Shown: positions 1 to 64,000 of the stretch, piece by piece | Position numbering within the stretch: the stretch's first letter is position 1 | Layout: each line of letters opens with the position of its first letter | Origin: Termitidicoccus mucosus | Lineage (GTDB): Bacteria; Verrucomicrobiota; Verrucomicrobiia; Opitutales; Opitutaceae | DNA: 64,000 nucleotides | Direction of reading: 5' to 3' | Assembly: GCF_038725785.1 (NCBI RefSeq) | Contig: NZ_CP109796.1 | Location: forward strand, 7,192,501 to 7,256,500 | Notes under the pieces: model-generated | Told to the model about the DNA's origin: nothing | Database searches by the model: none | What the model saw: the letters and a program-made list of their open reading frames with translations, nothing else | Translations under genes and position numbers: made by a program

Positions 1-7
1 GATTCTC

Positions 8-165
8 CTTTGTTAACTGAGGTTAAGCGGACAGCCCGAGGGATTGCGTGGCATGGGCGTCCTCGCCCATGTGTCCGAGAGTTTGCGGCGCGGAGCGCCG
101 TCCACGGGCGGGGACGCCCGTGCCACACGATCCGTCCTGCCCCGCGTCAACCTTGGTTAACAAAG
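8..165. repeat. Composite intergenic palindrome at left edge
   Basis: The outer arms CTTTGTTAAC (8-17) and GTTAACAAAG (156-165) are perfect reverse complements. Two smaller hairpins lie inside: CATGGGCG/CGCCCATG at 52-71 and CACGGGCG/CGCCCGTG at 104-123. A stretch at 87-108 beginning GGCGCGGAGCGCCGTCC recurs exactly at 11761-11782. No gene is visible here. It looks like a nested REP-type element downstream of the leftward gene at 171-722. Confidence 0.7.
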
Positions 166-170
166 TGGAA

Positions 171-722
171 CTAACCGGCCGCCTCGACATGCCCGAAGGG
201 AATAGCGGCGGAAAACAATTCCATGAGCGGGCGCGATTGTGCGTGGGCGCGCCAGGAGCGGATCACGCCGGCGTGGGTGACGATGGCGATGCGCGGGGAC
301 GGGCGGCCGGCGCCGCCGGTCCCGACCAGGCGCGCAAGCAGCCCGGCGCGGACTTCGCCGACGCGGTGATGCAACCCGGCCGCGGTCTCGCCGTTGGGCG
401 GGCGGGCGTTCCACGGGTCGCGGGCCCAGGCTTCGCTTTGCGCGTCGTGAAACGACTCCCAGGCGCGGTTTTCCCAGTCGCCGAAGTTGAGTTCGAGCAG
501 GCGCGCGTCGATCCGGACGGCGGGAGCGCCGAGCGTTTCGGCGAGGCGGAGGGCGCGCGCGGACGGACTGCTCCAGACTTCCGTCGGAACCCAGGGCAGG
601 CGGGCGCGGACATCGGCGGCCTCGGCGGCGAACGTCGCGGCGAGCGGCACGTCGCTTTGCCCGTAACAAACGCCGCGGACGACGGCGACGCTGGTGTGGC
701 GGATGAGGAGGGCGGCGGGCAT
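171..722 (-). CDS. cobC: Histidine phosphatase family protein, alpha-ribazole phosphatase-like
   Basis: This 183-residue protein has the phosphoglycerate-mutase-like histidine phosphatase fold signature. LLIRHTSV near residues 5-12 carries the catalytic His, with T where many relatives have G. LELNFGDWENRAWE around 93-106 and VTHAGVIR near 150 carry the further phosphate-binding residues. The LLELNFGDWE block is typical of CobC, which dephosphorylates alpha-ribazole 5'-phosphate in the late steps of cobalamin assembly; that function is inferred from family resemblance. No other cobalamin gene lies nearby, so a more general small-molecule phosphatase remains possible. The ATG at 722 is the natural start, giving a normal family length. 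It is transcribed away from the CinA-like gene at 886. Confidence 0.65.
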   Translation of the reverse strand: MPAALLIRHTSVAVVRGVCYGQSDVPLAATFAAEAADVRARLPWVPTEVWSSPSARALRLAETLGAPAVRIDARLLELNFGDWENRAWESFHDAQSEAWARDPWNARPPNGETAAGLHHRVGEVRAGLLARLVGTGGAGRPSPRIAIVTHAGVIRSWRAHAQSRPLMELFSAAIPFGHVEAAG

Positions 723-885
723 GGTTTATGGGTTTGGCGGCGGCGGGGGTCCAGCATGTCCCATTCACGAAGCATGCCGTCAACGTTTTCATTGCCGGTT
801 CTCCTTCCCTATATAAGCGGGAAAAACGATTTGAGTATCGCGCGGCCGCCGGAATCTGTCAGGACTCGGTGGGCAACCTCCAACG

Positions 886-1389
886 ATGAGCGAACTCAGA
901 GACCTCATGCAACGCACCCCCGATCTGCGCATCGCGGTGGCGGAAAGCATCACTTGCGGACATTTGCAGGCGCGCATCGGAAGCATTTCCGGCGCGTCCC
1001 GTTTCTTCCTGGGTGGCATCACGACTTATTCCCTCGAACAAAAAATCCGGCATCTCGGCGTGCGGCGGGACATCGCGGAGCCGGTGAATTGCGTGTCGGA
1101 GGAGGTGGCGCGGACGATGGCGCGCGGGGCGTGTGACTTGTTTGGCTGCGATCTCGCGCTGGCGACGACCGGCTACGCGGAGCCGTCCGTGGAGTGGAAC
1201 GTGCCGCAGCCGTTCGCGTGGTGGGCGCTTGCGCACCGCGCGGCCGGGGGCGGATTCGTTTTCGCCAGCGCGTGCGTGGATTGCCCGGCCTTGGAGCGCG
1301 TGGCGGTGCAGCGGCGCGTGGCGGCGGCGGCGTTCGATGCGCTGCTCGCGCATCTGCGTCCGGCGGATGCGCAGGCGAACGCCGGTTGA
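886..1389 (+). CDS. Stand-alone CinA C-terminal-domain protein (divergent PncC-like)
   Basis: The 167 residues correspond to a free-standing CinA C-terminal domain, the fold that deamidates nicotinamide mononucleotide in PncC. Visible motifs are VAESITCGHLQARIGSISG (about residues 18-36), FFLGGITTYS, CVSEEVARTMARGAC and LALATTGYAEPS. Canonical PncC has AESCTGG and GIAGPDGG at the first and last of these sites; here they read AESITCG and GYAEPSV. The protein therefore belongs to a divergent subgroup, also known in Bacteroidetes, and amidase activity cannot be assumed. The ATG follows a 163-bp region shared with the divergent phosphatase gene. No partner gene is evident; a 546-bp repeat-rich gap follows. 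Confidence 0.75.
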   Translation: MSELRDLMQRTPDLRIAVAESITCGHLQARIGSISGASRFFLGGITTYSLEQKIRHLGVRRDIAEPVNCVSEEVARTMARGACDLFGCDLALATTGYAEPSVEWNVPQPFAWWALAHRAAGGGFVFASACVDCPALERVAVQRRVAAAAFDALLAHLRPADAQANAG

Positions 1390-1490
1390 GGCGGGCGCGA
1401 AGTTCCGCCTTTGGCCGGTCCCGGACGGGACTGCGGGCGCCGTCCGAGGGCGAGTCATAGCCTTTCCGAACGAGACTATCTTTTTGGATT

Positions 1491-1632
1491 CGTCGCTATT
1501 TTCGATGACTGAAAGCAACAAAAAATTAACCGCAAAGAACGCAAAGAGCGCAGGAAACAATCCTGCTTTTCCATGGGTTTTTTGCGTTCTCTGCGGTTAA
1601 ATAAGCAAACCAGCCATCGAAAATAGCGAGGA
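1491..1632. repeat. Nested intergenic palindrome (AACCGCAAAGAACGC type)
   Basis: The outer arms TCGCTATTTTCGATG (from about 1491) and CATCGAAAATAGCGA (to about 1632) are exact reverse complements. Inside them lies a second pair: AACCGCAAAGAACGCAAAG near 1529 and TTTGCGTTCTCTGCGGTT near 1581-1598. A degenerate relative of the inner sequence lies upstream of hemL at about 30196-30290. The nesting suggests that one element inserted into another. Confidence 0.75.
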
Positions 1633-1639
1633 GCCTCTT

Positions 1640-1694
1640 TTTGGAAGGACGGCCTCCGTGCCGTCCGCTTCATGGAGGAAAGGGCGGCACGGAG
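1640..1694. repeat. GC-rich palindrome upstream of MFS gene
   Basis: TTTTTGGAAGGACGGCCTCC and the matching GGAGGCCGTTGCTCCAAAAA arm fold around a short loop beginning at the CATGGAGG near 1671. It could be a terminator-like or REP-type element. It abuts the nested palindrome at 1491-1632. Confidence 0.6.
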
Positions 1695-1935
1695 GCCGTT
1701 GCTCCAAAAAAAACAGGAATTGCCAAAGCCTAAAAGTGCTTCGGAGGAGGTATCTCACGGGGAAAAGGCCGCGTCCCGCGTCCGTTTTCATGGTTTGGTA
1801 AAAGTACCACAATGTGGCTCTTGTCATTTGCGGACGGGGCCGTCTCCCTCCTCGCCTTCGAGTCAATCCGGCTCTCCGTCTTAACCCCATTCCCTGGATA
1901 CAAAGACGTTTTCTTGGTTTTGAGTTTTTCACATC

Positions 1936-3171
1936 ATGAATCCCAATCCCCCTTCCGTCGCGCGTTACGCCTGGGTGGTGCTGGCTTTGCTGGCGCCCGT
2001 GGCGCTGTTGAATTACATGGACCGCCAGATGATGGCGGCGATGAAGTATTCGCTCATGGGCGACGTCATCGGGCTCGACTCGGAGGCGAAATGGGGGCTG
2101 CTGCCGGCGGCGTTCAAGTGGACCTACGCGTTTCTCAGCCCGCTGGGCGGCTACATTGCGGACCGTTTCAGCAAAAAGCACGTCATCGTGCTGAGCCTGT
2201 TCGTGTGGTCGGCGATCACGTGGGCGACGGGGCATGCGCAGACGTTCGAGCAGCTCATATGGAGCCGCGCCATCATGGGCGTGAGCGAGGCGTGTTACAT
2301 CCCGGCGGGGCTGGCGTTGATCGCGGACTTCCACACGGGGCCGACGCGGTCGCGCGCGGTGGGCATTCACCAGATGGCGATTTATGTCGGTATCATGATC
2401 GGCGGTTTCAGCGGCTATGTGGCCGATTCGCCGAGCCTCGGCTGGCGCTGGGCGTTCGACGCGGCGGGCCTCCTCGGCGTGGCCTATGCGATTCCGTTGT
2501 TTGTCTTCCTGAGAAACGCCCCGAAAAATCCCGACGCGCCCATGCCGGAGCGTCCGTCGGCGCCGCGCGCCATCGCCGAGTTGCTGACCAACAAATATTT
2601 CATCATGATGGTGCTGTATTTCACGCTGCCCGGGCTCGCCGGCTGGGTGGTCAAGGACTGGATGCCCGCGATCTTGCAGGACCAATTCGGCATCGGCCAG
2701 GGCAAGGCGGGGGTGTCGGCGACGATCTACGTCAACATCGCCTCGCTCATCGGCGCGGTGGTGGGCGGCTCGCTGGCGGACCGCTGGATGCGGCGCACGG
2801 ATCGGGGGCGCATTTATATCAGCGCGCTCGGGATGTGCTGCATCATCCCGGCGCTTTTCGGCGTGGGCAACGCCGGCTCGCTGCTGGTCGCGGTGGCGTT
2901 CCTGGCCTTGTTCGGCATCGGCTGGGGTTTCTTTGACTGCAACAACATGCCCATCCTCTGCCAGATCGTGCGCCCGGAGCTGCGCGCCACCGGCTACGGC
3001 GTGTTGAACATGGTGGGAACGACCTGCGGCGGTTTCGCGGACTGGGGCTTCGGGTTCATGCGCGACCACAGCGTGCCGTTGAACCTGATCTTCAGCGTGT
3101 TTGCCGGCTTGTGTCTCACCTCGGCGACGCTCGTGCTGTTGATCCGGCCCAACAAAAAGTTGCTCAAGTAG
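1936..3171 (+). CDS. MFS transporter, ACS-like family
   Basis: This 411-residue integral membrane protein has about twelve hydrophobic segments. LLNYMDRQ follows the first helix, and the major-facilitator motif A, GGYIADRFSKK, lies at residues 71-81, with a second-half counterpart GGSLADRWMRR. Its length and NYMDRQ-type first helix fit the anion:cation symporter branch, which imports organic acids, hexuronates and related sugar acids by proton symport. The substrate cannot be read from the sequence. It precedes the inositol-monophosphatase-family gene by about 190 bp with a hairpin between them, so co-transcription is uncertain. The ATG at 1936 gives the expected short cytoplasmic N-terminus. 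Confidence 0.85.
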   Translation: MNPNPPSVARYAWVVLALLAPVALLNYMDRQMMAAMKYSLMGDVIGLDSEAKWGLLPAAFKWTYAFLSPLGGYIADRFSKKHVIVLSLFVWSAITWATGHAQTFEQLIWSRAIMGVSEACYIPAGLALIADFHTGPTRSRAVGIHQMAIYVGIMIGGFSGYVADSPSLGWRWAFDAAGLLGVAYAIPLFVFLRNAPKNPDAPMPERPSAPRAIAELLTNKYFIMMVLYFTLPGLAGWVVKDWMPAILQDQFGIGQGKAGVSATIYVNIASLIGAVVGGSLADRWMRRTDRGRIYISALGMCCIIPALFGVGNAGSLLVAVAFLALFGIGWGFFDCNNMPILCQIVRPELRATGYGVLNMVGTTCGGFADWGFGFMRDHSVPLNLIFSVFAGLCLTSATLVLLIRPNKKLLK

Positions 3172-3186
3172 GGCGCGCATCAGGAA

Positions 3187-3283
3187 ATCGTTCTCGTCCT
3201 CTTGCGCGTTCTCGTTCTCTCGTCTGGATTCCGAAACGCTCCGAAAAACAGGAGAAGAGAACGAGCAAGAGAACGAGAACGAT
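3187..3283. repeat. Pyrimidine-arm/purine-arm hairpin, copy A1
   Basis: A C/T-rich arm beginning ATCGTTCTCG is answered after a short loop by an A/G-rich arm ending GAGAACGAGAACGAT. The same outer sequence occurs in the copy at 57590-57742. It lies just 3' of the MFS gene. Transcribed rightwards it would form a long hairpin with one purine strand and one pyrimidine strand. Confidence 0.8.
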
Positions 3284-3357
3284 AAAGAAGGAAAGGCCGG
3301 CCCGGCCTCGCTTGCCGCTTGCGTTCGCGCGGCTTCGTGGTGCTCATTGGCGCGCTT

Positions 3358-4176
3358 ATGACAGCGTTTCCTGACAATTCCGACATCGCCGCGCGCATCC
3401 GCGCGGGCATCGACGCGGTCGGCGCGCAGACCGATTTGTTTCACCGCGAGTTCGGCCGCGCGCAAAGCAACTGGAAATCCGACGGCACGCGCGTCACGCC
3501 GGTGGACATCGCCATCTCGGAAAACATCACGAAGGCGTTGCGCGCGCAGTTTCCCGACGACGAGTTTTTCAGCGAGGAACTGGCCGGCGATCCCGCGCCC
3601 ATCCCGCTGCGCGCGCGATTCGCGTGGGTGCTCGACCCGATCGACGGCACCAACAACTACGCGCTCGGGGTGGCGAACTGCGCCATCTCGCTGGCGTTGC
3701 TGGAAAACGGCGCGCCGGCCTACGGCATCGTTTACGACATGAGCCGCTCCGTCATGATTCACGGCGGCCCGGGGCGCGGGTTGTTCGACGGCAACGCCGC
3801 CGCGGGCGTGAGTCCCGACGCGCCCACGCCGCAGAGCCTCGTCGGATTTCACAGCCCCTACGACAAGGCGCATGGCGCGGAGGCGCGCGCCATCGTGGAG
3901 AATTTCAAGATCCGCGCGCTCGGCAGCAGCACGCTGCATCTCGCCTACACCGCCATCGGCCTGCTCGCCGGCACGGTGGACCACAACGTGAAAATCTGGG
4001 ACATCGCCGCGGCCGTGGCGCTTTGTCTCGCGGGCGGGGGCAGCGTGCAATTCCTCAACGGCGAGCAGTTTCCGATGCGCCGGTTCGACCTGCGCATGCC
4101 GCGCATCCGCTACATCGCCGGCAACGCCGCCGTCTGCGCCCGGCTCCGCGAGGTGCTCGCAGGCGCCGCCGGATAG
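3358..4176 (+). CDS. Inositol monophosphatase family protein
   Basis: The 272-residue protein shows the metal-dependent Li+-sensitive phosphatase signature. FSEEL (71-75) supplies metal-binding Glu, DPIDGTNN lies at 93-100, and a WDIAAAVALCLAGGG block near residue 214 is the C-terminal metal/substrate motif. Family members hydrolyse inositol-1-phosphate, histidinol phosphate, 3'-phosphoadenosine phosphates or fructose-1,6-bisphosphate, and the sequence does not decide between them. I chose the ATG at 3358, 13 codons inside a longer open frame, because the upstream residues look non-coding. It lies downstream of an MFS carrier but is separated from it by a hairpin. Confidence 0.8.
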   Translation: MTAFPDNSDIAARIRAGIDAVGAQTDLFHREFGRAQSNWKSDGTRVTPVDIAISENITKALRAQFPDDEFFSEELAGDPAPIPLRARFAWVLDPIDGTNNYALGVANCAISLALLENGAPAYGIVYDMSRSVMIHGGPGRGLFDGNAAAGVSPDAPTPQSLVGFHSPYDKAHGAEARAIVENFKIRALGSSTLHLAYTAIGLLAGTVDHNVKIWDIAAAVALCLAGGGSVQFLNGEQFPMRRFDLRMPRIRYIAGNAAVCARLREVLAGAAG

Positions 4177-4403
4177 GCCTCGCGCCGGAAACCGCCGCGT
4201 CCGGGACCGCCCCCGCGTTTCCCGCCGAAATGCCCGTCTCCGTAAAATCCCCATGACTTCCCGAGAGGGCGATTTCCCCTCTAAATCGCACTTGCAAGCG
4301 GCAAACGTCTGACAACACTCGACTATTCCTATCGTTTTTATCCGGCATCGTTTTTGCAGCAGTTACCTCATCGGGCTCCGCCTCACTTCGACCACTCCAC
4401 ACA

Positions 4404-6638
4404 ATGGACGACACCGCATCCAAAGAGAATCCCTCCAAGGATTTTAATAAACTAGACCTGAGCCAGCTCCAAGGCTTCAGCTTCGGGACGCAATGGACAC
4501 AAGACAAGGACGCCGCGCGCGACCAGCGTCGCGAGGGCCGGGGCCGCCGCGACGACGGCGCCGAGCACCGCGAGGGCGGCGAGCACCGGCGCGACCGGCG
4601 CAGCTTCCGCAAACCCGCCGGCGGCCCGGCGCATGACCAGCCGCCGTCCGACACGGCGGGCGAGGGCGGCGGCCAGCAGCGCCGCTCCGAGCGCGGGCCG
4701 CGCCGCGATTTCCGCGCGGGCGGCGAAAGCCGCGGCCAAGGCCAGGGAGCGGCCGGCCAGCGTCGCGATTTCCACGGCGGCCAGCGCCGCGAAGGGCAGG
4801 GGGGCGAGCGTGCTTACGGCCAGGGCGAACGCGGCGGTTTCCGCGGCGGATTCCACGGGCGGCGCGACGCGCAACCCGAGCACCGCGGCGCCTATATCAG
4901 CCCGTATTTCAACGTCATCTTCTATCCCGAGGACAGCGGATTTTCCGCCCTCGCCAAGGCCATCCGCAGTTCGTGCCGCACCTACGAACTCTTCGAGATC
5001 GCCCGCGTGATCGTCGGCAAGACCGACCGTTTTGTCGCCACCATCCAGCGCAAGCAGCCCGGCGGGCCGCAACCCGGGCGGCCTGCGCCGGCGCAGAAAA
5101 AAGCGCCGGAAGGGAGTGAGAATGCCGCCGACGCGCCCGAGGCCGACGCGCCGCAATCCGCGCCCGCCAAGACCCCGCCGCTCGCCATCTCGATCCCCGA
5201 CGGACTGCCCTTCGAAAACGAGGACGCCGTCATCGCGCACGTGCTCGCGCACCACCTCGACAAATTCTTCGACAGCGCCGAGGTCGAGGTCGAGGCGCCG
5301 AAAGGAAACTTCCTTGTCATCAACAAATGCGGCCTCACCGGCGAATTGCTCGGGCCGCCGAATTACCACCGCTACAACCAGATCGTGCAGCAGCACCACG
5401 CCACCCGCGTGGCGCGCATGCCCTTCGAGGTGTTTCGCAACCGCATCGAGACCCTTCGCGACCCCGACGTCGTGAACCAGTGGCTCGAAAAAATGAAGAA
5501 GACCACGCGCTACACGTGGAAATTCACGCCGCCCGCCGAGGGCGCCGAGCCGCTCTCCTTCGACTCGCTCGACGACGCCCGCGCCTACCTGCTCTCCAAC
5601 GCCCGCGACAAAGTCGTGAAGCTCGTCGAGACCGCGCGCTTCCACGGCAAGCTGCTCGACGTGCTGCCGCAGGGTGAGATCCGCCGCGCCATCGAGGGCG
5701 CGCTCGAACGCCAGCGCCGCTTCCCGCTCGACACCGCCAACGCGCTGCGCGGACGCCTCCGCCGCGAGGGATTCACCATCTTCAAGAAAGGCTCGAAAGG
5801 CATCTCGTATGTGTGCGCCGTGAAACGCAAATTCCGCGTCCCCGGCCAGACCTTCTCAGACAGCATCGGCGCGCTCATCGCCTTCATCGAGGCCAACCCG
5901 ATGGTCAAGGCCAGCGAGCTTCCGGTGAAATTCCTCGGCATCCATCCGCCCGCGCAACCGGCGCAGCCCGCCGCGCCCGCGCCGGAACAACCCGCGCCCG
6001 CCGCTGAGACCGCGCCCGCGGACGCTGAAACCGCGTCCGGGGAAACCGTTCCTCCCGCGAACGAGCCGCAGCCTCCCGCGCAGCCGGAGGCCGAAGCCGC
6101 CGCGCCCGGGCAAACCGGCGACGAGGCGCAACCAGCCGCGGAGACAGCCGAATCTTCCACGCCGGCGGCCGCGGATGCTTCCGCCGCGCTTCCGCGCCCG
6201 AGCGGTTCCGTCGCTCCGTTCACGGGCAATGCTGCCGCGACCGAGCTTTCCGCCGAGGACAAGTCCCGCCTGCACACGCTGACCGGCGACCTCCACTGGC
6301 TGGTTTCGGAAGGGTATGTGACCGAGTTTATCGACGGACGCCTCTTCGCCCCGCCGCCCATGACCGAGGCCCGGAAGCAGGAAGTCGAGAAGGAGGAGCA
6401 TGATCCGGAAAACTTCCCGGATGCTCCCGTTTCGGAAGAAAGCTCCGCGCCCGCCGCAACCGAGGCCGCCAGCGAAGCCGGACCTGTGCCCGCGGAGCCG
6501 GACGCGCCGTCCGCCGAGGCCGCAGCTCCGGCTGAACCCGCGCCAGAATCGGACGTCCCCGCCGCCGGAACGGAGCCCGCTCCCGAGTCTTCTCCCGCCG
6601 CCGAGCCCGCGCCGGAGGAACCGCCGAAGACGGAATAA
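4404..6638 (+). CDS. Unrecognised 744-residue protein with charged N-terminus and Pro/Ala-rich tail
   Basis: I do not recognise a named domain. Residues 1-150 are rich in Arg, Gly, Asp and Glu with many RR, GGQRR and RGG-like repeats, a composition typical of RNA-binding or disordered tails. A hydrophobic, folded-looking block follows (about 155-215, beginning ISPYFNVIFYPEDSGF). After a Pro/Ala linker comes a second globular part (about 265-500), including GNFLVINKCGLTGELLGPPN and FTIFKKGSKGISYVCAVKRK. The last 220 residues are Ala/Pro/Glu-rich, with a short conserved-looking insert, LTGDLHWLVSEGYVTEFIDG. No signal peptide or membrane span is seen, so it is probably cytoplasmic. The gene stands alone with 227 bp upstream. 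A nucleic-acid-related role is only a guess from composition. Confidence 0.75.
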   Translation: MDDTASKENPSKDFNKLDLSQLQGFSFGTQWTQDKDAARDQRREGRGRRDDGAEHREGGEHRRDRRSFRKPAGGPAHDQPPSDTAGEGGGQQRRSERGPRRDFRAGGESRGQGQGAAGQRRDFHGGQRREGQGGERAYGQGERGGFRGGFHGRRDAQPEHRGAYISPYFNVIFYPEDSGFSALAKAIRSSCRTYELFEIARVIVGKTDRFVATIQRKQPGGPQPGRPAPAQKKAPEGSENAADAPEADAPQSAPAKTPPLAISIPDGLPFENEDAVIAHVLAHHLDKFFDSAEVEVEAPKGNFLVINKCGLTGELLGPPNYHRYNQIVQQHHATRVARMPFEVFRNRIETLRDPDVVNQWLEKMKKTTRYTWKFTPPAEGAEPLSFDSLDDARAYLLSNARDKVVKLVETARFHGKLLDVLPQGEIRRAIEGALERQRRFPLDTANALRGRLRREGFTIFKKGSKGISYVCAVKRKFRVPGQTFSDSIGALIAFIEANPMVKASELPVKFLGIHPPAQPAQPAAPAPEQPAPAAETAPADAETASGETVPPANEPQPPAQPEAEAAAPGQTGDEAQPAAETAESSTPAAADASAALPRPSGSVAPFTGNAAATELSAEDKSRLHTLTGDLHWLVSEGYVTEFIDGRLFAPPPMTEARKQEVEKEEHDPENFPDAPVSEESSAPAATEAASEAGPVPAEPDAPSAEAAAPAEPAPESDVPAAGTEPAPESSPAAEPAPEEPPKTE

Positions 6639-6948
6639 TTGCCTGATGTCAGGCGGCCATGCGTAGCGCAAGCAGTCGGCCCCGTGCCGCAGGCATCCCT
6701 CCCTCCGGAAAACCGGGGGGCAGATCAAGCGCGATTAGGTTGCCAGTTTGCCCCGGCAACCTGGCCGCTGAAAACAAAACCAGCTTCGTCCGCCATCAAG
6801 CCGTTCAAGAACCGCAACGTCGAGACCTTCCGTTGCGTGAGAGGCTGGCTGCTCGGCCGGCGCCTCCGCAAGAGGGCCCGGGGGATTCGGGCATTGGTAT
6901 AATGAGGCGTTGGTGTTGCATATAACATAAATGGCATTTCCTCTCACC

Positions 6949-7007
6949 ATTGGCCCAAATGGCAGGGCGAGGCGTCCCCGCCGGAGAACCGGCGCTACCG
7001 GGCCAAT
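6949..7007. repeat. REP-type palindrome, family GGCAGGGCGAGGCGTCCCC, copy C1
   Basis: ATTGGCCC (6949-6956) pairs with GGGCCAAT (7000-7007), enclosing GGCAGGGCGAGGCGTCCCCG. The same core occurs at 26681-26747, 28680-28744 and 51081-51107. This copy is intergenic. Confidence 0.75.
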
Positions 7008-7025
7008 GTTAAAGGAAAACACTAT

Positions 7026-7051
7026 AAAAAGCCCCGGAGATTTCCGGGGCT
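7026..7051 (-). terminator. Intrinsic terminator of the barrel-protein gene
   Basis: Read leftwards, the stem AGCCCCGGA/TCCGGGGCT closes a short loop and runs into TTTTT (the AAAAA at 7026-7030). It lies about 30 bp past the stop codon of the gene at 7080-7817. Confidence 0.85.
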
Positions 7052-7079
7052 CATATATACGAAGAACAGTGTCCGGTAT

Positions 7080-7817
7080 TTAGAATTTCCAGCCGAAGGA
7101 GGCCGTGATGGAATGGGTGTTGGCATCATCCAGTTCCAAGCTCTCTCCCCAAAGCTTGCATGTAAGGGATCCCACCCGCATGAACCGATAGCCGAAGTCC
7201 AGATAGAATCTGTTGTTGATATGGTAGCTGGTTCCGATCCCCACGCCGTAGGCGATGGCCGAGTCGGTGTCATCACTTGAAATTTTGACCCCTCCCGCCT
7301 TGGCTTCCGATTCCATCTTCATTGTGTAAAGCCCAACCGTGGGTGTGATGCGCAAGTCCCACCGGCCGTTCGCATCGAGGGGGATGCAATAACTGTAGGA
7401 GGCGAGCAGCGGCACAGTGGCATAGTCAAAGCTTATCCGCGCCTGCCCCACGTCTGGCACATATTCGGAATATTCATCCCCACTGCTGGCGAGGACGCCC
7501 AGCTCGACCTGGATTTTATTATTTTTGTTGATGCGCCAGCCGAAAGCGGCGTTCACACCATAGAAATTTTCCGTGCCTGCATCGCCTGCGTCATAACGAG
7601 TGTAAACAAGTCCGCCTTCGAGATAGAGGTTCGGAGCCGATGTTTTTGGCAGCACATAGGAGCCGTCGCCATAACTCTTGCCAGCGGCGCTCGCGGGCGA
7701 GGGCGGTGCGACCTGAGCTTGGACAACGGTGCCTGCGGCCAGCAGCATTGTGATTAAGAGAGCTGTCAACTTGGGTTTTTTCATGTGTTTTAGGGCTTGA
7801 GGTTTGCTGTCTGTCAT
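7080..7817 (-). CDS. Outer-membrane beta-barrel protein
   Basis: This protein of up to 245 residues begins with a signal peptide (KKPKLTALLITMLLAAGTVVQAQ). Alternating hydrophobic/aromatic strands follow, such as NLYLEGGLVYTRYDAG, FYGVNAAFGWRI and YGVGIGTSYHINNRFYLDFG, and the chain ends in SITASFGWKF with a terminal Phe. That pattern matches small OmpA/OmpX-like barrels inserted by the BAM machinery. Two starts are possible: the ATG at 7817, or the one at 7784 that puts the Lys-rich signal peptide at the very N-terminus; I favour 7784 biologically but give the longer frame. An intrinsic terminator follows closely, so it is probably a single-gene transcript. No ligand or enzymatic role can be inferred. 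Confidence 0.75.
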   Translation of the reverse strand: MTDSKPQALKHMKKPKLTALLITMLLAAGTVVQAQVAPPSPASAAGKSYGDGSYVLPKTSAPNLYLEGGLVYTRYDAGDAGTENFYGVNAAFGWRINKNNKIQVELGVLASSGDEYSEYVPDVGQARISFDYATVPLLASYSYCIPLDANGRWDLRITPTVGLYTMKMESEAKAGGVKISSDDTDSAIAYGVGIGTSYHINNRFYLDFGYRFMRVGSLTCKLWGESLELDDANTHSITASFGWKF

Positions 7818-8231
7818 AGAAACGCCTGAACGATGATATTACATATTTTTGATATTTGCATGTCGAGTCTTTTCTAACTGCGGATGACGCGATGCATTGT
7901 GCGCGCATGCGCAGGTTGCCGCCGCCTGGCCGGGTGTTCTTCCCGCTTTTCCGCCAGCGATCTAACTGGCTGCATGAGTGCTGGTTTCCCTTATAAATTC
8001 GGTGGCATCCATTGTTATGAGATTGTCAGAAATAATGCTGTTTGCCCGCACGTTGGCGCTACGATCCGTTGTCGGTTCGCGGATCGGGTCAACTGTTGAC
8101 GCACGCGGCGGTTGCGGACGCGCGAAACGCGGTTTTGGCTGACGGCTTGTCTTGGGTGCGCGTTTTTCTGTCTCATGCAGGCAAACCGCGCGCAGCTCCG
8201 TCCGTCCACGATCCCCGGTCCCCGTTTCGAT
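7818..8231. other. Gene-free 414-bp divergent promoter region
   Basis: It separates the leftward barrel gene from the rightward glycan block. The only distinct signal is the 13-bp palindrome at 8088-8100. Short open frames here have no recognisable product. Confidence 0.55.
8088..8100. promoter_or_regulatory. Candidate operator GTCAACTGTTGAC
   Basis: This perfect odd palindrome (GTCAAC-T-GTTGAC) lies 131 bp before the proposed ATG of the first large secreted protein. The identical 13-mer lies at 62420-62432, 115 bp before the paralogous gene at 62548. I found it at no other gene start I inspected. The regulator is unknown. Confidence 0.5.
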
Positions 8232-11200
8232 ATGCGCCTCCTCCGCTTCCCGCTTTCCTTCGCGATGCTTTTCTGCGCGGCAGTGCTTTCGGCCTCCGCG
8301 CAGTCGTTTTCTCCCGTGGCCTCCGGCCCGCTCGGCGATGTCACGACGCGCGATGGCGACAGCGCGTTTGACGTGTTTTATTTCGCCGCGCCGGATTTCG
8401 CGGGCGAGCCCGTAATGACGCGTTTCGAGGCGCGCATCGCTTCCGACACCTCCGCCATCGCCGCCAGCATCCCGGCGGGCCGGCGCGGCTCGGTGCGCTG
8501 GAGCGCGACCATCACGCCGAAACGCTCCGGCGTTTTTCCGCTTTCGCTGCGCGCCACTGGCGCCGCCGTCCTGAAAATCGACGGCGTGCCCGTCATCAGC
8601 CGTCCCGCCTCCGACACCGGCATCAACTCCCGCTCTACCGGCTCCGCCGAGCTTCTCGCGGGCCGGCCCTACGAATTCGTCGTCGAGTTTCCCGGCACCG
8701 ATGCCCAAGGGCAGATAGCGCTCGAGTGGGCGCAGCCCGCCGCCGCCGGCGTCCAAGGGAGCGCGGACAAGAATGTCCGCGCTCCTGCCAGCGCCGCCGC
8801 CGAAACCACCGCCGGGCCGCGCCCCGGCGAACGCATCGGCGAGCCCGCCCGCCTCGAAAACGCCGCCTATGCGCTCGACTCGCAGGCCGACGGCACGCTG
8901 GTCGTCACGCAGAAGAGCACCGGCGCGCGCGCCGAGTTTGCCCCCGAGTTCATCGTCGTTTTTCAACCGCGCGGACGGGAGGCCAAGCTGGACCGCTACG
9001 GCGGCAAATATCTCGACGACGGTCCCGTCGGGAACACGAGCTACCGCGTCGTCGCATGGGAGAAGGAAACCGATTTTCTCGCCGCCGCCAAACCCCGCGC
9101 GCGCCTTCGCGCCAGCCGTGTCACGCGCGAGGGCGGCGCGCTTCGCTGGGCGTTTCCCGCGCAGCCCGGCTACACGCTTTCCGCCACGGTGACCGCGCCC
9201 GCCGACGGCACCGAGCCCGCGCTCGCGTTTCGCCTCGATGCGACCGCGCCCGGGCAGGTTTCCGTCGGCTATGCCGGCGCGCCCGCCACCGGCCTCGGCA
9301 AGGCCGATTGGATTTGGCAGCCGCTCGTCTGGCAGGAAAAACGTTTCCCCAATCGCTCCTATCTCACGCTCGAATACCAATGCCCCATCGGTTTTGCGAT
9401 GACCGGGCTCGGGGGCGACACCATCGCGGTCGGCGCGGACGCGCGCGAACTGCCCTTCCGCATGCCCACCGCCGCCGACTCGCGCTTCGGCATTCTCGTG
9501 CGCAATGCCGCCGGTCTCGCCCAGCCCATGCTTTTCGCGCCCGTGCTCGGCGGAGCCGGTTCGAGTGTCGAGCCCGGCGCGTCCCGCGCGTTCATGCTGC
9601 GCCTCGTCGCGCGGCGCGGCGCGTGGTTTGAAAACTACCGTCACCTCGCCACCTCGCTTTATGGTTTCCGCGACGTGCGCGAAAATGTCCTCTGCTCGCT
9701 CAACACCACGCTGGAAAATCTCGCCGACTTCGTCCTCAACGACCGCTTTTGCTACTGGTATCCAAAATACAAGACATGGGGCTACCAGAACGACGCCGGC
9801 CCCGACGCCGGGCGCCAGCAATCCGCCGCCGATGCCCTCTCGCTCGCGCTCGTGCTCGACCGCGCCGAGATGCTCCGGCGCCGCGCCATCCCCACGGTCG
9901 AATACATGCTCTCGCGCAAAACCAACCAGGCGAAGCTCACCGACCCGAAAATCATGGGCACAGCGTTCCGCTATCCCGTGGACCTCGTCGCCGCGTGGCG
10001 CCTCACCGGCGGGCGCGCCATGCCCATCCGCGAAAAAATCACACCCGGCCTGGCAGGGAAAAAGCCCGCCGCGGCCGCCGCGTCGTCATGGGCCGCAAGC
10101 AATCGCGCGCTCCTCAATCACCTCGCCGCCTACCGGCTCACCGGTGACAAGGCCTTTCTCGACGCCGCGCGCGAGGCCGCCGACCGCTACATCGCCGCGC
10201 GCATCGACCGGCCCGTGGAAAGCTTCCGCGGCGCCCCCAGTTCGTTCTGGCCCGACATCGCGCCTTCCTACGACCACCTCTACGAACTCTACGGCGCGAC
10301 CGGCGACCCCCGCTATCTCCGCGCCGCCGCCGCCGCGATGCGCGAAATCACCGCCTTTGCCTACCTCGCGCCCGTGCCCGATACCGATTTCGTCGCAAAT
10401 CCCGGCGGCATCTACAACGGCCAGCCCGTCCCCGAGGAGACCGTGCCCGCGTGGGTGGTCTCCGCCAACGGCCTCGCCGCCGAATGCGCCGCCACTTCGC
10501 ACAGCCACCGCGGCATCTTCATGTCCGCCTACTTCGCCGGCTACATGACGCGCCTCGGCTTCGATGCCCGCGAGCCCTTTTTCACCGACATCGCCCGCAA
10601 CGCCGTCGTCGGGCGCTACGCCAACTACCCGAGCTACGCCTACCGCAACGGCTACACCACGCTCCACCAGAAACCGGATTTCCCGCTGCGCACCTTTGAG
10701 GAGATCAAAAAATTCACCTCCGCGCACTACAACCATCCGCTGCCCATGGCGGCGTTTCTCGTCGATTATATCGTCGCCGACACCTACGCGCGTTCCGCCG
10801 GCCAGATCGATTTCCCCTCCGAGTACACCTACTCGGGCGCCTACTTCCGCAACAAAACCTACGGCAACCGCCCCGGAAAGTTTCTCGGCGACGACGGTGT
10901 TTTCCTCTGGATGCCGAAGGGACTTGTATCGGTGGATTCGATACAACTCAACTACCTCTCCGCGCGCGGCAACGGGAAACTCTACCTCGCCTTTTCCAAC
11001 CAGAGTGCGCGTCCCGTCTCCGCCGCCATTGCCGTGAACCCCGACCGCGCCGCCGTCGCCGGTGCGCACCGTGCCCGCGTCTGGCATTTTCCCGACCTTG
11101 CACACACCGGTCACGACTTCGCCGCCCAAAGGAGCGCGGGCATTCCTGCCCGCGATTCTTGCGCTTCTCGCGACATCGCGGACAGGAATGTCCGCGCTCC

Positions 11201-11657
11201 CAGTGCCGCCGTCGCCCCCGAGATGCTCACCGTCACCGACGGTCGCGCCGCCATCGAGGTTGCGCCGAAGGGCCTGACCTGCGTCGTCATCGACGACGTC
11301 GCGGCGCGCACCGAAATCCAGGACGCGATGCTCGATCCGCGCTCCCCGCCGCTCCCCGCCGGCGCGACCGTGACCGCGAAGACGCCCTTCGGCCCGGCGA
11401 CCGCGACCGCGCTGCGTTTCGGCCGCGGGCTCACCACCGTCCACGTCTGGCTGGAGGCCGCGCCGCCCGCCGTGGGCAAGGCGGTGCTCCGCTATCAGTC
11501 GGACGACGGGAAAACCGCGCAACTGGAATGCAGCGAATTCCCGTTTGAATTTACCGTCCCCGTTTCCGATGCGGCCAAGGATTTCCGCTGCACCATCGAA
11601 GCCGTCACGCCGAAAGGCCCGAAAACTTCGCCCGAACTCAGAATCCGCCTGCAATAG
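8232..11657 (+). CDS. Large secreted protein, PA14-like plus putative (alpha/alpha)6 glycosidase domain (paralogue 1)
   Basis: Starting at 8232 (chosen because MRLLRFPLSFAMLFCAAVLSASAQS is a signal peptide), the protein is 1141 residues. The N-terminal 170 residues resemble a PA14-type carbohydrate-binding module (FEARIASDTSA, LKIDGVPVI, YEFVVEFPG). A beta-rich region follows. A helical region, with HLATSLYGFRDVRENVLCSLN, RRRAIPTVEYMLSR, YDHLYELYGATGDPRYLRAA and SHSHRGIFMSAYFAGYM, reads like an (alpha/alpha)6 toroid. A C-terminal beta domain ends near EFPFEFTVPVSD. I cannot assign a CAZy family. It is clearly homologous to the genes at 15116 and 62548. Two palindromic insertions are read in frame, at 8758-8785 and 11131-11200. 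Its location at the head of a GH106/GH16/GH95 block supports extracytoplasmic glycan degradation. Confidence 0.75.
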   Translation: MRLLRFPLSFAMLFCAAVLSASAQSFSPVASGPLGDVTTRDGDSAFDVFYFAAPDFAGEPVMTRFEARIASDTSAIAASIPAGRRGSVRWSATITPKRSGVFPLSLRATGAAVLKIDGVPVISRPASDTGINSRSTGSAELLAGRPYEFVVEFPGTDAQGQIALEWAQPAAAGVQGSADKNVRAPASAAAETTAGPRPGERIGEPARLENAAYALDSQADGTLVVTQKSTGARAEFAPEFIVVFQPRGREAKLDRYGGKYLDDGPVGNTSYRVVAWEKETDFLAAAKPRARLRASRVTREGGALRWAFPAQPGYTLSATVTAPADGTEPALAFRLDATAPGQVSVGYAGAPATGLGKADWIWQPLVWQEKRFPNRSYLTLEYQCPIGFAMTGLGGDTIAVGADARELPFRMPTAADSRFGILVRNAAGLAQPMLFAPVLGGAGSSVEPGASRAFMLRLVARRGAWFENYRHLATSLYGFRDVRENVLCSLNTTLENLADFVLNDRFCYWYPKYKTWGYQNDAGPDAGRQQSAADALSLALVLDRAEMLRRRAIPTVEYMLSRKTNQAKLTDPKIMGTAFRYPVDLVAAWRLTGGRAMPIREKITPGLAGKKPAAAAASSWAASNRALLNHLAAYRLTGDKAFLDAAREAADRYIAARIDRPVESFRGAPSSFWPDIAPSYDHLYELYGATGDPRYLRAAAAAMREITAFAYLAPVPDTDFVANPGGIYNGQPVPEETVPAWVVSANGLAAECAATSHSHRGIFMSAYFAGYMTRLGFDAREPFFTDIARNAVVGRYANYPSYAYRNGYTTLHQKPDFPLRTFEEIKKFTSAHYNHPLPMAAFLVDYIVADTYARSAGQIDFPSEYTYSGAYFRNKTYGNRPGKFLGDDGVFLWMPKGLVSVDSIQLNYLSARGNGKLYLAFSNQSARPVSAAIAVNPDRAAVAGAHRARVWHFPDLAHTGHDFAAQRSAGIPARDSCASRDIADRNVRAPSAAVAPEMLTVTDGRAAIEVAPKGLTCVVIDDVAARTEIQDAMLDPRSPPLPAGATVTAKTPFGPATATALRFGRGLTTVHVWLEAAPPAVGKAVLRYQSDDGKTAQLECSEFPFEFTVPVSDAAKDFRCTIEAVTPKGPKTSPELRIRLQ
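8758..8785. repeat. In-frame coding palindrome, copy D1 (short form)
   Basis: GGAGCGCGGAC and GTCCGCGCTCC surround a 6-bp loop. It is read in the host gene as ...VQGSADKNVRAP..., in the same orientation and frame as the longer copies D2-D4. It is 28 bp long, shorter than the other copies by 42, 57 and 48 bp. Confidence 0.8.
11131..11200. repeat. In-frame coding palindrome, copy D2
   Basis: This is a 70-bp near-perfect inverted repeat with arms GGAGCGCGGGCATTCCTG and CAGGAATGTCCGCGCTCC. It is preceded by CCCAAA and encodes QRSAGIPARD...ADRNVRAP within the large secreted protein. Confidence 0.85.
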
Positions 11658-11849
11658 ACCTCCTTGGAAAAAAATTCCAAATCTCCAAATCCCAAAATTC
11701 CAAAAGGGGCGGCGCGGACGCGGCAGCGACTGGGAGCGCCGGCATCCTGCCGGCATCGACGGCGCGGAGCGCCGTCCACGGGTGATCCACCCGGCCCACG
11801 GCGCTCCCAGTCGCCGCCGCGTTTTCCGGCCAGTCCTTCCCTGCTTCCC
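11658..11849. repeat. Intergenic palindrome between paralogue 1 and GH106 gene
   Basis: GACTGGGAGCGCCG near 11728 pairs with CGGCGCTCCCAGTC near 11798-11811. Between them lies the stretch 11761-11782, also found at 87-108. Its core, GGGAGCGCCGGCATCCTGCC, resembles the coding palindrome family D. The start of the interval has the AT-rich repeat AATCTCCAAATCCC. Confidence 0.65.
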
Positions 11850-14800
11850 ATGAAAACCAGCCCCATCATCACGCGCCTCCTTCCTGCCGCCCTCCGCATC
11901 CTGTCCGCTTTCCTTATTTCGGCCCTTCAGCCCTTCAGTCTTTCCGCCCTTTTCTCCGCCTCCGCCGATCTTGAATCCGGCTTTGCCTCGCCGCCGCTGT
12001 CGGCGCGTCCGCTCGGCTGGTGGCATTGGGCCAACGGCAACGTCACCAAGGAAGGCATCGACGCCGACCTGGAGGCGATGAAACGCGCCGGCATGGGCGG
12101 CGTACAGATGTTCGACGTGGAAATCTACATGCCGCCCGGCCCGGTGCGTTACGGCACCGAAAACTGGTTCGACCACGTCACGCACGCCATCAGGAAGGCG
12201 GATGCGCTCGGGCTTGAGTTTCACCTCATGAATACTCCCGGCTGGTCCGCCAGCGGCGGCCCGTGGGTGACGGAGGCGCTGTCCATGAAACGCGTGGTGT
12301 GGACGGAGACCGACACCGCCGGCGGCGAAATCTCGCTCGCGCTCCCCCGTCCGGACACCAAGCCATTCTACGCGGCGCGCACCGTCGCCAAGGCCAAGAA
12401 CGGCTTTTATCAGGACATCGCCGTGTTCGCCGTGCCTGTCACCGGCGAGCGCCTCGCCGCCCCGCTCGACCGGAAAATCGCCTGGGCATCGAAACCCGTC
12501 ACGCGCCCCGTCGCCGACCGCCCCGGCATCCCCGCGGCCCGCGTCATCGACCTCACCGCGCACATGGACGCCGCCGGAAAACTCGCCGCCACGCTCCCGC
12601 CCGGCGAGTGGACATTGCTGCGCTTCGGTTTTGTCTCCACCGGGAAAACCAACCATCCCGCCGTGCCCGAGGGCCACGGACTTGAAATCGACAAACTGGA
12701 CGCGGACGCGGTCGCGTTCCAGTTCGAGCGCGCCGTCCTGCCGCTCATCCGCAAGGCCGGGCCGCTCGCCGGAAAAACCTTCACCGGACTGCTCTTCGAC
12801 AGCTTCGAAGGCGGTTTTCAAAACTGGACGGCAAAGCTACCCGAAGCATTTGCGAAACAGAAAGGCTACGACTTCCTCCCCTGGCTGCCGCTGCTCACGG
12901 GCCGCATCATCGAGTCCGAGGCTGCGAGCGAAGCCGTGCTCTGGGACTTCCGTCACGTCATCGAGGAAATGCTCGCGGAAAACTATTTCGGCACCATGCA
13001 CCGCCTCGCCGCGCGCCACGGCATCAAGCTTTATTCCGAGTCACAGGGCGGCCCGCTCAATCCCATGTCGGCCAACCGCCACGTGGATGTGCCGATGAAC
13101 GAATTCTGGACCCCCGAGCTTTCCGGCCGCGCCTCGCGCATCAAGCAAAGCGTCTCGTCCGCGAGTTTTCTCGGGCGCCGCGTCGTGGCGGCGGAGGCGT
13201 TTACCTCCACGCCCGAGTTTGGCAAATTCCAAAACACCCCCGCCTCGCTCAAGCGCGTGGGCGACCAGGCCTTCGCGCTCGGGCTCAACCGCTTCGCCTT
13301 CCATAGCTGGACGCACCAGCCCGTCACCGACGCCGCGCCCGGCTTCGCGCTCGGCCGCTACGGCGTGCATTTCGGCCGCCTCAACACCTGGTGGCCCTAC
13401 GCCGATGCGTGGATCGCCTACCTCGCGCGCAGCCAGTTTTTGCTCCAGCAGGGCCGCATCGCCGCCGACATCTGCCTGCTCGTGGACGAGGATCTCGGCT
13501 ACGGTCTGCCCGCGTCCGCGAGCACCCTCGCGCCCGGCCACGATTACGAGGTGTGCTATCCGGCGGACTTGCACCAGATGACCGTGCGCGGCGGTGTCGT
13601 TTCTCATCCCCTCGCCGGTGATTTCCGACTCCTGCTCACGCCCGGCAAAACCATCGCAAAAACCTGGGTCACCACGCTCCCGACCCTGCGCCAGCTTCGC
13701 AAACTCGTCGCCGACGGTGCGGTGCTCGCGGGCGAACCGCCGTCGGCCCCGGCGGGATTGGACGACCTGAAAAACAAAGCCGAGTTCGACCGCCTCGTCG
13801 CTGAAATCTGGGGCGGCCTCGACGGAAAGAAAAACACCTCGAAAAAACTCGGCACCGGCACCGTCTTCGCCGGGCGCAAGCCCGCGCAAATCCTCGCCGC
13901 GCTCAAGCTCGCCCGCGATGTCGCGTGGTCGCCGGAAAACGCCGCCGTCGAGTTTCTCCACCGCGCCACGCCGGACGCGGAAATCTATTTCATATCGAGC
14001 CAATCCGCCGCCCCGGCGAGCCTTGAACTGGAATTTCGCCAGCGCGACCGCGTGCCCGAACTTTGGGACGCAGCCACCGGCGCGCGCGCCGGTGCGACGC
14101 TTTTCCGCCAAACCGAAAATGGCATCGCGCTGCCCGTCGCCTTCGAGCCGTGGGGCTCCGTGTTCGTTGTCTTCCGCAAGCCGCTTCCCTCGCGCTGGGC
14201 GACCGCGGTCGAACCTGCCGCCGTCAGCGTCACGCAGACCGTCGCCGGTCTGCTCTCCCGCGAGCCCGTCGAGGCGGTGCGTTATTCCGACGGCACCCGC
14301 GCCGCCACCGGCGAATCGGCTTCGCTTCCGCCCGCTCAAACCCTCGCCGCGCCCTGGCGCGTGACGTTCCCCGACGGACGCGGCGCGCCGTCGAGAGAAT
14401 TGGTTTTCGAAAAACTCGTCTCCTGGCCCGAGCACCCCGATATCGGCGTGAAATATTATTCCGGCACCGCCGTGTATAAAACGACCTTCGTCGTCACCGC
14501 CGACTCCTCCCAAAGGAGCGCGGGCATGGCAGGCATGTCGCTTCGCTCGGAACCTGCCCGCGATTCCCGAGACATCGCGGACAGGAATGTCCGCGCTCCC
14601 GTCACCACCGTCGCTCCCAGCGTCGCTGTCGCTCCCGTCGCCGTGCCGACGCCGCACCAGCGCGCCTTCCTCGACCTCGGCGCGGTCGCCGACATCGCCC
14701 GCGTTTATGTCAACGGCCGCGACGCCGGCATCCTCTGGAAACCGCCCTTCCGCGCCGACATCACCGCGCTCCTCCAGCCCGGCGAAAACACGCTCGAAAT

Positions 14801-15080
14801 CCACGTCGCCAACCGCTGGATAAACCGGCTCATCGGCGACGAGGCGATTGACGACGGCCTCTCGTATCAGGACACCGGCGGCAAAAACAAATTCACCGAC
14901 GGGCGCATCCAAAAACTCCCCGACTGGCTCTACGACCCGGCGAAACGCGGCGGGCGCAAGCGCCACAGTTTCTCCGTATGGAAACACTACAACGCCGATT
15001 CCCCGCTCGTCCCCGCCGGCCTCCTCGGTCCGGTCACGCTCGAATGGCTCAATCACATTACGCCCGGCGCGACGCCGTAG
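11850..15080 (+). CDS. Secreted GH106-type alpha-L-rhamnosidase
   Basis: The 1076-residue protein has a signal peptide (MKTSPIITRLLPAALRILSAFLISAL) followed by the GH106 hallmark WWHWANGNVTKEGIDADLEA (57-76) and GMGGVQMFDVE. Further family blocks are GWSASGGPWVTEALSMK, SESQGGPLNPMS, VDVPMNEFW and VVAAEAFTSTPEFG; the last two are near the acidic active-site residues. A jelly-roll domain closes the protein (RVYVNGRDAGILWKPPFRADI). GH106 enzymes remove terminal alpha-L-rhamnose from pectic rhamnogalacturonans and ulvan-like glycans; that role is inferred by family. A palindromic insertion at 14515-14599 is translated in frame between TTFVVTAD and the jelly roll. It probably shares an operon with the gene 35 bp downstream. 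Confidence 0.88.
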   Translation: MKTSPIITRLLPAALRILSAFLISALQPFSLSALFSASADLESGFASPPLSARPLGWWHWANGNVTKEGIDADLEAMKRAGMGGVQMFDVEIYMPPGPVRYGTENWFDHVTHAIRKADALGLEFHLMNTPGWSASGGPWVTEALSMKRVVWTETDTAGGEISLALPRPDTKPFYAARTVAKAKNGFYQDIAVFAVPVTGERLAAPLDRKIAWASKPVTRPVADRPGIPAARVIDLTAHMDAAGKLAATLPPGEWTLLRFGFVSTGKTNHPAVPEGHGLEIDKLDADAVAFQFERAVLPLIRKAGPLAGKTFTGLLFDSFEGGFQNWTAKLPEAFAKQKGYDFLPWLPLLTGRIIESEAASEAVLWDFRHVIEEMLAENYFGTMHRLAARHGIKLYSESQGGPLNPMSANRHVDVPMNEFWTPELSGRASRIKQSVSSASFLGRRVVAAEAFTSTPEFGKFQNTPASLKRVGDQAFALGLNRFAFHSWTHQPVTDAAPGFALGRYGVHFGRLNTWWPYADAWIAYLARSQFLLQQGRIAADICLLVDEDLGYGLPASASTLAPGHDYEVCYPADLHQMTVRGGVVSHPLAGDFRLLLTPGKTIAKTWVTTLPTLRQLRKLVADGAVLAGEPPSAPAGLDDLKNKAEFDRLVAEIWGGLDGKKNTSKKLGTGTVFAGRKPAQILAALKLARDVAWSPENAAVEFLHRATPDAEIYFISSQSAAPASLELEFRQRDRVPELWDAATGARAGATLFRQTENGIALPVAFEPWGSVFVVFRKPLPSRWATAVEPAAVSVTQTVAGLLSREPVEAVRYSDGTRAATGESASLPPAQTLAAPWRVTFPDGRGAPSRELVFEKLVSWPEHPDIGVKYYSGTAVYKTTFVVTADSSQRSAGMAGMSLRSEPARDSRDIADRNVRAPVTTVAPSVAVAPVAVPTPHQRAFLDLGAVADIARVYVNGRDAGILWKPPFRADITALLQPGENTLEIHVANRWINRLIGDEAIDDGLSYQDTGGKNKFTDGRIQKLPDWLYDPAKRGGRKRHSFSVWKHYNADSPLVPAGLLGPVTLEWLNHITPGATP
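14515..14599. repeat. In-frame coding palindrome, copy D3
   Basis: This 85-bp copy begins GGAGCGCGGGCATGG and ends CAGGAATGTCCGCGCTCC, preceded by CCCAAA. The rhamnosidase reads it as QRSAGMAGMS...SRDIADRNVRAP. It sits in a linker between domains, so it may be tolerated structurally. Confidence 0.85.
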
Positions 15081-15115
15081 CGCAAACTCGCAAACCGCCT
15101 TTTCAAAACCTGCCC

Positions 15116-18100
15116 ATGACCTCCGTCCCGAAAACCGCCGCCGCGCTCCTGGCACTTTGCACCGTCGTGCTTGCGCTCGCCGTCCCCGCATCCGCCGCGT
15201 CCGAAAATCCCGCGCCCAACAATACCCTTCTTATCGAACCGGAAACGTTTGCCGTTCTCGGTCCCTGGGACGCCAAGGGCAACCACATCCGCTCCTCGAA
15301 CCGCCCCGCCGTCGCCCTCGCGGGGTTCGAGATTGCCGAGCCGGGCGAATACCAGGTGTGGACGCGCAGCCTCGACTCCACCGACAACGAAAAAGGCGCG
15401 CGCCGCTTTCTCCTGCGCATTGACGGCAACCCGCTGGACCGCGAGTCCGGCCAGCACGGGCGCGACGGTCTCTGGTGGGAAAACGTCGGTGCGCGCGATC
15501 TCGCCGCCGGAGCGCATACGCTCGAAATCGACGACACGCGGCGGCACTTCGGACGCCTCGAGGCCATTCTCCTGACGCGCACCGCGTTCGATCCGAACAG
15601 CCGCGAACGCGAGTCGCTGCGGCGCTTTTATCGCCCCGTCATCCAGCCGGAGCGCGTTTTCCCGGCGACCGCCGCGCCGACACCGCCCGGGCCGGGCGCG
15701 AAACCGCTCGTGGAAATCCGCAATGCCGACATCGCCGTCCGCTTTTTCGCGGCGAAGTCCGCCGACGGCGCGCCGCTCGTCTGGCGCGAAACGGTGTTCC
15801 TGACGGACGGCGACCGCCTGCCGCCGCTCGCCCACGGCGTCGAACCGCTGCTCGCCATCGCGCGCGAGCCGGATGCGAAAGCGGCGTTTTGGGACGACGT
15901 TTTCCCCTCGTGGACAAACAAGGAGACCACCGCCTGGCGCGTCGCCGGGCGCGAGGTGACGCTGGCCGCCGACATCCGCGACCCCTTCGTCGCCGGCAGC
16001 CTGCTGGCGCTGCCGCCCGCCGCCGTCCGCGCGCTCGGGCCGCGCTCCGCCGAGACCACCTGCCGCTCCGCCGACGGCAGCCTGTCCGCCACGCTGCGCT
16101 GGACGCTGCCGGAGTCGGGACACCTCGTCCGCGTCGAGGCGGAATTTTCCGCGCCGCGCGACGCCTTCTGGTCAATGGCCTTCGCGCCCGGACCGCTGTT
16201 TCCCAAAAGCGCGGTCAGCGCCGTGCAACTCCCGCCGCTCTACCAATACCGCCGGCTGCCGGTGTCGCCGCGCCTGCTGCTCTCGTCGAAGACGCCGCAC
16301 CCGCTCGCGCTCGTCACGGCGCGGCCCGGAGGCTTTTCTCGGAGCGTCACCGTGGGCGTCCTCGCCGACCCGGAAACGCTCACGGCCGACTGGCCGGCGT
16401 ATGACAACGCGAGCCACGGCTTCACGCTGACCGGCCTGGCCGACGGCGCGCAGGCGCATGTTTTCTCGCCCGTGCCCGGCGGCAAAAACTCCCGCGCCGC
16501 GCAGGGCGGGCGTGTCTCCGCCGCGTGGCAGGTCGCCGCCGCGCCGCTGCCGTGGGACGCCGTCATGCGCGAGGCCGACGCGCGCCTGTGGAAGGTGCGC
16601 GACTACCGCGAGCCGTTCGCCAACTCGCTCACGGAACAGGCGCTCAACCTTGCCGGACTCCTCGGAGACGACGCGCACGCGTTCTGGCTGCCGGAGTTGA
16701 AGGGTCCCGCGAACATCGAGGCTCCCTCGACCGTCACGCATGCCGCGCCGCTGGCCTACCTCGCCGCCGCCACGCTTGCGCGCGACGCGGATTTCTACCG
16801 GCGCCGCGCGCTGCCCACGCTGGAGTTTTTGCTCAGCCGCCCCGAGACGCATTTCGCGCTCAACGCCGAGAACAACAGCTACCTTTCGCCGAAAGGCGCG
16901 CGCATCGCCTTCGACAACTCCGCGCAGCCCGCCGCCGTCTGGGAGGGCGCGGACGCGCTGCTGGGCCGCCTCAACCCGTGGCTGCGGGGCTATGTCGACC
17001 GGCAGAACCACGCGACGGCGGGGCAGAACACCGCCCGCGCGCCCGGCTGGTCGGGCCGTCTCGCGCTGCTCCGCAGCCAGCCTTCGTCCCCGGGAAAATT
17101 GCTCGACGACGCCGTCGCCGAGGCCGCCGCGTGGGCCGCGCGCTCGCTCACCGCGAATCCCGCCCGCCCGCTGTCCGAGTCGTCGTTCTACAACACCAGC
17201 ATGTATCCGGCGTGGTGGGAACTGCTTGACCTTTACGAACTGCGCAACGACCGGCGCCTGCTGGACGCCGCCGTTGACGCCGCGCAGCAAACCGTCGCCG
17301 GCCTCTACGTCCACCCCGTTTTGCCGGACGCGAACGCGCCGCGCACCCTGAACAAGGGCGGCAGTTTTTCCCTCCGCGCGCCGATTTGGTGGGGCGACGG
17401 TGTGGAGCTGAGCCGCCTCGGCTGGACGGAGGAAATGCTGCCGAAGCCGCGGAAACGCCGCGCCGCTCCGACCACGCTTGCGCTTCCCGAGCAGATCGTC
17501 CCCGCGTGGCTCACCTCGCCCGTCGGCCTCGGCATCGAGCAGCCGACCTCGGTGCAGTTCGCCTACCGCCCGCCGATGAGCCTCATCATGCTCTCGTCGT
17601 GGGCCGCGAACCTCCTGCGCCTCTCCGCGATCACCGGCGACGACTACTGGAGAATTTTTGCGCGCGGCACGCTCATCGGCCGCGCCGCGAGCTACCCCGG
17701 CTACTACCTCACCGACCACATCGCGGCCTTCCACCGTCCCGACTATCCGAAAAACGGACCCGACCTCACCTCGCTCTACTGGCATCACGTCCCGCCGCAT
17801 TTTGCGATGGTGCTCGACTACCTGTTCACCGACGCCGAGACGCGCACCGGCGGCGCGGTGCGTTTCCCCTACGTCCGGCAGCTTGGCTACGTCTGGTTTT
17901 CCAACCGCCTCCCGAGCGGCGCGCCGGGAAAAGTCTTCGACGACGCCGACTGCCGCCCCTGGCTCGACCGCAAGGCGTTCGGCGTGGACACGCCGAAAGT
18001 CGATTTCATCGGCGCGCGCAGCCCCGGGAAATTCCACCTGATTTTGCTCAACCAGGCCCTCGGCGACACCACCGCGCGCGTCCGTGTTGACGAGGGCCTG

Positions 18101-18577
18101 ACCGGTGTCGCCGAAAAAACGCCCGCGCTCCTGCGGACGAAGGCCGGCGACGGCGGCAGCCTGTTGCCCCGCGACGCCGACGGCCGGCTGACCGTCAGCC
18201 TGCCGCGCGGTGGCTGGGCGGTTTTAAGTTTTGACGCGCGCCGGGAGGATTTCTGGCCGTCCATGAAACCGCTCGAAACCGCGCCCGTGAAACTCGACCT
18301 GCCGGAGGGGTGGGGCGAGGGCCGCGCGTTCCGCATCCGCTCGCCGTTCGGGTTTGACTCCGTGTTTGTCGCGCTGACAGGCCGTCCCGCGCAAGGCCAT
18401 GCCCGGCTCGTCTTCGACGACGGTGGCTTGCCGCCTATCAACTGCGACACATTTCCCTACGAGTTCACCGCGGCGGACATTTCGCCCTCGCAGGACATCA
18501 CGCTGCGCCTCCGCCTGGAGTTGCCCGGGCAAGCCGCCATCGAAACGCCGCCGGTCACATTGAAGGGAACGCGATGA
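15116..18577 (+). CDS. Large secreted protein, CBM-like plus putative (alpha/alpha)6 glycosidase domain (paralogue 2)
   Basis: From the ATG at 15116, which exposes a signal peptide (MTSVPKTAAALLALCTVVLALAVPASAA), the product is 1153 residues. Residues 35-165 resemble a carbohydrate-binding beta-sandwich (LLIEPETFAVLGPW, GEYQVWTRSLDST, WWENVGARDLAAGAHTLEI). The middle and C-terminal parts match paralogue 1 at equivalent landmarks: RRRALPTLEFLLSR against RRRAIPTVEYMLSR, SYPGYYLTDHIAAFHRPDYP against NYPSYAYRNGYTTLHQKPDF, and CDTFPYEFTAADISPS against CSEFPFEFTVPVSD. The N-terminal module differs from that of paralogue 1, so the modules appear to have been shuffled onto one catalytic core. It lacks the family D palindrome. 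No CAZy family can be named. It overlaps the GH16 gene by four bases. Confidence 0.75.
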   Translation: MTSVPKTAAALLALCTVVLALAVPASAASENPAPNNTLLIEPETFAVLGPWDAKGNHIRSSNRPAVALAGFEIAEPGEYQVWTRSLDSTDNEKGARRFLLRIDGNPLDRESGQHGRDGLWWENVGARDLAAGAHTLEIDDTRRHFGRLEAILLTRTAFDPNSRERESLRRFYRPVIQPERVFPATAAPTPPGPGAKPLVEIRNADIAVRFFAAKSADGAPLVWRETVFLTDGDRLPPLAHGVEPLLAIAREPDAKAAFWDDVFPSWTNKETTAWRVAGREVTLAADIRDPFVAGSLLALPPAAVRALGPRSAETTCRSADGSLSATLRWTLPESGHLVRVEAEFSAPRDAFWSMAFAPGPLFPKSAVSAVQLPPLYQYRRLPVSPRLLLSSKTPHPLALVTARPGGFSRSVTVGVLADPETLTADWPAYDNASHGFTLTGLADGAQAHVFSPVPGGKNSRAAQGGRVSAAWQVAAAPLPWDAVMREADARLWKVRDYREPFANSLTEQALNLAGLLGDDAHAFWLPELKGPANIEAPSTVTHAAPLAYLAAATLARDADFYRRRALPTLEFLLSRPETHFALNAENNSYLSPKGARIAFDNSAQPAAVWEGADALLGRLNPWLRGYVDRQNHATAGQNTARAPGWSGRLALLRSQPSSPGKLLDDAVAEAAAWAARSLTANPARPLSESSFYNTSMYPAWWELLDLYELRNDRRLLDAAVDAAQQTVAGLYVHPVLPDANAPRTLNKGGSFSLRAPIWWGDGVELSRLGWTEEMLPKPRKRRAAPTTLALPEQIVPAWLTSPVGLGIEQPTSVQFAYRPPMSLIMLSSWAANLLRLSAITGDDYWRIFARGTLIGRAASYPGYYLTDHIAAFHRPDYPKNGPDLTSLYWHHVPPHFAMVLDYLFTDAETRTGGAVRFPYVRQLGYVWFSNRLPSGAPGKVFDDADCRPWLDRKAFGVDTPKVDFIGARSPGKFHLILLNQALGDTTARVRVDEGLTGVAEKTPALLRTKAGDGGSLLPRDADGRLTVSLPRGGWAVLSFDARREDFWPSMKPLETAPVKLDLPEGWGEGRAFRIRSPFGFDSVFVALTGRPAQGHARLVFDDGGLPPINCDTFPYEFTAADISPSQDITLRLRLELPGQAAIETPPVTLKGTR

Positions 18578-19926
18578 GTGAGCGGCAGGGCTGGGTGCCG
18601 TTCATAATCAAAAACATGAAAGTCCGATCATATTTATTATTAAGCCTCGCATCGATTGTTTTTATCGAGGCCCCGCTTTCCGCCGACCCGCCTCCGGGCG
18701 GCGAGTGGCGGCTGGTTTTCGCGGACGAGTTTGACTATGCGGACGCGGATCTGGACCGGGAGTGGATTTCGCAAAACGGCCCGAGCGGACATATCCTGAG
18801 CAGCCGATGGCGCGAAAACGCACGCGTAGAAAACGGTGTGTTAAAGCTGATTGGCAAAAAGGAAAATCGCGGCGGACAGGACTGGACCGCGGGAAATATC
18901 TGGACGAAAAAGCTCTTCAAATACGGCTACTTCGAGTGCCGCTATAAATACGCCGCAGCCACCGGGACGAACAATTCCTTCTGGTTGATGACACAGGGCT
19001 GGCAGCAGATTCCAGCCGGCAAAAAACGCTTCGAGATAGACATCAACGAGGGCCACTATCCCGACGAAATAAACGTGAACCTCCATAACTGGAGCGATTT
19101 TTGGACGGATGAAAAATCGGGAAAGAAGCGTCATGGCGCGTGGGGGAAAAGCATCTGCCTCTCGCCGCCCAGCGGAAAGCCCGGCAGGACGATATCGCTG
19201 GATGTGCCTGTCAGGACCCGGAAGATCAGGTTTTCCACCGGCCACGCCGAGCATTTTCATCTGAGGGAAATCCGTCTGTTTCCCAAAAACGACAAGGGCT
19301 ATTACCCCGATATCGAGGACGGCAAAACGGCCCGGGATTCCGGCGGCCTGGAAAACTACGCGCTGAAGGCAAAAGTCACCGCGCACAGCCCGCTTCATCC
19401 GCAGCACGCCTACACCAGGCCGGAGGCGGCGATCGACAACGACATTCGCACCTCGTGGATATTGGCGCCCGGAAAGGGAAAATTCATCGAGCTTGACCTG
19501 GGGGAGGAAAAGGAAATCGGGGCGGTGCAATTCCTGACCGGCTGGATGAACGGCGGGGAATACGTTCATTATATTCACGATTATAAAATCGAATACTGGG
19601 GCAACGGCCGCTGGGAGGAACTGGCGGTGCAGGAAAACGACCGCCTCGTGGCCGTGGATTTGGGCGCCGGGTTTCACACTTACGCGCTGGAGTGGAACGA
19701 GGACGAATTGATCTATTATTTCGACGATAAAATCATCCACCGGCGCAAAAATGACATCGCCCACTGGGAGTGCCCGGTCTGGCTCAGCCTCGCGATCATG
19801 TATTTCGCGGGCGACGTGACGGATGCCATCGACGGCAAGGCGATGACTGTGGACTACGTGAAAGTCTGGCAGCGTCCGGGCCTCGGCACCGTGAGGGACC
19901 GCGCCGCCGGCGAACCCTTGGAATAA
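18574..19926 (+). CDS. GH16 family glycosidase with inserted discoidin-like domain
   Basis: The 450-residue secreted protein begins WRLVFADEFDYADADLDREW, the usual GH16 N-terminus. It keeps the catalytic E-x-D-x-x-E set as EIDINE at residues 154-159. The second half of the catalytic fold resumes only at FHTYALEWNEDELIYYFDD (about 367). Between roughly 170 and 365 lies a discoidin (F5/8 type C)-like insert. The start ATG overlaps the upstream stop (ATGA) and follows GAAGGGA, suggesting translational coupling; the ATG at 18616 directly before the signal peptide is the alternative. The gene is visibly less GC-rich than its neighbours, for example around 18611-18670. GH16 enzymes cleave beta-1,3/1,4-glucans or galactans; the substrate is unknown. 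Confidence 0.82.
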   Translation: MSERQGWVPFIIKNMKVRSYLLLSLASIVFIEAPLSADPPPGGEWRLVFADEFDYADADLDREWISQNGPSGHILSSRWRENARVENGVLKLIGKKENRGGQDWTAGNIWTKKLFKYGYFECRYKYAAATGTNNSFWLMTQGWQQIPAGKKRFEIDINEGHYPDEINVNLHNWSDFWTDEKSGKKRHGAWGKSICLSPPSGKPGRTISLDVPVRTRKIRFSTGHAEHFHLREIRLFPKNDKGYYPDIEDGKTARDSGGLENYALKAKVTAHSPLHPQHAYTRPEAAIDNDIRTSWILAPGKGKFIELDLGEEKEIGAVQFLTGWMNGGEYVHYIHDYKIEYWGNGRWEELAVQENDRLVAVDLGAGFHTYALEWNEDELIYYFDDKIIHRRKNDIAHWECPVWLSLAIMYFAGDVTDAIDGKAMTVDYVKVWQRPGLGTVRDRAAGEPLE

Positions 19927-19937
19927 TAAAACACCCT

Positions 19938-22379
19938 ATGAATATGAGATCCCCGGTCTTTGCCGTCCTGTCGCTTTTGCTGCTTTGGCCCGCTTTTTTC
20001 GTCCGGACCATGGCAGGCGTGCCGCTGCTTTGGTATGAGCGGCCCGCGACGGAGTGGCTGGAGGCGCTGCCGGTCGGCAACGGACGCCTTGGGGCGATGG
20101 TTTACGGCGGCGGCGCCGCAGAGCAAATCCAGCTCAACGAAAGCACGGTCTGGTCGGGGCGGCCCGGCGAATACGACCGCGCGGGCGCGCACCGGCATTT
20201 GCCCGAAATCCGCCGGATGCTTTTCGGACGTAATTACAAAGGCGCGGCGGCGCTCGTCACGCGCGAACTTCTGGGCGACCGGCCGGCCGGGGCGTATCAA
20301 CTGCTCGGGAACCTTCGGCTCGACTTCGCGCTGCCGGGAGAAGTGTCGGACTACCGGCGCGAACTCGATCTCGACGCGGCGGTCGCCCGTGTGGCGTTTC
20401 GCTCGGGCGGGGTCGCGCACACCCGCGAGGTCTTTGCCAGCGCGCCGCATCAGGCCGTCGTCGTCCGGCTGGCCTGCGACCGGCCCGGCGCGCTCTCGTT
20501 TTCCGCCCGGCTGGACCGCGCGGAAGGCGCCGATGGCGCGTCCGATGGCGACGATGCCTTCGAGCTGCGCGGCCAGGCCGACCGGGGAAAACCCGACGCC
20601 GGCACCGCTTTTGTGGCGCGCCTGAGAATCGTCACCGAGGGCGGGAGCGTGCGCGCCGACGGCGGACGGTTGAGCGTGACCGGCGCGACCGCCGCCACGC
20701 TGGTCGTCACCGCCGCGACCGACTACCGTGATGCCACCGACCCGCGCGCGCGCTGCACCGCGCAAGCCGAGGCCGCCGTCGCGATTCCCTATGCACGCCT
20801 GCGCGCCGCGCACACCGCCGATTTTCAGACGCTGTTTCGCCGAGTGTCACTGGACCTTGGCGATGGCGCCGCGCCTGAAGCCGCCCTCCCCACGGACCGA
20901 CGGATCGAAAACGCACGTCACGCAGCGGAGTCCGACCCCGCGCTGGTCGCGCTCCATTTTCATTATGGACGTTACCTGCTCATCAGTTCGTCGCGCCCCG
21001 GCGGGCTCCCGGCGAATTTGCAGGGACTCTGGAACGACCGCCTTGAGCCGCCCTGGTTCTCGGGCTGGCACTTCGACCTCAACGCGCAGATGAACTACTG
21101 GCCCGCCAACACTGCATCCCTCGGCGAATGCCACGAGCCGCTCTTCGACCTCATCGACCGGCTTCGCGAAAACGGGCGAAAAACCGCGCGCGAGGTTTAC
21201 GGGTGCCGGGGCTTCGTCGTCTCGCATCGCACCAATGCGTGGCTGTTTACCGGCCCCGTCAAGGGCCTCATAATTTGGCCGACGGGCGCGGGCTGGCTTT
21301 GTCAGCATTATTGGACACACTACGAGTTCACGCGCGACGAGGCATTTTTGCGCGGGCGCGCGTGGCCGGCGATGCGCGAGGCGGCGGAGTTTTTCCTCGA
21401 CTGGCTCGTGCCCGCGCCGGACACCGGGCTGCTGGTCGCCGGCCCGTCCATCTCGCCGGAAAACGCGTTTCTGCTGCCCGGCGGCGGCTTCTCCTCGCTC
21501 GACATGGGACCGGCGATGGACCAGCAGATCGTCGCGGAGCTTTTTGACCACTGCCTCGCCGCGGCAAAAATCCTCGGCATCCGTGACGCGTTTACCGACG
21601 AGGTCGCATCCGCCCGGAAACGTCTCGCGCCGACCCAAACCGGCACGGATGGGCGCATCCTCGAATGGTCCACCGAGCGACCCGAGCGCGAACCCGGCCA
21701 TCGGCACTTCTCGCATCTTTACGCGGTTTATCCCGGCGACGCCATCACGCCGCGGGCCGCGCCGGAACTCGCGGAGGCCGCGCGCAAATCCCTGCTCGCC
21801 CGCGCCGAAGGCAGCGCGGACAGCGCCCGCGCGCTCAACATCAGCGACAACAGCAACGTAGGCTGGAGCCTCGCGTGGAATGCCTGCCTCTGGGCGCGGC
21901 TCGGCGACGCCGCGCGCGCGCGCGATGCCCTCGGCAGATTGCTGCGCCGCTGCACCGCGCCGAACCTGATGGACACGCACCCGGCCAAGAACACGCCCCG
22001 CGGCGTATTCCAGATCGACGGCAACCTCGGCGCGACCGCCGCCGTCGCGGAGATGCTCCTGCAAAGCCATGAGGACGAAATCGCGCTCCTGCCCGCGCTG
22101 CCCGCCGCGTGGGCGGACGGTGCCTTTTCCGGCCTGCGCGCGCGCGGCGGCTTCACCGTCGCGGCGGCGTGGCGGCGCGGTGTGTTGAGCGAGGCGCAGA
22201 TCACCGCCGCGACTGCCGGTCCGTGCGCCGTGCGCGCGCCGGCTTCCGTCTCTGTTTTTGCCGAGGGAGCGCGCGTCGCCAAAAGCCATCCCGCGGAGTC
22301 CGGCGACGGCACGCACCTTGTCCGCTTCGAGGCGGCCGCCGGAGCCACGTATCAACTGCGGCCCGATTTGCCGCGCTAA
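19938..22379 (+). CDS. Secreted GH95-type alpha-L-fucosidase
   Basis: The 813-residue protein has a signal peptide and then the GH95 opening PLLWYERPATEWLEALPVGN and GRLGAMVYGG. Other blocks are IQLNESTVWSG, GLPANLQGLWN, LNAQMNYWPANTASLGECHE (about 380-400), LNISDNSNVGWSLAWNACLW (near 635) and IDGNLGATAAVAEMLLQ (near 692). Both the length and this series match inverting GH95 enzymes, which remove alpha-1,2-linked L-fucose or L-galactose from plant xyloglucan, pectin side chains or mucins. The gene starts 11 bp after the GH16 stop and ends 25 bp before the esterase gene, so these are probably one transcript. The ATG at 19938 is chosen because it places the signal peptide at the N-terminus. Confidence 0.9.
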   Translation: MNMRSPVFAVLSLLLLWPAFFVRTMAGVPLLWYERPATEWLEALPVGNGRLGAMVYGGGAAEQIQLNESTVWSGRPGEYDRAGAHRHLPEIRRMLFGRNYKGAAALVTRELLGDRPAGAYQLLGNLRLDFALPGEVSDYRRELDLDAAVARVAFRSGGVAHTREVFASAPHQAVVVRLACDRPGALSFSARLDRAEGADGASDGDDAFELRGQADRGKPDAGTAFVARLRIVTEGGSVRADGGRLSVTGATAATLVVTAATDYRDATDPRARCTAQAEAAVAIPYARLRAAHTADFQTLFRRVSLDLGDGAAPEAALPTDRRIENARHAAESDPALVALHFHYGRYLLISSSRPGGLPANLQGLWNDRLEPPWFSGWHFDLNAQMNYWPANTASLGECHEPLFDLIDRLRENGRKTAREVYGCRGFVVSHRTNAWLFTGPVKGLIIWPTGAGWLCQHYWTHYEFTRDEAFLRGRAWPAMREAAEFFLDWLVPAPDTGLLVAGPSISPENAFLLPGGGFSSLDMGPAMDQQIVAELFDHCLAAAKILGIRDAFTDEVASARKRLAPTQTGTDGRILEWSTERPEREPGHRHFSHLYAVYPGDAITPRAAPELAEAARKSLLARAEGSADSARALNISDNSNVGWSLAWNACLWARLGDAARARDALGRLLRRCTAPNLMDTHPAKNTPRGVFQIDGNLGATAAVAEMLLQSHEDEIALLPALPAAWADGAFSGLRARGGFTVAAAWRRGVLSEAQITAATAGPCAVRAPASVSVFAEGARVAKSHPAESGDGTHLVRFEAAAGATYQLRPDLPR

Positions 22380-22404
22380 CCTTCACTCCTCCGTCTCACG
22401 CCCG

Positions 22405-24027
22405 ATGAAATCACACAGAAACCTGTCCGGACTGGCGGCTGCCATGGCCGTGACGCTGGCCGCCGCCAGTGCCGCGCATGCCGCCTCTTCGTTTGTCCCG
22501 CTGCCCGTCGCCCGTGTGACAAAAACCGGCCAGTCCGTGCCCGGCGCCGAAAGCCGCGGCGTGCTCGCCAACGAGCCCGGCTGCGCCGCCGGCGTGACGC
22601 TGGAGTTTGACCTCGCATCGTTTGCATTCGGGCAGACGCCCTGTGCCCGGCTCAAGCTCGGCGATCTGGAAAAAATCCCGGTCAAGCGTCCCGGCCAGTC
22701 CGCCGGGGTCGCGCGCGGCGCGTTGCATGTGCTGGCCGTCGCCCCGGACGGCGCGGAAACGCTCGCGGGCAGCCTGCCCGTGAAGCCGGGCGGCACGAAC
22801 AAAAACTGCGTCGTGGATATCACCGACGCCGTCAATGCCGCGCTCGCCCAAACCGGCGGCGGGACGAAAAAAATCCGTCTCGCCGCGCGCATCACCGGCG
22901 CGCCGCTGCCGCTTGAGGTTTACGCGCTCGCCGATGACGTCCCCGTGCTCGAACTCGCCTCGCCCGAAGGCTGGACGGACGACTGGCGCGAGCGCGTCGC
23001 GCCGGTCACCGGCGGGCCGGTCGTTTACCGCGAGGCGTGCCTTGCGCTGGCCGGCAAGCGCGACACCGAGGTCGTGTTGTCGCTGCTTTATCCGGCGAAA
23101 AAAATCATCGAGGTGGTGCGCCTCGGCACCGGCGAAAAATTGCGCGAGGGTGCGGACTGGATTTTGCGCGAAGGCAAACTGGTGCTGCCCGCCAGCACCG
23201 CCGCGCCGGTGCAAGTCGCAGACGAATTTTTCCTGTCGGAGCGCAAGGACAAACAGGGCAACATCACGCTGGTGCGCAGCCCCGTCAAATTGAAGGAAGG
23301 CGGCTGGTATCACGAGCGCCAGATGGAGGTGACTTACGAGCCTGCGGCGCGCGACTGGCGGTGGCCCGCCGCGCTTTCCGGCATCGACGACCTGCCGCGC
23401 ACGAAAAGGCTCCTCGCCGCAAAGGCCCCGCTCTCGGTGATTGTTTTTGGCGACAGCATCTCGGCCGGTTTCAATTGTTCGCGCCTCGACGGCCTGTGGC
23501 CCTACCAGCAGGCTTACGGCGAGCTGGTGGCGCGCGAACTCCGCCGTGTTTACGGCGCGCCGGTCACCCTGATGAACCACGCCCGCGCCGGCGGCACTTC
23601 GGGCCATGCCGCCACGCAGGCCGATGCGCAGGTGGCCTGGTTCAAGCCCGATCTCGTGCTGCTCGCCTTCGGGATGAACGAGCGCAACGAGGAGCGGCGC
23701 GTGGCGCACCGCGAAAACATGGAGAAAATCATCGACATCGTGCGCGCCCGCTCGCCGGAGACGGAATTCGTCATCATCACGCCGATGCTCAACAATTCCA
23801 ACCAGCCGGCCGGACTCGAGCCGGTGAAGTTCATCCGCGACGAGGCGCTGAAAATCCGCCGCCCGGGAATCGCGCGCGTGGACCTCACCGGCACCGAGAT
23901 CGCGATGCTGGAGCGCAAAAATTATCTCGATCTCTCCGGCAACGGCGTGAACCACCCGAACGATTTTCTCCACCGCATTTACGCGATGCGAGTCCTCGAA
24001 GTGCTTCTCCCGCGAAACAAACCGTGA
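22405..24027 (+). CDS. Secreted SGNH/GDSL hydrolase
   Basis: The 540-residue protein has a signal peptide (MKSHRNLSGLAAAMAVTLAAASAAHA). A beta-rich N-terminal half of about 340 residues is followed by a C-terminal SGNH hydrolase domain. The nucleophile motif VFGDSISAG places Ser at residue 351. Block II is seen in NHARAGGTSG, block III in FGMNERNE, and the catalytic His probably in NGVNHPNDFLHRI. Such enzymes deacetylate or otherwise de-esterify polysaccharides. In this position, directly behind rhamnosidase, GH16 and fucosidase genes, a role in removing acyl groups from the same glycan is a reasonable inference. It appears to be the last gene of the block. Confidence 0.82.
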   Translation: MKSHRNLSGLAAAMAVTLAAASAAHAASSFVPLPVARVTKTGQSVPGAESRGVLANEPGCAAGVTLEFDLASFAFGQTPCARLKLGDLEKIPVKRPGQSAGVARGALHVLAVAPDGAETLAGSLPVKPGGTNKNCVVDITDAVNAALAQTGGGTKKIRLAARITGAPLPLEVYALADDVPVLELASPEGWTDDWRERVAPVTGGPVVYREACLALAGKRDTEVVLSLLYPAKKIIEVVRLGTGEKLREGADWILREGKLVLPASTAAPVQVADEFFLSERKDKQGNITLVRSPVKLKEGGWYHERQMEVTYEPAARDWRWPAALSGIDDLPRTKRLLAAKAPLSVIVFGDSISAGFNCSRLDGLWPYQQAYGELVARELRRVYGAPVTLMNHARAGGTSGHAATQADAQVAWFKPDLVLLAFGMNERNEERRVAHRENMEKIIDIVRARSPETEFVIITPMLNNSNQPAGLEPVKFIRDEALKIRRPGIARVDLTGTEIAMLERKNYLDLSGNGVNHPNDFLHRIYAMRVLEVLLPRNKP

Positions 24028-24152
24028 TTTATCACCGGCATGCTTCCGCCCCAAGATTAAGGACTGACACCGGCTATCACCCCGCGCCGAGGCACAAAGG
24101 AGACCAGTGACTCGGGCTTGTCACGCTGCCGGAAGGGAGTGAGGGTTGGCGC

Positions 24153-24181
24153 GTCATGAAGGCAATCTTTGCCCTCATGAC
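24153..24181. promoter_or_regulatory. Palindromic site upstream of FAD oxidoreductase
   Basis: GTCATGAAGGCAA and TTGCCCTCATGAC form a nearly perfect dyad with a 3-bp centre, 27 bp before the ATG at 24208. No T-run follows, so an operator or leader hairpin is more likely than a terminator. Confidence 0.4.
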
Positions 24182-24207
24182 CCACGTATCACTAACCAGA
24201 ATACTCC

Positions 24208-25623
24208 ATGAACGCGTCATTTCCTGAGCAAAAATTCGCACTCGATATCAAAGGCGGACCGGACTGCGACGTGCTGGTCGCGGGCGGCGGCGTGTCCGGC
24301 GCGGTGGCCGCGATCGCGGCGGCGCGGACCGGCGTGCGCGTGCTGCTGGTCGAGGAGCAAGGCTTTTTGGGCGGCTCGCTCACCGCGATGGGCGTGGGGC
24401 CGATGATGAGTTTTCACAACCCAGCCGGGAAGCAGGTGGTGCGGGGCATCGCCGACGAAATCATCGCGCGGTTGCAGGCGCGCGGGGCCAGCACGGGGCA
24501 TATCCCCGACACGACCACTTATTGCAGCACGGTCACGCCGTTTGACAGCGAGGAACTGAAAATCGAGCTGGAAACGATGCTGGCGGAAGCGGGCGGGCGC
24601 GTGCTTTACCATACGCAGATCGCCGCGGTCGAAAAGGCGAAGGACGGCGCGCTGGCGCGCGTGATTGTGTGCAACAAGGCCGGGTTGATGTCGCTCGCGG
24701 CCAAGGTGTTCGTGGACGCGACCGGCGACGCCGACCTGGCGGTGCGCGCGGGCGTGCCGTTCCAACTCGGGCGCGAGAAGGACTGCGCCGCGCAGCCGAT
24801 GACCACGAACCTGAAGCTTGCCAACGTGGACACCGCCGCCATCCGCGCCTACGCGCTGGCGCATCCGGAGGAGTTTTTGTTTCACCCGTGCGGCCCGGAG
24901 GAGGCGGCGCGCCGGTTGCGCGAGTCGCCGCGCATCAGCCTGGCGGGTTTTCTGAGCGCGTGGAAGGCCGCCCGCGAACGCGGCGAGGTGGATGTGCCGC
25001 GCGACCAGGTGCTGTTTTTCGAAACGGCGGAGCCGGGGGTCGTGATCCTGAACACGTCGCGCGTGACCGGGCTCGACGCGACCGACCCGTTCCAGCTCAG
25101 CCGGGCCGAGGCCATCGGGCGCAAGCAGTGCGCGCAGATTTTTGCGTTCCTCAAAAAGCACGCCGTCGGTTTCGCCGGCGCGATTCGCATGGACACCGCG
25201 GCCAAGATCGGCGTGCGGGAGAGCCGGCACATCAAGGGTCGCCACATCCTGACGGCGGAGGATTTGCTGTCGGCGCGCGCCTTTGACGACGCGGTGGCGC
25301 TCGGTGCATATCCCATCGACATCCATTCGGCGGACGGCCAGGCGGTGACCAACACCACGCATCTGAAGCCCGACTCGGCCTACCAGATTCCGTTGCGCAG
25401 CCTGCTCGTGGAGCAGCCGGCGAACCTGGTCGTGGTCGGGCGCTGCATCAGCGCGACGCACGAGGCCTCGGCGGCGTTTCGCGTGACGCCGATTTCCATG
25501 GCGATCGGGCATGCGGGCGGCGTGGCGGCGGCGGAGGCCGCGGCGCGCGGGGTCGTCCCGTCCGAGGTGCCGTTTGGCGCGATCCGCGAACGTCTGCTCG
25601 CGCAAGGTGCGCAATTGCCGTAG
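24208..25623 (+). CDS. FAD-dependent oxidoreductase (FAD_oxidored type)
   Basis: This 471-residue protein opens with a Rossmann dinucleotide fold: CDVLVAGGGVSGAVAAIAAA (20-39), ending in the acidic VEE at 48-50 that would hold the FAD ribose. FLGGSLTAMGVGPMMSFHN follows, typical of the family once annotated FAD-dependent oxidoreductase in polysaccharide loci of Verrucomicrobia and Planctomycetes. VFVDATGDADLAVRAG and the C-terminal SAAFRVTPISMAIGHAGGVAAAEA complete the FAD site. It has no signal peptide. It follows the glycan block after 180 bp, so it may oxidise a sugar-derived product, but that link is only positional. The insertion sequence begins 53 bp downstream. Confidence 0.8.
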   Translation: MNASFPEQKFALDIKGGPDCDVLVAGGGVSGAVAAIAAARTGVRVLLVEEQGFLGGSLTAMGVGPMMSFHNPAGKQVVRGIADEIIARLQARGASTGHIPDTTTYCSTVTPFDSEELKIELETMLAEAGGRVLYHTQIAAVEKAKDGALARVIVCNKAGLMSLAAKVFVDATGDADLAVRAGVPFQLGREKDCAAQPMTTNLKLANVDTAAIRAYALAHPEEFLFHPCGPEEAARRLRESPRISLAGFLSAWKAARERGEVDVPRDQVLFFETAEPGVVILNTSRVTGLDATDPFQLSRAEAIGRKQCAQIFAFLKKHAVGFAGAIRMDTAAKIGVRESRHIKGRHILTAEDLLSARAFDDAVALGAYPIDIHSADGQAVTNTTHLKPDSAYQIPLRSLLVEQPANLVVVGRCISATHEASAAFRVTPISMAIGHAGGVAAAEAAARGVVPSEVPFGAIRERLLAQGAQLP

Positions 25624-25676
25624 CGGCGGCGAGGCCGCCGCCAGTTTAATGCCAATTCCCAATGAAATTCACACTT

Positions 25677-26680
25677 TATAGCATTTCAAATAAAGTTGTA
25701 ACCTAAAGGGAGAGAGATAAGGAAGAGAGGATGAAGAAAGCGATATCGATGGATCTGAGAGAGAGGATAGTGGAGGCGTATGACGGGAAGGAGGGGAGCA
25801 GGGAAGAGGTGGCGAGGAGGTTCAAGGTGTCGTTGGAGCTGGTGAAGAAGCTGCTCAGGCAGAGGAAAAGGACGGGGGATTTGAGGCCGAGGTATAGGTA
25901 TTGCGGGAGGAAGGCGAAGGTGCTGCCGGAGCATGGGCAGGCGTTGAAGCAACTGATCGCCCAAGAGCCGGAGCTGACGCTGGCGCAGATGAAGGAGCGG
26001 CTGGGGCTGGACTGCACGATTGGGGCGATCCACTGGGTGCTCAAGAAGATGGGGCTGACATATAAAAAAAGACGCTCCATGCGGCTGAGCAAAACCGGGC
26101 GGACATCGCGAAAGCGCGCCGCCGATGGAGACGCGGCCAAAGCGGGCTCGACCCGGCCCGGCTGGTCTTTATCGACGAGTCGGCGGCCAAGACGAACATG
26201 ACGCGCTTGCGCGGTCGCGCGCCCAAGGGCCAACGACTGGTCTGCCATGCCCCGCACGGGCATTGGGGCACCACCACGATGATCTCCTCGGTGCGGCTGG
26301 ACGGCACCACCGCCTGCATGACCATCGAGGGTGCCACCAATACCGAGGTCTTCCAGTCCTATGTTCGCGAGATACTCGTGCCCACGCTTCGGCCCGCAGA
26401 CATCGTCGTCATGGACAACCTTGGCGCCCACAAAAACGACCGGACGCTCGCCCTCATCGAACAAGCCGGCGCACAGGTCCGCTTCCTTCCCGCTTACTCT
26501 CCCGATCTCAACCCCATCGAAATGATGTGGAGCAAGGTCAAGGCCCTCCTTCGCAAGGCCCAGGCTCGCACCCACTCCGATCTGCTCAACGCCATCGCCT
26601 CGGCCTTGCTCGCCGTCTCCCCTCAGGATGCCCTCGGCTGGTTTTCCGCATGCGGTTATAACTTTATTTGAAATGCTATA
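25677..26680 (+). mobile_element. IS630-family insertion sequence, apparently intact
   Basis: Terminal inverted repeats of 27 bp lie at 25677-25703 and 26654-26680 and match at 26 positions. Each begins TATAGCATTTCAAATAAAG from its outer end. TA occurs at both outer edges, as expected for the TA target of IS630/Tc1-type elements. The element is about 1 kb and carries one transposase in two overlapping frames. Its right end abuts the REP palindrome at 26681-26747. Confidence 0.92.
25731..26671 (+). CDS. IS630-type transposase made by -1 frameshift
   Basis: The first frame (25731-26201) encodes a helix-turn-helix region: MKKAISMDLRERIVEAYDG, SREEVARRFKVSLELVKKLL and LGLDCTIGAIHWVLKKMGLTYKK. 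It then loses family resemblance. The second frame (to 26671) carries the DDE catalytic core. D1 is in VFIDESAAKTNM, D2 in IVVMDNLGAHK, and E in YSPDLNPIEMMWSKVK. The frames join at the A7 run 26064-26070. Slipping back one base gives TYKKKTLHAAEQNRADIAKA and a continuous protein of about 313 residues, the normal size. This is the usual programmed -1 arrangement of IS630 elements, so the gene is probably functional. Confidence 0.88.
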
Positions 26681-26747
26681 GGTAGGGCGAGGCGTCCCCG
26701 CCGAGCCGTTGCTGCCCTGCGGCTCGGCGGGGACGCCTCGCCCTACC
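26681..26747. repeat. REP-type palindrome, copy C2
   Basis: GGTAGGGCGAGGCGTCCCCG at the left is mirrored by CGGGGACGCCTCGCCCTACC at the right, almost perfect over 26 bp per arm. It directly touches the right end of the insertion sequence and lies 3' of the leftward S55-type gene. Confidence 0.9.
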
Positions 26748-26776
26748 TCGATAAGTGCGAAAACGGTATTCAACTC

Positions 26777-28765
26777 TCACTCCGTGATCTGGAGCGATTG
26801 GCGGTAGTTGGATTGGAGGAGCCGGCCGGGCAGGATGTGTTTTTCCCAGAGAGGGACAAGGACGCTGCGTTTCTGGTAGCGGGCGTCGTCGGCGCGGCGG
26901 GCGATGCGTTCCATGCTGCCGGGGTAGTCGAGAGTGGGGCGGGTCTGGTCGATGAAGGCGCTGGCGCGCTCGACCACGGCAATGTAAAGACCGTCGTTGG
27001 CCCGCTGGTCGCTCATGAGGTCCAGATAGGCGTCGAAAGTGCGAATCTGGGCAAGGCGCGCCGTGACGGGGCGGCCGGCCTGGCGGTCGAGTTCGAAGCC
27101 GGGAAGAATGACGAGTTCGAGCCCGCGGCCGATCCAATCGGCGGGGATGTCGATGGGGATGGTTTCACGGACGGCGTCGCCTTGGAAATCGCGGAGCGTG
27201 AGCGTGACTTGCAGCGTGTCGCCGGCGGTCAGCCGGGTGCGGGAGAGTTGGACGATGTCGATATTGGCGGACGGGTTGCGTTCGAGCGGTTCGACCGTGA
27301 AGGAAAGTGACTCGGGAAAAACATCGGCGACGGGATTGCCGAGGGAGGCGGCGAGACGCTGGACAAGGCTGCCGATGCCGGCGGCGAAGCCCTGCGGGCC
27401 GGCGTAGAGGGTGTCGGTTTCGAGGCGGCGCTCCCCGGGGTAGGCAATGGTGGTTTTGATGCGGAAGCCTTCGGCGAGGCCGGTTTCGTTGGAGCCAAGC
27501 ACGGCCTGGGCGAGACCGGTGGACGCAAGCATGGGCGTGAGGCGATCGTGCCGGATGGTCGAAAAATGCAGGGTGCGCGCGGGAGTGCGGACCTCGATGG
27601 GAAGCATTGGCGGGATGGGGCCGATTTCGCCGTAGATGGCGGAGAGGCGGTCCTGGCGGATGGTGCCGATGACGGCGCCAGTGTTGGAGATTTTGACGGA
27701 GTTGAGATTGGACGGGAGGATGGTGATGATGTCGGCGAGAGCCATGGGCAATTCGACTGCGCCGAGGGAGAGCATGGGGTGCCCGAAGGCGAGGATGCGG
27801 TTGCCGTCAACGTGCGAGACGCTGCCGGTGCCGGCGAGCGTGATGTCTCCGGTGGCAAGGGCCACGGCAACCGCCGAGCCGGGGCGGAGGGTGGCGATTG
27901 TGGAATGCGGATTGCGGAATGCGGGCTGGGGCTCCGCCGCGCCGGTGGTGTCGCTGGCGGCGGCATCGGTGGAGATGTAGCCGCCGAGGGTGGTCAGGGA
28001 GAGCCCGAGGACTTGGTAATCGTCGCGGAAAAGCGAGGCGACTTGCGGGGCGACTCCGCCGAAGGCAAAGACGGGGAGGAGCGGGGCGAAGGGGGTGTCG
28101 ATGTCAGGAGCGCGGACATGGCAGGCTTCTCGCTCCGCTCGGAACTTGTCCGCGAGGTCGCGGGCAGGAATGCCCGCGCTCCTTTGGGGCGCATCCGCGC
28201 CGCTGTTTGCTTGGGATTGCCGGGCCACTCGCGGGTTCGGAGAGGGATTTTCTTCCAAGGGCAGGAAACCCGCGGAGCCTTGGCCGAGTTGGCTGACTTC
28301 GATGAGGTCGGCGGCGGGCGTGAAGCCGGCGTGGCGCACGGTTTCGAAACGCTGGACTTGGTAACTGAGCGCGCCGGCGAATTTGCCGTCGATATAGAGT
28401 GGGCTGCCGCTCATGCCGGCAACGGCGCCCATGTTTTGCACGCGCGGGTCGGTGAGGCGGCAGAGGATGAGCGATTTGCCGGGCCCGAGGGCGTTGCGGA
28501 TGACGCCGGTGACTTCGACGGAGAAGGGCTCCGGCGTCTCGCCTTGGAAAACCGTCCAGACTTCGCCAGCCTGGCCGGGTTTCAGGTCGTCGAGCGGAAG
28601 GATGGGCGCGTCGGCGGGCGGCTGGGCGGGGGCGATCCCGGCTGAGACCGCGAGGAACAGGCACAGGCGGGCGAGGCGTGGCAGGGCGAGGCGTCCCGCC
28701 GGGCCGTTGGCGTTTCGCGGCTCGGCGGGACGCCTCGCCCTGCCTGAAGAGGCAAGCTTGTTCAT
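26777..28765 (-). CDS. SpoIVB/S55-type peptidase-domain protein with three palindromic insertions
   Basis: From the ATG at 28765 the product is 662 residues. The S55 fold is shown by LKPGQAGEVWTVFQGETPEPF, VAGMSGSPLYIDGKFAGALS (catalytic Ser expected at 119 or 121) and GNRILAFGHPMLSLGAVELPMA. A C-terminal half with beta domains follows. S55 proteins such as SpoIVB are serine peptidases with a PDZ domain; here the PDZ part is not obvious, and the activity is inferred. The leader MNKLASS...RLARLCLFLAVSAGIAPAQ acts as a signal peptide but has a REP palindrome translated inside it (28680-28744). Family D (28107-28182) and a GCGGAATGCGG-type repeat (about 27895-27925) are also read through. The frame stays open despite all three. 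Confidence 0.75.
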   Translation of the reverse strand: MNKLASSGRARRPAEPRNANGPAGRLALPRLARLCLFLAVSAGIAPAQPPADAPILPLDDLKPGQAGEVWTVFQGETPEPFSVEVTGVIRNALGPGKSLILCRLTDPRVQNMGAVAGMSGSPLYIDGKFAGALSYQVQRFETVRHAGFTPAADLIEVSQLGQGSAGFLPLEENPSPNPRVARQSQANSGADAPQRSAGIPARDLADKFRAEREACHVRAPDIDTPFAPLLPVFAFGGVAPQVASLFRDDYQVLGLSLTTLGGYISTDAAASDTTGAAEPQPAFRNPHSTIATLRPGSAVAVALATGDITLAGTGSVSHVDGNRILAFGHPMLSLGAVELPMALADIITILPSNLNSVKISNTGAVIGTIRQDRLSAIYGEIGPIPPMLPIEVRTPARTLHFSTIRHDRLTPMLASTGLAQAVLGSNETGLAEGFRIKTTIAYPGERRLETDTLYAGPQGFAAGIGSLVQRLAASLGNPVADVFPESLSFTVEPLERNPSANIDIVQLSRTRLTAGDTLQVTLTLRDFQGDAVRETIPIDIPADWIGRGLELVILPGFELDRQAGRPVTARLAQIRTFDAYLDLMSDQRANDGLYIAVVERASAFIDQTRPTLDYPGSMERIARRADDARYQKRSVLVPLWEKHILPGRLLQSNYRQSLQITE
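27893..27926. repeat. Tandem GATTGCGGAATGCGG repeat inside S55 gene
   Basis: The top strand reads GCGATTGTGGAATGCGGATT then GCGGAATGCGGG, a direct repeat of a GGAATGCGGATTGC-like unit. On the coding strand it gives QPAFRNPHSTIATL between family-typical sequences, so it appears to be an in-frame insertion. Confidence 0.6.
28107..28182. repeat. In-frame coding palindrome, copy D4
   Basis: This 76-bp copy lies in the leftward S55-type gene. On the coding strand it begins AAAGGAGCGCGGGCATTCC and ends CCATGTCCGCGCTCC. It is translated as QRSAGIPARDLADKF...CHVRAP, in the same sense and frame as D1-D3. Confidence 0.85.
28680..28744. repeat. REP-type palindrome inside a signal-peptide-coding region, copy C3
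   Basis: GGCAGGGCGAGGCGTCCCGC and GCGGGACGCCTCGCCCTGCC form the arms. The leftward gene translates it as GRARRPAEPRNANGPAGRLA just before its hydrophobic leader. Confidence 0.85.
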
Positions 28766-28892
28766 AAATGGGTGCACCAGCGAAACACCGGCGCATTGAA
28801 AAACAGATGGAAGGCGGACGGGCATCGGCGTTTTTGGAAAAGGAGGACGACGGACAGGAGAACGATTGGGACGGGTTTTTCTTAACCGATAA

Positions 28893-30185
<1,293 letters not shown>

Positions 30186-30195
30186 GTTAATTGTG

Positions 30196-30290
30196 TTCAC
30201 CACAAAGACACGAAGGGCGCAAAGAAAGAGCGGGCACGAAAGGAGTCCGGCTGCTTTCTTCGAGTCCTTTGCGGCTTGTCAAGCCACTCG
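30196..30290. repeat. Degenerate CACAAAGACACGAAG palindrome upstream of hemL
   Basis: The left part, ACCACAAAGACACGAAGGGC, and a partial right part, CTTTGCGGCTTG, resemble the inner element at 1529-1598. The pairing is imperfect, so it is likely a decayed copy. Confidence 0.45.
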
Positions 30291-30341
30291 GCTGCGCCTC
30301 GTAGAGTGGTGAGTTCTTTTTCATCCATTCAAAATGCAGAT

Positions 30342-31184
30342 TCACTCAAACCCCAGCAGCGAGATGCCCCAGGCCCTGGCCTGGGCGATGACGGCGGGCT
30401 TGTCCACGATGATGACGCGGCCGGACTCAAGGGCGGCGGCGTGCAGGCCGGACTCGCGCATGACTTCAAGCGTGCGCTGGCCGAAGACGGGAACATCGAA
30501 GCGGTAATCTTGGTTGGCCTTCACGGTTTTCACGAAAAGCGTGCCGTCGGTTTTGAAGGTTCCGGCGCGGCGGAGCATTTCGTCGGTGCCCTCGAAGGCC
30601 TCGACCGCGAGAACGGTGCCTTTGCGCACGACGCAGCCCTGGCCGATGTCGAGGCGCGCGGATTCGCGGGCGATATGGACGCCGTGTTCGAGGTATTCGC
30701 GGTTGATGGGAAATTTTCCGCCGGTCATCACGCCGGAGGAGGCAAGGTGGTCGTCGAGAAAGGAGCGGGCGTCGAGCATGCGCACGCCCGCGTTCTCGAT
30801 CTCGGCGGCGATGGCGCCGAAAATGGTCTCGGCGTTGCGGCGCTTGAGGGAGAAGAGGATTTTTATCGCGCCGAGATCGGGATGGAGTCCGCCGAAGAGG
30901 CGGCGTGGCGTGATCTGCCCGGCCATGAACGCGTAGCCGGCGCCGAAATCGCGCAGGGCGCGAAGCGCCTTGCCGAGCTGTCCGACGAGGAGCCTGCGGC
31001 GTTCGTTTTCGGGGAAAGAGTCGAACAGGTCGGGGCGGGTCTCCTCCTCGAACGCGATCAGGCGCAGCGGCACGCCTGCGCGGCGGATCGCGTCGGCCAC
31101 GAGCATGGGATAGCGCCCCTGCCCGGCGATGAGGGCGACGGGCTTGCGCGGATCGAAATCTGGTGGAAGGAAGCGTGAGAGCAC
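30342..31184 (-). CDS. lpxI: UDP-2,3-diacylglucosamine diphosphatase LpxI
   Basis: The 280-residue protein matches LpxI, which hydrolyses UDP-2,3-diacylglucosamine to lipid X in lipid A synthesis where LpxH is absent. Recognised blocks are VALIAGQGRYPMLVADAIRR (about 16-35), VGQLGKALRALRDFGAGYAF, DLGAIKILFSLKRRNAE, and the C-terminal KANQDYRFDVPVFGQRTLEV with ALESGRVIIVDK. The family has no signal peptide and acts at the inner membrane face. Its presence supports an LPS-bearing outer membrane. It lies 110 bp downstream of leuS on the same strand, with a palindrome between them. Confidence 0.92.
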   Translation of the reverse strand: MLSRFLPPDFDPRKPVALIAGQGRYPMLVADAIRRAGVPLRLIAFEEETRPDLFDSFPENERRRLLVGQLGKALRALRDFGAGYAFMAGQITPRRLFGGLHPDLGAIKILFSLKRRNAETIFGAIAAEIENAGVRMLDARSFLDDHLASSGVMTGGKFPINREYLEHGVHIARESARLDIGQGCVVRKGTVLAVEAFEGTDEMLRRAGTFKTDGTLFVKTVKANQDYRFDVPVFGQRTLEVMRESGLHAAALESGRVIIVDKPAVIAQARAWGISLLGFE

Positions 31185-31196
31185 GATGAAGGGGAC

Positions 31197-31293
31197 GGCT
31201 TCGCCGCCAGTTTAGGTTGGAAGTTTAAATTTAAGTCCAAACCGTCGCAGCCGGATTCTTCAACTTCAACTTAAACTGGCGGCGAAGCCGCCT
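31197..31293. repeat. Palindrome between leuS and lpxI (CCGCCAGTTTA type)
   Basis: GGCTTCGCCGCCAGTTTA is mirrored by TAAACTGGCGGCGAAGCC at the far end, with AT-rich partial repeats inside (GTTGGAAGTTTAAATTTAAG and CAACTTCAACTT). A related piece, GGCCGCCGCCAGTTTAA, follows the FAD oxidoreductase at about 25632-25648. Confidence 0.75.
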
Positions 31294-31294
31294 T

Positions 31295-34026
31295 TCATCC
31301 GACAACCAGATTCAGGATGCGTCCCGGCACGTAGATGATTTTTTTGACTTCCTTGCCCGCGAGATGCGGGGCGGCCTCGGCGTTTTCCTTCACGGCGGCG
31401 AAGGCTGCCTCCTGTGTCGCGCCGACAGGGAGGATGAGTTCTCCGCGGCGCTTGCCGTTGACCTGGATGATCACTTTTTGCTCGGTGGAAACGAGCCGGG
31501 CCGGATCGTATTTCGGCCAGGGAGCGTCGATGACCGAGCCGGAGCCCCCGAGCCGAGCCCAGAGTTCCTCGGCGATGTGCGGGGCGAAGGGCGCGAGAAG
31601 CTGGATGAAGGCGCGCAGGGTCGCGCGGTTCACCGTCGTGGCTTTCTGGAGCGCGTTGGCGAAAATCATCATCTGCGAGATCGCGGTGTTGAAGCGCAGG
31701 CCGTCGATGTCGTCGGTGACTTTTTTGACGGTCTCGTGGAAAAGTTTCGTCAGCTCGGCGGAATCGGCGGCGGTGTCGGAGATTTTCGGATTCAGGCCGC
31801 CCTCGCGGTCGATGGTTTCGCGCCAGACTTTTTGGAGGAAACGGTGCACGCCTTCGATGCCCTGCGGGTTCCAGGGCTTCATGGCTTCGAGCGGCCCGAG
31901 GAACATGAGGTAGAGGCGGAGCGTGTCGGCCCCGTGCGAGCGGATGATGTCGTCGGGATTGACGGTGTTGCCTCGGGACTTGGACATTTTTTCACCGTCC
32001 TCGCCGAGGATGAGCCCTTGGTGGAAGAGTTTTTTGAAGGGTTCGTGCTGCGGGACAAAGCCGGCGTCGAAGAGGACTTTGTGCCAGAAGCGGGCGTAGA
32101 GGAGATGGAGCACGGCATGCTCGGCGCCGCCGATGTAGAGGTCGGGCACGCCCCAGTGGCGGAGCGCCTCGGGGCTGGCGAAGGCGGTGTCGTTGCGCGG
32201 GTCGAGGAAGCGCAGGTAATACCAGCAGGAGCCGGCCCATTGCGGCATGGTGTTGGTCTCGCGGCGGGCGCGCAGCCAGAGGGCGGGGCGATTTTCGATT
32301 CTCGATTCTCGATTGGGCGCTGCCGCGCCGGAACGGAGTTGGGCGCGGATTCCGGAGCGGCGGCTCCGCCAATCGAAAATCGAGAATCGAGAATCGAAAA
32401 TCCATCGGCGGGTTTCGGCTGCGAGGCGGGGACGGCCTCGCCGGTGGCGGCGTTGAACCAGATTTCGAGCCAGTCGGTGACATTGGCGAGCGGGCTCTCG
32501 CCGGTGCCGCTGGGAAGATAACTCTCGACCTCGGGAAGCGTGAGCGGGAGCGCGGCCTCGGGGAGCGGGAGCGCGAACCAGGTCAGGCTGGTGGCGCTGT
32601 CGGTGTAGGTGACGGGCTCGGCGGGGAATCCGGCGCGGAGCGCGGGCGAGGCGGCGGCGAGGGCGGCGCGGTAGTCGGTTTCGTTGACCCAGACGATGGG
32701 GAAGGGCTCGCCCCAATAGCGCTGGCGGGAGAAGAGCCAGTCGCGGAGCTTGTAGTTGACGGTGGCGCGGCCGAGGTTTTTGGCGGCGAGGTCGGCGGTG
32801 ATGCGTTTTTTCGCCTCGGCGACGGGCAGGCCGTCGTAGGAGCCGGAGTTGATCATGACGCCCTCGGCTTCGAAGGCGGCCTTGGCGAGATCGACCGCGG
32901 CGCCCTCGGGGGCGTTGACGACGGGAATGACGGGCAGGTCAAACTGGCGGGCAAATTCCCAGTCGCGCTGGTCGTGCGCGGGGACGGCCATGATCGCGCC
33001 GGTGCCGTAGCCCATGAGCACGTAGTCGGCGATCCACACGGGGAGACGCGCGCCGTTGACGGGATTGATGGCGAACGAGCCGGAGAAAACGCCGGTTTTT
33101 CCCTTGGCGAGGTCGGTGCGTTCGAGGTCGCTTTTCGCGGCGGCGCGTTTGCGGTAGTCCTCGACGGCGTCGCGTTGCGCGGGCGTGGTGAGTTTCCCGA
33201 CCAGCGGATGCTCGGGCGCGATGACCATGTAGGTCGCGCCGAAGAGGGTGTCGGGGCGCGTGGTGAAGACTTTTATGACGGACGCATCGGCGGAAACGGC
33301 TTTGTCCTCCAGCGCGAAGGCCACCTCGGCGCCTTCGCTGCGGCCGATCCAGGCCTCCTGCATGCGCTTGGTCGAGTCGGGCCAGTCGACGTCCTTCAGG
33401 TCGGCCAGCAGGCGCTCGGCATAGGCGGTGATGCGGAGCACCCATTGGCGGAGGTTGCGGCGCTCGACGGGATAGCCGCCGACCTCGGACTTGCCGTCCA
33501 CGATTTCCTCGTTGGCGAGCACGGTGCGCAGTTCGGGGCACCACCACACGGGGCGCTCGTCCACGTAGGCGAGGCCGCGGCGGAAGAGCTGGAGAAAGAT
33601 CCACTGCGTCCAGCGGAAGTAGCGCGGGTCGGTGGTGTCCACTTGGCGCTCCCAGTCGTAGGAGAAGCCGAGGGCCTTGAGCTGGCGGCGGAAGTTGGTG
33701 ATGTTGTTCTGCGTGTTGGAGGCGGGGTGCGTGCCGGTTTTCACGGCGTGCTGCTCGGCGGGCAGGCCAAACGCGTCCCAGCCGATGGGGTGGAGGACAT
33801 TGGCGCCCTGCGCGCGCTTGGCGCGGGCGACGATGTCGGTGGCAGTGTAGCCCTCGGGATGCCCGATGTGCAGGCCCGCGCCGGAGGGGTAGGGGAACAT
33901 GTCGAGCACGTAGTATTTGGGCTTCGACGTGTCGGCGGTGGCGCGAAACGTGTGTTGTGCGTCCCAAACGGATTGCCAATGCGGTTCGATTTGGGAAAAG
34001 TCGTAGTCTTTGCTTTGCGTAGCCAT
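31295..34026 (-). CDS. leuS: Leucyl-tRNA synthetase, reading frame interrupted by a 113-bp palindrome
   Basis: LeuRS charges tRNA-Leu. The N-terminal frame from the ATG at 34026 has [20 protein letters not shown] (HIGH at 53-56), the editing domain, and [20 protein letters not shown]. The C-terminal part, with [32 protein letters not shown] and the anticodon-binding region to NLVVG, is in another frame. The switch coincides with the palindromic element 32290-32402. Deleting exactly those 113 bp joins ...QPKPADG to [12 protein letters not shown]... without any extra codon and gives 873 codons including stop, a normal LeuRS. As written, a simple reading would end in a wrong frame at 31879. Options are recoding, a split enzyme, a second leuS elsewhere, population heterogeneity or assembly error. 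All other landmarks look intact. Confidence 0.85.
32290..32402. repeat. 113-bp palindromic element inserted in leuS
   Basis: The arms are GATTTTCGATTCTCGATTCT at 32290 and, reversed, the AATCGAGAATCGAAAATC ending at 32402. An inner GC-rich part contains a GGCGCTGCCGCGCC-like stem. The length is 2 modulo 3, so it shifts the frame of the host gene. The arm sequence, reading ILDSRFSI or RESRIENR in protein, looks like a repeat unit rather than LeuRS sequence. No target duplication is evident. Confidence 0.88.
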
Positions 34027-34190
34027 CGGAAAAAACGCCCACTGTGAACGAATCCCCTTCACCGTCAACGTCGCGCATTTACCCGCGCGGCGGAGCCCAT
34101 CGGATGAGAAAAACGCATCCGGCCGCGATTCCTGCCGCGGTCGCCGCGCTTTTCGCGTCTGCGCGCCATGCCCGCTCTTCGTATCGAACC

Positions 34191-35672
34191 ATGACCACAA
34201 CAACGCACCGAATTTCACTTGACAGAAGCAGCCCCGGCCGCCGCCGCGGCCTCCGGCTGGCCGGCGCATGCGCGGCATTTTTGTCCTTTCTCCATCTCTT
34301 CGCCGCGGCGCAATCTCCCTCACCTTCCGCCGAGTCCCCGCTGGCCGTGCTTTGGCGCGAGCGCGTGCGCTGCGTCGTCGCGGTGGAGTTCCAGACCGAG
34401 ACCGAGATAGACCGCCGCTCGACCATCGTTTCCGGCCTCGTGCTCGACGCCGACGGCGTCATCGCCATTCCGGGCGAAGCCGCCAGCAACCTCACGCCGC
34501 CCTCGCGCCTCGTCGATTTCCGCGTTTACCGCCCCGGGCAAAAAACCAGCGGGTATTCGCCCGCCGAATACATCGGCCCCGATGGGCTCACCGGCTGGCG
34601 CTACATCCGCGTCGCGCCCGGCGCGCTGCGCGACGCGCTTGTCCCCGTGACCGTGTTCGTGAAGCCCGGCGCGCCCGAGCCCGGCATCGGCGCGACTGTC
34701 TGGGGCATCGGCCTGCGCAACAAGGACGAGGATTTCGCTCCGTATTTCCTCGAAAGCAAGGTGTCCTCGCTCATGACGCTGCCGCGGCGTTCGCTTCTCG
34801 CGCTCGACGAGATCGCCGGTCCCAACCTGCCCGTGTTCACGGCGGACGGCGCGCTCGCCGGGGTGGGGCAGGGCGGTTTCGGCGAGAGTTTTCTCATGTA
34901 TTCGCGAGCCGAGCGCGGCCAGTCCGTTTTTCTGGTCAACACCGACGAGACCCCCGTCGCCCGCCTCGCCTCGGAAATCCTTCCGTGGATAAGCCGGGTG
35001 CCGCAAAACGTCTTCGGGCGCCCCAGCGCATGGCTCGGCCTCTCTGCCGTCGAGCCCGTCGATTCCGAGCTCGCCGCCTTGCTCAAGCTCGACGACCAGT
35101 CCGCGCTCGTCGTCAGCGGGGTGCTGGAAGGCAGCCCCGCCGAGAAGGGCGGCGTGCAGGCGCGCGACATCATCGTGGGCATCGACGGCGCACCGCTTCC
35201 GCGCCTGAAACCCGACCGCGTCGTGCCCGCCTGGATGGAACTGCAACTCGCCCGCCGCGCTCCCGGGGACGTGATGCGCCTCTCCGTCCTGCGCAACAGC
35301 GGCGAACGCGTCGAGCTGCCCGTGACGCTCGGCGACGAGCCGCGCAACACCGCCGAGGCGGAGCGGAAGTATTTCGACGCGCCCGGTTTCGCCGTGCGCG
35401 AGTTTGTTTACTCCGACGCCGTGGCGCGCCGGGTGAAACAATCCGAGTCCGCCGGCGTGGTGGCGAGTTTCGTGAAGCACGACAGCCCCGCCTCCATCGC
35501 CGGCCTGCGCATGGAGGATTGGATCAGGCAGATCGACGGCGCCGCCATCGCGACCTATGCCGACGCAATCCGGAAACTGGACGAAATCGCCGCCGACACG
35601 GCCCGCACCGAGTTTGTCCTCCAAACCAGCCGCAACGGCGAAACCGCCGTTCTTCGCGTGAAATTGAAGTGA
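34191..35672 (+). CDS. Secreted trypsin-like/two-PDZ protein, probably inactive protease
   Basis: From the ATG at 34191 the 493-residue product has a leader with a hydrophobic segment ([20 protein letters not shown]). Next comes a region resembling the DegP-type trypsin fold ([47 protein letters not shown]), then two PDZ domains (about 285-380, [20 protein letters not shown]; and 400-490, [20 protein letters not shown]). The expected His (in TNNHVV) and Ser (in GNSGGP) of DegP are replaced by IPGEA and GPNLPVF. It is therefore probably a non-catalytic periplasmic binding or chaperone-like protein. The gene is divergent from leuS across 164 bp. Confidence 0.72.
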
Positions 35673-35739
35673 GGCTGCTTACATTACCAAAGAGGTTTTG
35701 GTGGGGGGCCGAGCTCTCGCGAGGCGGGCAGGGACGCCA

Positions 35740-35766
35740 AAGCCGGGATTTTCATCCCGGCTTTGA
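35740..35766. repeat. Strong hairpin between convergent genes
   Basis: AAAGCCGGGAT and ATCCCGGCTTT enclose a 4-base loop between the ends of the rightward PDZ gene and the leftward ACP gene. No clear T-run follows in either direction, so it may be a bidirectional transcript-end hairpin or a repeat. Confidence 0.5.
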
Positions 35767-35835
35767 GCGTTCCCAGCGGCGGCTGGACTGGCGTGCGCGG
35801 AACCGAGGCAAGGCCAGCCCGCCACGGCGCCGGCG

Positions 35836-36093
35836 TCATTTCCCCAGCGCGGTGAATTTCGGCGTGAGGTATTCGGCGCAACTGTCGAGCGAGGCGAGTT
35901 GCATGTAATCGCTCTCGGGCACCTCGATGCCGTGGCGTTTGCGCAGCTCCATCACGATGTCGAGAAAGTCCATCGAGTCGAGTTGCAACTGGTCGCGCAG
36001 GCGCACGTCGTGCTTCAGATTGCCGAGGTCTTCGTCAGGGGCGATGTCCGCGATGATTTCGATCACGGCTTGTTTGCATTCGTCTTTGGTCAT
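35836..36093 (-). CDS. Acyl carrier protein
   Basis: The 85-residue acidic protein has a single ACP domain. The phosphopantetheine attachment Ser40 lies in LQLDSMDFLDIVMEL (DSM in place of the commoner DSL). It begins 27 bp after the stop of the ketoacyl synthase gene and reads in the same direction, so the two are almost certainly co-transcribed. Spacing and the absence of fabD, fabG or plsX suggest that this is a dedicated carrier for the neighbouring synthase, not the main AcpP; that is inference. Confidence 0.9.
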   Translation of the reverse strand: MTKDECKQAVIEIIADIAPDEDLGNLKHDVRLRDQLQLDSMDFLDIVMELRKRHGIEVPESDYMQLASLDSCAEYLTPKFTALGK

Positions 36094-36120
36094 GTTGGAA
36101 AAATAGGAGGGTTTGGCGGC

Positions 36121-37356
36121 TTAGGCAACAAATCGCTTCACGATCAGCGTCGAGTTGATGCCGAGCATACCGAACGAATTGTTGAGGATGGCGTCAACGC
36201 GTTTCACCTTCACCGGCTGGTTGAGCACGAGGTTCGGGAGCGCGCATTGCGGATCGAGTTCGTCCACGTTGATCGTGGGGTGCACGACGAGGTCGTCGAA
36301 GGAGGGCAGGTTGCCCGCGAGTTCGAGCGCGCCGGCGGCGCCCATCGCGTGGCCGATGAAGCTCTTGGTGTTGTTGATGAACGTGTCGGGGCAGTCCACA
36401 AAAACCTGGGCGAGTCCCTGCGCCTCCTGGATGTCGCCGAGCGGGGTGGCGGTGGCGTGGGTGTTGACGATGTGGATGTCGCGCGGCGCGAGGCCGGCGT
36501 GGGCGATGGAGCGGGCGACGCATTCGGACTGGCGCGCGGGGTTGGGCAGGACGTAGTCGGAGGCGTCGCTGTTGACGTGATAGCCGGCGATCTCGCCGTA
36601 GATTTTCGCCCCGCGGGCCAGCGCGTCGTCCAGGCGTTCGAGGGTGTAGAGGCATCCGCCCTCGGAGATGACGATGCCGTTGCGGGCCTTGTCGAAGGGG
36701 CGCGAGGCTTTTTTCGGGTCGGAATGGTGGGCGAGCGCGCCCTGGGATTTGAAGGCGGCGAAGATGCCGAAGGTGCCGATGCTTTCGCTGACGCCGCCGC
36801 AGAGGGCGAGGTCCACCTCGCCGAGACGGAGCATTTGCGCGGCGTGGATGAGGCCGAGGTTGCCCGCGGCGCAGGCCGCGCCGATGGTGTAGGCCGGGCC
36901 GGTGACGCCGAGGTTGAGCGAAGTCTCGCCGGCGGGGTTGTTGGCGACGGTGCGGGGGTTGTGGTAGTGCGACCAGTATTTGGTGTCGTAGTTGAACTTG
37001 GAGAGGGCGTAGATTTCGTTTTCCGTCTCGACGTTGCCGTGCTCGGTGCAGCCGATGTAGATGCCCACGCGGTCCTTCGGCACGGCCTCGAAGTTCAGCC
37101 CGCTGTCGGCGAGCGCCTCGCGCGCGCAGTAAATGGAAATGGACCCGGCGCGGGTGCCCACGCGCACTTCTTTTTTGCGCTGATGCTTGAGCGGATCGAA
37201 ATGGCAGACGCCCGCGACGAGGCGGCCCATGTAGCGCACGTCGTAAGGCTCCACCCCGGCGACGCCATGCAAAAGGTTGTGGCGGAACTCGGCCAGCGAG
37301 TTGCCGTTGGGGGCGGTCAGGCCGACGCCTGTGATGACGATGCGAGGGAGAGTCAT
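36121..37356 (-). CDS. Beta-ketoacyl-ACP synthase II-like
   Basis: This 411-residue thiolase-fold enzyme starts MTLPRIVITGVGLTAPNGNS at the ATG at 37356. The Cys-His-His triad is complete: C162 in IGAACAAGNLGL, H300 in VNTHATATPLGD and H336 in KSFIGHAMGAAG. The nucleophile motif reads ACAAGN where FabF usually has ACATGN. It would condense malonyl-ACP with an acyl chain, presumably using the ACP encoded immediately downstream. With no other fatty-acid gene adjacent, it could serve housekeeping synthesis or a specialised lipid or polyene. The gene is divergent from galE, with 76 bp between the start codons. Confidence 0.88.
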   Translation of the reverse strand: MTLPRIVITGVGLTAPNGNSLAEFRHNLLHGVAGVEPYDVRYMGRLVAGVCHFDPLKHQRKKEVRVGTRAGSISIYCAREALADSGLNFEAVPKDRVGIYIGCTEHGNVETENEIYALSKFNYDTKYWSHYHNPRTVANNPAGETSLNLGVTGPAYTIGAACAAGNLGLIHAAQMLRLGEVDLALCGGVSESIGTFGIFAAFKSQGALAHHSDPKKASRPFDKARNGIVISEGGCLYTLERLDDALARGAKIYGEIAGYHVNSDASDYVLPNPARQSECVARSIAHAGLAPRDIHIVNTHATATPLGDIQEAQGLAQVFVDCPDTFINNTKSFIGHAMGAAGALELAGNLPSFDDLVVHPTINVDELDPQCALPNLVLNQPVKVKRVDAILNNSFGMLGINSTLIVKRFVA

Positions 37357-37432
37357 GGTGCGGATGCTTGGCGAAATTGGAAAGGAAAGTGCTAGCCAAC
37401 CACACTTGAAAATCAATACAAGCTTCACCCGC

Positions 37433-38428
37433 ATGAATGTTTTAGTCGTAGGAGGTGCCGGTTATATCGGCAGTCACTGTGTCCGCCAACTCACCGCGGC
37501 GGGGCATCGCCCCGTGGTGATTGACAATCTGGTGTTTGGACACCGGCGGGCGGTCGCGCCCGATGTGCCGTTTTATGACGTGAATCTCGGCGACGAGTCC
37601 GCCGTCGGCAAGATCCTCGTGGACGAGAAGATCGACCTCGTCATGCACTTCGCCGCCTATGCCTACGTGGGCGAGTCGGTGCACGACCCGCTCAAGTATT
37701 ACTTTAACAACGTCGTGGCCACGCTCGGCCTGTTGCGCGTGATGCTGGCGAAAGGCGTGAAAAAATTCGTCTTCTCCTCGACCTGCGCCACCTACGGCAT
37801 CCCGGAAAAAATGCCGCTGGTCGAAACCATGCCGCAGTCGCCCATCAATCCCTATGGACAGACCAAACTCGATGTGGAGAACGCGCTCAAGGCGCTCGCG
37901 CTCGCGCACGGGCTGAGTTTTTCCGCCTTTCGCTATTTCAATGCCGCCGGCGCCGCCGAGGACGGCGCCATCGGCGAGGACCACGACCCCGAGACGCATC
38001 TCATCCCGCTCGCCATCGACGCCGCGACCGGCAAGCGCCCGCCGTTGCAGGTTTTCGGCATCGACTACCCGACGCCCGACGGCACCTGCCTGCGCGATTA
38101 CGTGCACGTGGACGACCTCAGCCGCGCGCACATCGCGGTGTTTGAGAAACTCGAAAAACCGGGGACGGCGCTTTTCTACAATCTCGGCACCGGCACGCCG
38201 ACCTCCGTGCGCGAGGTCATCAACGCGGTCGGGAAAGTGACGGGCAAGAAAGTCCCGTACACCGAAGGCCCGCGTCGCGCCGGCGACCCGCCTGCGCTCT
38301 ACGCCGATTCGTCGAAGGCGAAGAACGAACTCGGTTGGAAGGTGAAGTTCGACACCATCGAGTCCATCGTCGAAACCGCGTGGAGATGGCACTCGGCCAA
38401 TCCGGACGGGTTCGGAAAGAGGAAATAG
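37433..38428 (+). CDS. galE: UDP-glucose 4-epimerase
   Basis: The 331-residue short-chain dehydrogenase has the NAD-binding GGAGYIGSHCVRQL (7-20), the FSSTCATYG segment with catalytic Ser/Thr (114-122), and Tyr141-x3-Lys145 in NPYGQTKLD. FRYFNAAGA and PDGTCLRDYVHVDDL are typical GalE blocks. It interconverts UDP-glucose and UDP-galactose for the Leloir pathway and surface-glycan precursors. Length and motifs are complete. A long TATCAAGTGACAAG-type palindrome follows before the next gene. Confidence 0.93.
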   Translation: MNVLVVGGAGYIGSHCVRQLTAAGHRPVVIDNLVFGHRRAVAPDVPFYDVNLGDESAVGKILVDEKIDLVMHFAAYAYVGESVHDPLKYYFNNVVATLGLLRVMLAKGVKKFVFSSTCATYGIPEKMPLVETMPQSPINPYGQTKLDVENALKALALAHGLSFSAFRYFNAAGAAEDGAIGEDHDPETHLIPLAIDAATGKRPPLQVFGIDYPTPDGTCLRDYVHVDDLSRAHIAVFEKLEKPGTALFYNLGTGTPTSVREVINAVGKVTGKKVPYTEGPRRAGDPPALYADSSKAKNELGWKVKFDTIESIVETAWRWHSANPDGFGKRK

Positions 38429-38447
38429 CGATTCACCACGGAGTGGG

Positions 38448-38552
38448 GAAAGTAACAAGTATCAAGTGACAAGTAACAAGAAGACAGCCGCGGCTTCGCC
38501 GCGCACTTTTCCTGATACTTGATACTTGCCACTTGTTACTTTTCCCCACTCG
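38448..38552. repeat. Palindrome of the AAGTAACAAGTATCAAG type
   Basis: GGGAAAGTAACAAGTATCAA near 38448 is mirrored by TTGATACTTGCCACTTG and GTTACTTTTCCCC ending near 38550. A GCCGCGGCTTCGCCGCGC stem forms the centre. It separates galE from the HAD gene and could act as a 3' hairpin. Confidence 0.8.
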
Positions 38553-38598
38553 TGGCGCTCGAAATTCCAAGGCAGACATTCAAAGCAAGCGACGAATC

Positions 38599-39198
38599 AT
38601 GCAACTTGACATTCCTTCCGAAGACTTCGCCGGATACATCTTCGATCTCGACGGCACGCTGGTGGACACCATGCCGTTGCACTATCGCGCGTGGGACGCC
38701 GCGATGAGGCATTTCGGAATGCCTGGAAAACTCGACGAGGATTTTTTCTATTCGCTCGGCGGCATACCGACTCCGGAGGTCGCGACGCGTTTTTCGAAAC
38801 ACTACGGACTGGCCCTCGACCCGGACGAGGCGACCCACTACAAGGAGGGCCTGTTTCTCGCCTTGATGCCCGAGGTGCGCCGCATCGCGCCGGTCGCCGA
38901 TTTTGCCGAGCGCGTCGCCAGGACTCATCCGGTCGCCATCGCGACCGGCGGATTGCGCCAGGTCGCGATTCCCGCGCTGGCCGCCGCGCACCTGATTGAT
39001 GTTTTCAAGATCATCATCACCCCCGCCGATGTCGCGCCCGGACGCGGCAAACCCGCGCCCGACATGTTCCTGCTCGCGGCGGAGCGCATGGGCGTGCCGC
39101 CGGAAAAATGCCTCGTGTTCGAGGACGCCGAGCCGGGCATCCGCGCCGCCACCGCCGCCGGGATGAAAATCGTGCGCGTGCCAAGCCGGGGTGTGTGA
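38599..39198 (+). CDS. HAD-superfamily hydrolase, beta-phosphoglucomutase-like
   Basis: The 199-residue protein has the HAD nucleophile motif IFDLDGTLVDTMPLHYRAWD (Asp16 and Asp18). A PGM-like cap, FGMPGKLDEDFFYSLGG, is followed by motif II in VAIATGG, motif III Lys in GRGKPAPDMFLLAAE and motif IV in VFEDAEPGIRAATAAG. These match the beta-phosphoglucomutase/sugar phosphatase group. The exact substrate cannot be read. The ATG at 38599 places the motif at the usual distance from the N-terminus; longer in-frame starts run into the palindrome. Confidence 0.85.
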   Translation: MQLDIPSEDFAGYIFDLDGTLVDTMPLHYRAWDAAMRHFGMPGKLDEDFFYSLGGIPTPEVATRFSKHYGLALDPDEATHYKEGLFLALMPEVRRIAPVADFAERVARTHPVAIATGGLRQVAIPALAAAHLIDVFKIIITPADVAPGRGKPAPDMFLLAAERMGVPPEKCLVFEDAEPGIRAATAAGMKIVRVPSRGV

Positions 39199-39358
39199 CC
39201 TCTCGTCTTTATTCTTTCCGCTTTCTTGCAATCGGTGTCCAAGGCGGGAGGAAGATGGCCTCCCTTTGCGGCACACCGCCGGGGCACCGGCGTTCTCAAA
39301 ATGGCCGTTCGCGAAATGAGGCTCGCCTCCCCATCCGCGGCGGCGCAACCTCCCCGTT

Positions 39359-39832
39359 CAGCTTTGGGGCCGGAATGTCGCTCCGAGTTCTTTGTATCTC
39401 CGAGAGGAAAGTCCGGACACCACCGGGCGGGATTCCCGTCGAGAAACGTTGTCGCGCCGGTTCGGCCGCACGGTCGCAAGGCCGTCGCACCGGCCGGATT
39501 CGCCTCCGCTCAAGCCGGGGCAACGCGGGCCATATCCCGCGTTGACGGACAGTGTCACAGAAAACAGACAGCCCGCCGCGCCGTCGCAAGACGCGCGCGG
39601 CAGGTGATGGTGAAAAGGTGGGGCAAGAGCCCACCGCGCTCCGCCGCAAGGCGGGCGGCACGAAAAACCCAATCCGGTGCAAGGCAAAATAGGCGGCTGG
39701 ACGGCCCGTCCCATAGCCGCGGGTATGCCGCATCCCGTCGCAGGACGGGAAGGGCGCGCAAGCGCCCTAGAGAAATGACATTCACCGCGCCGCAAGGCGC
39801 GCACAGAATCCGGCTTACAGGCCCCAAAGCTG
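39359..39832 (+). ncRNA. rnpB: RNase P RNA, bacterial type A
   Basis: This is the catalytic RNA that trims tRNA 5' ends. The conserved core GAGGAAAGTCCGGAC (39403-39417) and its partner ACAGAATCCGGCTTAC (39803-39818) form P4. The end helix P1 is CAGCTTTGGGGCC (39359-39371) with GGCCCCAAAGCTG (39820-39832). P2 is GAATGTC with GACATTC. Immediately after P1 comes TTTTTT, serving as terminator. The 474-nt length is at the large end for type A. The overlapping open frames are not genes. Confidence 0.95.
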
Positions 39833-39837
39833 TTTTT

Positions 39838-39948
39838 TCTCCTCTTTCTTCTTTCCTCTTTATCTTTCTTCTTTCTCCCAGTCCGGGCGTTTCCGTCCGT
39901 CGTTTTCCTGACGAAAGAAGAAAGATAAAGAGGAAAGAAGAAAGAGCG
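39838..39948. repeat. Pyrimidine-arm/purine-arm hairpin, copy A2
   Basis: TCTTCTTTCCTCTTTATCTT is answered by AAAGATAAAGAGGAAAG across a loop centred near 39895. The copy lies between rnpB and the end of the convergent sppA. It shares AAAGATAAAGAGGAAAG with copies A5 and A6. Confidence 0.88.
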
Positions 39949-39968
39949 GAGCGGGGTGGCGCGGTGTT

Positions 39969-41831
39969 TCAACGCACCATCAATTCCAGCGGGAGCCGGG
40001 CGTAGATGCCCTTGGGATCGTTGAACTGGTTGATGGCCGAGAGTTCGGCTTTCAGACGGGCGATCGCTTGGTCGACGGCCCCGTCGGTGACCGAGGTCCG
40101 GGCGTCGGCGTTGGGCGCGATGTCCTGGAACAATTCGGCCAGCACTTCGGCGAATTCCTTTTTGCGCGGATACTCGGTCACCTTGTAGCCGCTCTTGAGC
40201 CCGGCTTTTCCGGCGGCGTAGGCGATGGCGTCGTCGAGGCCGCCGATTTCGTCGACGAGGCCGAGGCGGAGGGCCTCCGCGCCCGACCAGACGCGGCCCT
40301 GGGCGATTTCGTGGACGCGCTCGCGGGCGATGCCGCGCGCGTCGGCGACCTTGCCGACAAACTCGTCGTAGATCCAGTCCACCATGCGCTGGACGACGGC
40401 GAGCTCCTCCTCGGTCTTCGGGCGCGTGATGGTGATGGCGTCGGCGAATTTGCCGGTTTTCACGCTGTCGTAGGTGACGCCGAGGTTGTTGGAAAGCCTC
40501 TGGATGTCGAACTGCACGCCAAACACGCCGATGGAGCCGGTGATGGTGCCCGGCCCGGCGAAGATGCGGTTGCCGTAGGCGGAAATCCAATAGCCGCCGG
40601 ACGCGGCGTAGGTGCCCATGGAAACGATGACGGGCTTGGTGTGGGCGGCGACGCGCAACTCGCGCTGGATGTGCTCGGAGGCGGACGCGGAGCCGCCGGG
40701 GCTGTTGACGCGGAGCACGATGGCGGCGATGTCCTCGTCCTGGCGGAGGCGGCGGATTTCGCGCGCGAAGCGTTCGCCGCCGATTTCATTGGGCGCGCCG
40801 TGCCCGTCCACGATGACGCCCTCGGCATACACGACCGCCACGCGGCTCCCGCCGGTTTTGGCCGTGCCGGTCTTGACCGGCGCGGGCGACGGCCCGGCCG
40901 AGACGGGCACGGTGGTGACGTAATCGGCGAGCGCGATTTGCAGGAAAGGTTCGTTTTCGCCGGCGGCGCGGCCGGTGCGGATTTTCATTTCGTCGATGAT
41001 TTCGTCGCGATAGGCGAGGCGCGTGACGAGCCCGGCGTCGAGCGCGGATTCGGGGCGGATGAGTCCTTCGGTGTCCACGATTTTTTGCACGTCGGCCGTC
41101 GTAAGACCGCGCGCGGCGGCGACCCCGCCGCGAAGCTCGTCCCAGATGTCGCCGAGGAGCTTTTGCATCTGCTCGCGGCTTTCCGGACTCATGTCGGTGC
41201 GCGTGTACGGCTCGATGGCGGACTTGTATTTGCCGACGCGCGTGACCTGCACGCCGACGCCGAATTTTTCAAACGCGCCGGCGAAGAAAGCCGGTTCGGA
41301 GGCGAGGCCGGGCATGAGCAGTTCGCCGTAGGGGTCGAGCACGATTTCGTCGGCCAGCGAGGCGAGATACATCTCGCGCACGGACGCGGAATCGAGGAAG
41401 GCGATGACGGGTTTTTGGGCGGCCTTCACGGCTTGCAGCGCCTCGCGGATTTCCTTCAGCGCGGCATAGCCGGTGCCGTAGTCGGCGGGGGCGAAGCGGC
41501 CGTGGAGAAACACGCCGGCGATGCGGCGGTCGGACGCGGCGGAACGCAGCGCGCGGGTGGCCTCGCGAAGCTGGAGGACCGGCGGGGCGCCGCCTCCGCC
41601 CGCGAGCGCGCCGGCGATGATGTTCCTGTCGATGTGCGGAGGGGCGTCGGTGATGTTGACCGACATGTCGAGCACAAGATAGGAGCCTTTTTCGACCGTG
41701 ATTTTTTTCTTCCCGCCGCCGCCCAGCGACGCGATGACCACGATGAGCAGGAAGGAGCAAAGCATCGCCCCGAGCGAAAAGATGACGAGGGCGACCAGCG
41801 AACCGAGCAGCGAGGTGAAAAAGTTTTTCAT
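39969..41831 (-). CDS. sppA: Signal peptide peptidase SppA (67K type)
   Basis: The 620-residue membrane-anchored serine protease has one N-terminal transmembrane segment (LLGSLVALVIFSLGAMLCSFLLIVVIA, cut here for brevity in concept only at about 8-36). The tandem SppA domains of the long form follow. The general-base Lys lies in GKYKSAIEPYTRTD (K203 by position). The nucleophile Ser411 is in GTYAASGGYWIS, next to VNSPGGSASASE. It degrades cleaved signal peptides in the inner membrane. Length and catalytic pair are as in E. coli SppA. The rightward rnpB ends about 135 bp past its stop. Confidence 0.93.
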   Translation of the reverse strand: MKNFFTSLLGSLVALVIFSLGAMLCSFLLIVVIASLGGGGKKKITVEKGSYLVLDMSVNITDAPPHIDRNIIAGALAGGGGAPPVLQLREATRALRSAASDRRIAGVFLHGRFAPADYGTGYAALKEIREALQAVKAAQKPVIAFLDSASVREMYLASLADEIVLDPYGELLMPGLASEPAFFAGAFEKFGVGVQVTRVGKYKSAIEPYTRTDMSPESREQMQKLLGDIWDELRGGVAAARGLTTADVQKIVDTEGLIRPESALDAGLVTRLAYRDEIIDEMKIRTGRAAGENEPFLQIALADYVTTVPVSAGPSPAPVKTGTAKTGGSRVAVVYAEGVIVDGHGAPNEIGGERFAREIRRLRQDEDIAAIVLRVNSPGGSASASEHIQRELRVAAHTKPVIVSMGTYAASGGYWISAYGNRIFAGPGTITGSIGVFGVQFDIQRLSNNLGVTYDSVKTGKFADAITITRPKTEEELAVVQRMVDWIYDEFVGKVADARGIARERVHEIAQGRVWSGAEALRLGLVDEIGGLDDAIAYAAGKAGLKSGYKVTEYPRKKEFAEVLAELFQDIAPNADARTSVTDGAVDQAIARLKAELSAINQFNDPKGIYARLPLELMVR

Positions 41832-41869
41832 GCTGCGGGGACCCTAGCCACGTGCGCGCCGCCAGCCAG

Positions 41870-42826
41870 TCAAAAACTTGCGTCCGGCGCGGGCTGGCGG
41901 GCGCGTCCCGCGAGAAATCCGTCGGCGGTGTAAAGGAGCAGCCCGGCCCAGATGAACACGAACGCCCGAAGCTGCGGCGCGCCCAGCGGTTCGTGATAAA
42001 CGAGCAGGCCGATGAGGAACTGCAAGGTCGGGCCCAGGTATTGCAGCAGGCCGATGGTGGTGAAGCGCAGGCGCTGGGCGCCCCAGGCGAACATGAGCAG
42101 GGGCACCGCCGTGACTAGGCCCGAGCCGATGGCGAGCACGTGCAGCGAGGCCGCGGCGTGGCCGAACACGCCGCCGTCGCGGGCCGCGAGCCAGAGGAGC
42201 CATGCGGCGGCGAAGGGAAACAGCAGCAGCGTCTCGACGGTGAGCCCCTGGAGCGAGCCGAGCGCGGACTTCTTTTTCAGGATGCCGTAGAACGACCAGG
42301 TGCCCGCCAGCAGGAATGCGATCCACGGAGCATGATCGAGCCGGAGCAGCAGCAGCGCGACCCCGAGGGTGGCGAGGATGATGGCGACCCACTGGAGACT
42401 GCGCAGCCGTTCGCGCAGCAGCACGCGACCGAGCGCGACGTAGCACAGCGGCGAGAGGAAATAGCCAAGCGAGGTTTCGATGATCCGGTCATGGTTCACG
42501 CCCCACACGTAGGTGAGCCAGTTGGCCGCGAGGAGCAGGCTGGCGAGGGTGTTGAGCGCGACGAGACGCGGCGAGGCGAAGGCCGCGGCCAGCCCGCGCA
42601 GCGTCCCCTGGGCGGCCAGCACCGCGAGCAGAAAAAACAACGACCACACCATGCGGTGGCAGATGAGCTCGGTGGCGGGCACCGCCTGCAACTGTTTCCA
42701 ATAAAACGGCAGCAAGCCCCAAAGCAGGAAACTGCCGCCTGCCATGAGCACGCCGCGGCGGGCCTCGGAATTCCGGGCGGCGGGCGGCGGCAGGACGGAT
42801 GCGGGCGTGGGTGAGATTTTGTTCAA
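41870..42826 (-). CDS. rarD: RarD-type EamA permease
   Basis: This 318-residue protein has about ten hydrophobic helices in two EamA halves. The first opens RRGVLMAGGSFLLWGLLPFYWKQL, with LICHRMVWSLFFLLAV and NWLTYVWGVNHDRIIETSLGYF. The second has GTWSFYGILKKKSALGSLQG and TTIGLLQYLGPTLQFLIGLLVYHEP. These are characteristic of RarD, an inner-membrane drug/metabolite-type exporter of unsettled substrate (linked by name to chloramphenicol sensitivity). It lies 38 bp upstream of sppA on the same strand and may share its transcript. Confidence 0.9.
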   Translation of the reverse strand: MNKISPTPASVLPPPAARNSEARRGVLMAGGSFLLWGLLPFYWKQLQAVPATELICHRMVWSLFFLLAVLAAQGTLRGLAAAFASPRLVALNTLASLLLAANWLTYVWGVNHDRIIETSLGYFLSPLCYVALGRVLLRERLRSLQWVAIILATLGVALLLLRLDHAPWIAFLLAGTWSFYGILKKKSALGSLQGLTVETLLLFPFAAAWLLWLAARDGGVFGHAAASLHVLAIGSGLVTAVPLLMFAWGAQRLRFTTIGLLQYLGPTLQFLIGLLVYHEPLGAPQLRAFVFIWAGLLLYTADGFLAGRARQPAPDASF

Positions 42827-43053
42827 GGGAATTTGCCTTCCGGCGGCGGCGTGAAGCGCGGTGATTTATAAACAAAAGTCCATCAGGACTTTGATGTAAT
42901 GCCATTGCCAAACCCGTTCAGCGCCCTTGTCCTTTTGGATCCATGGACAGCCGGATGAATCCGTCGAAAGCGACGAATGGATGCCTGCCGGGCATGGTGG
43001 GCATCTTGACCGCCGTCGCGGTGCGATTCGGTTGGCGGGGACGTGGGCGCCGA

Positions 43054-43611
43054 TCAGACGGTGGTGAGTTCCTTTTCCTTTTTTGCGAGGTGGTCGCCGA
43101 TGTCCTTGATGGTTTTGTCAGTGGCCGCCTGCACCTCTTTTTCCAGGCGCTTGAGTTCGTCTTCCGAAACGGCCCCGGTTTTTTGCGCTTTTTTGAGGGC
43201 GTCGAGGGTGTCGCGACGAATGTTGCGAACCTGCACGCGGCCTTCCTCGGCCATGCGGTTGGCGACCTTCACAAATTCCTGGCGGCGTTCGCGGCTGAGT
43301 TCGGGAAGCGGCACGCGGACATTGGCGCCGTCAACGGCGGGATTCAGCCCGAGGTTCGCCGTTTGAATCGCCTTCGCAATCGCCTGCGTGATGCCTTTGT
43401 CCCAGGGCTGGATGAGAATCATGCGCGCGTCGGGCGTGGAGATCGCGGCGCATTCCTTGAGGCGCATCATGGAGCCGTAGGCTTCAACCATGACGCCTTC
43501 GACCATGGTCGGGGACGCCTTGCCGGTGTGGATGGAACTGAATTCGTGCAGGGTGAACTCAAAGGCTTTTTTCATCTTTGCCTGCATTTCGGTGATGGAG
43601 GGATTGGACAT
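43054..43611 (-). CDS. frr: Ribosome recycling factor
   Basis: The 185-residue factor splits post-termination ribosomes together with EF-G. Standard sequence is seen throughout: MQAKMKKAFEFTLHEFSSIH, GKASPTMVEGVMVEAYGSMM, DARMILIQPWDKGITQAIAK, LGLNPAVDGANVRVPLPELS and EERRQEFVKVANRMAEEGRV-like text, ending LTTV. Its length is exactly that of the family. It follows pyrH in the same direction with about 150 bp between, the common pyrH-frr order, although rpsB and tsf are not in front here. Confidence 0.95.
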   Translation of the reverse strand: MSNPSITEMQAKMKKAFEFTLHEFSSIHTGKASPTMVEGVMVEAYGSMMRLKECAAISTPDARMILIQPWDKGITQAIAKAIQTANLGLNPAVDGANVRVPLPELSRERRQEFVKVANRMAEEGRVQVRNIRRDTLDALKKAQKTGAVSEDELKRLEKEVQAATDKTIKDIGDHLAKKEKELTTV

Positions 43612-43758
43612 GGTGGTGGGTGGGTTGAGGGTGGGTGATTGTTGTCTGGCTGGTTATTTGGGCGAAGGCGCGGAGGCGGGCGATTTTATTTTCGATTGCG
43701 CGCTGCCGCGCGGGTTCAACTGCGATGATGGCGCGGCAGCTCCCAGTCGGAAATGCCG

Positions 43759-44502
43759 CTATCCATGCACGAGCGTGCCCACTTTTTCGCCGTGGACGGC
43801 GCGGCTGATGGCGTGCTCGTCGTTGAGGTCAAACACGAGGATGGGGACATTGTTGTCGAGGCAGAGGGAGAAGGCGGTGGAATCCATCACGTTGAGGCGC
43901 TGCCTGAGCGCGTCGATGAAGGTGATTTCTTCGTATTTGACGGCGTCGGGGTATTTTTTCGGGTCCTTGTCATAAATGCCGTCCACCTTGGTCGCCTTCA
44001 TGATGATGTCGGCGTGCATCTCGGACGCGCGGAGGGCGGCGGTGGTGTCGGTCGAGAAATAGGGGTTTCCGGTGCCGGCCGCAAAGATGACGACGCGGCC
44101 TTTTTCGAGATGCCGGATCGCGCGGCGGAGGATGAAGGGCTCCGCGATCTGGTTCATGGGGATGGCGCTTTGCACGCGGGTGACGACCCCCATCTTTTCA
44201 AGGGAATCCATGAGGGCGAGCGAGTTGATGACCGTGGCGAGCATGCCCATGTAATCCCCCGTGGTGCGCTCGACGCCGCGTTTTTCCCCGGCGAGTCCGC
44301 GAAAGATATTGCCGCCGCCGATCACGACGCCGATTTGGATGCCGAGTTCGTGGATTTCCTTAACTTGGGTGCAGACACGCTCGAGGGTGAGGCGATCAAT
44401 GGGGTCCCCGGAGGATTTGCTGCGAAGGACTTCGCCGCTGAGTTTGAGGACAATGCGTTTGTATTTGATCGCCGGGGCGCCGGCGGGTTCGGGAGGTTGC
44501 AT
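43759..44502 (-). CDS. pyrH: UMP kinase
   Basis: The product of about 247 residues phosphorylates UMP to UDP, the first committed kinase step after UMP. Amino-acid-kinase motifs are [67 protein letters not shown] and [18 protein letters not shown]. The ATG at 44502 is chosen; an in-frame TTG four codons upstream would be the longer alternative. It is a hexameric cytoplasmic enzyme. frr follows downstream. A purine/pyrimidine hairpin (44616-44697) lies upstream of it. Confidence 0.95.
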
Positions 44503-44615
44503 AGTGAGACTCAATGAAATCGCCGGTGGCGAACGGGGTCAAGCCAGTGCGTGGAGCGGATGGGAAAACCGGAGGGCATGGACCGATGCAAAAGGACTTC
44601 GGCCTAAAAGGACCT

Positions 44616-44697
44616 GCTTTCCTCTTTCTCTTTCTCCCATGCGTCACAGGGGATCGGGGAGAAAGAGGAAAGATAAAGAGAAAGAGGAAAGAAGGGG
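44616..44697. repeat. Pyrimidine-arm/purine-arm hairpin, copy A3
   Basis: CTTTCCTCTTTCTCTTTCTC is mirrored by GAGAAAGAGGAAAG, continuing AGATAAAGAGAAAGAGG. It lies between the stop of the leftward TPR protein gene and the start of pyrH. Confidence 0.85.
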
Positions 44698-44714
44698 ATT
44701 GGGATGGATCCTCC

Positions 44715-46607
44715 TTAGGAGGCGGGCGCGCTTGCGGGCATGCCGGTGTTGACCGGGGAGGGTTCGACGGCGGACGGAGGCGCCTCGGCCGGCATGGACG
44801 GGCTCGGAAGCGTGGATTGGAGCTTGGCAAAGCGTTCCCGGACGGGGGTGTCGGTCGTGATTTTCAGTCCGTGCGCGATGAGGGAGCGAGCGCCGTCGTA
44901 ATTGGCGATGCGGGTCGCAAGTTCGGCGGTCTGGTAAACGAGTTCGACGTCGCGCGGGAAGCGCTTGATGCCCTCGACGAGCACGGCCAGATGCTCGTCC
45001 TTGGGCGAGGCGCTGGAGCGCGTCCATGCCTCGGCGATGAGTTCGTAGGTGTCGGGCAGCGTGGGACGGATTTTGCGGGCCTCAAACAGGAGCTGGAGTA
45101 TGGAGGAAAGTTGCGAGGGGCTGAGCTCGCCCTGGGCCTCGGACAAGTGGATGCGCGCGAGCGTGGTGTAGGCGCGTCCGCGGGTGGTCTGGTCCGCGAC
45201 GGCGGCTTCAAGCGCCTTGCGCGCGCGGGTGTCCTCGCCTGCGGCGTGGGCCGCGATGCCGAGCGAGGCGAGCAACGGGGCGGTCTGGTCGCCCCGGATG
45301 CTGGCCGCGCGCAGCGTGTTGAGGGCTGCCTGGGGCTTGCCGGCGATCATGAGCGCGTCGCCTTTGATGCGGGCGCTCACGCCTTCGCTGGCCACGCGCA
45401 TCTCGGGCGGATCGGCAAGCAGCGGCGGGCCGCTGGTGATGGTGACCTGCTGCGCGGTGTAGGAGGTGAAACTGATGTAGCCTCGCAGTTCGACGAGGAA
45501 GCGGTTGTAGGTTTTGCCGAAGCATTCCCTGAACAGTTCAGGCGTGACCGGCTCCTTCGCGGAGCGGGTGAGGAATTCGGCGAAAGGCTTCTTGTATTTG
45601 CCGCCGGTGCTGAACAGGCACATGTGGACAAAGGCCTGGCACTGCTTGGCCCAGACGTTGTTGCCGAGGGGATTTTGCGCGACGGGCGAGTCGGCCTTGA
45701 CGCCGAAGAAATCCTTGAAATTGAGCAGCGCGCGACGGCGCAGGACGATGTTGAAGTCGCGGTCGTCGATGGTGACATTGCCGATGAAACCGGGGTCGGA
45801 CGAATCGCCGGAGTCCTCGTCATCGGAGGCGAGCAGCGGAGCCGCTGCCGCGCCCGCGCCGGCGCCGCGCGGAGAGGGATAATCGTCGGGGTCGTCGATT
45901 TTGCCGAAGATGATGGTGCGCTTGTCCACGTCCATTTTCATGATGATCTGGCAAAGCCCCTCCTCGAACCAGGGCGGCAGCGATGCGCCGAACTGGCTGA
46001 GCAGATAGCGCACGTATTCGCGGTAGAGCTGCGCGTAGTGATCGATTTCAAACGAGGCCGGACCGGCGTCGGGACTCTCCATCCCGATCATGGAGGGATC
46101 GAGGTCGAGGCTTTTGGTCTGCAAATCCATGACGATGAATCCCTGCTCGCGGTTGATCAGCGTGATGCTGGCGCGGCCGATATCAACCGGGGTGCCATCC
46201 TCCTTGGTGGCGGCGGGGAGGAATTGCTCGAAGGCGTTGTTGCGTCCGCAAAGGATGATGGCGGACGGCGGCGGGTCGCGGAACTGAATCGGCCAGACGA
46301 TGCCAAGCGCGTCGCGAAATATGACGAAGTCGCGCATGAGGCGCTGCGTGGCGCGGGTGGACGCGTTGGACAGCACCTCGAAGCCCGGAATCGTCGTGTA
46401 GCTCCATTCTTCAGGGGGCGGGAGTTCGCGCGCGTCGGTGACGGTGAGCCCCTCCATCTCGACGACCTCGGAGGGTGGGGGAGCGGCGTCCTTTTTGGGC
46501 TTTGCGGAAAGCGGGACAAAAGCGGCGCAAAACAACGCAACCGTGGCGAAAGTCAGGCCATGAACATGGCAAAAGCGGCGTGGTTGGAAATGGGATGCCG
46601 GGGGCAT
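44715..46607 (-). CDS. Secreted TPR-containing protein with degenerate peptidase-like N-terminal domain
   Basis: I do not recognise a named family with certainty. The 630-residue protein has a signal peptide (LTFATVALFCAAFVPLSAKP). A globular region of about 300 residues contains FEIDHYAQLYREYVRYLLSQ and LPPWFEEGLCQIIMKMDVDK. This resembles the layout of peptidase-MA-like domains (HExxH followed by P-WxxEGxA) but lacks HExxH, so catalysis is unlikely. The second half contains tetratricopeptide-like helices (GDALMIAGKPQAALNTLRAA, HAAGEDTRARKALEAAVADQ, LVYQTAELATRIANYDGARS) and ends in a Pro/Ala tail. It probably works in the periplasm as a binding scaffold. It is downstream of lysR-type and upstream of pyrH on the same strand. 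Confidence 0.7.
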   Translation of the reverse strand: MPPASHFQPRRFCHVHGLTFATVALFCAAFVPLSAKPKKDAAPPPSEVVEMEGLTVTDARELPPPEEWSYTTIPGFEVLSNASTRATQRLMRDFVIFRDALGIVWPIQFRDPPPSAIILCGRNNAFEQFLPAATKEDGTPVDIGRASITLINREQGFIVMDLQTKSLDLDPSMIGMESPDAGPASFEIDHYAQLYREYVRYLLSQFGASLPPWFEEGLCQIIMKMDVDKRTIIFGKIDDPDDYPSPRGAGAGAAAAPLLASDDEDSGDSSDPGFIGNVTIDDRDFNIVLRRRALLNFKDFFGVKADSPVAQNPLGNNVWAKQCQAFVHMCLFSTGGKYKKPFAEFLTRSAKEPVTPELFRECFGKTYNRFLVELRGYISFTSYTAQQVTITSGPPLLADPPEMRVASEGVSARIKGDALMIAGKPQAALNTLRAASIRGDQTAPLLASLGIAAHAAGEDTRARKALEAAVADQTTRGRAYTTLARIHLSEAQGELSPSQLSSILQLLFEARKIRPTLPDTYELIAEAWTRSSASPKDEHLAVLVEGIKRFPRDVELVYQTAELATRIANYDGARSLIAHGLKITTDTPVRERFAKLQSTLPSPSMPAEAPPSAVEPSPVNTGMPASAPAS

Positions 46608-46729
46608 ATAGGTATGAATATGCAGTATCTCGCATCACCAATAAAGCAGGGCGCGAGGCCGGGGGCGAGCCTGGTTTTTGGGGTAATGGCCCGAGGTCAT
46701 CAGGCCATCACATAAGAAGGAGTGGAGCG

Positions 46730-47638
46730 TCAAGAGTCCGGCCACGGCTGGCTGGCGTGCAGGCACTTGGTTTCCTCGACCAGCAGGCGGGCGAAGATCT
46801 CGGCGTGCGGGTTGGACTTGCGCATCCCCATTTTGCTGACAAAGGGGCGGGGCAGGGGAGAGAAGGGCCGCGTCACCAGCGATTTGGGGATCATTCTATC
46901 TACGCCTTCGGGAAGGATGGCCGCTCCGTTGCCCCCTTCCAGGGCCGCAAACAACGGGATGATGCCCTCGGCGTTGTCGGGGGACACGCGGGGTTTGATG
47001 CCGAAGGGCTTCAGCATCGCGCGCACGAGCGGCGCGTATTCGGGATAGTTGTGGTGGTTGAGATAGTGCAGCGTCACGTCGTGCAAGCGCCCGGGAGGCA
47101 CTTCCTCCAACTTCGCCAGCGGATGGGAGCGTGACATCACCAGCACCGGCGGCACGCGGTGCAGTTCCGTCCACGAAAAGGCGGCGAAGTCGGCCGTGAC
47201 ATCCAGCGTGACGACGAGGTCGAGCTGGCCGACGAACGCGAGCCCGATCATCTCGTGCGGCGACAGGTCGGACAACTCCAGCCGGACGCGCGGCGCCGCC
47301 GCGTGGAAACGCCCGATCGCCCGCGGCATCGCCCCGCCGGTGAGCGACGGGATGTAGCCGATGCGCAGCGCTTCATATTTGTCCCCGCCCCGGACGCGTT
47401 TCACCGCCTGGTCCACCTGCGCGAGGATGTCGCGCGCCTCCTCGTGGAAACTTTCGCCCGCCGCCGTCAGCATCACGGAGTTGGCGCGACGCGTGACCAG
47501 CACGACGCCGAGTTCCTCCTCCAGGTCCTGCACCTGCCGGCTGAGCGTGGGTTGGGTAAGGTGCAGTCTCTCTGCCGCGCGGTTAAAACTGCCCTGCGCG
47601 GCGACCGCGACAAAGTAACGCAAATGGCGCAATTCCAT
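46730..47638 (-). CDS. LysR-family transcriptional regulator
   Basis: The 302-residue regulator starts MELRHLRYFVAVAAQGSFNR, with helix-turn-helix residues through AAERLHLTQPTLSRQVQDLE (about 21-40). A LysR substrate-binding domain follows (LRIGYIPSLTGGAMPRAIGR, LDLVVTLDVTADF, EGIIPLFAALEGGNGAAILP). It is divergent from the isochorismatase-type gene with 136 bp between starts, the classic layout in which a LysR protein controls the neighbouring operon and itself. The inducer is unknown. The ATG at 47638 gives the family-standard N-terminus. Confidence 0.93.
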   Translation of the reverse strand: MELRHLRYFVAVAAQGSFNRAAERLHLTQPTLSRQVQDLEEELGVVLVTRRANSVMLTAAGESFHEEARDILAQVDQAVKRVRGGDKYEALRIGYIPSLTGGAMPRAIGRFHAAAPRVRLELSDLSPHEMIGLAFVGQLDLVVTLDVTADFAAFSWTELHRVPPVLVMSRSHPLAKLEEVPPGRLHDVTLHYLNHHNYPEYAPLVRAMLKPFGIKPRVSPDNAEGIIPLFAALEGGNGAAILPEGVDRMIPKSLVTRPFSPLPRPFVSKMGMRKSNPHAEIFARLLVEETKCLHASQPWPDS

Positions 47639-47774
47639 GCCGCCAGTGTAGCCCAACCGGAAGTATGAGCGAGACCAGAAACAAGGTATTGGGCAGTCGT
47701 CCAAAAATCTGATATTCTTAAGCCGTCGGGCCTATCGCTCATTCCAGCCAACCTATACAACTCAAGGGAAAACC

Positions 47775-48452
47775 ATGTCTCCTTATCACAAGCTCTACAC
47801 CGCGCAGGACAGCGCCATCGTGTTCATCGACCACCAGCCGCAGATGACCTTCGGCATCGCCAGCATCGACCGGGCGACCCTCATCAACAACGTCTCGCTC
47901 CTCGCCCGCGTGGCGAAGGAGTTCAATGTCCCCGCCGTGCTCACCGCCGTCGAGACCGAGTCCTTCAGCGGTTACCTCTGGCCCCAGCTTCTCGATGTGT
48001 TCCCCGGCCAGGCGGTCGTCGAACGCACCTCGATGAACTCGTGGGACGACGAGGGCTTTCGCAAGGCCGTCGAGGCCACCGGCCGCAAAAACATCATCAT
48101 GACCGGCTTGTGGACCGAAGTCTGCGTGACTTGGCCAACCATCGAGATGCTCGGCGCGGGTTATAACATTTACGTGGTGGAGGATTGTTGCGGCGCCACC
48201 TCGCCCGCCGCGCAGGAAGCCGCGCTTTCCCGCATGGTGCAGGCCGGCGCCGTCCGCACCACCACCATCGCCGCGCTCCTCGAATTGCAGCGCGACTGGG
48301 CCCGGCGCGACCACTACAACAACCTCATGGGTATCCTCAAGCAGCAGGGCGGCGCCTATGGCGTGGGCGTCGAATACGCCTACACGATGGTGCACAAGGC
48401 GCCGCAGTCCGCCCAAAAACCGCACCTCGTCACCAAAAAGGCCGCGCACTGA
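47775..48452 (+). CDS. Isochorismatase-like cysteine hydrolase, YcaC-type
   Basis: The 225-residue protein has Asp19 in AIVFIDHQPQMTFG and Cys117 in TGLWTEVCVTWPT, the nucleophile pair of the isochorismatase superfamily. AVETESFSGYLWPQLLDVFP and VVERTSMNSWDD are characteristic of the YcaC subgroup, whose physiological substrate is unknown. It is the first gene after the divergent LysR regulator and is followed by a monooxygenase-fold protein and an amidohydrolase, so the three probably form one inducible pathway acting on a small amide or ester. Confidence 0.88.
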   Translation: MSPYHKLYTAQDSAIVFIDHQPQMTFGIASIDRATLINNVSLLARVAKEFNVPAVLTAVETESFSGYLWPQLLDVFPGQAVVERTSMNSWDDEGFRKAVEATGRKNIIMTGLWTEVCVTWPTIEMLGAGYNIYVVEDCCGATSPAAQEAALSRMVQAGAVRTTTIAALLELQRDWARRDHYNNLMGILKQQGGAYGVGVEYAYTMVHKAPQSAQKPHLVTKKAAH

Positions 48453-48538
48453 ACCGCCGTCGCAGCCGCAAGGAGGGGCGCGCCTCATGCGCGCTCTCCT
48501 CGCGGTCGCGCCGGCCTTGACACGTCATTGCCCTCGCC

Positions 48539-49084
48539 ATGAGCGATTCCGTCCCCGTCACCGTCTGGATTACCCGCACGGTGAAACCCGGCTGCGAGGC
48601 CGGTTTCGAGCGCGCCATGCACGAGTTTGCACAACGCTCGCTCGCGCAGCCCGGCCAGCTCGGCGTGCATATCACGCGCCCCGCGCCCGGTGCGGCTTCC
48701 CGCGACTACCGCATCATGCGCAAGTTCGCCAGCCGCGCCGCGCTCGCCGCCTACCACGCCTCGCGCGAATACCTCGCGTGGAACGAAGCCGTGCGCGGCC
48801 TCACCGAAGGCGATCCCCGCGTCGAGGAACTGTCCGGCCTCGAAAGCTGGTTCACGCCCGAAGGCGCGCCCCTGCGCCCGCTCCCGCAATGGAAGATGGC
48901 CCTCGTCACCTTCCTCGGCGTCTATCCGCTCACCTCGCTGCTTCCGCCGTTCTTCGGACGCCTGTTCGCGCCGTTGCATCCCCTGCTCATCAACATCGTC
49001 ACCACCGGCCTGGTCGTCGCGCTTCTGACATGGATCGTCATGCCGCTGCTCACGCGCTTCTTCCGCCGCTGGCTTCACTCCTGA
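48539..49084 (+). CDS. ABM-domain protein with C-terminal membrane helices
   Basis: Residues 1-100 form an antibiotic-biosynthesis-monooxygenase-like ferredoxin fold (VTVWITRTVKPGCEAGFERA, GQLGVHITRP, YRIMRKFASRAALAAYHASR, YLAWNEAVRGL). The remainder, after LRPLPQWKMALVTFLGVYPL, contains two hydrophobic segments, the second INIVTTGLVVALLTWIVMPL. This architecture is widespread but uncharacterised. The gene lies 86 bp after the isochorismatase-like gene and 40 bp before the amidohydrolase, and is likely in their operon. A heme or quinone-oxidising role is possible but unsupported. Confidence 0.8.
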   Translation: MSDSVPVTVWITRTVKPGCEAGFERAMHEFAQRSLAQPGQLGVHITRPAPGAASRDYRIMRKFASRAALAAYHASREYLAWNEAVRGLTEGDPRVEELSGLESWFTPEGAPLRPLPQWKMALVTFLGVYPLTSLLPPFFGRLFAPLHPLLINIVTTGLVVALLTWIVMPLLTRFFRRWLHS

Positions 49085-49124
49085 ATTGTTCATCCCGACC
49101 CTTCCGACCTCACGACTCACTACC

Positions 49125-51059
49125 ATGACTGCTTCATCCGCCGCCCCCGAACTCATTCTCCACAACGGCCGCATCGCCACGCAGGACGAGCGCCGCTCCT
49201 TTGCCGAAGCCGCCGCCATCCGCGACGGACGTTTTCTTGCCGTCAGCGCCGACCGCGACGTGCTCGCGCTGCGCGGCCCCGGCACCCGGGTGATCGATCT
49301 CGGCGGCCGCACCGTCATCCCCGGCCTCAACGACTCGCACCTGCACGTCATCCGCGGCGGGCTCAACTACAACCTCGAACTCCGCTGGGACGGCGTCCCC
49401 TCGCTGGCCGACGGCCTGCGCATGCTCCGCGAGCAGGCCGCCCGCACGCCCGCGCCGCAATGGGTGCGCGTCGTCGGCGGCTGGAGCGAATTCCAGTTCG
49501 CCGAGAAACGCCTGCCCACGCTCGACGAACTCAACGAGGCCGCGCCCGACACCCCCGTTTTTGTCCTGCACCTCTACTGCCAGGCGATGCTCAACCGCGC
49601 CGCGCTCCGCGCCGTCGGCTACGACAAGGACACGCCCAACCCGCCCGGCGGCGAGATCCGGCGCGACAAGCACGGCAACCCCACCGGCCTGCTCATCGCC
49701 CGCCCCAACGCCACCATTCTCTACGCCACCCTCGCCAAGGGGCCGAAGCTTCCGCTCGAATACCAGTACAATTCCACGCGCCAGTTCATGCGCGAACTCA
49801 ACCGCCTCGGCCTCACCAGCGTCATCGACGCCGGCGGCGGTTATCAAAACTACCCCGAGGACTACCAGGTCATCGACGAACTCCACCAGCGCGGCGAACT
49901 CACGCTCCGCATCGCCTACAACCTTTTCACGCAAAAACCGCAGCAGGAAAAAGACGACTTCGCCCGCTGGATAAAAATGGCCAAACCCGGCCAAGGCGAC
50001 GACGTCTTCCGTCTCAACGGAGCGGGCGAGATGCTCGTCTTCAGCGCCGCCGATTTCGAGGACTTCCTCGAGCCCCGCCCCGACCTTCCCGCGCGCCTCG
50101 AAACCGATCTCGAAGCCGTCGTCTCGCTCCTCGCCGCCAACCGCTGGCCCTTCCGCCTGCACGCGACCTACGACGAGTCGATCACCCGCTTCCTGGACGT
50201 ATTCGAGAAGGTCAACCAGGCCCACCCGCTCGACGGCCTGCACTGGTTCCTCGACCACGCCGAGACCATCAGCGACCGCAACATCGAGCGCGTCCGCGCC
50301 CTCGGCGGCGGCATCGCCGTGCAGCACCGCATGGCCTTCCAGGGCGAATACTTCGCCGCCCGCTACGGCCACGCCGCGACCGCCGCCACGCCGCCGGTCG
50401 CGAGGATGCTGCGGACCGGCGTGCCCGTCGGGGCCGGCACCGACGCCACCCGCGTCGCCAATTACAACCCGTGGGATTCCCTCTACTGGCTCGTCTCCGG
50501 CCGCACCGTCGGCGGCTTCGAACTTTATCCCGAGGAAAACCGTCTCAGCCGCATGGAGGCCCTGCGCCTCTACACCGTCGGCAGCGCGTGGTTTTCGACC
50601 GAGACCGGAAAAAAAGGCTCCATCGTCCCCGGCCAGCTCGCCGACCTCGCCGTATTGACGGAGGACTATTTCACCGTCCCCGAGGAGCGCATCAAGCGTA
50701 TCCAGTCCGTCCTTACAGTTCTCGGCGGCAAGGTCGTCCATGCCGCCGGCGATTTCGACGACTACGCCCCGCCGCCGCTGCCCGTTACCCCCGACTGGTC
50801 GCCCGCGAGCTACTTCGGCGGCTACGGCGCGCCGAAATTCTACGCACAGGCGAGCAACTTCTCCGCGCATCCGTCCGGCTGCCTGTGCCCCGCGCACCGC
50901 CCGCATTCCGTCGGCTGCCAGTGTCCCGCGCACGGGTTCAACGCGACCAGCGTGCTCGCCCGCCTGCTCAACCCGGCCAAGGCCCCTGCCGACGCCGTGC
51001 TGCGCGCCGCACCGGCCGGCGGCTTCTTCGGCCTCGGCTGCGACTGCTTCGCCTTCTGA
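49125..51059 (+). CDS. YtcJ-type amidohydrolase with Cys/His-rich C-terminal extension
   Basis: The 644-residue protein begins with the composite beta-sandwich LILHNGRIATQDERRSFAEA and has the amidohydrolase metal motif GLNDSHLHVIRGG (71-74 SHLH). Later metal or active-site parts are FRLHATYDESITRFLD, HWFLDHAETISDRNIE, GVPVGAGTDATRVANYNPWD and GSIVPGQLADLAVL. The fold is that of YtcJ-like metal hydrolases acting on amides. Beyond residue 570 there is an unusual tail with GCLCPAH, GCQCPAHGF and a final GLGCDCFAF. The paired CxC plus His suggests a small metal-binding extension. The ATG at 49125 is preferred to an upstream frame. It is the last gene of the LysR-flanked cluster. Confidence 0.85.
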   Translation: MTASSAAPELILHNGRIATQDERRSFAEAAAIRDGRFLAVSADRDVLALRGPGTRVIDLGGRTVIPGLNDSHLHVIRGGLNYNLELRWDGVPSLADGLRMLREQAARTPAPQWVRVVGGWSEFQFAEKRLPTLDELNEAAPDTPVFVLHLYCQAMLNRAALRAVGYDKDTPNPPGGEIRRDKHGNPTGLLIARPNATILYATLAKGPKLPLEYQYNSTRQFMRELNRLGLTSVIDAGGGYQNYPEDYQVIDELHQRGELTLRIAYNLFTQKPQQEKDDFARWIKMAKPGQGDDVFRLNGAGEMLVFSAADFEDFLEPRPDLPARLETDLEAVVSLLAANRWPFRLHATYDESITRFLDVFEKVNQAHPLDGLHWFLDHAETISDRNIERVRALGGGIAVQHRMAFQGEYFAARYGHAATAATPPVARMLRTGVPVGAGTDATRVANYNPWDSLYWLVSGRTVGGFELYPEENRLSRMEALRLYTVGSAWFSTETGKKGSIVPGQLADLAVLTEDYFTVPEERIKRIQSVLTVLGGKVVHAAGDFDDYAPPPLPVTPDWSPASYFGGYGAPKFYAQASNFSAHPSGCLCPAHRPHSVGCQCPAHGFNATSVLARLLNPAKAPADAVLRAAPAGGFFGLGCDCFAF

Positions 51060-51080
51060 CCGCGTCCCGCCGTCACCCTC

Positions 51081-51107
51081 GGTAGGGCGAGGCGTCCCGC
51101 CGAGCCG
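51081..51107. repeat. Half REP palindrome, copy C4
   Basis: GGTAGGGCGAGGCGTCCCGC followed by CGAGCCG corresponds to one arm of the family C palindrome. The matching right arm is missing, so it is probably a truncated copy. Confidence 0.7.
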
Positions 51108-51123
51108 CGCCCCCGCTTGTCCC

Positions 51124-51459
51124 ATGAAACTCTTCCGCCTCGCTCTCGACGCCGTGGATACTTGCCGCAGAGATCGCCGAAATGGGCATACCCTTTCCGG
51201 CGGCCAACGCTTTCGCAGCGACCGCCGTGCAGTTCGTGTGCTGCCCGGCGGCCACATCGACCTGTATTACCTCGGCCTGCGGCGGAAGGATGCACGGTTC
51301 GACCAGGGCACGGCGCTCGAAGAGCGGCACTCGCTCGGCGCGCGCGTCTGGGGCGCGTATTCAGAATTTGACTACAATTTCGAGTTCGTCGGCCAGTCCG
51401 GCGACTTCGGCGGCGCGTCGCCGGTGACGATCAGACACCGATTGCGGCGCCCCGTCTGA
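51124..51459 (+). pseudogene. Fragment of an alginate-export-type outer-membrane protein
   Basis: A short frame of 111 codons contains GGHIDLYYLGLRRKDARFDQ, GTALEERHSLGARVWGAYSE and FDYNFEFVGQSGDFGG. These resemble strands of alginate-export-family barrel proteins, which are normally over 400 residues. The preceding part looks unrelated, and the frame ends soon after. I read it as a decayed internal fragment rather than a working gene. The half REP palindrome just upstream may mark the rearrangement boundary. Confidence 0.5.
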
Positions 51460-51482
51460 ATGCGGGATGGTCTGAGGCGAGG

Positions 51483-52562
51483 CTAAGGCGGGCAGTCGGC
51501 CTGCGACAGGCCGAGCTTCCGGGTTTTGCGTTTCAGGCGCAGTGCGACCTGGACCAGGAGGATCAATGCGGGCACCTCGATCAGCGGCCCCACCACGGCC
51601 GCGAAGGCCACGCCCGAATGCAGCCCGAACACCGCAATCGCCACGGCGATGGCCAGCTCGAAATTGTTTCCCGCCGAGGTGAAGGCGAGCGACGTGCTCC
51701 GTTCGTAGTCCGCGCCGAGTCTCCGCGCCATCAGGAAACTCGCAAAGAACATGACGACGAAATAAACCGCCAGCGGCAGGGCGATCCTGAGCACGTCGAG
51801 GGGAAGCCGGACGATGGATTCGCCCTTGAAGGTGAACATGACCACGATGGTGAACAGCAGCGCGCCGAGCGTAAGCGGCGAGACGCGCGGCAGCCAGGTG
51901 TTTTCATACCACGCTTCGCCTTTCCAGCGCACCAGCGCGATCCGGCCCACGGCCCCGGCCGCAAAGGGAATGCCGAGGTAGATCGCCACGCTTCGGAATA
52001 CGTCGCCCATCGCGATGTCCACGATGTGTCCCTCGAGGCCGAAATACGGCGGGAGCACCGTGAGAAAGAGCCACGCGAAACCGCTGTAGGTCAGGATCTG
52101 CGCCAGGCTGTTCAGCGCCACCAGTCCCGCCGCATATTCCCGGCTGCCTTGCGCGAGATCGTTCCAGACGAGCACCATCGCGATGCAGCGGGCGATGCCC
52201 ACGAGGATGAGCCCGGTCATGTAGTCCGGGTGGTCCCGGAGGAAGAGCACCGCGAGGAGGAACATCAACACCGGCCCGACAATCCAGTTTTGCACCAGCG
52301 AGAGGGCGAGCACGCGAAGGTCGGCGAAAACCTTCGGCAACTCATGATACCGCACTTTCGCGAGCGGGGGATACATCATGAGGATCAGGCCGGCCGCGAT
52401 GGGCAGGTTGGTCGTCCCGACCGTAAACGGCGCAAAAAAAGCGTCGGGATCGCGGATGACAAAATGCCCGAGGGCCACGCCGGCCGCCATCGCGGCGAAA
52501 ATCCAGACCGTGAGGTAGCGATCGACGAAGGAAAGGCGTTTGACGATGCCGGAACTCATCAC
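51483..52562 (-). CDS. acr3: ACR3-family arsenite efflux permease
   Basis: The 359-residue protein has about ten membrane spans. It opens [20 protein letters not shown] and contains [20 protein letters not shown], whose Cys is the conserved arsenite-binding residue of ACR3 pumps. [19 protein letters not shown] and [20 protein letters not shown] with [20 protein letters not shown] are further ACR3 blocks. It expels As(III), driven by the membrane potential. It overlaps arsC by four bases and is the last gene of arsR-arsC-acr3. Confidence 0.94.
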
Positions 52563-53020
52563 GGATGCTCCTTTCTCTCCCCCGCCGCCTTGAGCTGATC
52601 GCGCCGTCCGTCCGCGTAGGCGGTGAACGTGCGGCGGATTTCGTTTCGCACCCGGCGGAAGACTGCCAGTTTTTCCTCGTCCGAACCGGCGGCCTGCGCG
52701 GGGTCTTCAAACGGCCAGTGGTGCCGGTTCACCTGGCCGGGGAAAATCGGGCAGGCTTGGTCCGCGTTTCCGCAAACCGTGATCACCGTCTCCACCGGAC
52801 GGTCCATGAATTCCTTCATGTGCTTCGAGGTGTGGGTGGACAGGTCGATGCCGATCTCCCCCATGACCTGGATTGCGAGCGGATGCACGTGACCCGCGGG
52901 TTTGGAACCGGCGCTGACGACGTCGAGGAAGTCGCCGGCCGCGGCGCGGAGGATTCCCTCGGCGAGCTGGCTGCGGCAGGAATTGCCGGTGCAGAGAATG
53001 AGGACGGTGGGTTTGGTCAT
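52559..53020 (-). CDS. arsC: Arsenate reductase, thioredoxin-coupled LMW-phosphatase type
   Basis: The 153-residue enzyme reduces arsenate to arsenite for export by the adjacent ACR3 pump. The phosphatase-like loop [14 protein letters not shown] supplies Cys10, Cys15 and Arg16. The redox pair Cys83 and Cys90 appears in [17 protein letters not shown], and WPFEDPA carries the expected Asp. This triple-Cys layout is that of the S. aureus pI258-type enzyme. The gene starts four bases after the stop of arsR. Confidence 0.93.
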
Positions 53021-53024
53021 ATGG

Positions 53025-53393
53025 TTATCGAGAAGAATTGTCGGTGCAGCCGCAGGAGACGCCGGTCCCGACGCCGGCGTTGAGACGTTGGAGGCGGGCC
53101 AGGTCGCGCCGGAAAACCGGGTCTTCGCATGCGCAGTCCTGGAGGCAGGCGAGGTTTGCCGCCAGTTCCCGGGGCGGCTTCGCCGGGAGGGAGTAGATCA
53201 TCCAGTTGGCCTGCCGTTCCGCCCGGACGAGCCCCCGTTCGCGAAGGTAGGCGAGGTGTTTCGAGACCTTTACCTGCGGCTCGCGCAGCACTTCCTGAAA
53301 ATGGCAGACGCAAAGAGGCCCCCGCGTGAGCAGGTGCAGGATGCGCAGACGCGTCCGGTCGCAGAGGCATTGGTAAATCTTAACAAGGTCCAT
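53025..53393 (-). CDS. arsR: ArsR-family arsenic-responsive repressor
   Basis: The 122-residue winged-helix protein starts [20 protein letters not shown] (ATG at 53393). It has the As(III)-sensing LCVCHF motif with Cys28 and Cys30 in the recognition-helix region. [16 protein letters not shown] is the DNA-contacting helix. Additional Cys residues near the end ([15 protein letters not shown]) may extend the metal site. It should repress arsR-arsC-acr3 by binding the dyad at 53404-53435. Confidence 0.92.
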
Positions 53394-53403
53394 AAAGCGG
53401 ATA

Positions 53404-53435
53404 ATACCTAAACGAGTATATACGTCAATAGGTAT
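53404..53435. promoter_or_regulatory. Candidate ArsR operator
   Basis: ATACCTA (53404-53410) and TAGGTAT (53429-53435) are perfect mirror arms. The palindrome GTATATAC (53416-53423) sits on the same centre. The AT-rich dyad lies 11-42 bp before arsR and between divergent genes. Confidence 0.7.
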
Positions 53436-53556
53436 ATATTTTGGGCGAAAAACAAATCGGAGCCAGCGAGCCGCGCGGCGGTGGCTGCCCGCGCCATCAT
53501 TGATGAAAGGCAAACGCGGCGTTGAATCCTTCCGGCTCCGTGGCAAGGTGGGTGTC

Positions 53557-54855
53557 ATGGCGCTGCGCTACCTGACCATTGATTTCAACTCGTTCTACGC
53601 CTCGGTGGAACAGCAGGAGCGTCCGGAATTGCGCGGCAGGCCGGTGGGGGTCGTGCCCGTGATGGCCGAGACCACCGGGCTGGTGGCCGTGAGTCTGGAG
53701 GCCAAGGCCGCCGGGCTGAAGCGCGGCGGGCGCGTGGCCGACGCGCGCCGCCTCTGCCCGGGCATCATGATCGTCGAGGCCCGGCCGGAGGTTTACATCG
53801 ATTATCACCGGAAATTGAAAGACATCATCGCCCCGCTGGTGCCGGAGATCGAGGTGCAGTCGATCGATGAGGTGACAGCCAGCCTGGACGCCCTGCTGTC
53901 GCGCGCCGAGGCGGAAAAGCTGGCCTTGAAGATCAAGGCCGCCATCAGCCGCGAAGCCGGGCACTGCCTTCGCAGTTCCATCGGCATCGCGCCGACCTGG
54001 CTGCTCGCGAAGGTCGCCTCCGACATGCAGAAGCCCGACGGCCTGGTGATTCTCGACGACGAGGACGTGCCCGCGAGGCTCCTGCACCTTGCACCCGGCG
54101 ACATTGCCGGCATCGGTCCCAACATCCAGCGCCGTCTCGCCGGGCAGGGCATCACCACGATGGCCCGGCTCTACGCCGCCACGATGGCCGAGTTTCGCGG
54201 CATTTGGGGCGGCGTGCGGGGCGAGCAAATCTGGCGCCTGCTCCATTGCGAGGATCTTCCCTACTTCGAGCAAAAAACCGGGCAAAGCATCGGGCACGGG
54301 CATGTGCTGCCGCCGGCCAGGCGCAACCACGCCGACGCGCTCGCCGTGCTGCATCGCCTGCTGCAAAAGGCCGCGATGCGCCTGCGCCATTCCCGGCTCT
54401 ATGCGGGCGCACTGGGCGTCTCGGTGGATTACACCGATGGAACTTCGTGGAGCGAGCGGGTGCGCTTCACGGAAACGCAGGACACGCTGCGGCTCACCCA
54501 TGTGCTGAATGACTTGTGGAGGAAGCGCCCGGGAAAATTTTTGCGCCGGACGCCGGTGCGCCTCGGCCTCCAGCTTACGGGCCTGATCGACCTGCGGATG
54601 CACACGCCCGACTTGTTCGAGGCCGGGACGGAGGACGCCCGCGGGAGGCTCTTTGCCGCCGTCGATCATCTCAACAAGGTGCTGGGCAAGAACACCGTTT
54701 ATCTCGGCGGGGCCCACGGCGCCACGAAGGATGCGCCGATGCGGATCGCCTTTACCCGCATTCCCGAGCCGGAGATCGAGGAAATCGACCGCAGTTATGC
54801 GGGACGGCTCAAGAAGAAGGAAGCGAAGCCGGATTCGCCCGAACCCGAAGCGTGA
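53557..54855 (+). CDS. Y-family DNA polymerase (DinB/UmuC-like)
   Basis: The 432-residue translesion polymerase starts at 53557 with LRYLTIDFNSFYASVEQQER (metal Asp9; steric-gate aromatic in NSFYA). The second metal pair is Asp104-Glu105 in VQSIDEVTASLDAL. SSIGIAPTWLLAKVASDMQK-type text and the helix-hairpin-helix IAGIGPNIQRRLAGQGITTM follow. The C-terminal little-finger region is present, with a Lys/Glu-rich tail. The LTIDFNSFYASVEQQ signature sets it apart from classical DinB (HIDMDAFFASVE). Start candidates 19 codons upstream exist but overlap non-family sequence. It is divergent from arsR with about 160 bp shared; a lexA-type box was not recognised. Confidence 0.88.
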   Translation: MALRYLTIDFNSFYASVEQQERPELRGRPVGVVPVMAETTGLVAVSLEAKAAGLKRGGRVADARRLCPGIMIVEARPEVYIDYHRKLKDIIAPLVPEIEVQSIDEVTASLDALLSRAEAEKLALKIKAAISREAGHCLRSSIGIAPTWLLAKVASDMQKPDGLVILDDEDVPARLLHLAPGDIAGIGPNIQRRLAGQGITTMARLYAATMAEFRGIWGGVRGEQIWRLLHCEDLPYFEQKTGQSIGHGHVLPPARRNHADALAVLHRLLQKAAMRLRHSRLYAGALGVSVDYTDGTSWSERVRFTETQDTLRLTHVLNDLWRKRPGKFLRRTPVRLGLQLTGLIDLRMHTPDLFEAGTEDARGRLFAAVDHLNKVLGKNTVYLGGAHGATKDAPMRIAFTRIPEPEIEEIDRSYAGRLKKKEAKPDSPEPEA

Positions 54856-54963
54856 CGGAGGGCGTTGACCTGTTTCTGATAATCCGTCCCCGCTCTTTGC
54901 GTTTTCGCGCGTTCGCGGCGAAAACAATACCTCAAAACAACAGAATTCGGATTCTGTTAAAAA

Positions 54964-55040
54964 TGGTCGGGCCGGAGAGATTCGAACTCTCGACCTCTTG
55001 CACCCCATGCAAGCGCGCTACCAGGCTACGCTACGGCCCG
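54964..55040 (-). tRNA. tRNA-Pro (anticodon GGG)
   Basis: Read leftwards the 77-nt molecule starts CGGGCCGTAGCG and ends CGGCCCGACCA, including an encoded CCA. The anticodon stem CTTGC/GCAAG closes the loop ATGGGGT, giving GGG for the proline codon CCC. The T arm, GAGAGTTCGAATCTCTC, is regular. The short frames across it are not genes. Confidence 0.95.
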
Positions 55041-55122
55041 AACAAGAGGACGGGCAGCAAGCGCGATATTCCGGCCGGTGGCAAGAGGTTTTTTCATCAA
55101 GAATAATTCGGGCGATGTCACA

Positions 55123-55173
55123 TCCTCTTTCTTCCTGCCGCGCCTGGCGAAAGAGGAAAGAAAAAGAAGAAAG
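55123..55173. repeat. Pyrimidine-arm/purine-arm hairpin, copy A4 (short)
   Basis: TCCTCTTTCTTCC and GAAAGAGGAAAG flank GCCGCGCCTGGC. A trailing AAGAAGAAAG extends the purine arm. It lies between tRNA-Pro and the lipoprotein terminator. Confidence 0.75.
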
Positions 55174-55200
55174 CTTTTCGACAGGGTGGCATCATCGCAT

Positions 55201-55230
55201 GAAAAAACCGGCGCTCGTAAAGCGCCGGTT
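55201..55230 (-). terminator. Intrinsic terminator of the IPT/TIG lipoprotein gene
   Basis: Leftwards, AACCGGCGCT/AGCGCCGGTT closes a 5-base loop and runs into TTTTTT. It lies about 30 bp after the stop at 55262. Confidence 0.88.
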
Positions 55231-55261
55231 CGATACCAAATCGATTTCTGGAAAGATTCCC

Positions 55262-56305
55262 TTACTTGCTCCGAACGGTGACCGGGATGCGGATCTCCTT
55301 GCTGGACCCGGGACCGCGCACATAGAGGTGGCCGGTACCGGGCTTGCCTCCTTCCACCGATACGGAAGTGGTGTTGCTGCCGCCGGGGATAAAAACCTCG
55401 GGCATGATGACGCTGTCGGGAATGTCGGTTGTCACATCGACGATCGTGCGCGCGGTGAGGACCACCGGACTCGCAAAGGTAAGCGTGACCGTTTCCTTTT
55501 CGGCAATGTTTATGGACGAGGGCGTAACCGTAAACTCGGCAGGGACCGCAACCGTGGAGGGAGTCGTGGCGCCGGACGGCGCAGGCTGCGCGGAATTGGC
55601 CGTGCCCGCGCCGAGGCTGCCGCCCGCCGGTGCAGGCTGCTGGGCCGGGCGATAGGCGGAGACAGGCGCGCCACCGGCATCGACGCGGAAGGTGCCGACC
55701 ACGGAGTCGCCGACGGCGACGGTGTAGTTCTGGTTAACCGGGACGGCGGGCACGTAGAAGCTGATCGAGGTGGGCGAGTCGAGCTGGCTTTGCACGGAGG
55801 AGCCGTCGAAGGTCACCGTGTCGGCGGCGGTAAAGCCGCGGCCGTAGATGCCGATGCGCGCGCCGACGGGACCGCGGTTGGCCGAGAGCGAAAGCGCGTG
55901 GCGGCCGATGATCTTGAGCGTCTGAACCGGCGAGTAATCCTCGCGCGTGCTGATGATGCCGTCGCGCGACACCTGGTATTCGACGATGAAGTAGTAGCGG
56001 AGTTCGTCGCGCCCGGCGGGAATCTGATACTCGAAATCGTAAATGTCCTGGCCGACCGAGCCGGGCGTCATGGTGTAGCTCTTTCCGTCGATGATGATGC
56101 GCGGGATGATGCTGCCCTTCACCAGGCCGATCGCCTTCGGCGCGATGCGCGCGGAAATCGTGTAGATTTGCGAAGGATTGGTCGGGACGGTGGGCTGGGT
56201 GAAATTCGTGATGACGGGGGACTGGCAACCGGTGAGGGCGAGCGCCATGGCGGCGCCCAGACCGAGAATAATTCGTCTCGCGTGGGAAAGGCGGTTGGTT
56301 TGCAT
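55262..56305 (-). CDS. IPT/TIG-domain lipoprotein
   Basis: From the ATG at 56305 the product is 347 residues. The signal peptide ends in a lipobox (MALALTGCQSP, Cys27), so it is probably lipid-anchored. A beta-rich region follows (SQIYTISARIAPKAIGLVKG, YDFEYQIPAGRDELRYYFIV). An IPT/TIG immunoglobulin-like domain contains LSLSANRGPVGARIGIYGRG and DTVTFDGSSVQSQLDS. After a Pro/Ala/Gly linker there is a second beta domain (FTVTPSSINIAEKETVTLTF) and a basic C-terminus. No enzymatic motif is seen; a cell-envelope structural or binding role is likely. It is divergent from hemW and has its own terminator. Confidence 0.8.
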   Translation of the reverse strand: MQTNRLSHARRIILGLGAAMALALTGCQSPVITNFTQPTVPTNPSQIYTISARIAPKAIGLVKGSIIPRIIIDGKSYTMTPGSVGQDIYDFEYQIPAGRDELRYYFIVEYQVSRDGIISTREDYSPVQTLKIIGRHALSLSANRGPVGARIGIYGRGFTAADTVTFDGSSVQSQLDSPTSISFYVPAVPVNQNYTVAVGDSVVGTFRVDAGGAPVSAYRPAQQPAPAGGSLGAGTANSAQPAPSGATTPSTVAVPAEFTVTPSSINIAEKETVTLTFASPVVLTARTIVDVTTDIPDSVIMPEVFIPGGSNTTSVSVEGGKPGTGHLYVRGPGSSKEIRIPVTVRSK

Positions 56306-56363
56306 GGGTGTTTTTTCCAAGTTAAAGAGGACGCAAAAGCAACACAAACAACCGCCGTTGGCA

Positions 56364-57563
56364 ATGAGTGAAATTAACAACGATGCAAAAGGCACCCGGG
56401 GCGACGCCGGGACATCCGGGTCTCATTCCTCCCCGGGACTTTATGTGCACGTGCCTTTTTGCGCGACGCGGTGCGATTTCTGCGCGTTTTACGAGGAGCG
56501 CCCGACCGCCGAATCGGTGCGGCGCTATCTGGCGGGCATGGAACGCGAGGCGGCGCTGCTGGGCGGGCCGCTGGCGGTGGAAACGGTTTTCTGGGGCGGC
56601 GGGACGCCCGGCGTGCTGGCGGCGGCGGACTTGCGGCGGCTCGGCGAGATCACGCTGTCGTGCTGCGCCGCCGCGCCGCGCGAGTGGTCGGTGGAACTGG
56701 CGCCGGGCTCGGTGACCGGGGCGCGGCTGGCGGTGCTGCGCGAACTCGGGGTGACGCGCATCTCGATGGGCGCGCAGAGCTTCCAGCCGGCGTTGCTGGA
56801 GGCGCTCGGGCGGCGGCATTCGCCGGCGCAGATCCACCGCGCCTACGAGCGGATTCGCGCGGCCGGTTTCGCCCGCGTGAACCTCGACCTGATGTTCGCC
56901 CTGCCGGGGCAGGAGGAGGACGCGTGGCTGGCGGACCTGCGCGCGGCGGTGGCGATGCGGCCGGAGCACATCTCGACGTATTGCCTCACGTTTGAGGAGG
57001 ACACCGCGCTTTGGGTGAAACTTTCGCAAGGCAGGGTGAAGCTCGACCGCGAGCGGGAGGCCGCGCTTTATGAGCGCACGTGGGGGGAACTGGCGGGGGC
57101 GGGTTTCGCGCAATACGAGATATCCAACTTCGCGCGGCCCGGCCATGAGTGCATCCATAATCTGAATACATGGCGCATGGGCTCGTGGATCGGCCTCGGG
57201 CCGTCGGCCGCGTCCCAGCACGCGGGGTGGCGCGGCGCGAATCCGTCCGACCTCGATGCGTGGCTGGCCGGGCTTGCGCGCGGCGAGCGGGCGGCGACGG
57301 AGCGCGTCGCGCTCACGGAGGCGCTGCTGGCGGAGGACGCGTTGATTTTCGGGCTGCGCATGAACGCCGGGGTGGATCTGGCGGCGCTGCGGGGGCGTCA
57401 TCCGGGCGCCGACTGGGCGGCGGCGGACGCCTTTGCCGCCAGGCTGGAAGGCGAGGGGCTGGCGGAGCGGGAGGGCGATACATTGCGGCTGACCCTGAAA
57501 GGCCGCCTCGTCGCTGACGCCATCGGGGTGGAGGCGCTGGGGGTGTTGTCAGGAATGCAATAA
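56364..57563 (+). CDS. hemW: HemW-like radical SAM protein
   Basis: The 399-residue protein has the radical-SAM cluster motif HVPFCATRCDFCAFY with Cys33, Cys37 and Cys40. VETVFWGGGTPGVLAAADL, SVELAPGSVTGARLAVLREL, ISMGAQSFQPALLEALGRRH and VNLDLMFALPGQEEDAWLAD are standard blocks of the HemN/HemW family. It matches HemW (heme chaperone, often misannotated as coproporphyrinogen oxidase) in the CX3CX2C spacing without the extra Cys of HemN. The C-terminal HemN domain contains YEISNFARPGHECIHNLNTW. The start at 56364 is within 60 bp of the divergent lipoprotein. Confidence 0.9.
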   Translation: MSEINNDAKGTRGDAGTSGSHSSPGLYVHVPFCATRCDFCAFYEERPTAESVRRYLAGMEREAALLGGPLAVETVFWGGGTPGVLAAADLRRLGEITLSCCAAAPREWSVELAPGSVTGARLAVLRELGVTRISMGAQSFQPALLEALGRRHSPAQIHRAYERIRAAGFARVNLDLMFALPGQEEDAWLADLRAAVAMRPEHISTYCLTFEEDTALWVKLSQGRVKLDREREAALYERTWGELAGAGFAQYEISNFARPGHECIHNLNTWRMGSWIGLGPSAASQHAGWRGANPSDLDAWLAGLARGERAATERVALTEALLAEDALIFGLRMNAGVDLAALRGRHPGADWAAADAFAARLEGEGLAEREGDTLRLTLKGRLVADAIGVEALGVLSGMQ

Positions 57564-57589
57564 CAGCTGCGAATATCGGAGGGGATTTA

Positions 57590-57742
57590 ATCGTTCTCGT
57601 TCTCTCATTTTCTTTCCTCTTTATTCTTTCTCTTTCCTCTTTCTCTTCTCCCCAGGCAGTGCCGCCGGGAGGATAAAGAGAAAGATAAAGAGGAAAGAGA
57701 AAGAAACAGAAAATGAGAAAACGAGTAAGAGAATGAGAACGA
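57590..57742. repeat. Pyrimidine-arm/purine-arm hairpin, copy A5 (longest)
   Basis: TCGTTCTCGTTCTCTCATTT and following C/T text to about 57650 pair with an A/G arm containing AAAGATAAAGAGGAAAG and ending GAATGAGAACGA. Each arm is about 70 nt. It follows hemW and precedes the LOG gene by 50 bp. Confidence 0.88.
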
Positions 57743-57794
57743 TTTGGAGAGCGGGGTGGACAGACGCGGGCGGCGTGTTTTTATTCGGCGCGAC

Positions 57795-58379
57795 ATGCAG
57801 AAGCTCCTTTGTGTTTATTGCGCGTCGAGCACGACGCTCGACCCGAAATACTACGCCGCCGCGGACGAGGTGGGGCGCGGACTCGCCGCCAATGGCTGGG
57901 GACTCGTTTATGGCGGCGGCAACGCGGGCCTGATGGGCGCGGTGGCGCGCGGGGTCAAGGCGGCGGGCGGACGGGTGGAGGGCATCATTCCCGATTTCAT
58001 GATGGAGCGCGAACTGGCGTGGCGCGAGGCCGACGAACTCGTGGTGGTGGACAGCATGCGCGAGCGCAAGCGCGTCATGGCGGAGCGCGCGGCGGGATTT
58101 CTCGCGCTGCCGGGCGGCATCGGCACGCTGGAGGAACTCTCGGAGATCATGACCGAACGCTACCTGAACCTGACGCAAAAACCGCTCGTGCTTTTTAACC
58201 AGGACGGCTTCTACGACGACTTGCTGCGCTTTTTCGAGCGCATGGTGCGGGAGCGGTTCAAATCGCCAGGTGCGGGCGACGGAGGCGTGTTCGCCGTGGC
58301 CGGCACCGTCGCGGAAATCTGGCCGCTCCTCGGCCAGCCGAAACCCTACGCGCCGGACGCGCTCTGGCAAAAACGATGA
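57795..58379 (+). CDS. LOG-family cytokinin-nucleotide phosphoribohydrolase
   Basis: The 194-residue protein carries the LOG signature PGGIGTLEEL (106-115) together with GLVYGGGNAGLMGAVARG (37-54) and MRERKRVMAERAAGF. LOG proteins cleave ribose 5'-phosphate from cytokinin nucleotides or AMP-type substrates; in bacteria the physiological substrate is often unclear. The ATG at 57795 puts LLCVYCASS at the N-terminus as in relatives. It overlaps the NUDIX gene by four bases (ATGA), so the two are translationally coupled and may share a nucleotide-cleaning role. Confidence 0.9.
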   Translation: MQKLLCVYCASSTTLDPKYYAAADEVGRGLAANGWGLVYGGGNAGLMGAVARGVKAAGGRVEGIIPDFMMERELAWREADELVVVDSMRERKRVMAERAAGFLALPGGIGTLEELSEIMTERYLNLTQKPLVLFNQDGFYDDLLRFFERMVRERFKSPGAGDGGVFAVAGTVAEIWPLLGQPKPYAPDALWQKR

Positions 58380-58933
58380 GCGCGCGCCGGCCGTTGCTCG
58401 CCTTGCTGCGCGCCCACGCCGCGCTCCCGCTCGATGCGCACGAGGCGTCGATGGCGGCGGCGATCATCGCGTTTGTGGAGGCAAATCCGCGCTGCGCCGA
58501 GCGCTCGCTCGCCGAGGGGCACCTGACCGGCTCGGCGTGGATCGTGGACGCGGCGCGGCGGCGCGCGCTCCTCACGCATCACCGCAAGCTCGGCCTCTGG
58601 CTGCAACTCGGCGGCCACGCGGACGGCGGGCTGGATTTGCGCGAAGTGGCGTGGCGCGAGGCGCGCGAGGAGTCCGGACTCGCCGGCGTGCGTCCGCTGG
58701 GAACCGGGATCTTCGATGTGGACCGGCACCGCATTCCGGCGCGGAAGGACGAGTCGGAGCACTGGCATTACGACGTGCGTTTTTTGTTTGAGGCCGACGC
58801 GGACGAACCGCTCGTGGTGAGCGGCGAGTCCCGCGAACTCGCATGGGTGCCGCTCGGGGAAATCGCCGCGCGCAACCCCGAGGAATCCCTCGCCCGCATG
58901 GTGCGGAAAACACAGGCGCGGTTCGGCGCGTAA
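58376..58933 (+). CDS. NUDIX hydrolase
   Basis: The 185-residue enzyme has the NUDIX box GGHADGGLDLREVAWREARE followed by ESGL (79-102), with the metal-binding REAREE Glu residues. It hydrolyses nucleoside diphosphates linked to another moiety; the individual substrate is not deducible. HDVRFLFEADADEPLV-type text and SRELAWVPLGEIAARNPEES complete the fold. It is coupled to the upstream LOG-family gene by an ATGA overlap. It is convergent with the MFS gene, about 40 bp apart. Confidence 0.88.
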   Translation: MSARRPLLALLRAHAALPLDAHEASMAAAIIAFVEANPRCAERSLAEGHLTGSAWIVDAARRRALLTHHRKLGLWLQLGGHADGGLDLREVAWREAREESGLAGVRPLGTGIFDVDRHRIPARKDESEHWHYDVRFLFEADADEPLVVSGESRELAWVPLGEIAARNPEESLARMVRKTQARFGA

Positions 58934-58972
58934 GGCAAAACCAGGAACGGATTGCCGGCGCGCCCGATGGTC

Positions 58973-60412
58973 TCATCCGCGGTTCTTTTTCGGCTCGCGC
59001 GGCCGGTAGTTGCTCACGTTGATGCCGTCGCCGGGACGGAGTCTGCGGAAGGCAAGTGACGAAAGGACCGTGAACGCGCCGATGGCCAGAAAGGCGTGAT
59101 GCAGCCCGTCCACGTAAGGCGCGCGGTCCGCAGCGGACACGCCGCCGATGAAGACGCCGGCGACGAGCGACGCCGTCGCGATGCCGAAGCTGAGCGAGAG
59201 TTGCTGCGCGGTGCTCGCGATGCTGCTGCCCTTGCTCGCGTCCTCGTCGGCCACGTCGGCATAGGTGAGCGAATTCATGCTCGTGAACTGCAACGAGGAG
59301 AAAAACCCCTGCATGAAGGCGAGCGAGAGGATGCACCAGACCGGGGTGGCGGGGCCGACGAGGGCGAATGCCATGATGTTTCCGCCGAGCAGCACGGTGT
59401 TGGCGGCGAGCACGGCGCGGTGGCCGAGCCGCGCGAGGATCGTCCGGCTGATGATTTTCATGCCGATGGCGGCAAACGCCTGCGGCATGGTGAACAGCCC
59501 CGCCTGCCACGGCGGATAGCCGAGCCCGACTTGATAGAGCAGGGGCAGCAGAAACGGCATGCCGCCGACGCCGAGCCGCGTGACAAATCCGCCCAGCACC
59601 GAAATGGAAAACGTGCGCGTGCGAAATAGCGACAGCGCGAGCAGCGGCTCGCCGGTTTTGCGCGCGTGAAGCCCATACGTGGCCAGCAGCAGCAGCGAAA
59701 GCCCGGTGAGCGCGAGCAGCGACGACGGCGCCCAGGTGTGCTCGCCGAACACTTCCAGCACATACGACAGCGTGGCGATGCCGGCGCCGAACAGCACGAA
59801 CCCGATCGAATCGAGCGGACGCGCGTCGGGGTCGCGGAAATCCGCCATGTAGCGCCGCGCGAACCACAGGCCCGCCAGCCCGATGGGAATGTTGACAAAG
59901 AAGATCACGCGCCATGGCAGCCAGTGCACGATCAGGCCGCCCGCAAACGGCCCGACGAGCGGCCCGATCAGCGCCGGGATGACGACAAAGTTCATCGTCG
60001 CGATCATCTCCGAGCGGGGAAACGCCCGTACGAGCGCGAGCCGCCCGACCGGCATCATCATCGCCCCGCCCATGCCCTGGACGATGCGCGACGCGACGAG
60101 CATGGGCGTGTTGACCGCGCACCCGCAGAGCAGCGAGCCGAGCGTGAAAAGCGCGATCGCGTTGGAAAACACCCGCCGCGTGCCAAACCGGTCGGCCATC
60201 CAGCCGCTGACCGGGATGAACACCGCGAGGCTCAGCGTGTAGCTGGTGAGCACGGCTTTCAGGCTGAGCGGCTCGACTTGCAGGCTTGCCGCCATGGTCG
60301 GCACGGCGGTGTTGATGATGGTGGCGTCGAGATTTTCCATGAACAGCCCGACCGCGATGATCCACGGCATGACGCGCTTGCGGTCGGCGGACTCGTTTCG
60401 AACGGCGCTCAT
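58973..60412 (-). CDS. DHA2-family MFS multidrug exporter
   Basis: The 479-residue protein has about fourteen hydrophobic helices. It starts WIIAVGLFMENLDATIINTA, the characteristic DHA2 helix with the acidic residue of motif D1. PVSGWMADRFGTRRVF is motif A, and ALIGPLVGPFAGGLIVHWLP with WRVIFFVNIPIGLAGL is motif C-like. Such EmrB/QacA-type pumps export drugs and toxic organics by proton antiport. The gene overlaps the start-side YkgJ gene by four bases, so the small zinc-cluster protein is translated first and the exporter second. The substrate is unknown. Confidence 0.9.
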   Translation of the reverse strand: MSAVRNESADRKRVMPWIIAVGLFMENLDATIINTAVPTMAASLQVEPLSLKAVLTSYTLSLAVFIPVSGWMADRFGTRRVFSNAIALFTLGSLLCGCAVNTPMLVASRIVQGMGGAMMMPVGRLALVRAFPRSEMIATMNFVVIPALIGPLVGPFAGGLIVHWLPWRVIFFVNIPIGLAGLWFARRYMADFRDPDARPLDSIGFVLFGAGIATLSYVLEVFGEHTWAPSSLLALTGLSLLLLATYGLHARKTGEPLLALSLFRTRTFSISVLGGFVTRLGVGGMPFLLPLLYQVGLGYPPWQAGLFTMPQAFAAIGMKIISRTILARLGHRAVLAANTVLLGGNIMAFALVGPATPVWCILSLAFMQGFFSSLQFTSMNSLTYADVADEDASKGSSIASTAQQLSLSFGIATASLVAGVFIGGVSAADRAPYVDGLHHAFLAIGAFTVLSSLAFRRLRPGDGINVSNYRPREPKKNRG

Positions 60413-60747
60413 GGAAGAATGGCCTGCGCGAACGGATGACGCCCGCCGCTGCGCACCCCCGCCGACGCCGACGACGGGGCCGCATCCGGGGCGGTCGCGG
60501 CTTCGAGCGCGGCCAGGTGGGCCAGCGCGTGTTCACGCCCCGCGCCGCACATTTCCCGCGACGGCCGCAGGCTCGCGCAAACGGCGGGGCGTTCCGGTTT
60601 CCCGAACAAGGCGCAGGAAAAATCCGGCCGCAACTGCACGCACGGCACGCCCGCCGGCTTGCCCTCCGGCAGGCCCGGAATGGGCGTCGTGATCGACGGC
60701 GCGATGCAACATGCGCCGCAGGCAGGACGGCAATCCACAGTGATCAT
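60409..60747 (-). CDS. YkgJ-family cysteine-cluster protein
   Basis: From the ATG at 60747 the 112-residue protein begins MITVDCRPACGACCIAPSIT, carrying the clustered Cys6, Cys10, Cys13 and Cys14. GVPCVQLRPDFSCALFGKPE and RPAVCASLRPSREMCG provide later Cys ligands. This is the YkgJ pattern, a putative zinc- or iron-binding protein of unknown function. It lies immediately upstream of, and overlaps, the DHA2 exporter gene. An Ala-rich tail follows residue 85. Longer in-frame starts upstream are in non-family sequence. Confidence 0.85.
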   Translation of the reverse strand: MITVDCRPACGACCIAPSITTPIPGLPEGKPAGVPCVQLRPDFSCALFGKPERPAVCASLRPSREMCGAGREHALAHLAALEAATAPDAAPSSASAGVRSGGRHPFAQAILP

Positions 60748-60926
60748 GATTAAAAAAGAAGAATGCAGCTTGGACGCAAAAAACGTCAATCCGGGTGCAG
60801 GCGGAGTTATGCGTGGAATAAGAAAACATACAATCCGCCAGGGCGTTCTTTTTTCGGCGGCAATCGGACATTTTGTTTGCACGATGGACGCTTCCTGGTC
60901 CACAACCCGCAACTCGATTCCCATCC

Positions 60927-62258
60927 ATGACTTGTCTGCCTTTGCTTGCCTCCGCGTCCGGCGCGGCCATTCCGCTGGCCTTGATCATTCCGTTTGTGCT
61001 TCTGCTCATGCTCATCGCGGTGATGCCGTTGATGGTCGCAAAGGTGAAGCACTGGTGGGAGCACAGGTATCCGTTTGTCGCGATCGGGCTGGGCCTGCTG
61101 GTGGTGGTTTATTACCTGCTGCGCATTCCCGGCGGCGGCGAAACCATCGCGCACACGCTAGAGGAGTATTTTTCGTTCATCTGCCTCATCGGCGCCCTGT
61201 TCACGGTCGCGGGCGGCATCCATATCAAGGTGAAAGGCTCGGCCACGCCGGTGGGCAACATCGTGTTTCTCGCGGTCGGCGCGGTGCTGGCCAATTTCAT
61301 CGGCACGACGGGCGCGTCGATGGTGCTGATCCGTCCGTGGCTGCGCATGAACAAGATCCGGCTCGGCGCGTACCACGTGATATTTTTCATCTTCATCGTG
61401 TCCAACGCGGGCGGCGCGCTCACGCCCATCGGCGACCCGCCGCTGTTCCTCGGCTACCTGCGCGGCGTGCCGTTTTTCTGGCTCATCGAGCACGTGTTCC
61501 TCATCTGGCTGCTGGTCATCGGGCTGATCCTCGCGGTGTTTTTTGCGATTGATTTTCGCGCCTTCAAAAAGACGCCGAGCGCCGTTCAGTCCGAGATCGG
61601 CGAGTCCGACACCTGGCGTTTCGAGGGCGGATTGAACCTGTTGTTTCTGCTCGTGATCATCGGCGCGGTGTTCCTGCCCGCGAAGTTTTTCCTGCGCGAG
61701 ATCGTGATGCTGGCGGCCGCGGCGGGTTCGTATTTCAGCACGCCGCGCGCGGTGCACGCGCAGAACGAGTTCAACTTCGGCCCGATTCGCGAGGTCGCGT
61801 TCCTGTTCGCGGGGATTTTCATGACAATGATGCCCGCGCTCGGCTACCTGGAGCAGCACGGGCAGGAGTTCGGCTTCAAAAAACCCGCGCAATATTATTT
61901 CGCCGCCGGCTCGCTGTCCTCGGTGCTCGACAACGCCCCGACCTACGTGAACTTCCTCGAACTGGCCGAGACCACGGTCCGCGCGGAGGAGCCCGCGGCG
62001 TTTGCCGCGCTCGGCGACGAGAAGCATGCCGCGGTGCGCCTGCTGCTGGAGCGCAGGCCGCTGCTGGTCATCGCGGTGAGCCTTGGCGCGGTGTTTTTCG
62101 GCGCGATGACATATATCGGCAACGGTCCGAATTTCATGGTGAAATCCATCGCCGAGAGCAGCGGCGTGCGCATGCCGACTTTCTTCGGCTACATTCTGAA
62201 ATACAGCCTGCCTTTCCTGCTGCCGATCCTCGCGCTGGTGGGCTGGTTGTTTTTGTAG
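60927..62258 (+). CDS. Sodium:proton antiporter of the CitMHS/NhaD type
   Basis: The 443-residue integral membrane protein has about eleven helices: AIPLALIIPFVLLLMLIAVM, YPFVAIGLGLLVVVYYLL, and VGNIVFLAVGAVLANFIGTT followed by GASMVLIRPWLRMN. The ion-transporter feature IVSNAGGALTPIGDPPLFLG and the second-half SLSSVLDNAPTYVNFLELAE match NhaD-like antiporters, with paired Asn/Asp in both half-repeats. It exchanges Na+ for H+ at the inner membrane. The gene is divergent from the YkgJ gene across 179 bp. A long purine/pyrimidine hairpin follows its stop. Confidence 0.88.
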   Translation: MTCLPLLASASGAAIPLALIIPFVLLLMLIAVMPLMVAKVKHWWEHRYPFVAIGLGLLVVVYYLLRIPGGGETIAHTLEEYFSFICLIGALFTVAGGIHIKVKGSATPVGNIVFLAVGAVLANFIGTTGASMVLIRPWLRMNKIRLGAYHVIFFIFIVSNAGGALTPIGDPPLFLGYLRGVPFFWLIEHVFLIWLLVIGLILAVFFAIDFRAFKKTPSAVQSEIGESDTWRFEGGLNLLFLLVIIGAVFLPAKFFLREIVMLAAAAGSYFSTPRAVHAQNEFNFGPIREVAFLFAGIFMTMMPALGYLEQHGQEFGFKKPAQYYFAAGSLSSVLDNAPTYVNFLELAETTVRAEEPAAFAALGDEKHAAVRLLLERRPLLVIAVSLGAVFFGAMTYIGNGPNFMVKSIAESSGVRMPTFFGYILKYSLPFLLPILALVGWLFL

Positions 62259-62299
62259 GCGGCGGTCCTTGGCGGGGGGGGCTCCGGCCCGCCCCCGGA

Positions 62300-62379
62300 A
62301 TCTTTCTTCTTTCCTCTTTATCTTTCTCTTTCTCCCGTGCGGTGGAGAAAGAGAAAGATAAAGAGGAAAGAAGAAAGAC
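62300..62379. repeat. Pyrimidine-arm/purine-arm hairpin, copy A6
   Basis: TCTTTCTTCTTTCCTCTTTA with a C/T extension pairs with AAAGATAAAGAGGAAAG plus AAGAAAGA around a small CCCGTGCGGTGG loop. It is 3' of the antiporter gene and could stabilise or end that transcript. Confidence 0.88.
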
Positions 62380-62419
62380 AGGACGGCCTCGCGTGGCGGC
62401 GGATACTCGCGGGTTGCTG

Positions 62420-62432
62420 GTCAACTGTTGAC
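62420..62432. promoter_or_regulatory. Second copy of candidate operator GTCAACTGTTGAC
   Basis: This is identical to the palindrome at 8088-8100. It lies 115 bp before the ATG of the third paralogue. Its right half includes TTGACA, which may also serve as a -35 element, though no well-spaced -10 was found. Confidence 0.5.
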
Positions 62433-62547
62433 ATACGACAGGTTTGCTTCGCACGGTAAAATGGGCGGTTGTGATGCTGTTTGGTTCCCAAAACGCGCCC
62501 CGCGCGCATCGCAAACCTCTCATGCCCGTCCCCGTCAACTCGCCGTC

Positions 62548-64000
62548 ATGCCCGTTTTTCCGCTCCAGATTCGCTCTCGTCCCGTCTGCCGCCTTATCGG
62601 TCTTCTGGCCGCCATCCTGATGCTGCCGGCGGCGGTTGCCGCGCTTCGCGCCGCCGGGCCGTCCCCATCGTCCGCCCCCGCTGCCCCCGCCGACAGGGCG
62701 TTCCTGCCTGCCTTCACCGTCCTTTTTCGCGCGGACGACCCGCAAATCGCCTTTCGCTCCGCCGGCATCCCGAAGGTTCCCTACAACGTCCCGACATGGG
62801 CCGTTGACGAATCCCGGGCCAGCAAAATCAATGTGAAGCGCGACGTCACCCAGGGCGGCGACGGCTTCGACGACCGCATCCTCGACGGCAGGACCGCCAA
62901 CCGCGCCTTCAACCTCTTCGCCGCGGCCGAGCGCTCCGAACTGGCCGCCGGCACCACGTTGTCCGCGACCTTCGGCGCCTCCGCCATCGGCACGCGCACC
63001 TATGCCTTTCCCGACACCAACCCCCACGTCCGCATCGACGCCCGGCTCACTCAGTTCGACGGCAACCATTTTCCGCTGCTCACCGTCACCGTCACGCGCA
63101 AGCACGACGGCTGGCTCTCCATCGGCTACACCGGCGCGCCCGCGTTTGCCGACGCCGAGGCGGAGGAGGCGTGGCAGCCGCTCATCTGGACGGAGCGCCG
63201 CTTTCCCGCGCAACCCTACCTGACCTCCGCGCACATGTGCCCGCTGCCGGGCGCGTTTGTCCGCCACGAAGGCACGCTCTACGGCGTCGTCGCCGATCCC
63301 GCCGAACTGCCGTTCCAGCCGCTGCCCACGTTTGACAACAGCCGCTTCGGCGTGGCCGTGCGCACCGCGGAAAAAACGCTCCGCCCGATGCTGTTTTTCC
63401 CCATGCTCGGCGGCGCGGGTTCCCATGGCAAAGCCGGCGAGACGCTTGTCTTCAAGCTGCGCCTTGTCCGCCTGCCCGACACCGATGTCACCGCCGGCTT
63501 CGAGAAAATCGCGCGCGAGCTCTTCGCCTTTGCCGACCGCCGCCACAACGCCCTCGGCACGCTCAATTCCGCCCTCACCAACATCATCGACTACGGCATG
63601 AGCGACTACGCCTACTGGAACGCCCCGCTCCGCGGCTGCGGCTACAGCACCGACGTGCCCGACGCGGTGAAAAACGTCTCCTCGCTCAACCCCCTCGAAC
63701 TCGCGCTCGTCACCGGGCGCGGCGAACTCTTCAGCGAGCGCGCCCGCCCCATCCTCGAATACCTGCTCTCGCGCGAAAAATTCCTCTTCAGCCTCGATCC
63801 GAAACAAAAAATCCAGTCGCCCTCGCGCGCGCTCCACGGCCCTTGCGCGCCCGTCAGCGAGTTCGCCGCGCTCCACGACATCAGCCACGGCAACACCGGC
63901 GTTTTCCTCGAAACCGCCCGCGAGCTTTTCCCGAAAAACCGCGTCATCAACCTCGACGAACCCTCGCCCGGCCCGACTTGGTGGAACGCCCTCGCGCTCT
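62548..64000 (+). CDS. Large secreted protein, putative (alpha/alpha)6 glycosidase (paralogue 3, cut by window end)
   Basis: The open frame from the ATG at 62548 continues to the last base without stop; 484 codons are visible. A signal peptide (VCRLIGLLAAILMLPAAVAAL) precedes a beta-rich region. This matches paralogue 1 closely: LSIGYTGAPAFADAEAEEAW, QPLIWTERRFPAQPYLTSAH, SRFGVAVRTAEKTLRPMLFF and PMLGGAGSHGK line up with its VSVGYAGAPATG, WQPLVWQEKRFPNRSYLTLE and FAPVLGGAGSS. The helical region starts near NALGTLNSALTNIIDYGMSD and includes RARPILEYLLSREKFLFSLD. No PA14-like or CBM-like domain precedes it, so it is the simplest of the three. No palindromic insertion is present in the visible part. 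It is likely a glycan-active enzyme with a shared regulator. Confidence 0.78.
   Translation, partial: MPVFPLQIRSRPVCRLIGLLAAILMLPAAVAALRAAGPSPSSAPAAPADRAFLPAFTVLFRADDPQIAFRSAGIPKVPYNVPTWAVDESRASKINVKRDVTQGGDGFDDRILDGRTANRAFNLFAAAERSELAAGTTLSATFGASAIGTRTYAFPDTNPHVRIDARLTQFDGNHFPLLTVTVTRKHDGWLSIGYTGAPAFADAEAEEAWQPLIWTERRFPAQPYLTSAHMCPLPGAFVRHEGTLYGVVADPAELPFQPLPTFDNSRFGVAVRTAEKTLRPMLFFPMLGGAGSHGKAGETLVFKLRLVRLPDTDVTAGFEKIARELFAFADRRHNALGTLNSALTNIIDYGMSDYAYWNAPLRGCGYSTDVPDAVKNVSSLNPLELALVTGRGELFSERARPILEYLLSREKFLFSLDPKQKIQSPSRALHGPCAPVSEFAALHDISHGNTGVFLETARELFPKNRVINLDEPSPGPTWWNALAL

Follow-up and report, generated by a model that had tools for sequence, protein, structure and literature searches.

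Our studies have shown that the reading frame of leuS, the leucyl-tRNA synthetase (LeuRS) gene of Termitidicoccus mucosus, switches across a 113-bp inverted repeat at positions 32290-32402 of the window, which is the whole 64,000-nucleotide stretch of DNA analysed from this genome (G000). It is likely that this repeat is a palindrome with heptamer arms that lay in frame in the ancestral leuS, and that the window copy has lost one heptamer unit by a sequence error or a fresh mutation, rather than being recoded. What our analysis shows is a dispersed repeat family, an orthologous insertion that is in frame, an empty site, a 7-bp difference and, as a rule, an intact frame around the other copies examined inside genes.

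In the window, leuS is encoded on the minus strand at 34026-31295, with its start at 34026 and its stop codon at 31297-31295. Translation, Pfam matches (PF13603 and PF00133) and frame analysis place the N-terminal part, which comprises the catalytic N-half and the editing domain, in a first frame at 32403-34026 (minus strand). Beyond the element, which it crosses, this frame ends at a stop codon at 31881-31879. The C-terminal part, with the KMSKS half and the anticodon-binding domain, was assigned by Pfam and frame analysis to a second frame at 31295-32289 (minus strand) that is open upstream to 32938. Pfam matches to the N- and C-terminal parts of LeuRS thus flank the element on either side in differing frames. 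Both frames are open from 32938 to 31881, or 1057 nt around the element, and a net -1 shift is enough to join them. The initial annotation had stated that the two halves change frame at a 113-bp palindrome, and both the inverted repeat and the frames were confirmed.

The element itself (32290-32402, minus strand) was delimited by inverted-repeat search, RNA folding, the positions of heptamer arrays and its membership of a dispersed family. It has perfect 25-nt arms at 32290-32314 and 32378-32402 around a 63-nt spacer. Read in the sense of the gene, it consists of four heptamers followed by GATT (the 5′ arm by array positions, 32371-32402, minus strand), a GC-rich core with further pairing, and AATC followed by only three heptamers (the 3′ arm, 32290-32314, minus strand), where the orthologous insertion of a congener (G001) has four. 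The unit missing from the 3′ arm may be any one of the array. RNA of the gene strand is predicted to fold with -65.8 kcal/mol (z = -5.5), and none of 200 shuffled sequences was equally stable. Rfam gave no match at the leuS element and a single weak miRNA match elsewhere.

Evidence on the origin of the frame break came from comparing leuS among close relatives, a check that had been proposed at the outset. In G001, a draft genome of the same genus, leuS (L029) is a 921-codon ORF that reads straight through the element and scores far over the NCBIfam cut-off for LeuRS. The insertion is at the same site and is 98% identical to that of the window over 120 bp, with the G001 copy one 7-bp unit longer. 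A second draft of the same genus, G002, has the site without the element and a linker of 34 residues. The interval between shared anchors measures 236 bp in G001, 229 bp in the window and 110 bp in G002, so that, measured against G002, the G001 insert amounts to 126 bp (42 codons) and the window insert to 119 bp. The next-best near-full-length copies are 86% (G000) and 82% (G001) alike, short arm matches being higher. The insertions of the window and G001 are best read as one inherited insertion. With the insertion in frame in G001 and the site empty in G002, leuS would therefore have gained an in-frame palindrome first, the window copy then coming to stand one heptamer apart. Both drafts are fragmentary (750 contigs and 72% complete for G001, 570 contigs and 68% complete for G002) and therefore carry a sequence risk of their own. 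The initial annotation had also noted that removal of exactly 113 bp rejoins the gene. This does yield 873 codons with one stop, but it does not recreate the empty site, as it leaves a linker of 36 residues versus the 34 of G002. Exact excision as the original state was rejected as an arithmetic coincidence because the element-free G002 site is 119 bp shorter than the window.

A wider survey covered 108 leuS loci, leaving out the window's own; 98 gave both anchors and 10 did not, and a few genes were counted twice. The G001 locus alone carried the element. Among 26 rows from order-level relatives, the linker was 33 or 34 residues long in 21. When the G002 LeuRS was aligned to that of Thermus (1h3n), the site fell between blocks ending at 438 and starting at 490, a variable stretch. 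Other inserts were seen in LeuRS. The G002 protein (L028) has a private low-complexity T/A/N-rich stretch upstream, and the LeuRS of two other genera, G004 (L024) and G003 (L027), contain different repeat-like in-frame stretches (SEVRSQESGVN; QASSLPQQAGWKPA), which presumably resemble other translated repeat families.

Substitution rates indicate that purifying selection acts equally on the downstream and upstream halves of leuS. The dN/dS of the C-half is 0.174 against G001 and 0.166 against G002, and that of the N-half is 0.189 and 0.210, respectively. Such low values suggest that the C-half has been selected in its own frame until now or very recently. The dS of the N-half to G000 is 0.136 for G002 versus 0.241 for G001, which makes the element-free G002 the nearer relative. 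This suggests that the history of the insertion would require either a clean loss in G002 or recombination.

The leuS element belongs to a family with the structure (GATTYTC)n GATT, a GC-rich core, and AATC (GARAATC)n, in which the arms are built of 7-bp units. BLAST with the leuS element gave 91 matches in G000, many of which count a single palindrome once on each strand; the family survey based on BLAST scored 40 of 125 first-look candidates. An 18-base heptamer pattern matched 115 times in the same genome, overlapping matches counted, and the control pattern written backwards matched 0 times; positions were taken for the first 100 of the 115. Within the loci that were fetched, which are not a full census, 31 copies had two arms. 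Of 120 Opitutaceae genomes sampled, 44 contained the pattern, and the backwards control gave one match each in two of these genomes. A search of the open-access literature, outside which most subscription papers lie, found no report of this heptamer-armed repeat. Palindromes that sit in frame in protein genes are a known kind of element, and what appears to be new is the family and its host group.

How the copies sit in other genes was assessed with a codon model trained on the window and 150-bp flanks. By rule, nine of the 31 two-armed copies in G000 are in frame within genes, three were flagged as frame-changing and 19 fell into neither class. The flagged copies are leuS and two gene boundaries with a stop at the element. 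One further copy (L044) is the tenth in frame; it lies under the score rule and so was counted among the 19. In all ten, Pfam domains lie on both sides of the element or span it within one ORF, and the reading phase on entry is identical (xFSI...). Across the 31 copies, leuS is the only intragenic one that was found out of frame. Hosts over the NCBIfam cut-off are valyl-tRNA synthetase (ValRS), GcvP, HrpB and an Mpl-type Mur ligase. An Mfd host, whose ORF is cut by the end of the locus, reaches 783 of 800 bits, just under the cut-off, and a helicase host (L089) is nearest to PcrA/UvrD and also under it. Further hosts by Pfam are a SNF2 protein, a GH2 enzyme, a rhamnosidase and a VIT/VWA protein. 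The ValRS matches in G002, G004 and G007 break at the G000 element (query 261-266 and 333-335), and no heptamer arms were present in the valS loci retrieved from these three genomes; a ValRS search in G001 gave no match. In three of the in-frame copies (L049, L084 and L089), one arm encloses a further stretch around CGTTCCGAGCGAAGCGACATGCC, which may be a small element in its own right.

Remnants and relatives gave further counts. Of 13 one-armed remnants in G000, four are in frame, one is flagged (L080, with a stop directly after the arm) and eight are other; remnants in UvrA and PurD sit inside full-length matches. Fourteen two-armed copies in G001 had enough flank, and among these four were called in frame and one was flagged. 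A stop lies just before the element in one of the copies called in frame (L219) and before it in the flagged copy (L223) as well. In G004, one of 21 two-armed copies is in frame and 20 are other. Based on these in-frame counts, G000 shows a strong tendency to carry copies inside genes, which is rare in G004.

The number of units per arm bears directly on the frame. Four and four is the commonest pattern, and the window's leuS has four and three. A pattern of three and four also occurs in other copies of G000, G001 and G004, which indicates that loss of a unit is a real type of mutation. Three in-frame copies likewise have four and three units, but with another stretch in one arm. An insertion in the Mpl-type Mur ligase gene that is common to G000 (L180) and G001 (L212) differs in length between the two by indels around it of 15 and 21 bp, each divisible by three. 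The difference between the window and G001 in leuS is 7 bp and not a multiple of three, and therefore loss of one unit throws the two halves out of frame.

We also asked whether the cell carries another leuS, as the initial annotation had allowed, and whether the assembly is sound. Models of bacterial and archaeal LeuRS found no second LeuRS in either contig of the 7.92-Mb genome; the matches were the two halves of the window's leuS and relatives of the Ile/Val/Met type only. Frame breaks were detected with a joint coding-frame model, applied to same-strand neighbours of at least 150 nt lying less than 200 nt apart. In the 56 kb of coding sequence in the window, leuS was the sole break flagged. 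Other G000 loci, totalling about 168 kb with overlaps counted, gave three candidates, at two Y1_Tnp transposase loci. With so few candidates, a generally poor assembly was ruled out, and any error would be local to the leuS hairpin. The candidates at L191 and L194 adjoin the Y1_Tnp transposase genes and perhaps represent decayed transposons.

With this in mind, we favour either a consensus error or a very recent loss of one unit as the cause of the frame break. The leuS element is a copy of a dispersed palindrome with heptamer arms, which is found across Opitutaceae genomes and can sit in genes in frame. It was probably in leuS before the window species and G001 split, or else it passed between them by recombination. 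Placed in the LeuRS linker, it is predicted to be read in G001 as about 42 extra residues. In the window copy, one arm is short by one unit, which puts the two halves out of frame, and the putative loss could be either a consensus error at the heptamer hairpin or recent slippage affecting all or part of the sequenced clone. Living cells would then produce LeuRS by ordinary translation of an in-frame allele. Of the options raised initially, that of mixed states or an error is the one best borne out. The palindrome proved to be a dispersed repeat that is normally in frame inside genes, here exactly one 7-bp unit short of its in-frame orthologue.

Recoding had been the headline option, and these results do not support it, given an in-frame sister gene in G001, the lack of a usable slippery heptamer or matched landing codon, and a gap of 113 nt. 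It is improbable that the unit loss is real and that the heptamer arms of a translated palindrome switch the frame of an essential tRNA synthetase, with survival by hairpin frameshifting or by a mixture of in-frame and out-of-frame cells. Slightly more doubtful is the specific proposal that a fixed 7-bp loss is corrected by ribosomes shifting -1 at or near the hairpin often enough to supply full-length LeuRS. Such corrective frameshifting would be consistent with the sufficiency of a net -1 shift, the 1057 nt over which two frames are open, the very stable hairpin and the intact selection on the C-half. Against it, the sister species needs no shift, and in G000 the frame is kept in every other two-armed copy examined within a gene. 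Moreover, a scan of canonical sites in the two-frame overlap found no classic -1 heptamer at or before the element. The only first-frame XXXYYYZ heptamer there, AAAAAAC at 32029-32035 (minus strand; frame scan), lies 255 nt past the element inside the conserved C-half, so a shift at this site would not restore LeuRS. Homopolymer runs, classic slippery heptamers and bypass codons were scanned and none was helpful, and a literature search found no paper on a leuS with frameshifting and palindromes. Translational bypassing of the kind known from T4 gene 60 would need the ribosome to hop over the palindrome, and we consider this extremely unlikely. Both genes have a hairpin within the ORF, and a GGA codon lies before the leuS element in the first frame. 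Two papers describe matched GGA codons, a stop after the take-off codon and a 50-nt gap in gene 60, with processivity dropping beyond 56 nt (PMC5009743, PMC11194080). In contrast, leuS has no stop after the take-off GGA and no GGN to land on among the 14 second-frame codons listed after the element; its gap of 113 nt is over twice that of gene 60, and the element is in frame in G001.

The remaining alternatives accept the break as it stands. The halves could be made as separate chains that then assemble, for which the split LeuRS of Aquifex is a precedent and to which PDB chains named 'Leucyl-tRNA synthetase subunit alpha' also lend support. The break in the Aquifex enzyme is at a different place, however, and the earliest ATG in the frame of the C-part, at 32248, falls within a conserved block with no obvious Shine-Dalgarno sequence by eye. 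The N-part would in addition bear about 170 residues of element and wrong-frame tail, and a split enzyme is thus very unlikely here. That leuS is a dying pseudogene replaced by another LeuRS hardly deserves credence: it has nothing but the frame break in its favour, no other bacterial- or archaeal-type LeuRS was found in either contig and the dN/dS of the C-half is as low as that of the N-half.

Having preferred loss of one unit from an in-frame palindrome, we compared the family with known repeats. Rickettsia palindromic elements (RPEs) are described in a review as protein-coding palindromes (PMC10969869). The present family resembles them, by description and not by sequence, in being dispersed palindromes of roughly 100-150 bp that lie in frame in unrelated genes and add a peptide, here a predicted one; both a dispersed multi-copy palindrome and in-frame insertion in conserved genes were found. 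It differs in its host phylum and in having arms that are arrays of 7-bp units, so that each unit gained or lost shifts the frame. GTAG/CGTC REPs offer another comparison. Intragenic GTAG repeats are reported to be most numerous in Opitutus terrae, and REPs to occur in tRNA synthetases of other species (PMC3733652). O. terrae is related to the window's organism, and the likeness is that palindromes lie inside the ORFs of helicase and repair genes in O. terrae, and of tRNA synthetases in other species. The heptamer repeat is longer, however, its ends lack tag enrichment and Y1_Tnp loci lack its arms. With both strands considered, a GTAG/CGTC tag lay no more than 10 nt from an end in 4 of 31 copies in G000, 0 of 16 in G001 and 4 of 21 in G004, against 24% of random G000 flank pairs, and heptamer arms occurred within about 1.5 kb at none of seven G000 Y1_Tnp loci, which gives no link to RAYTs. 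MITEs are likewise short, multi-copy and bounded by inverted repeats, but no transposase is tied to the present family, and direct repeats of at least 3 bp were present at the ends, as set by the heptamer rule, in 0 of 31 copies in G000, 0 of 16 in G001 and 1 of 21 in G004. Inverted flanks of at least 6 bp surround 5 of the 31 two-armed copies in G000 (shuffled mean 0.64, maximum 3 in 200), 2 of 16 in G001 (shuffled mean 0.75, maximum 3) and 0 of 21 in G004; being weaker in G001 and absent in G004, they are therefore not general. The five in G000 (L079, L040, L042, L051 and L056) perhaps reflect insertion into the loops of existing hairpins.

In conclusion, what looked like recoding of an essential gene gives way to a testable case, that of intragenic palindromes whose arms must gain or lose 7-bp units in steps that preserve the frame. 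In this genome, ValRS, Mfd, a PcrA/UvrD-type helicase, a Mur ligase and other proteins carry in-frame inserts of this kind, as does the LeuRS of G001. The heptamer-array counts of such hairpins may also be places where assemblies go wrong and where genes are mistaken for pseudogenes.
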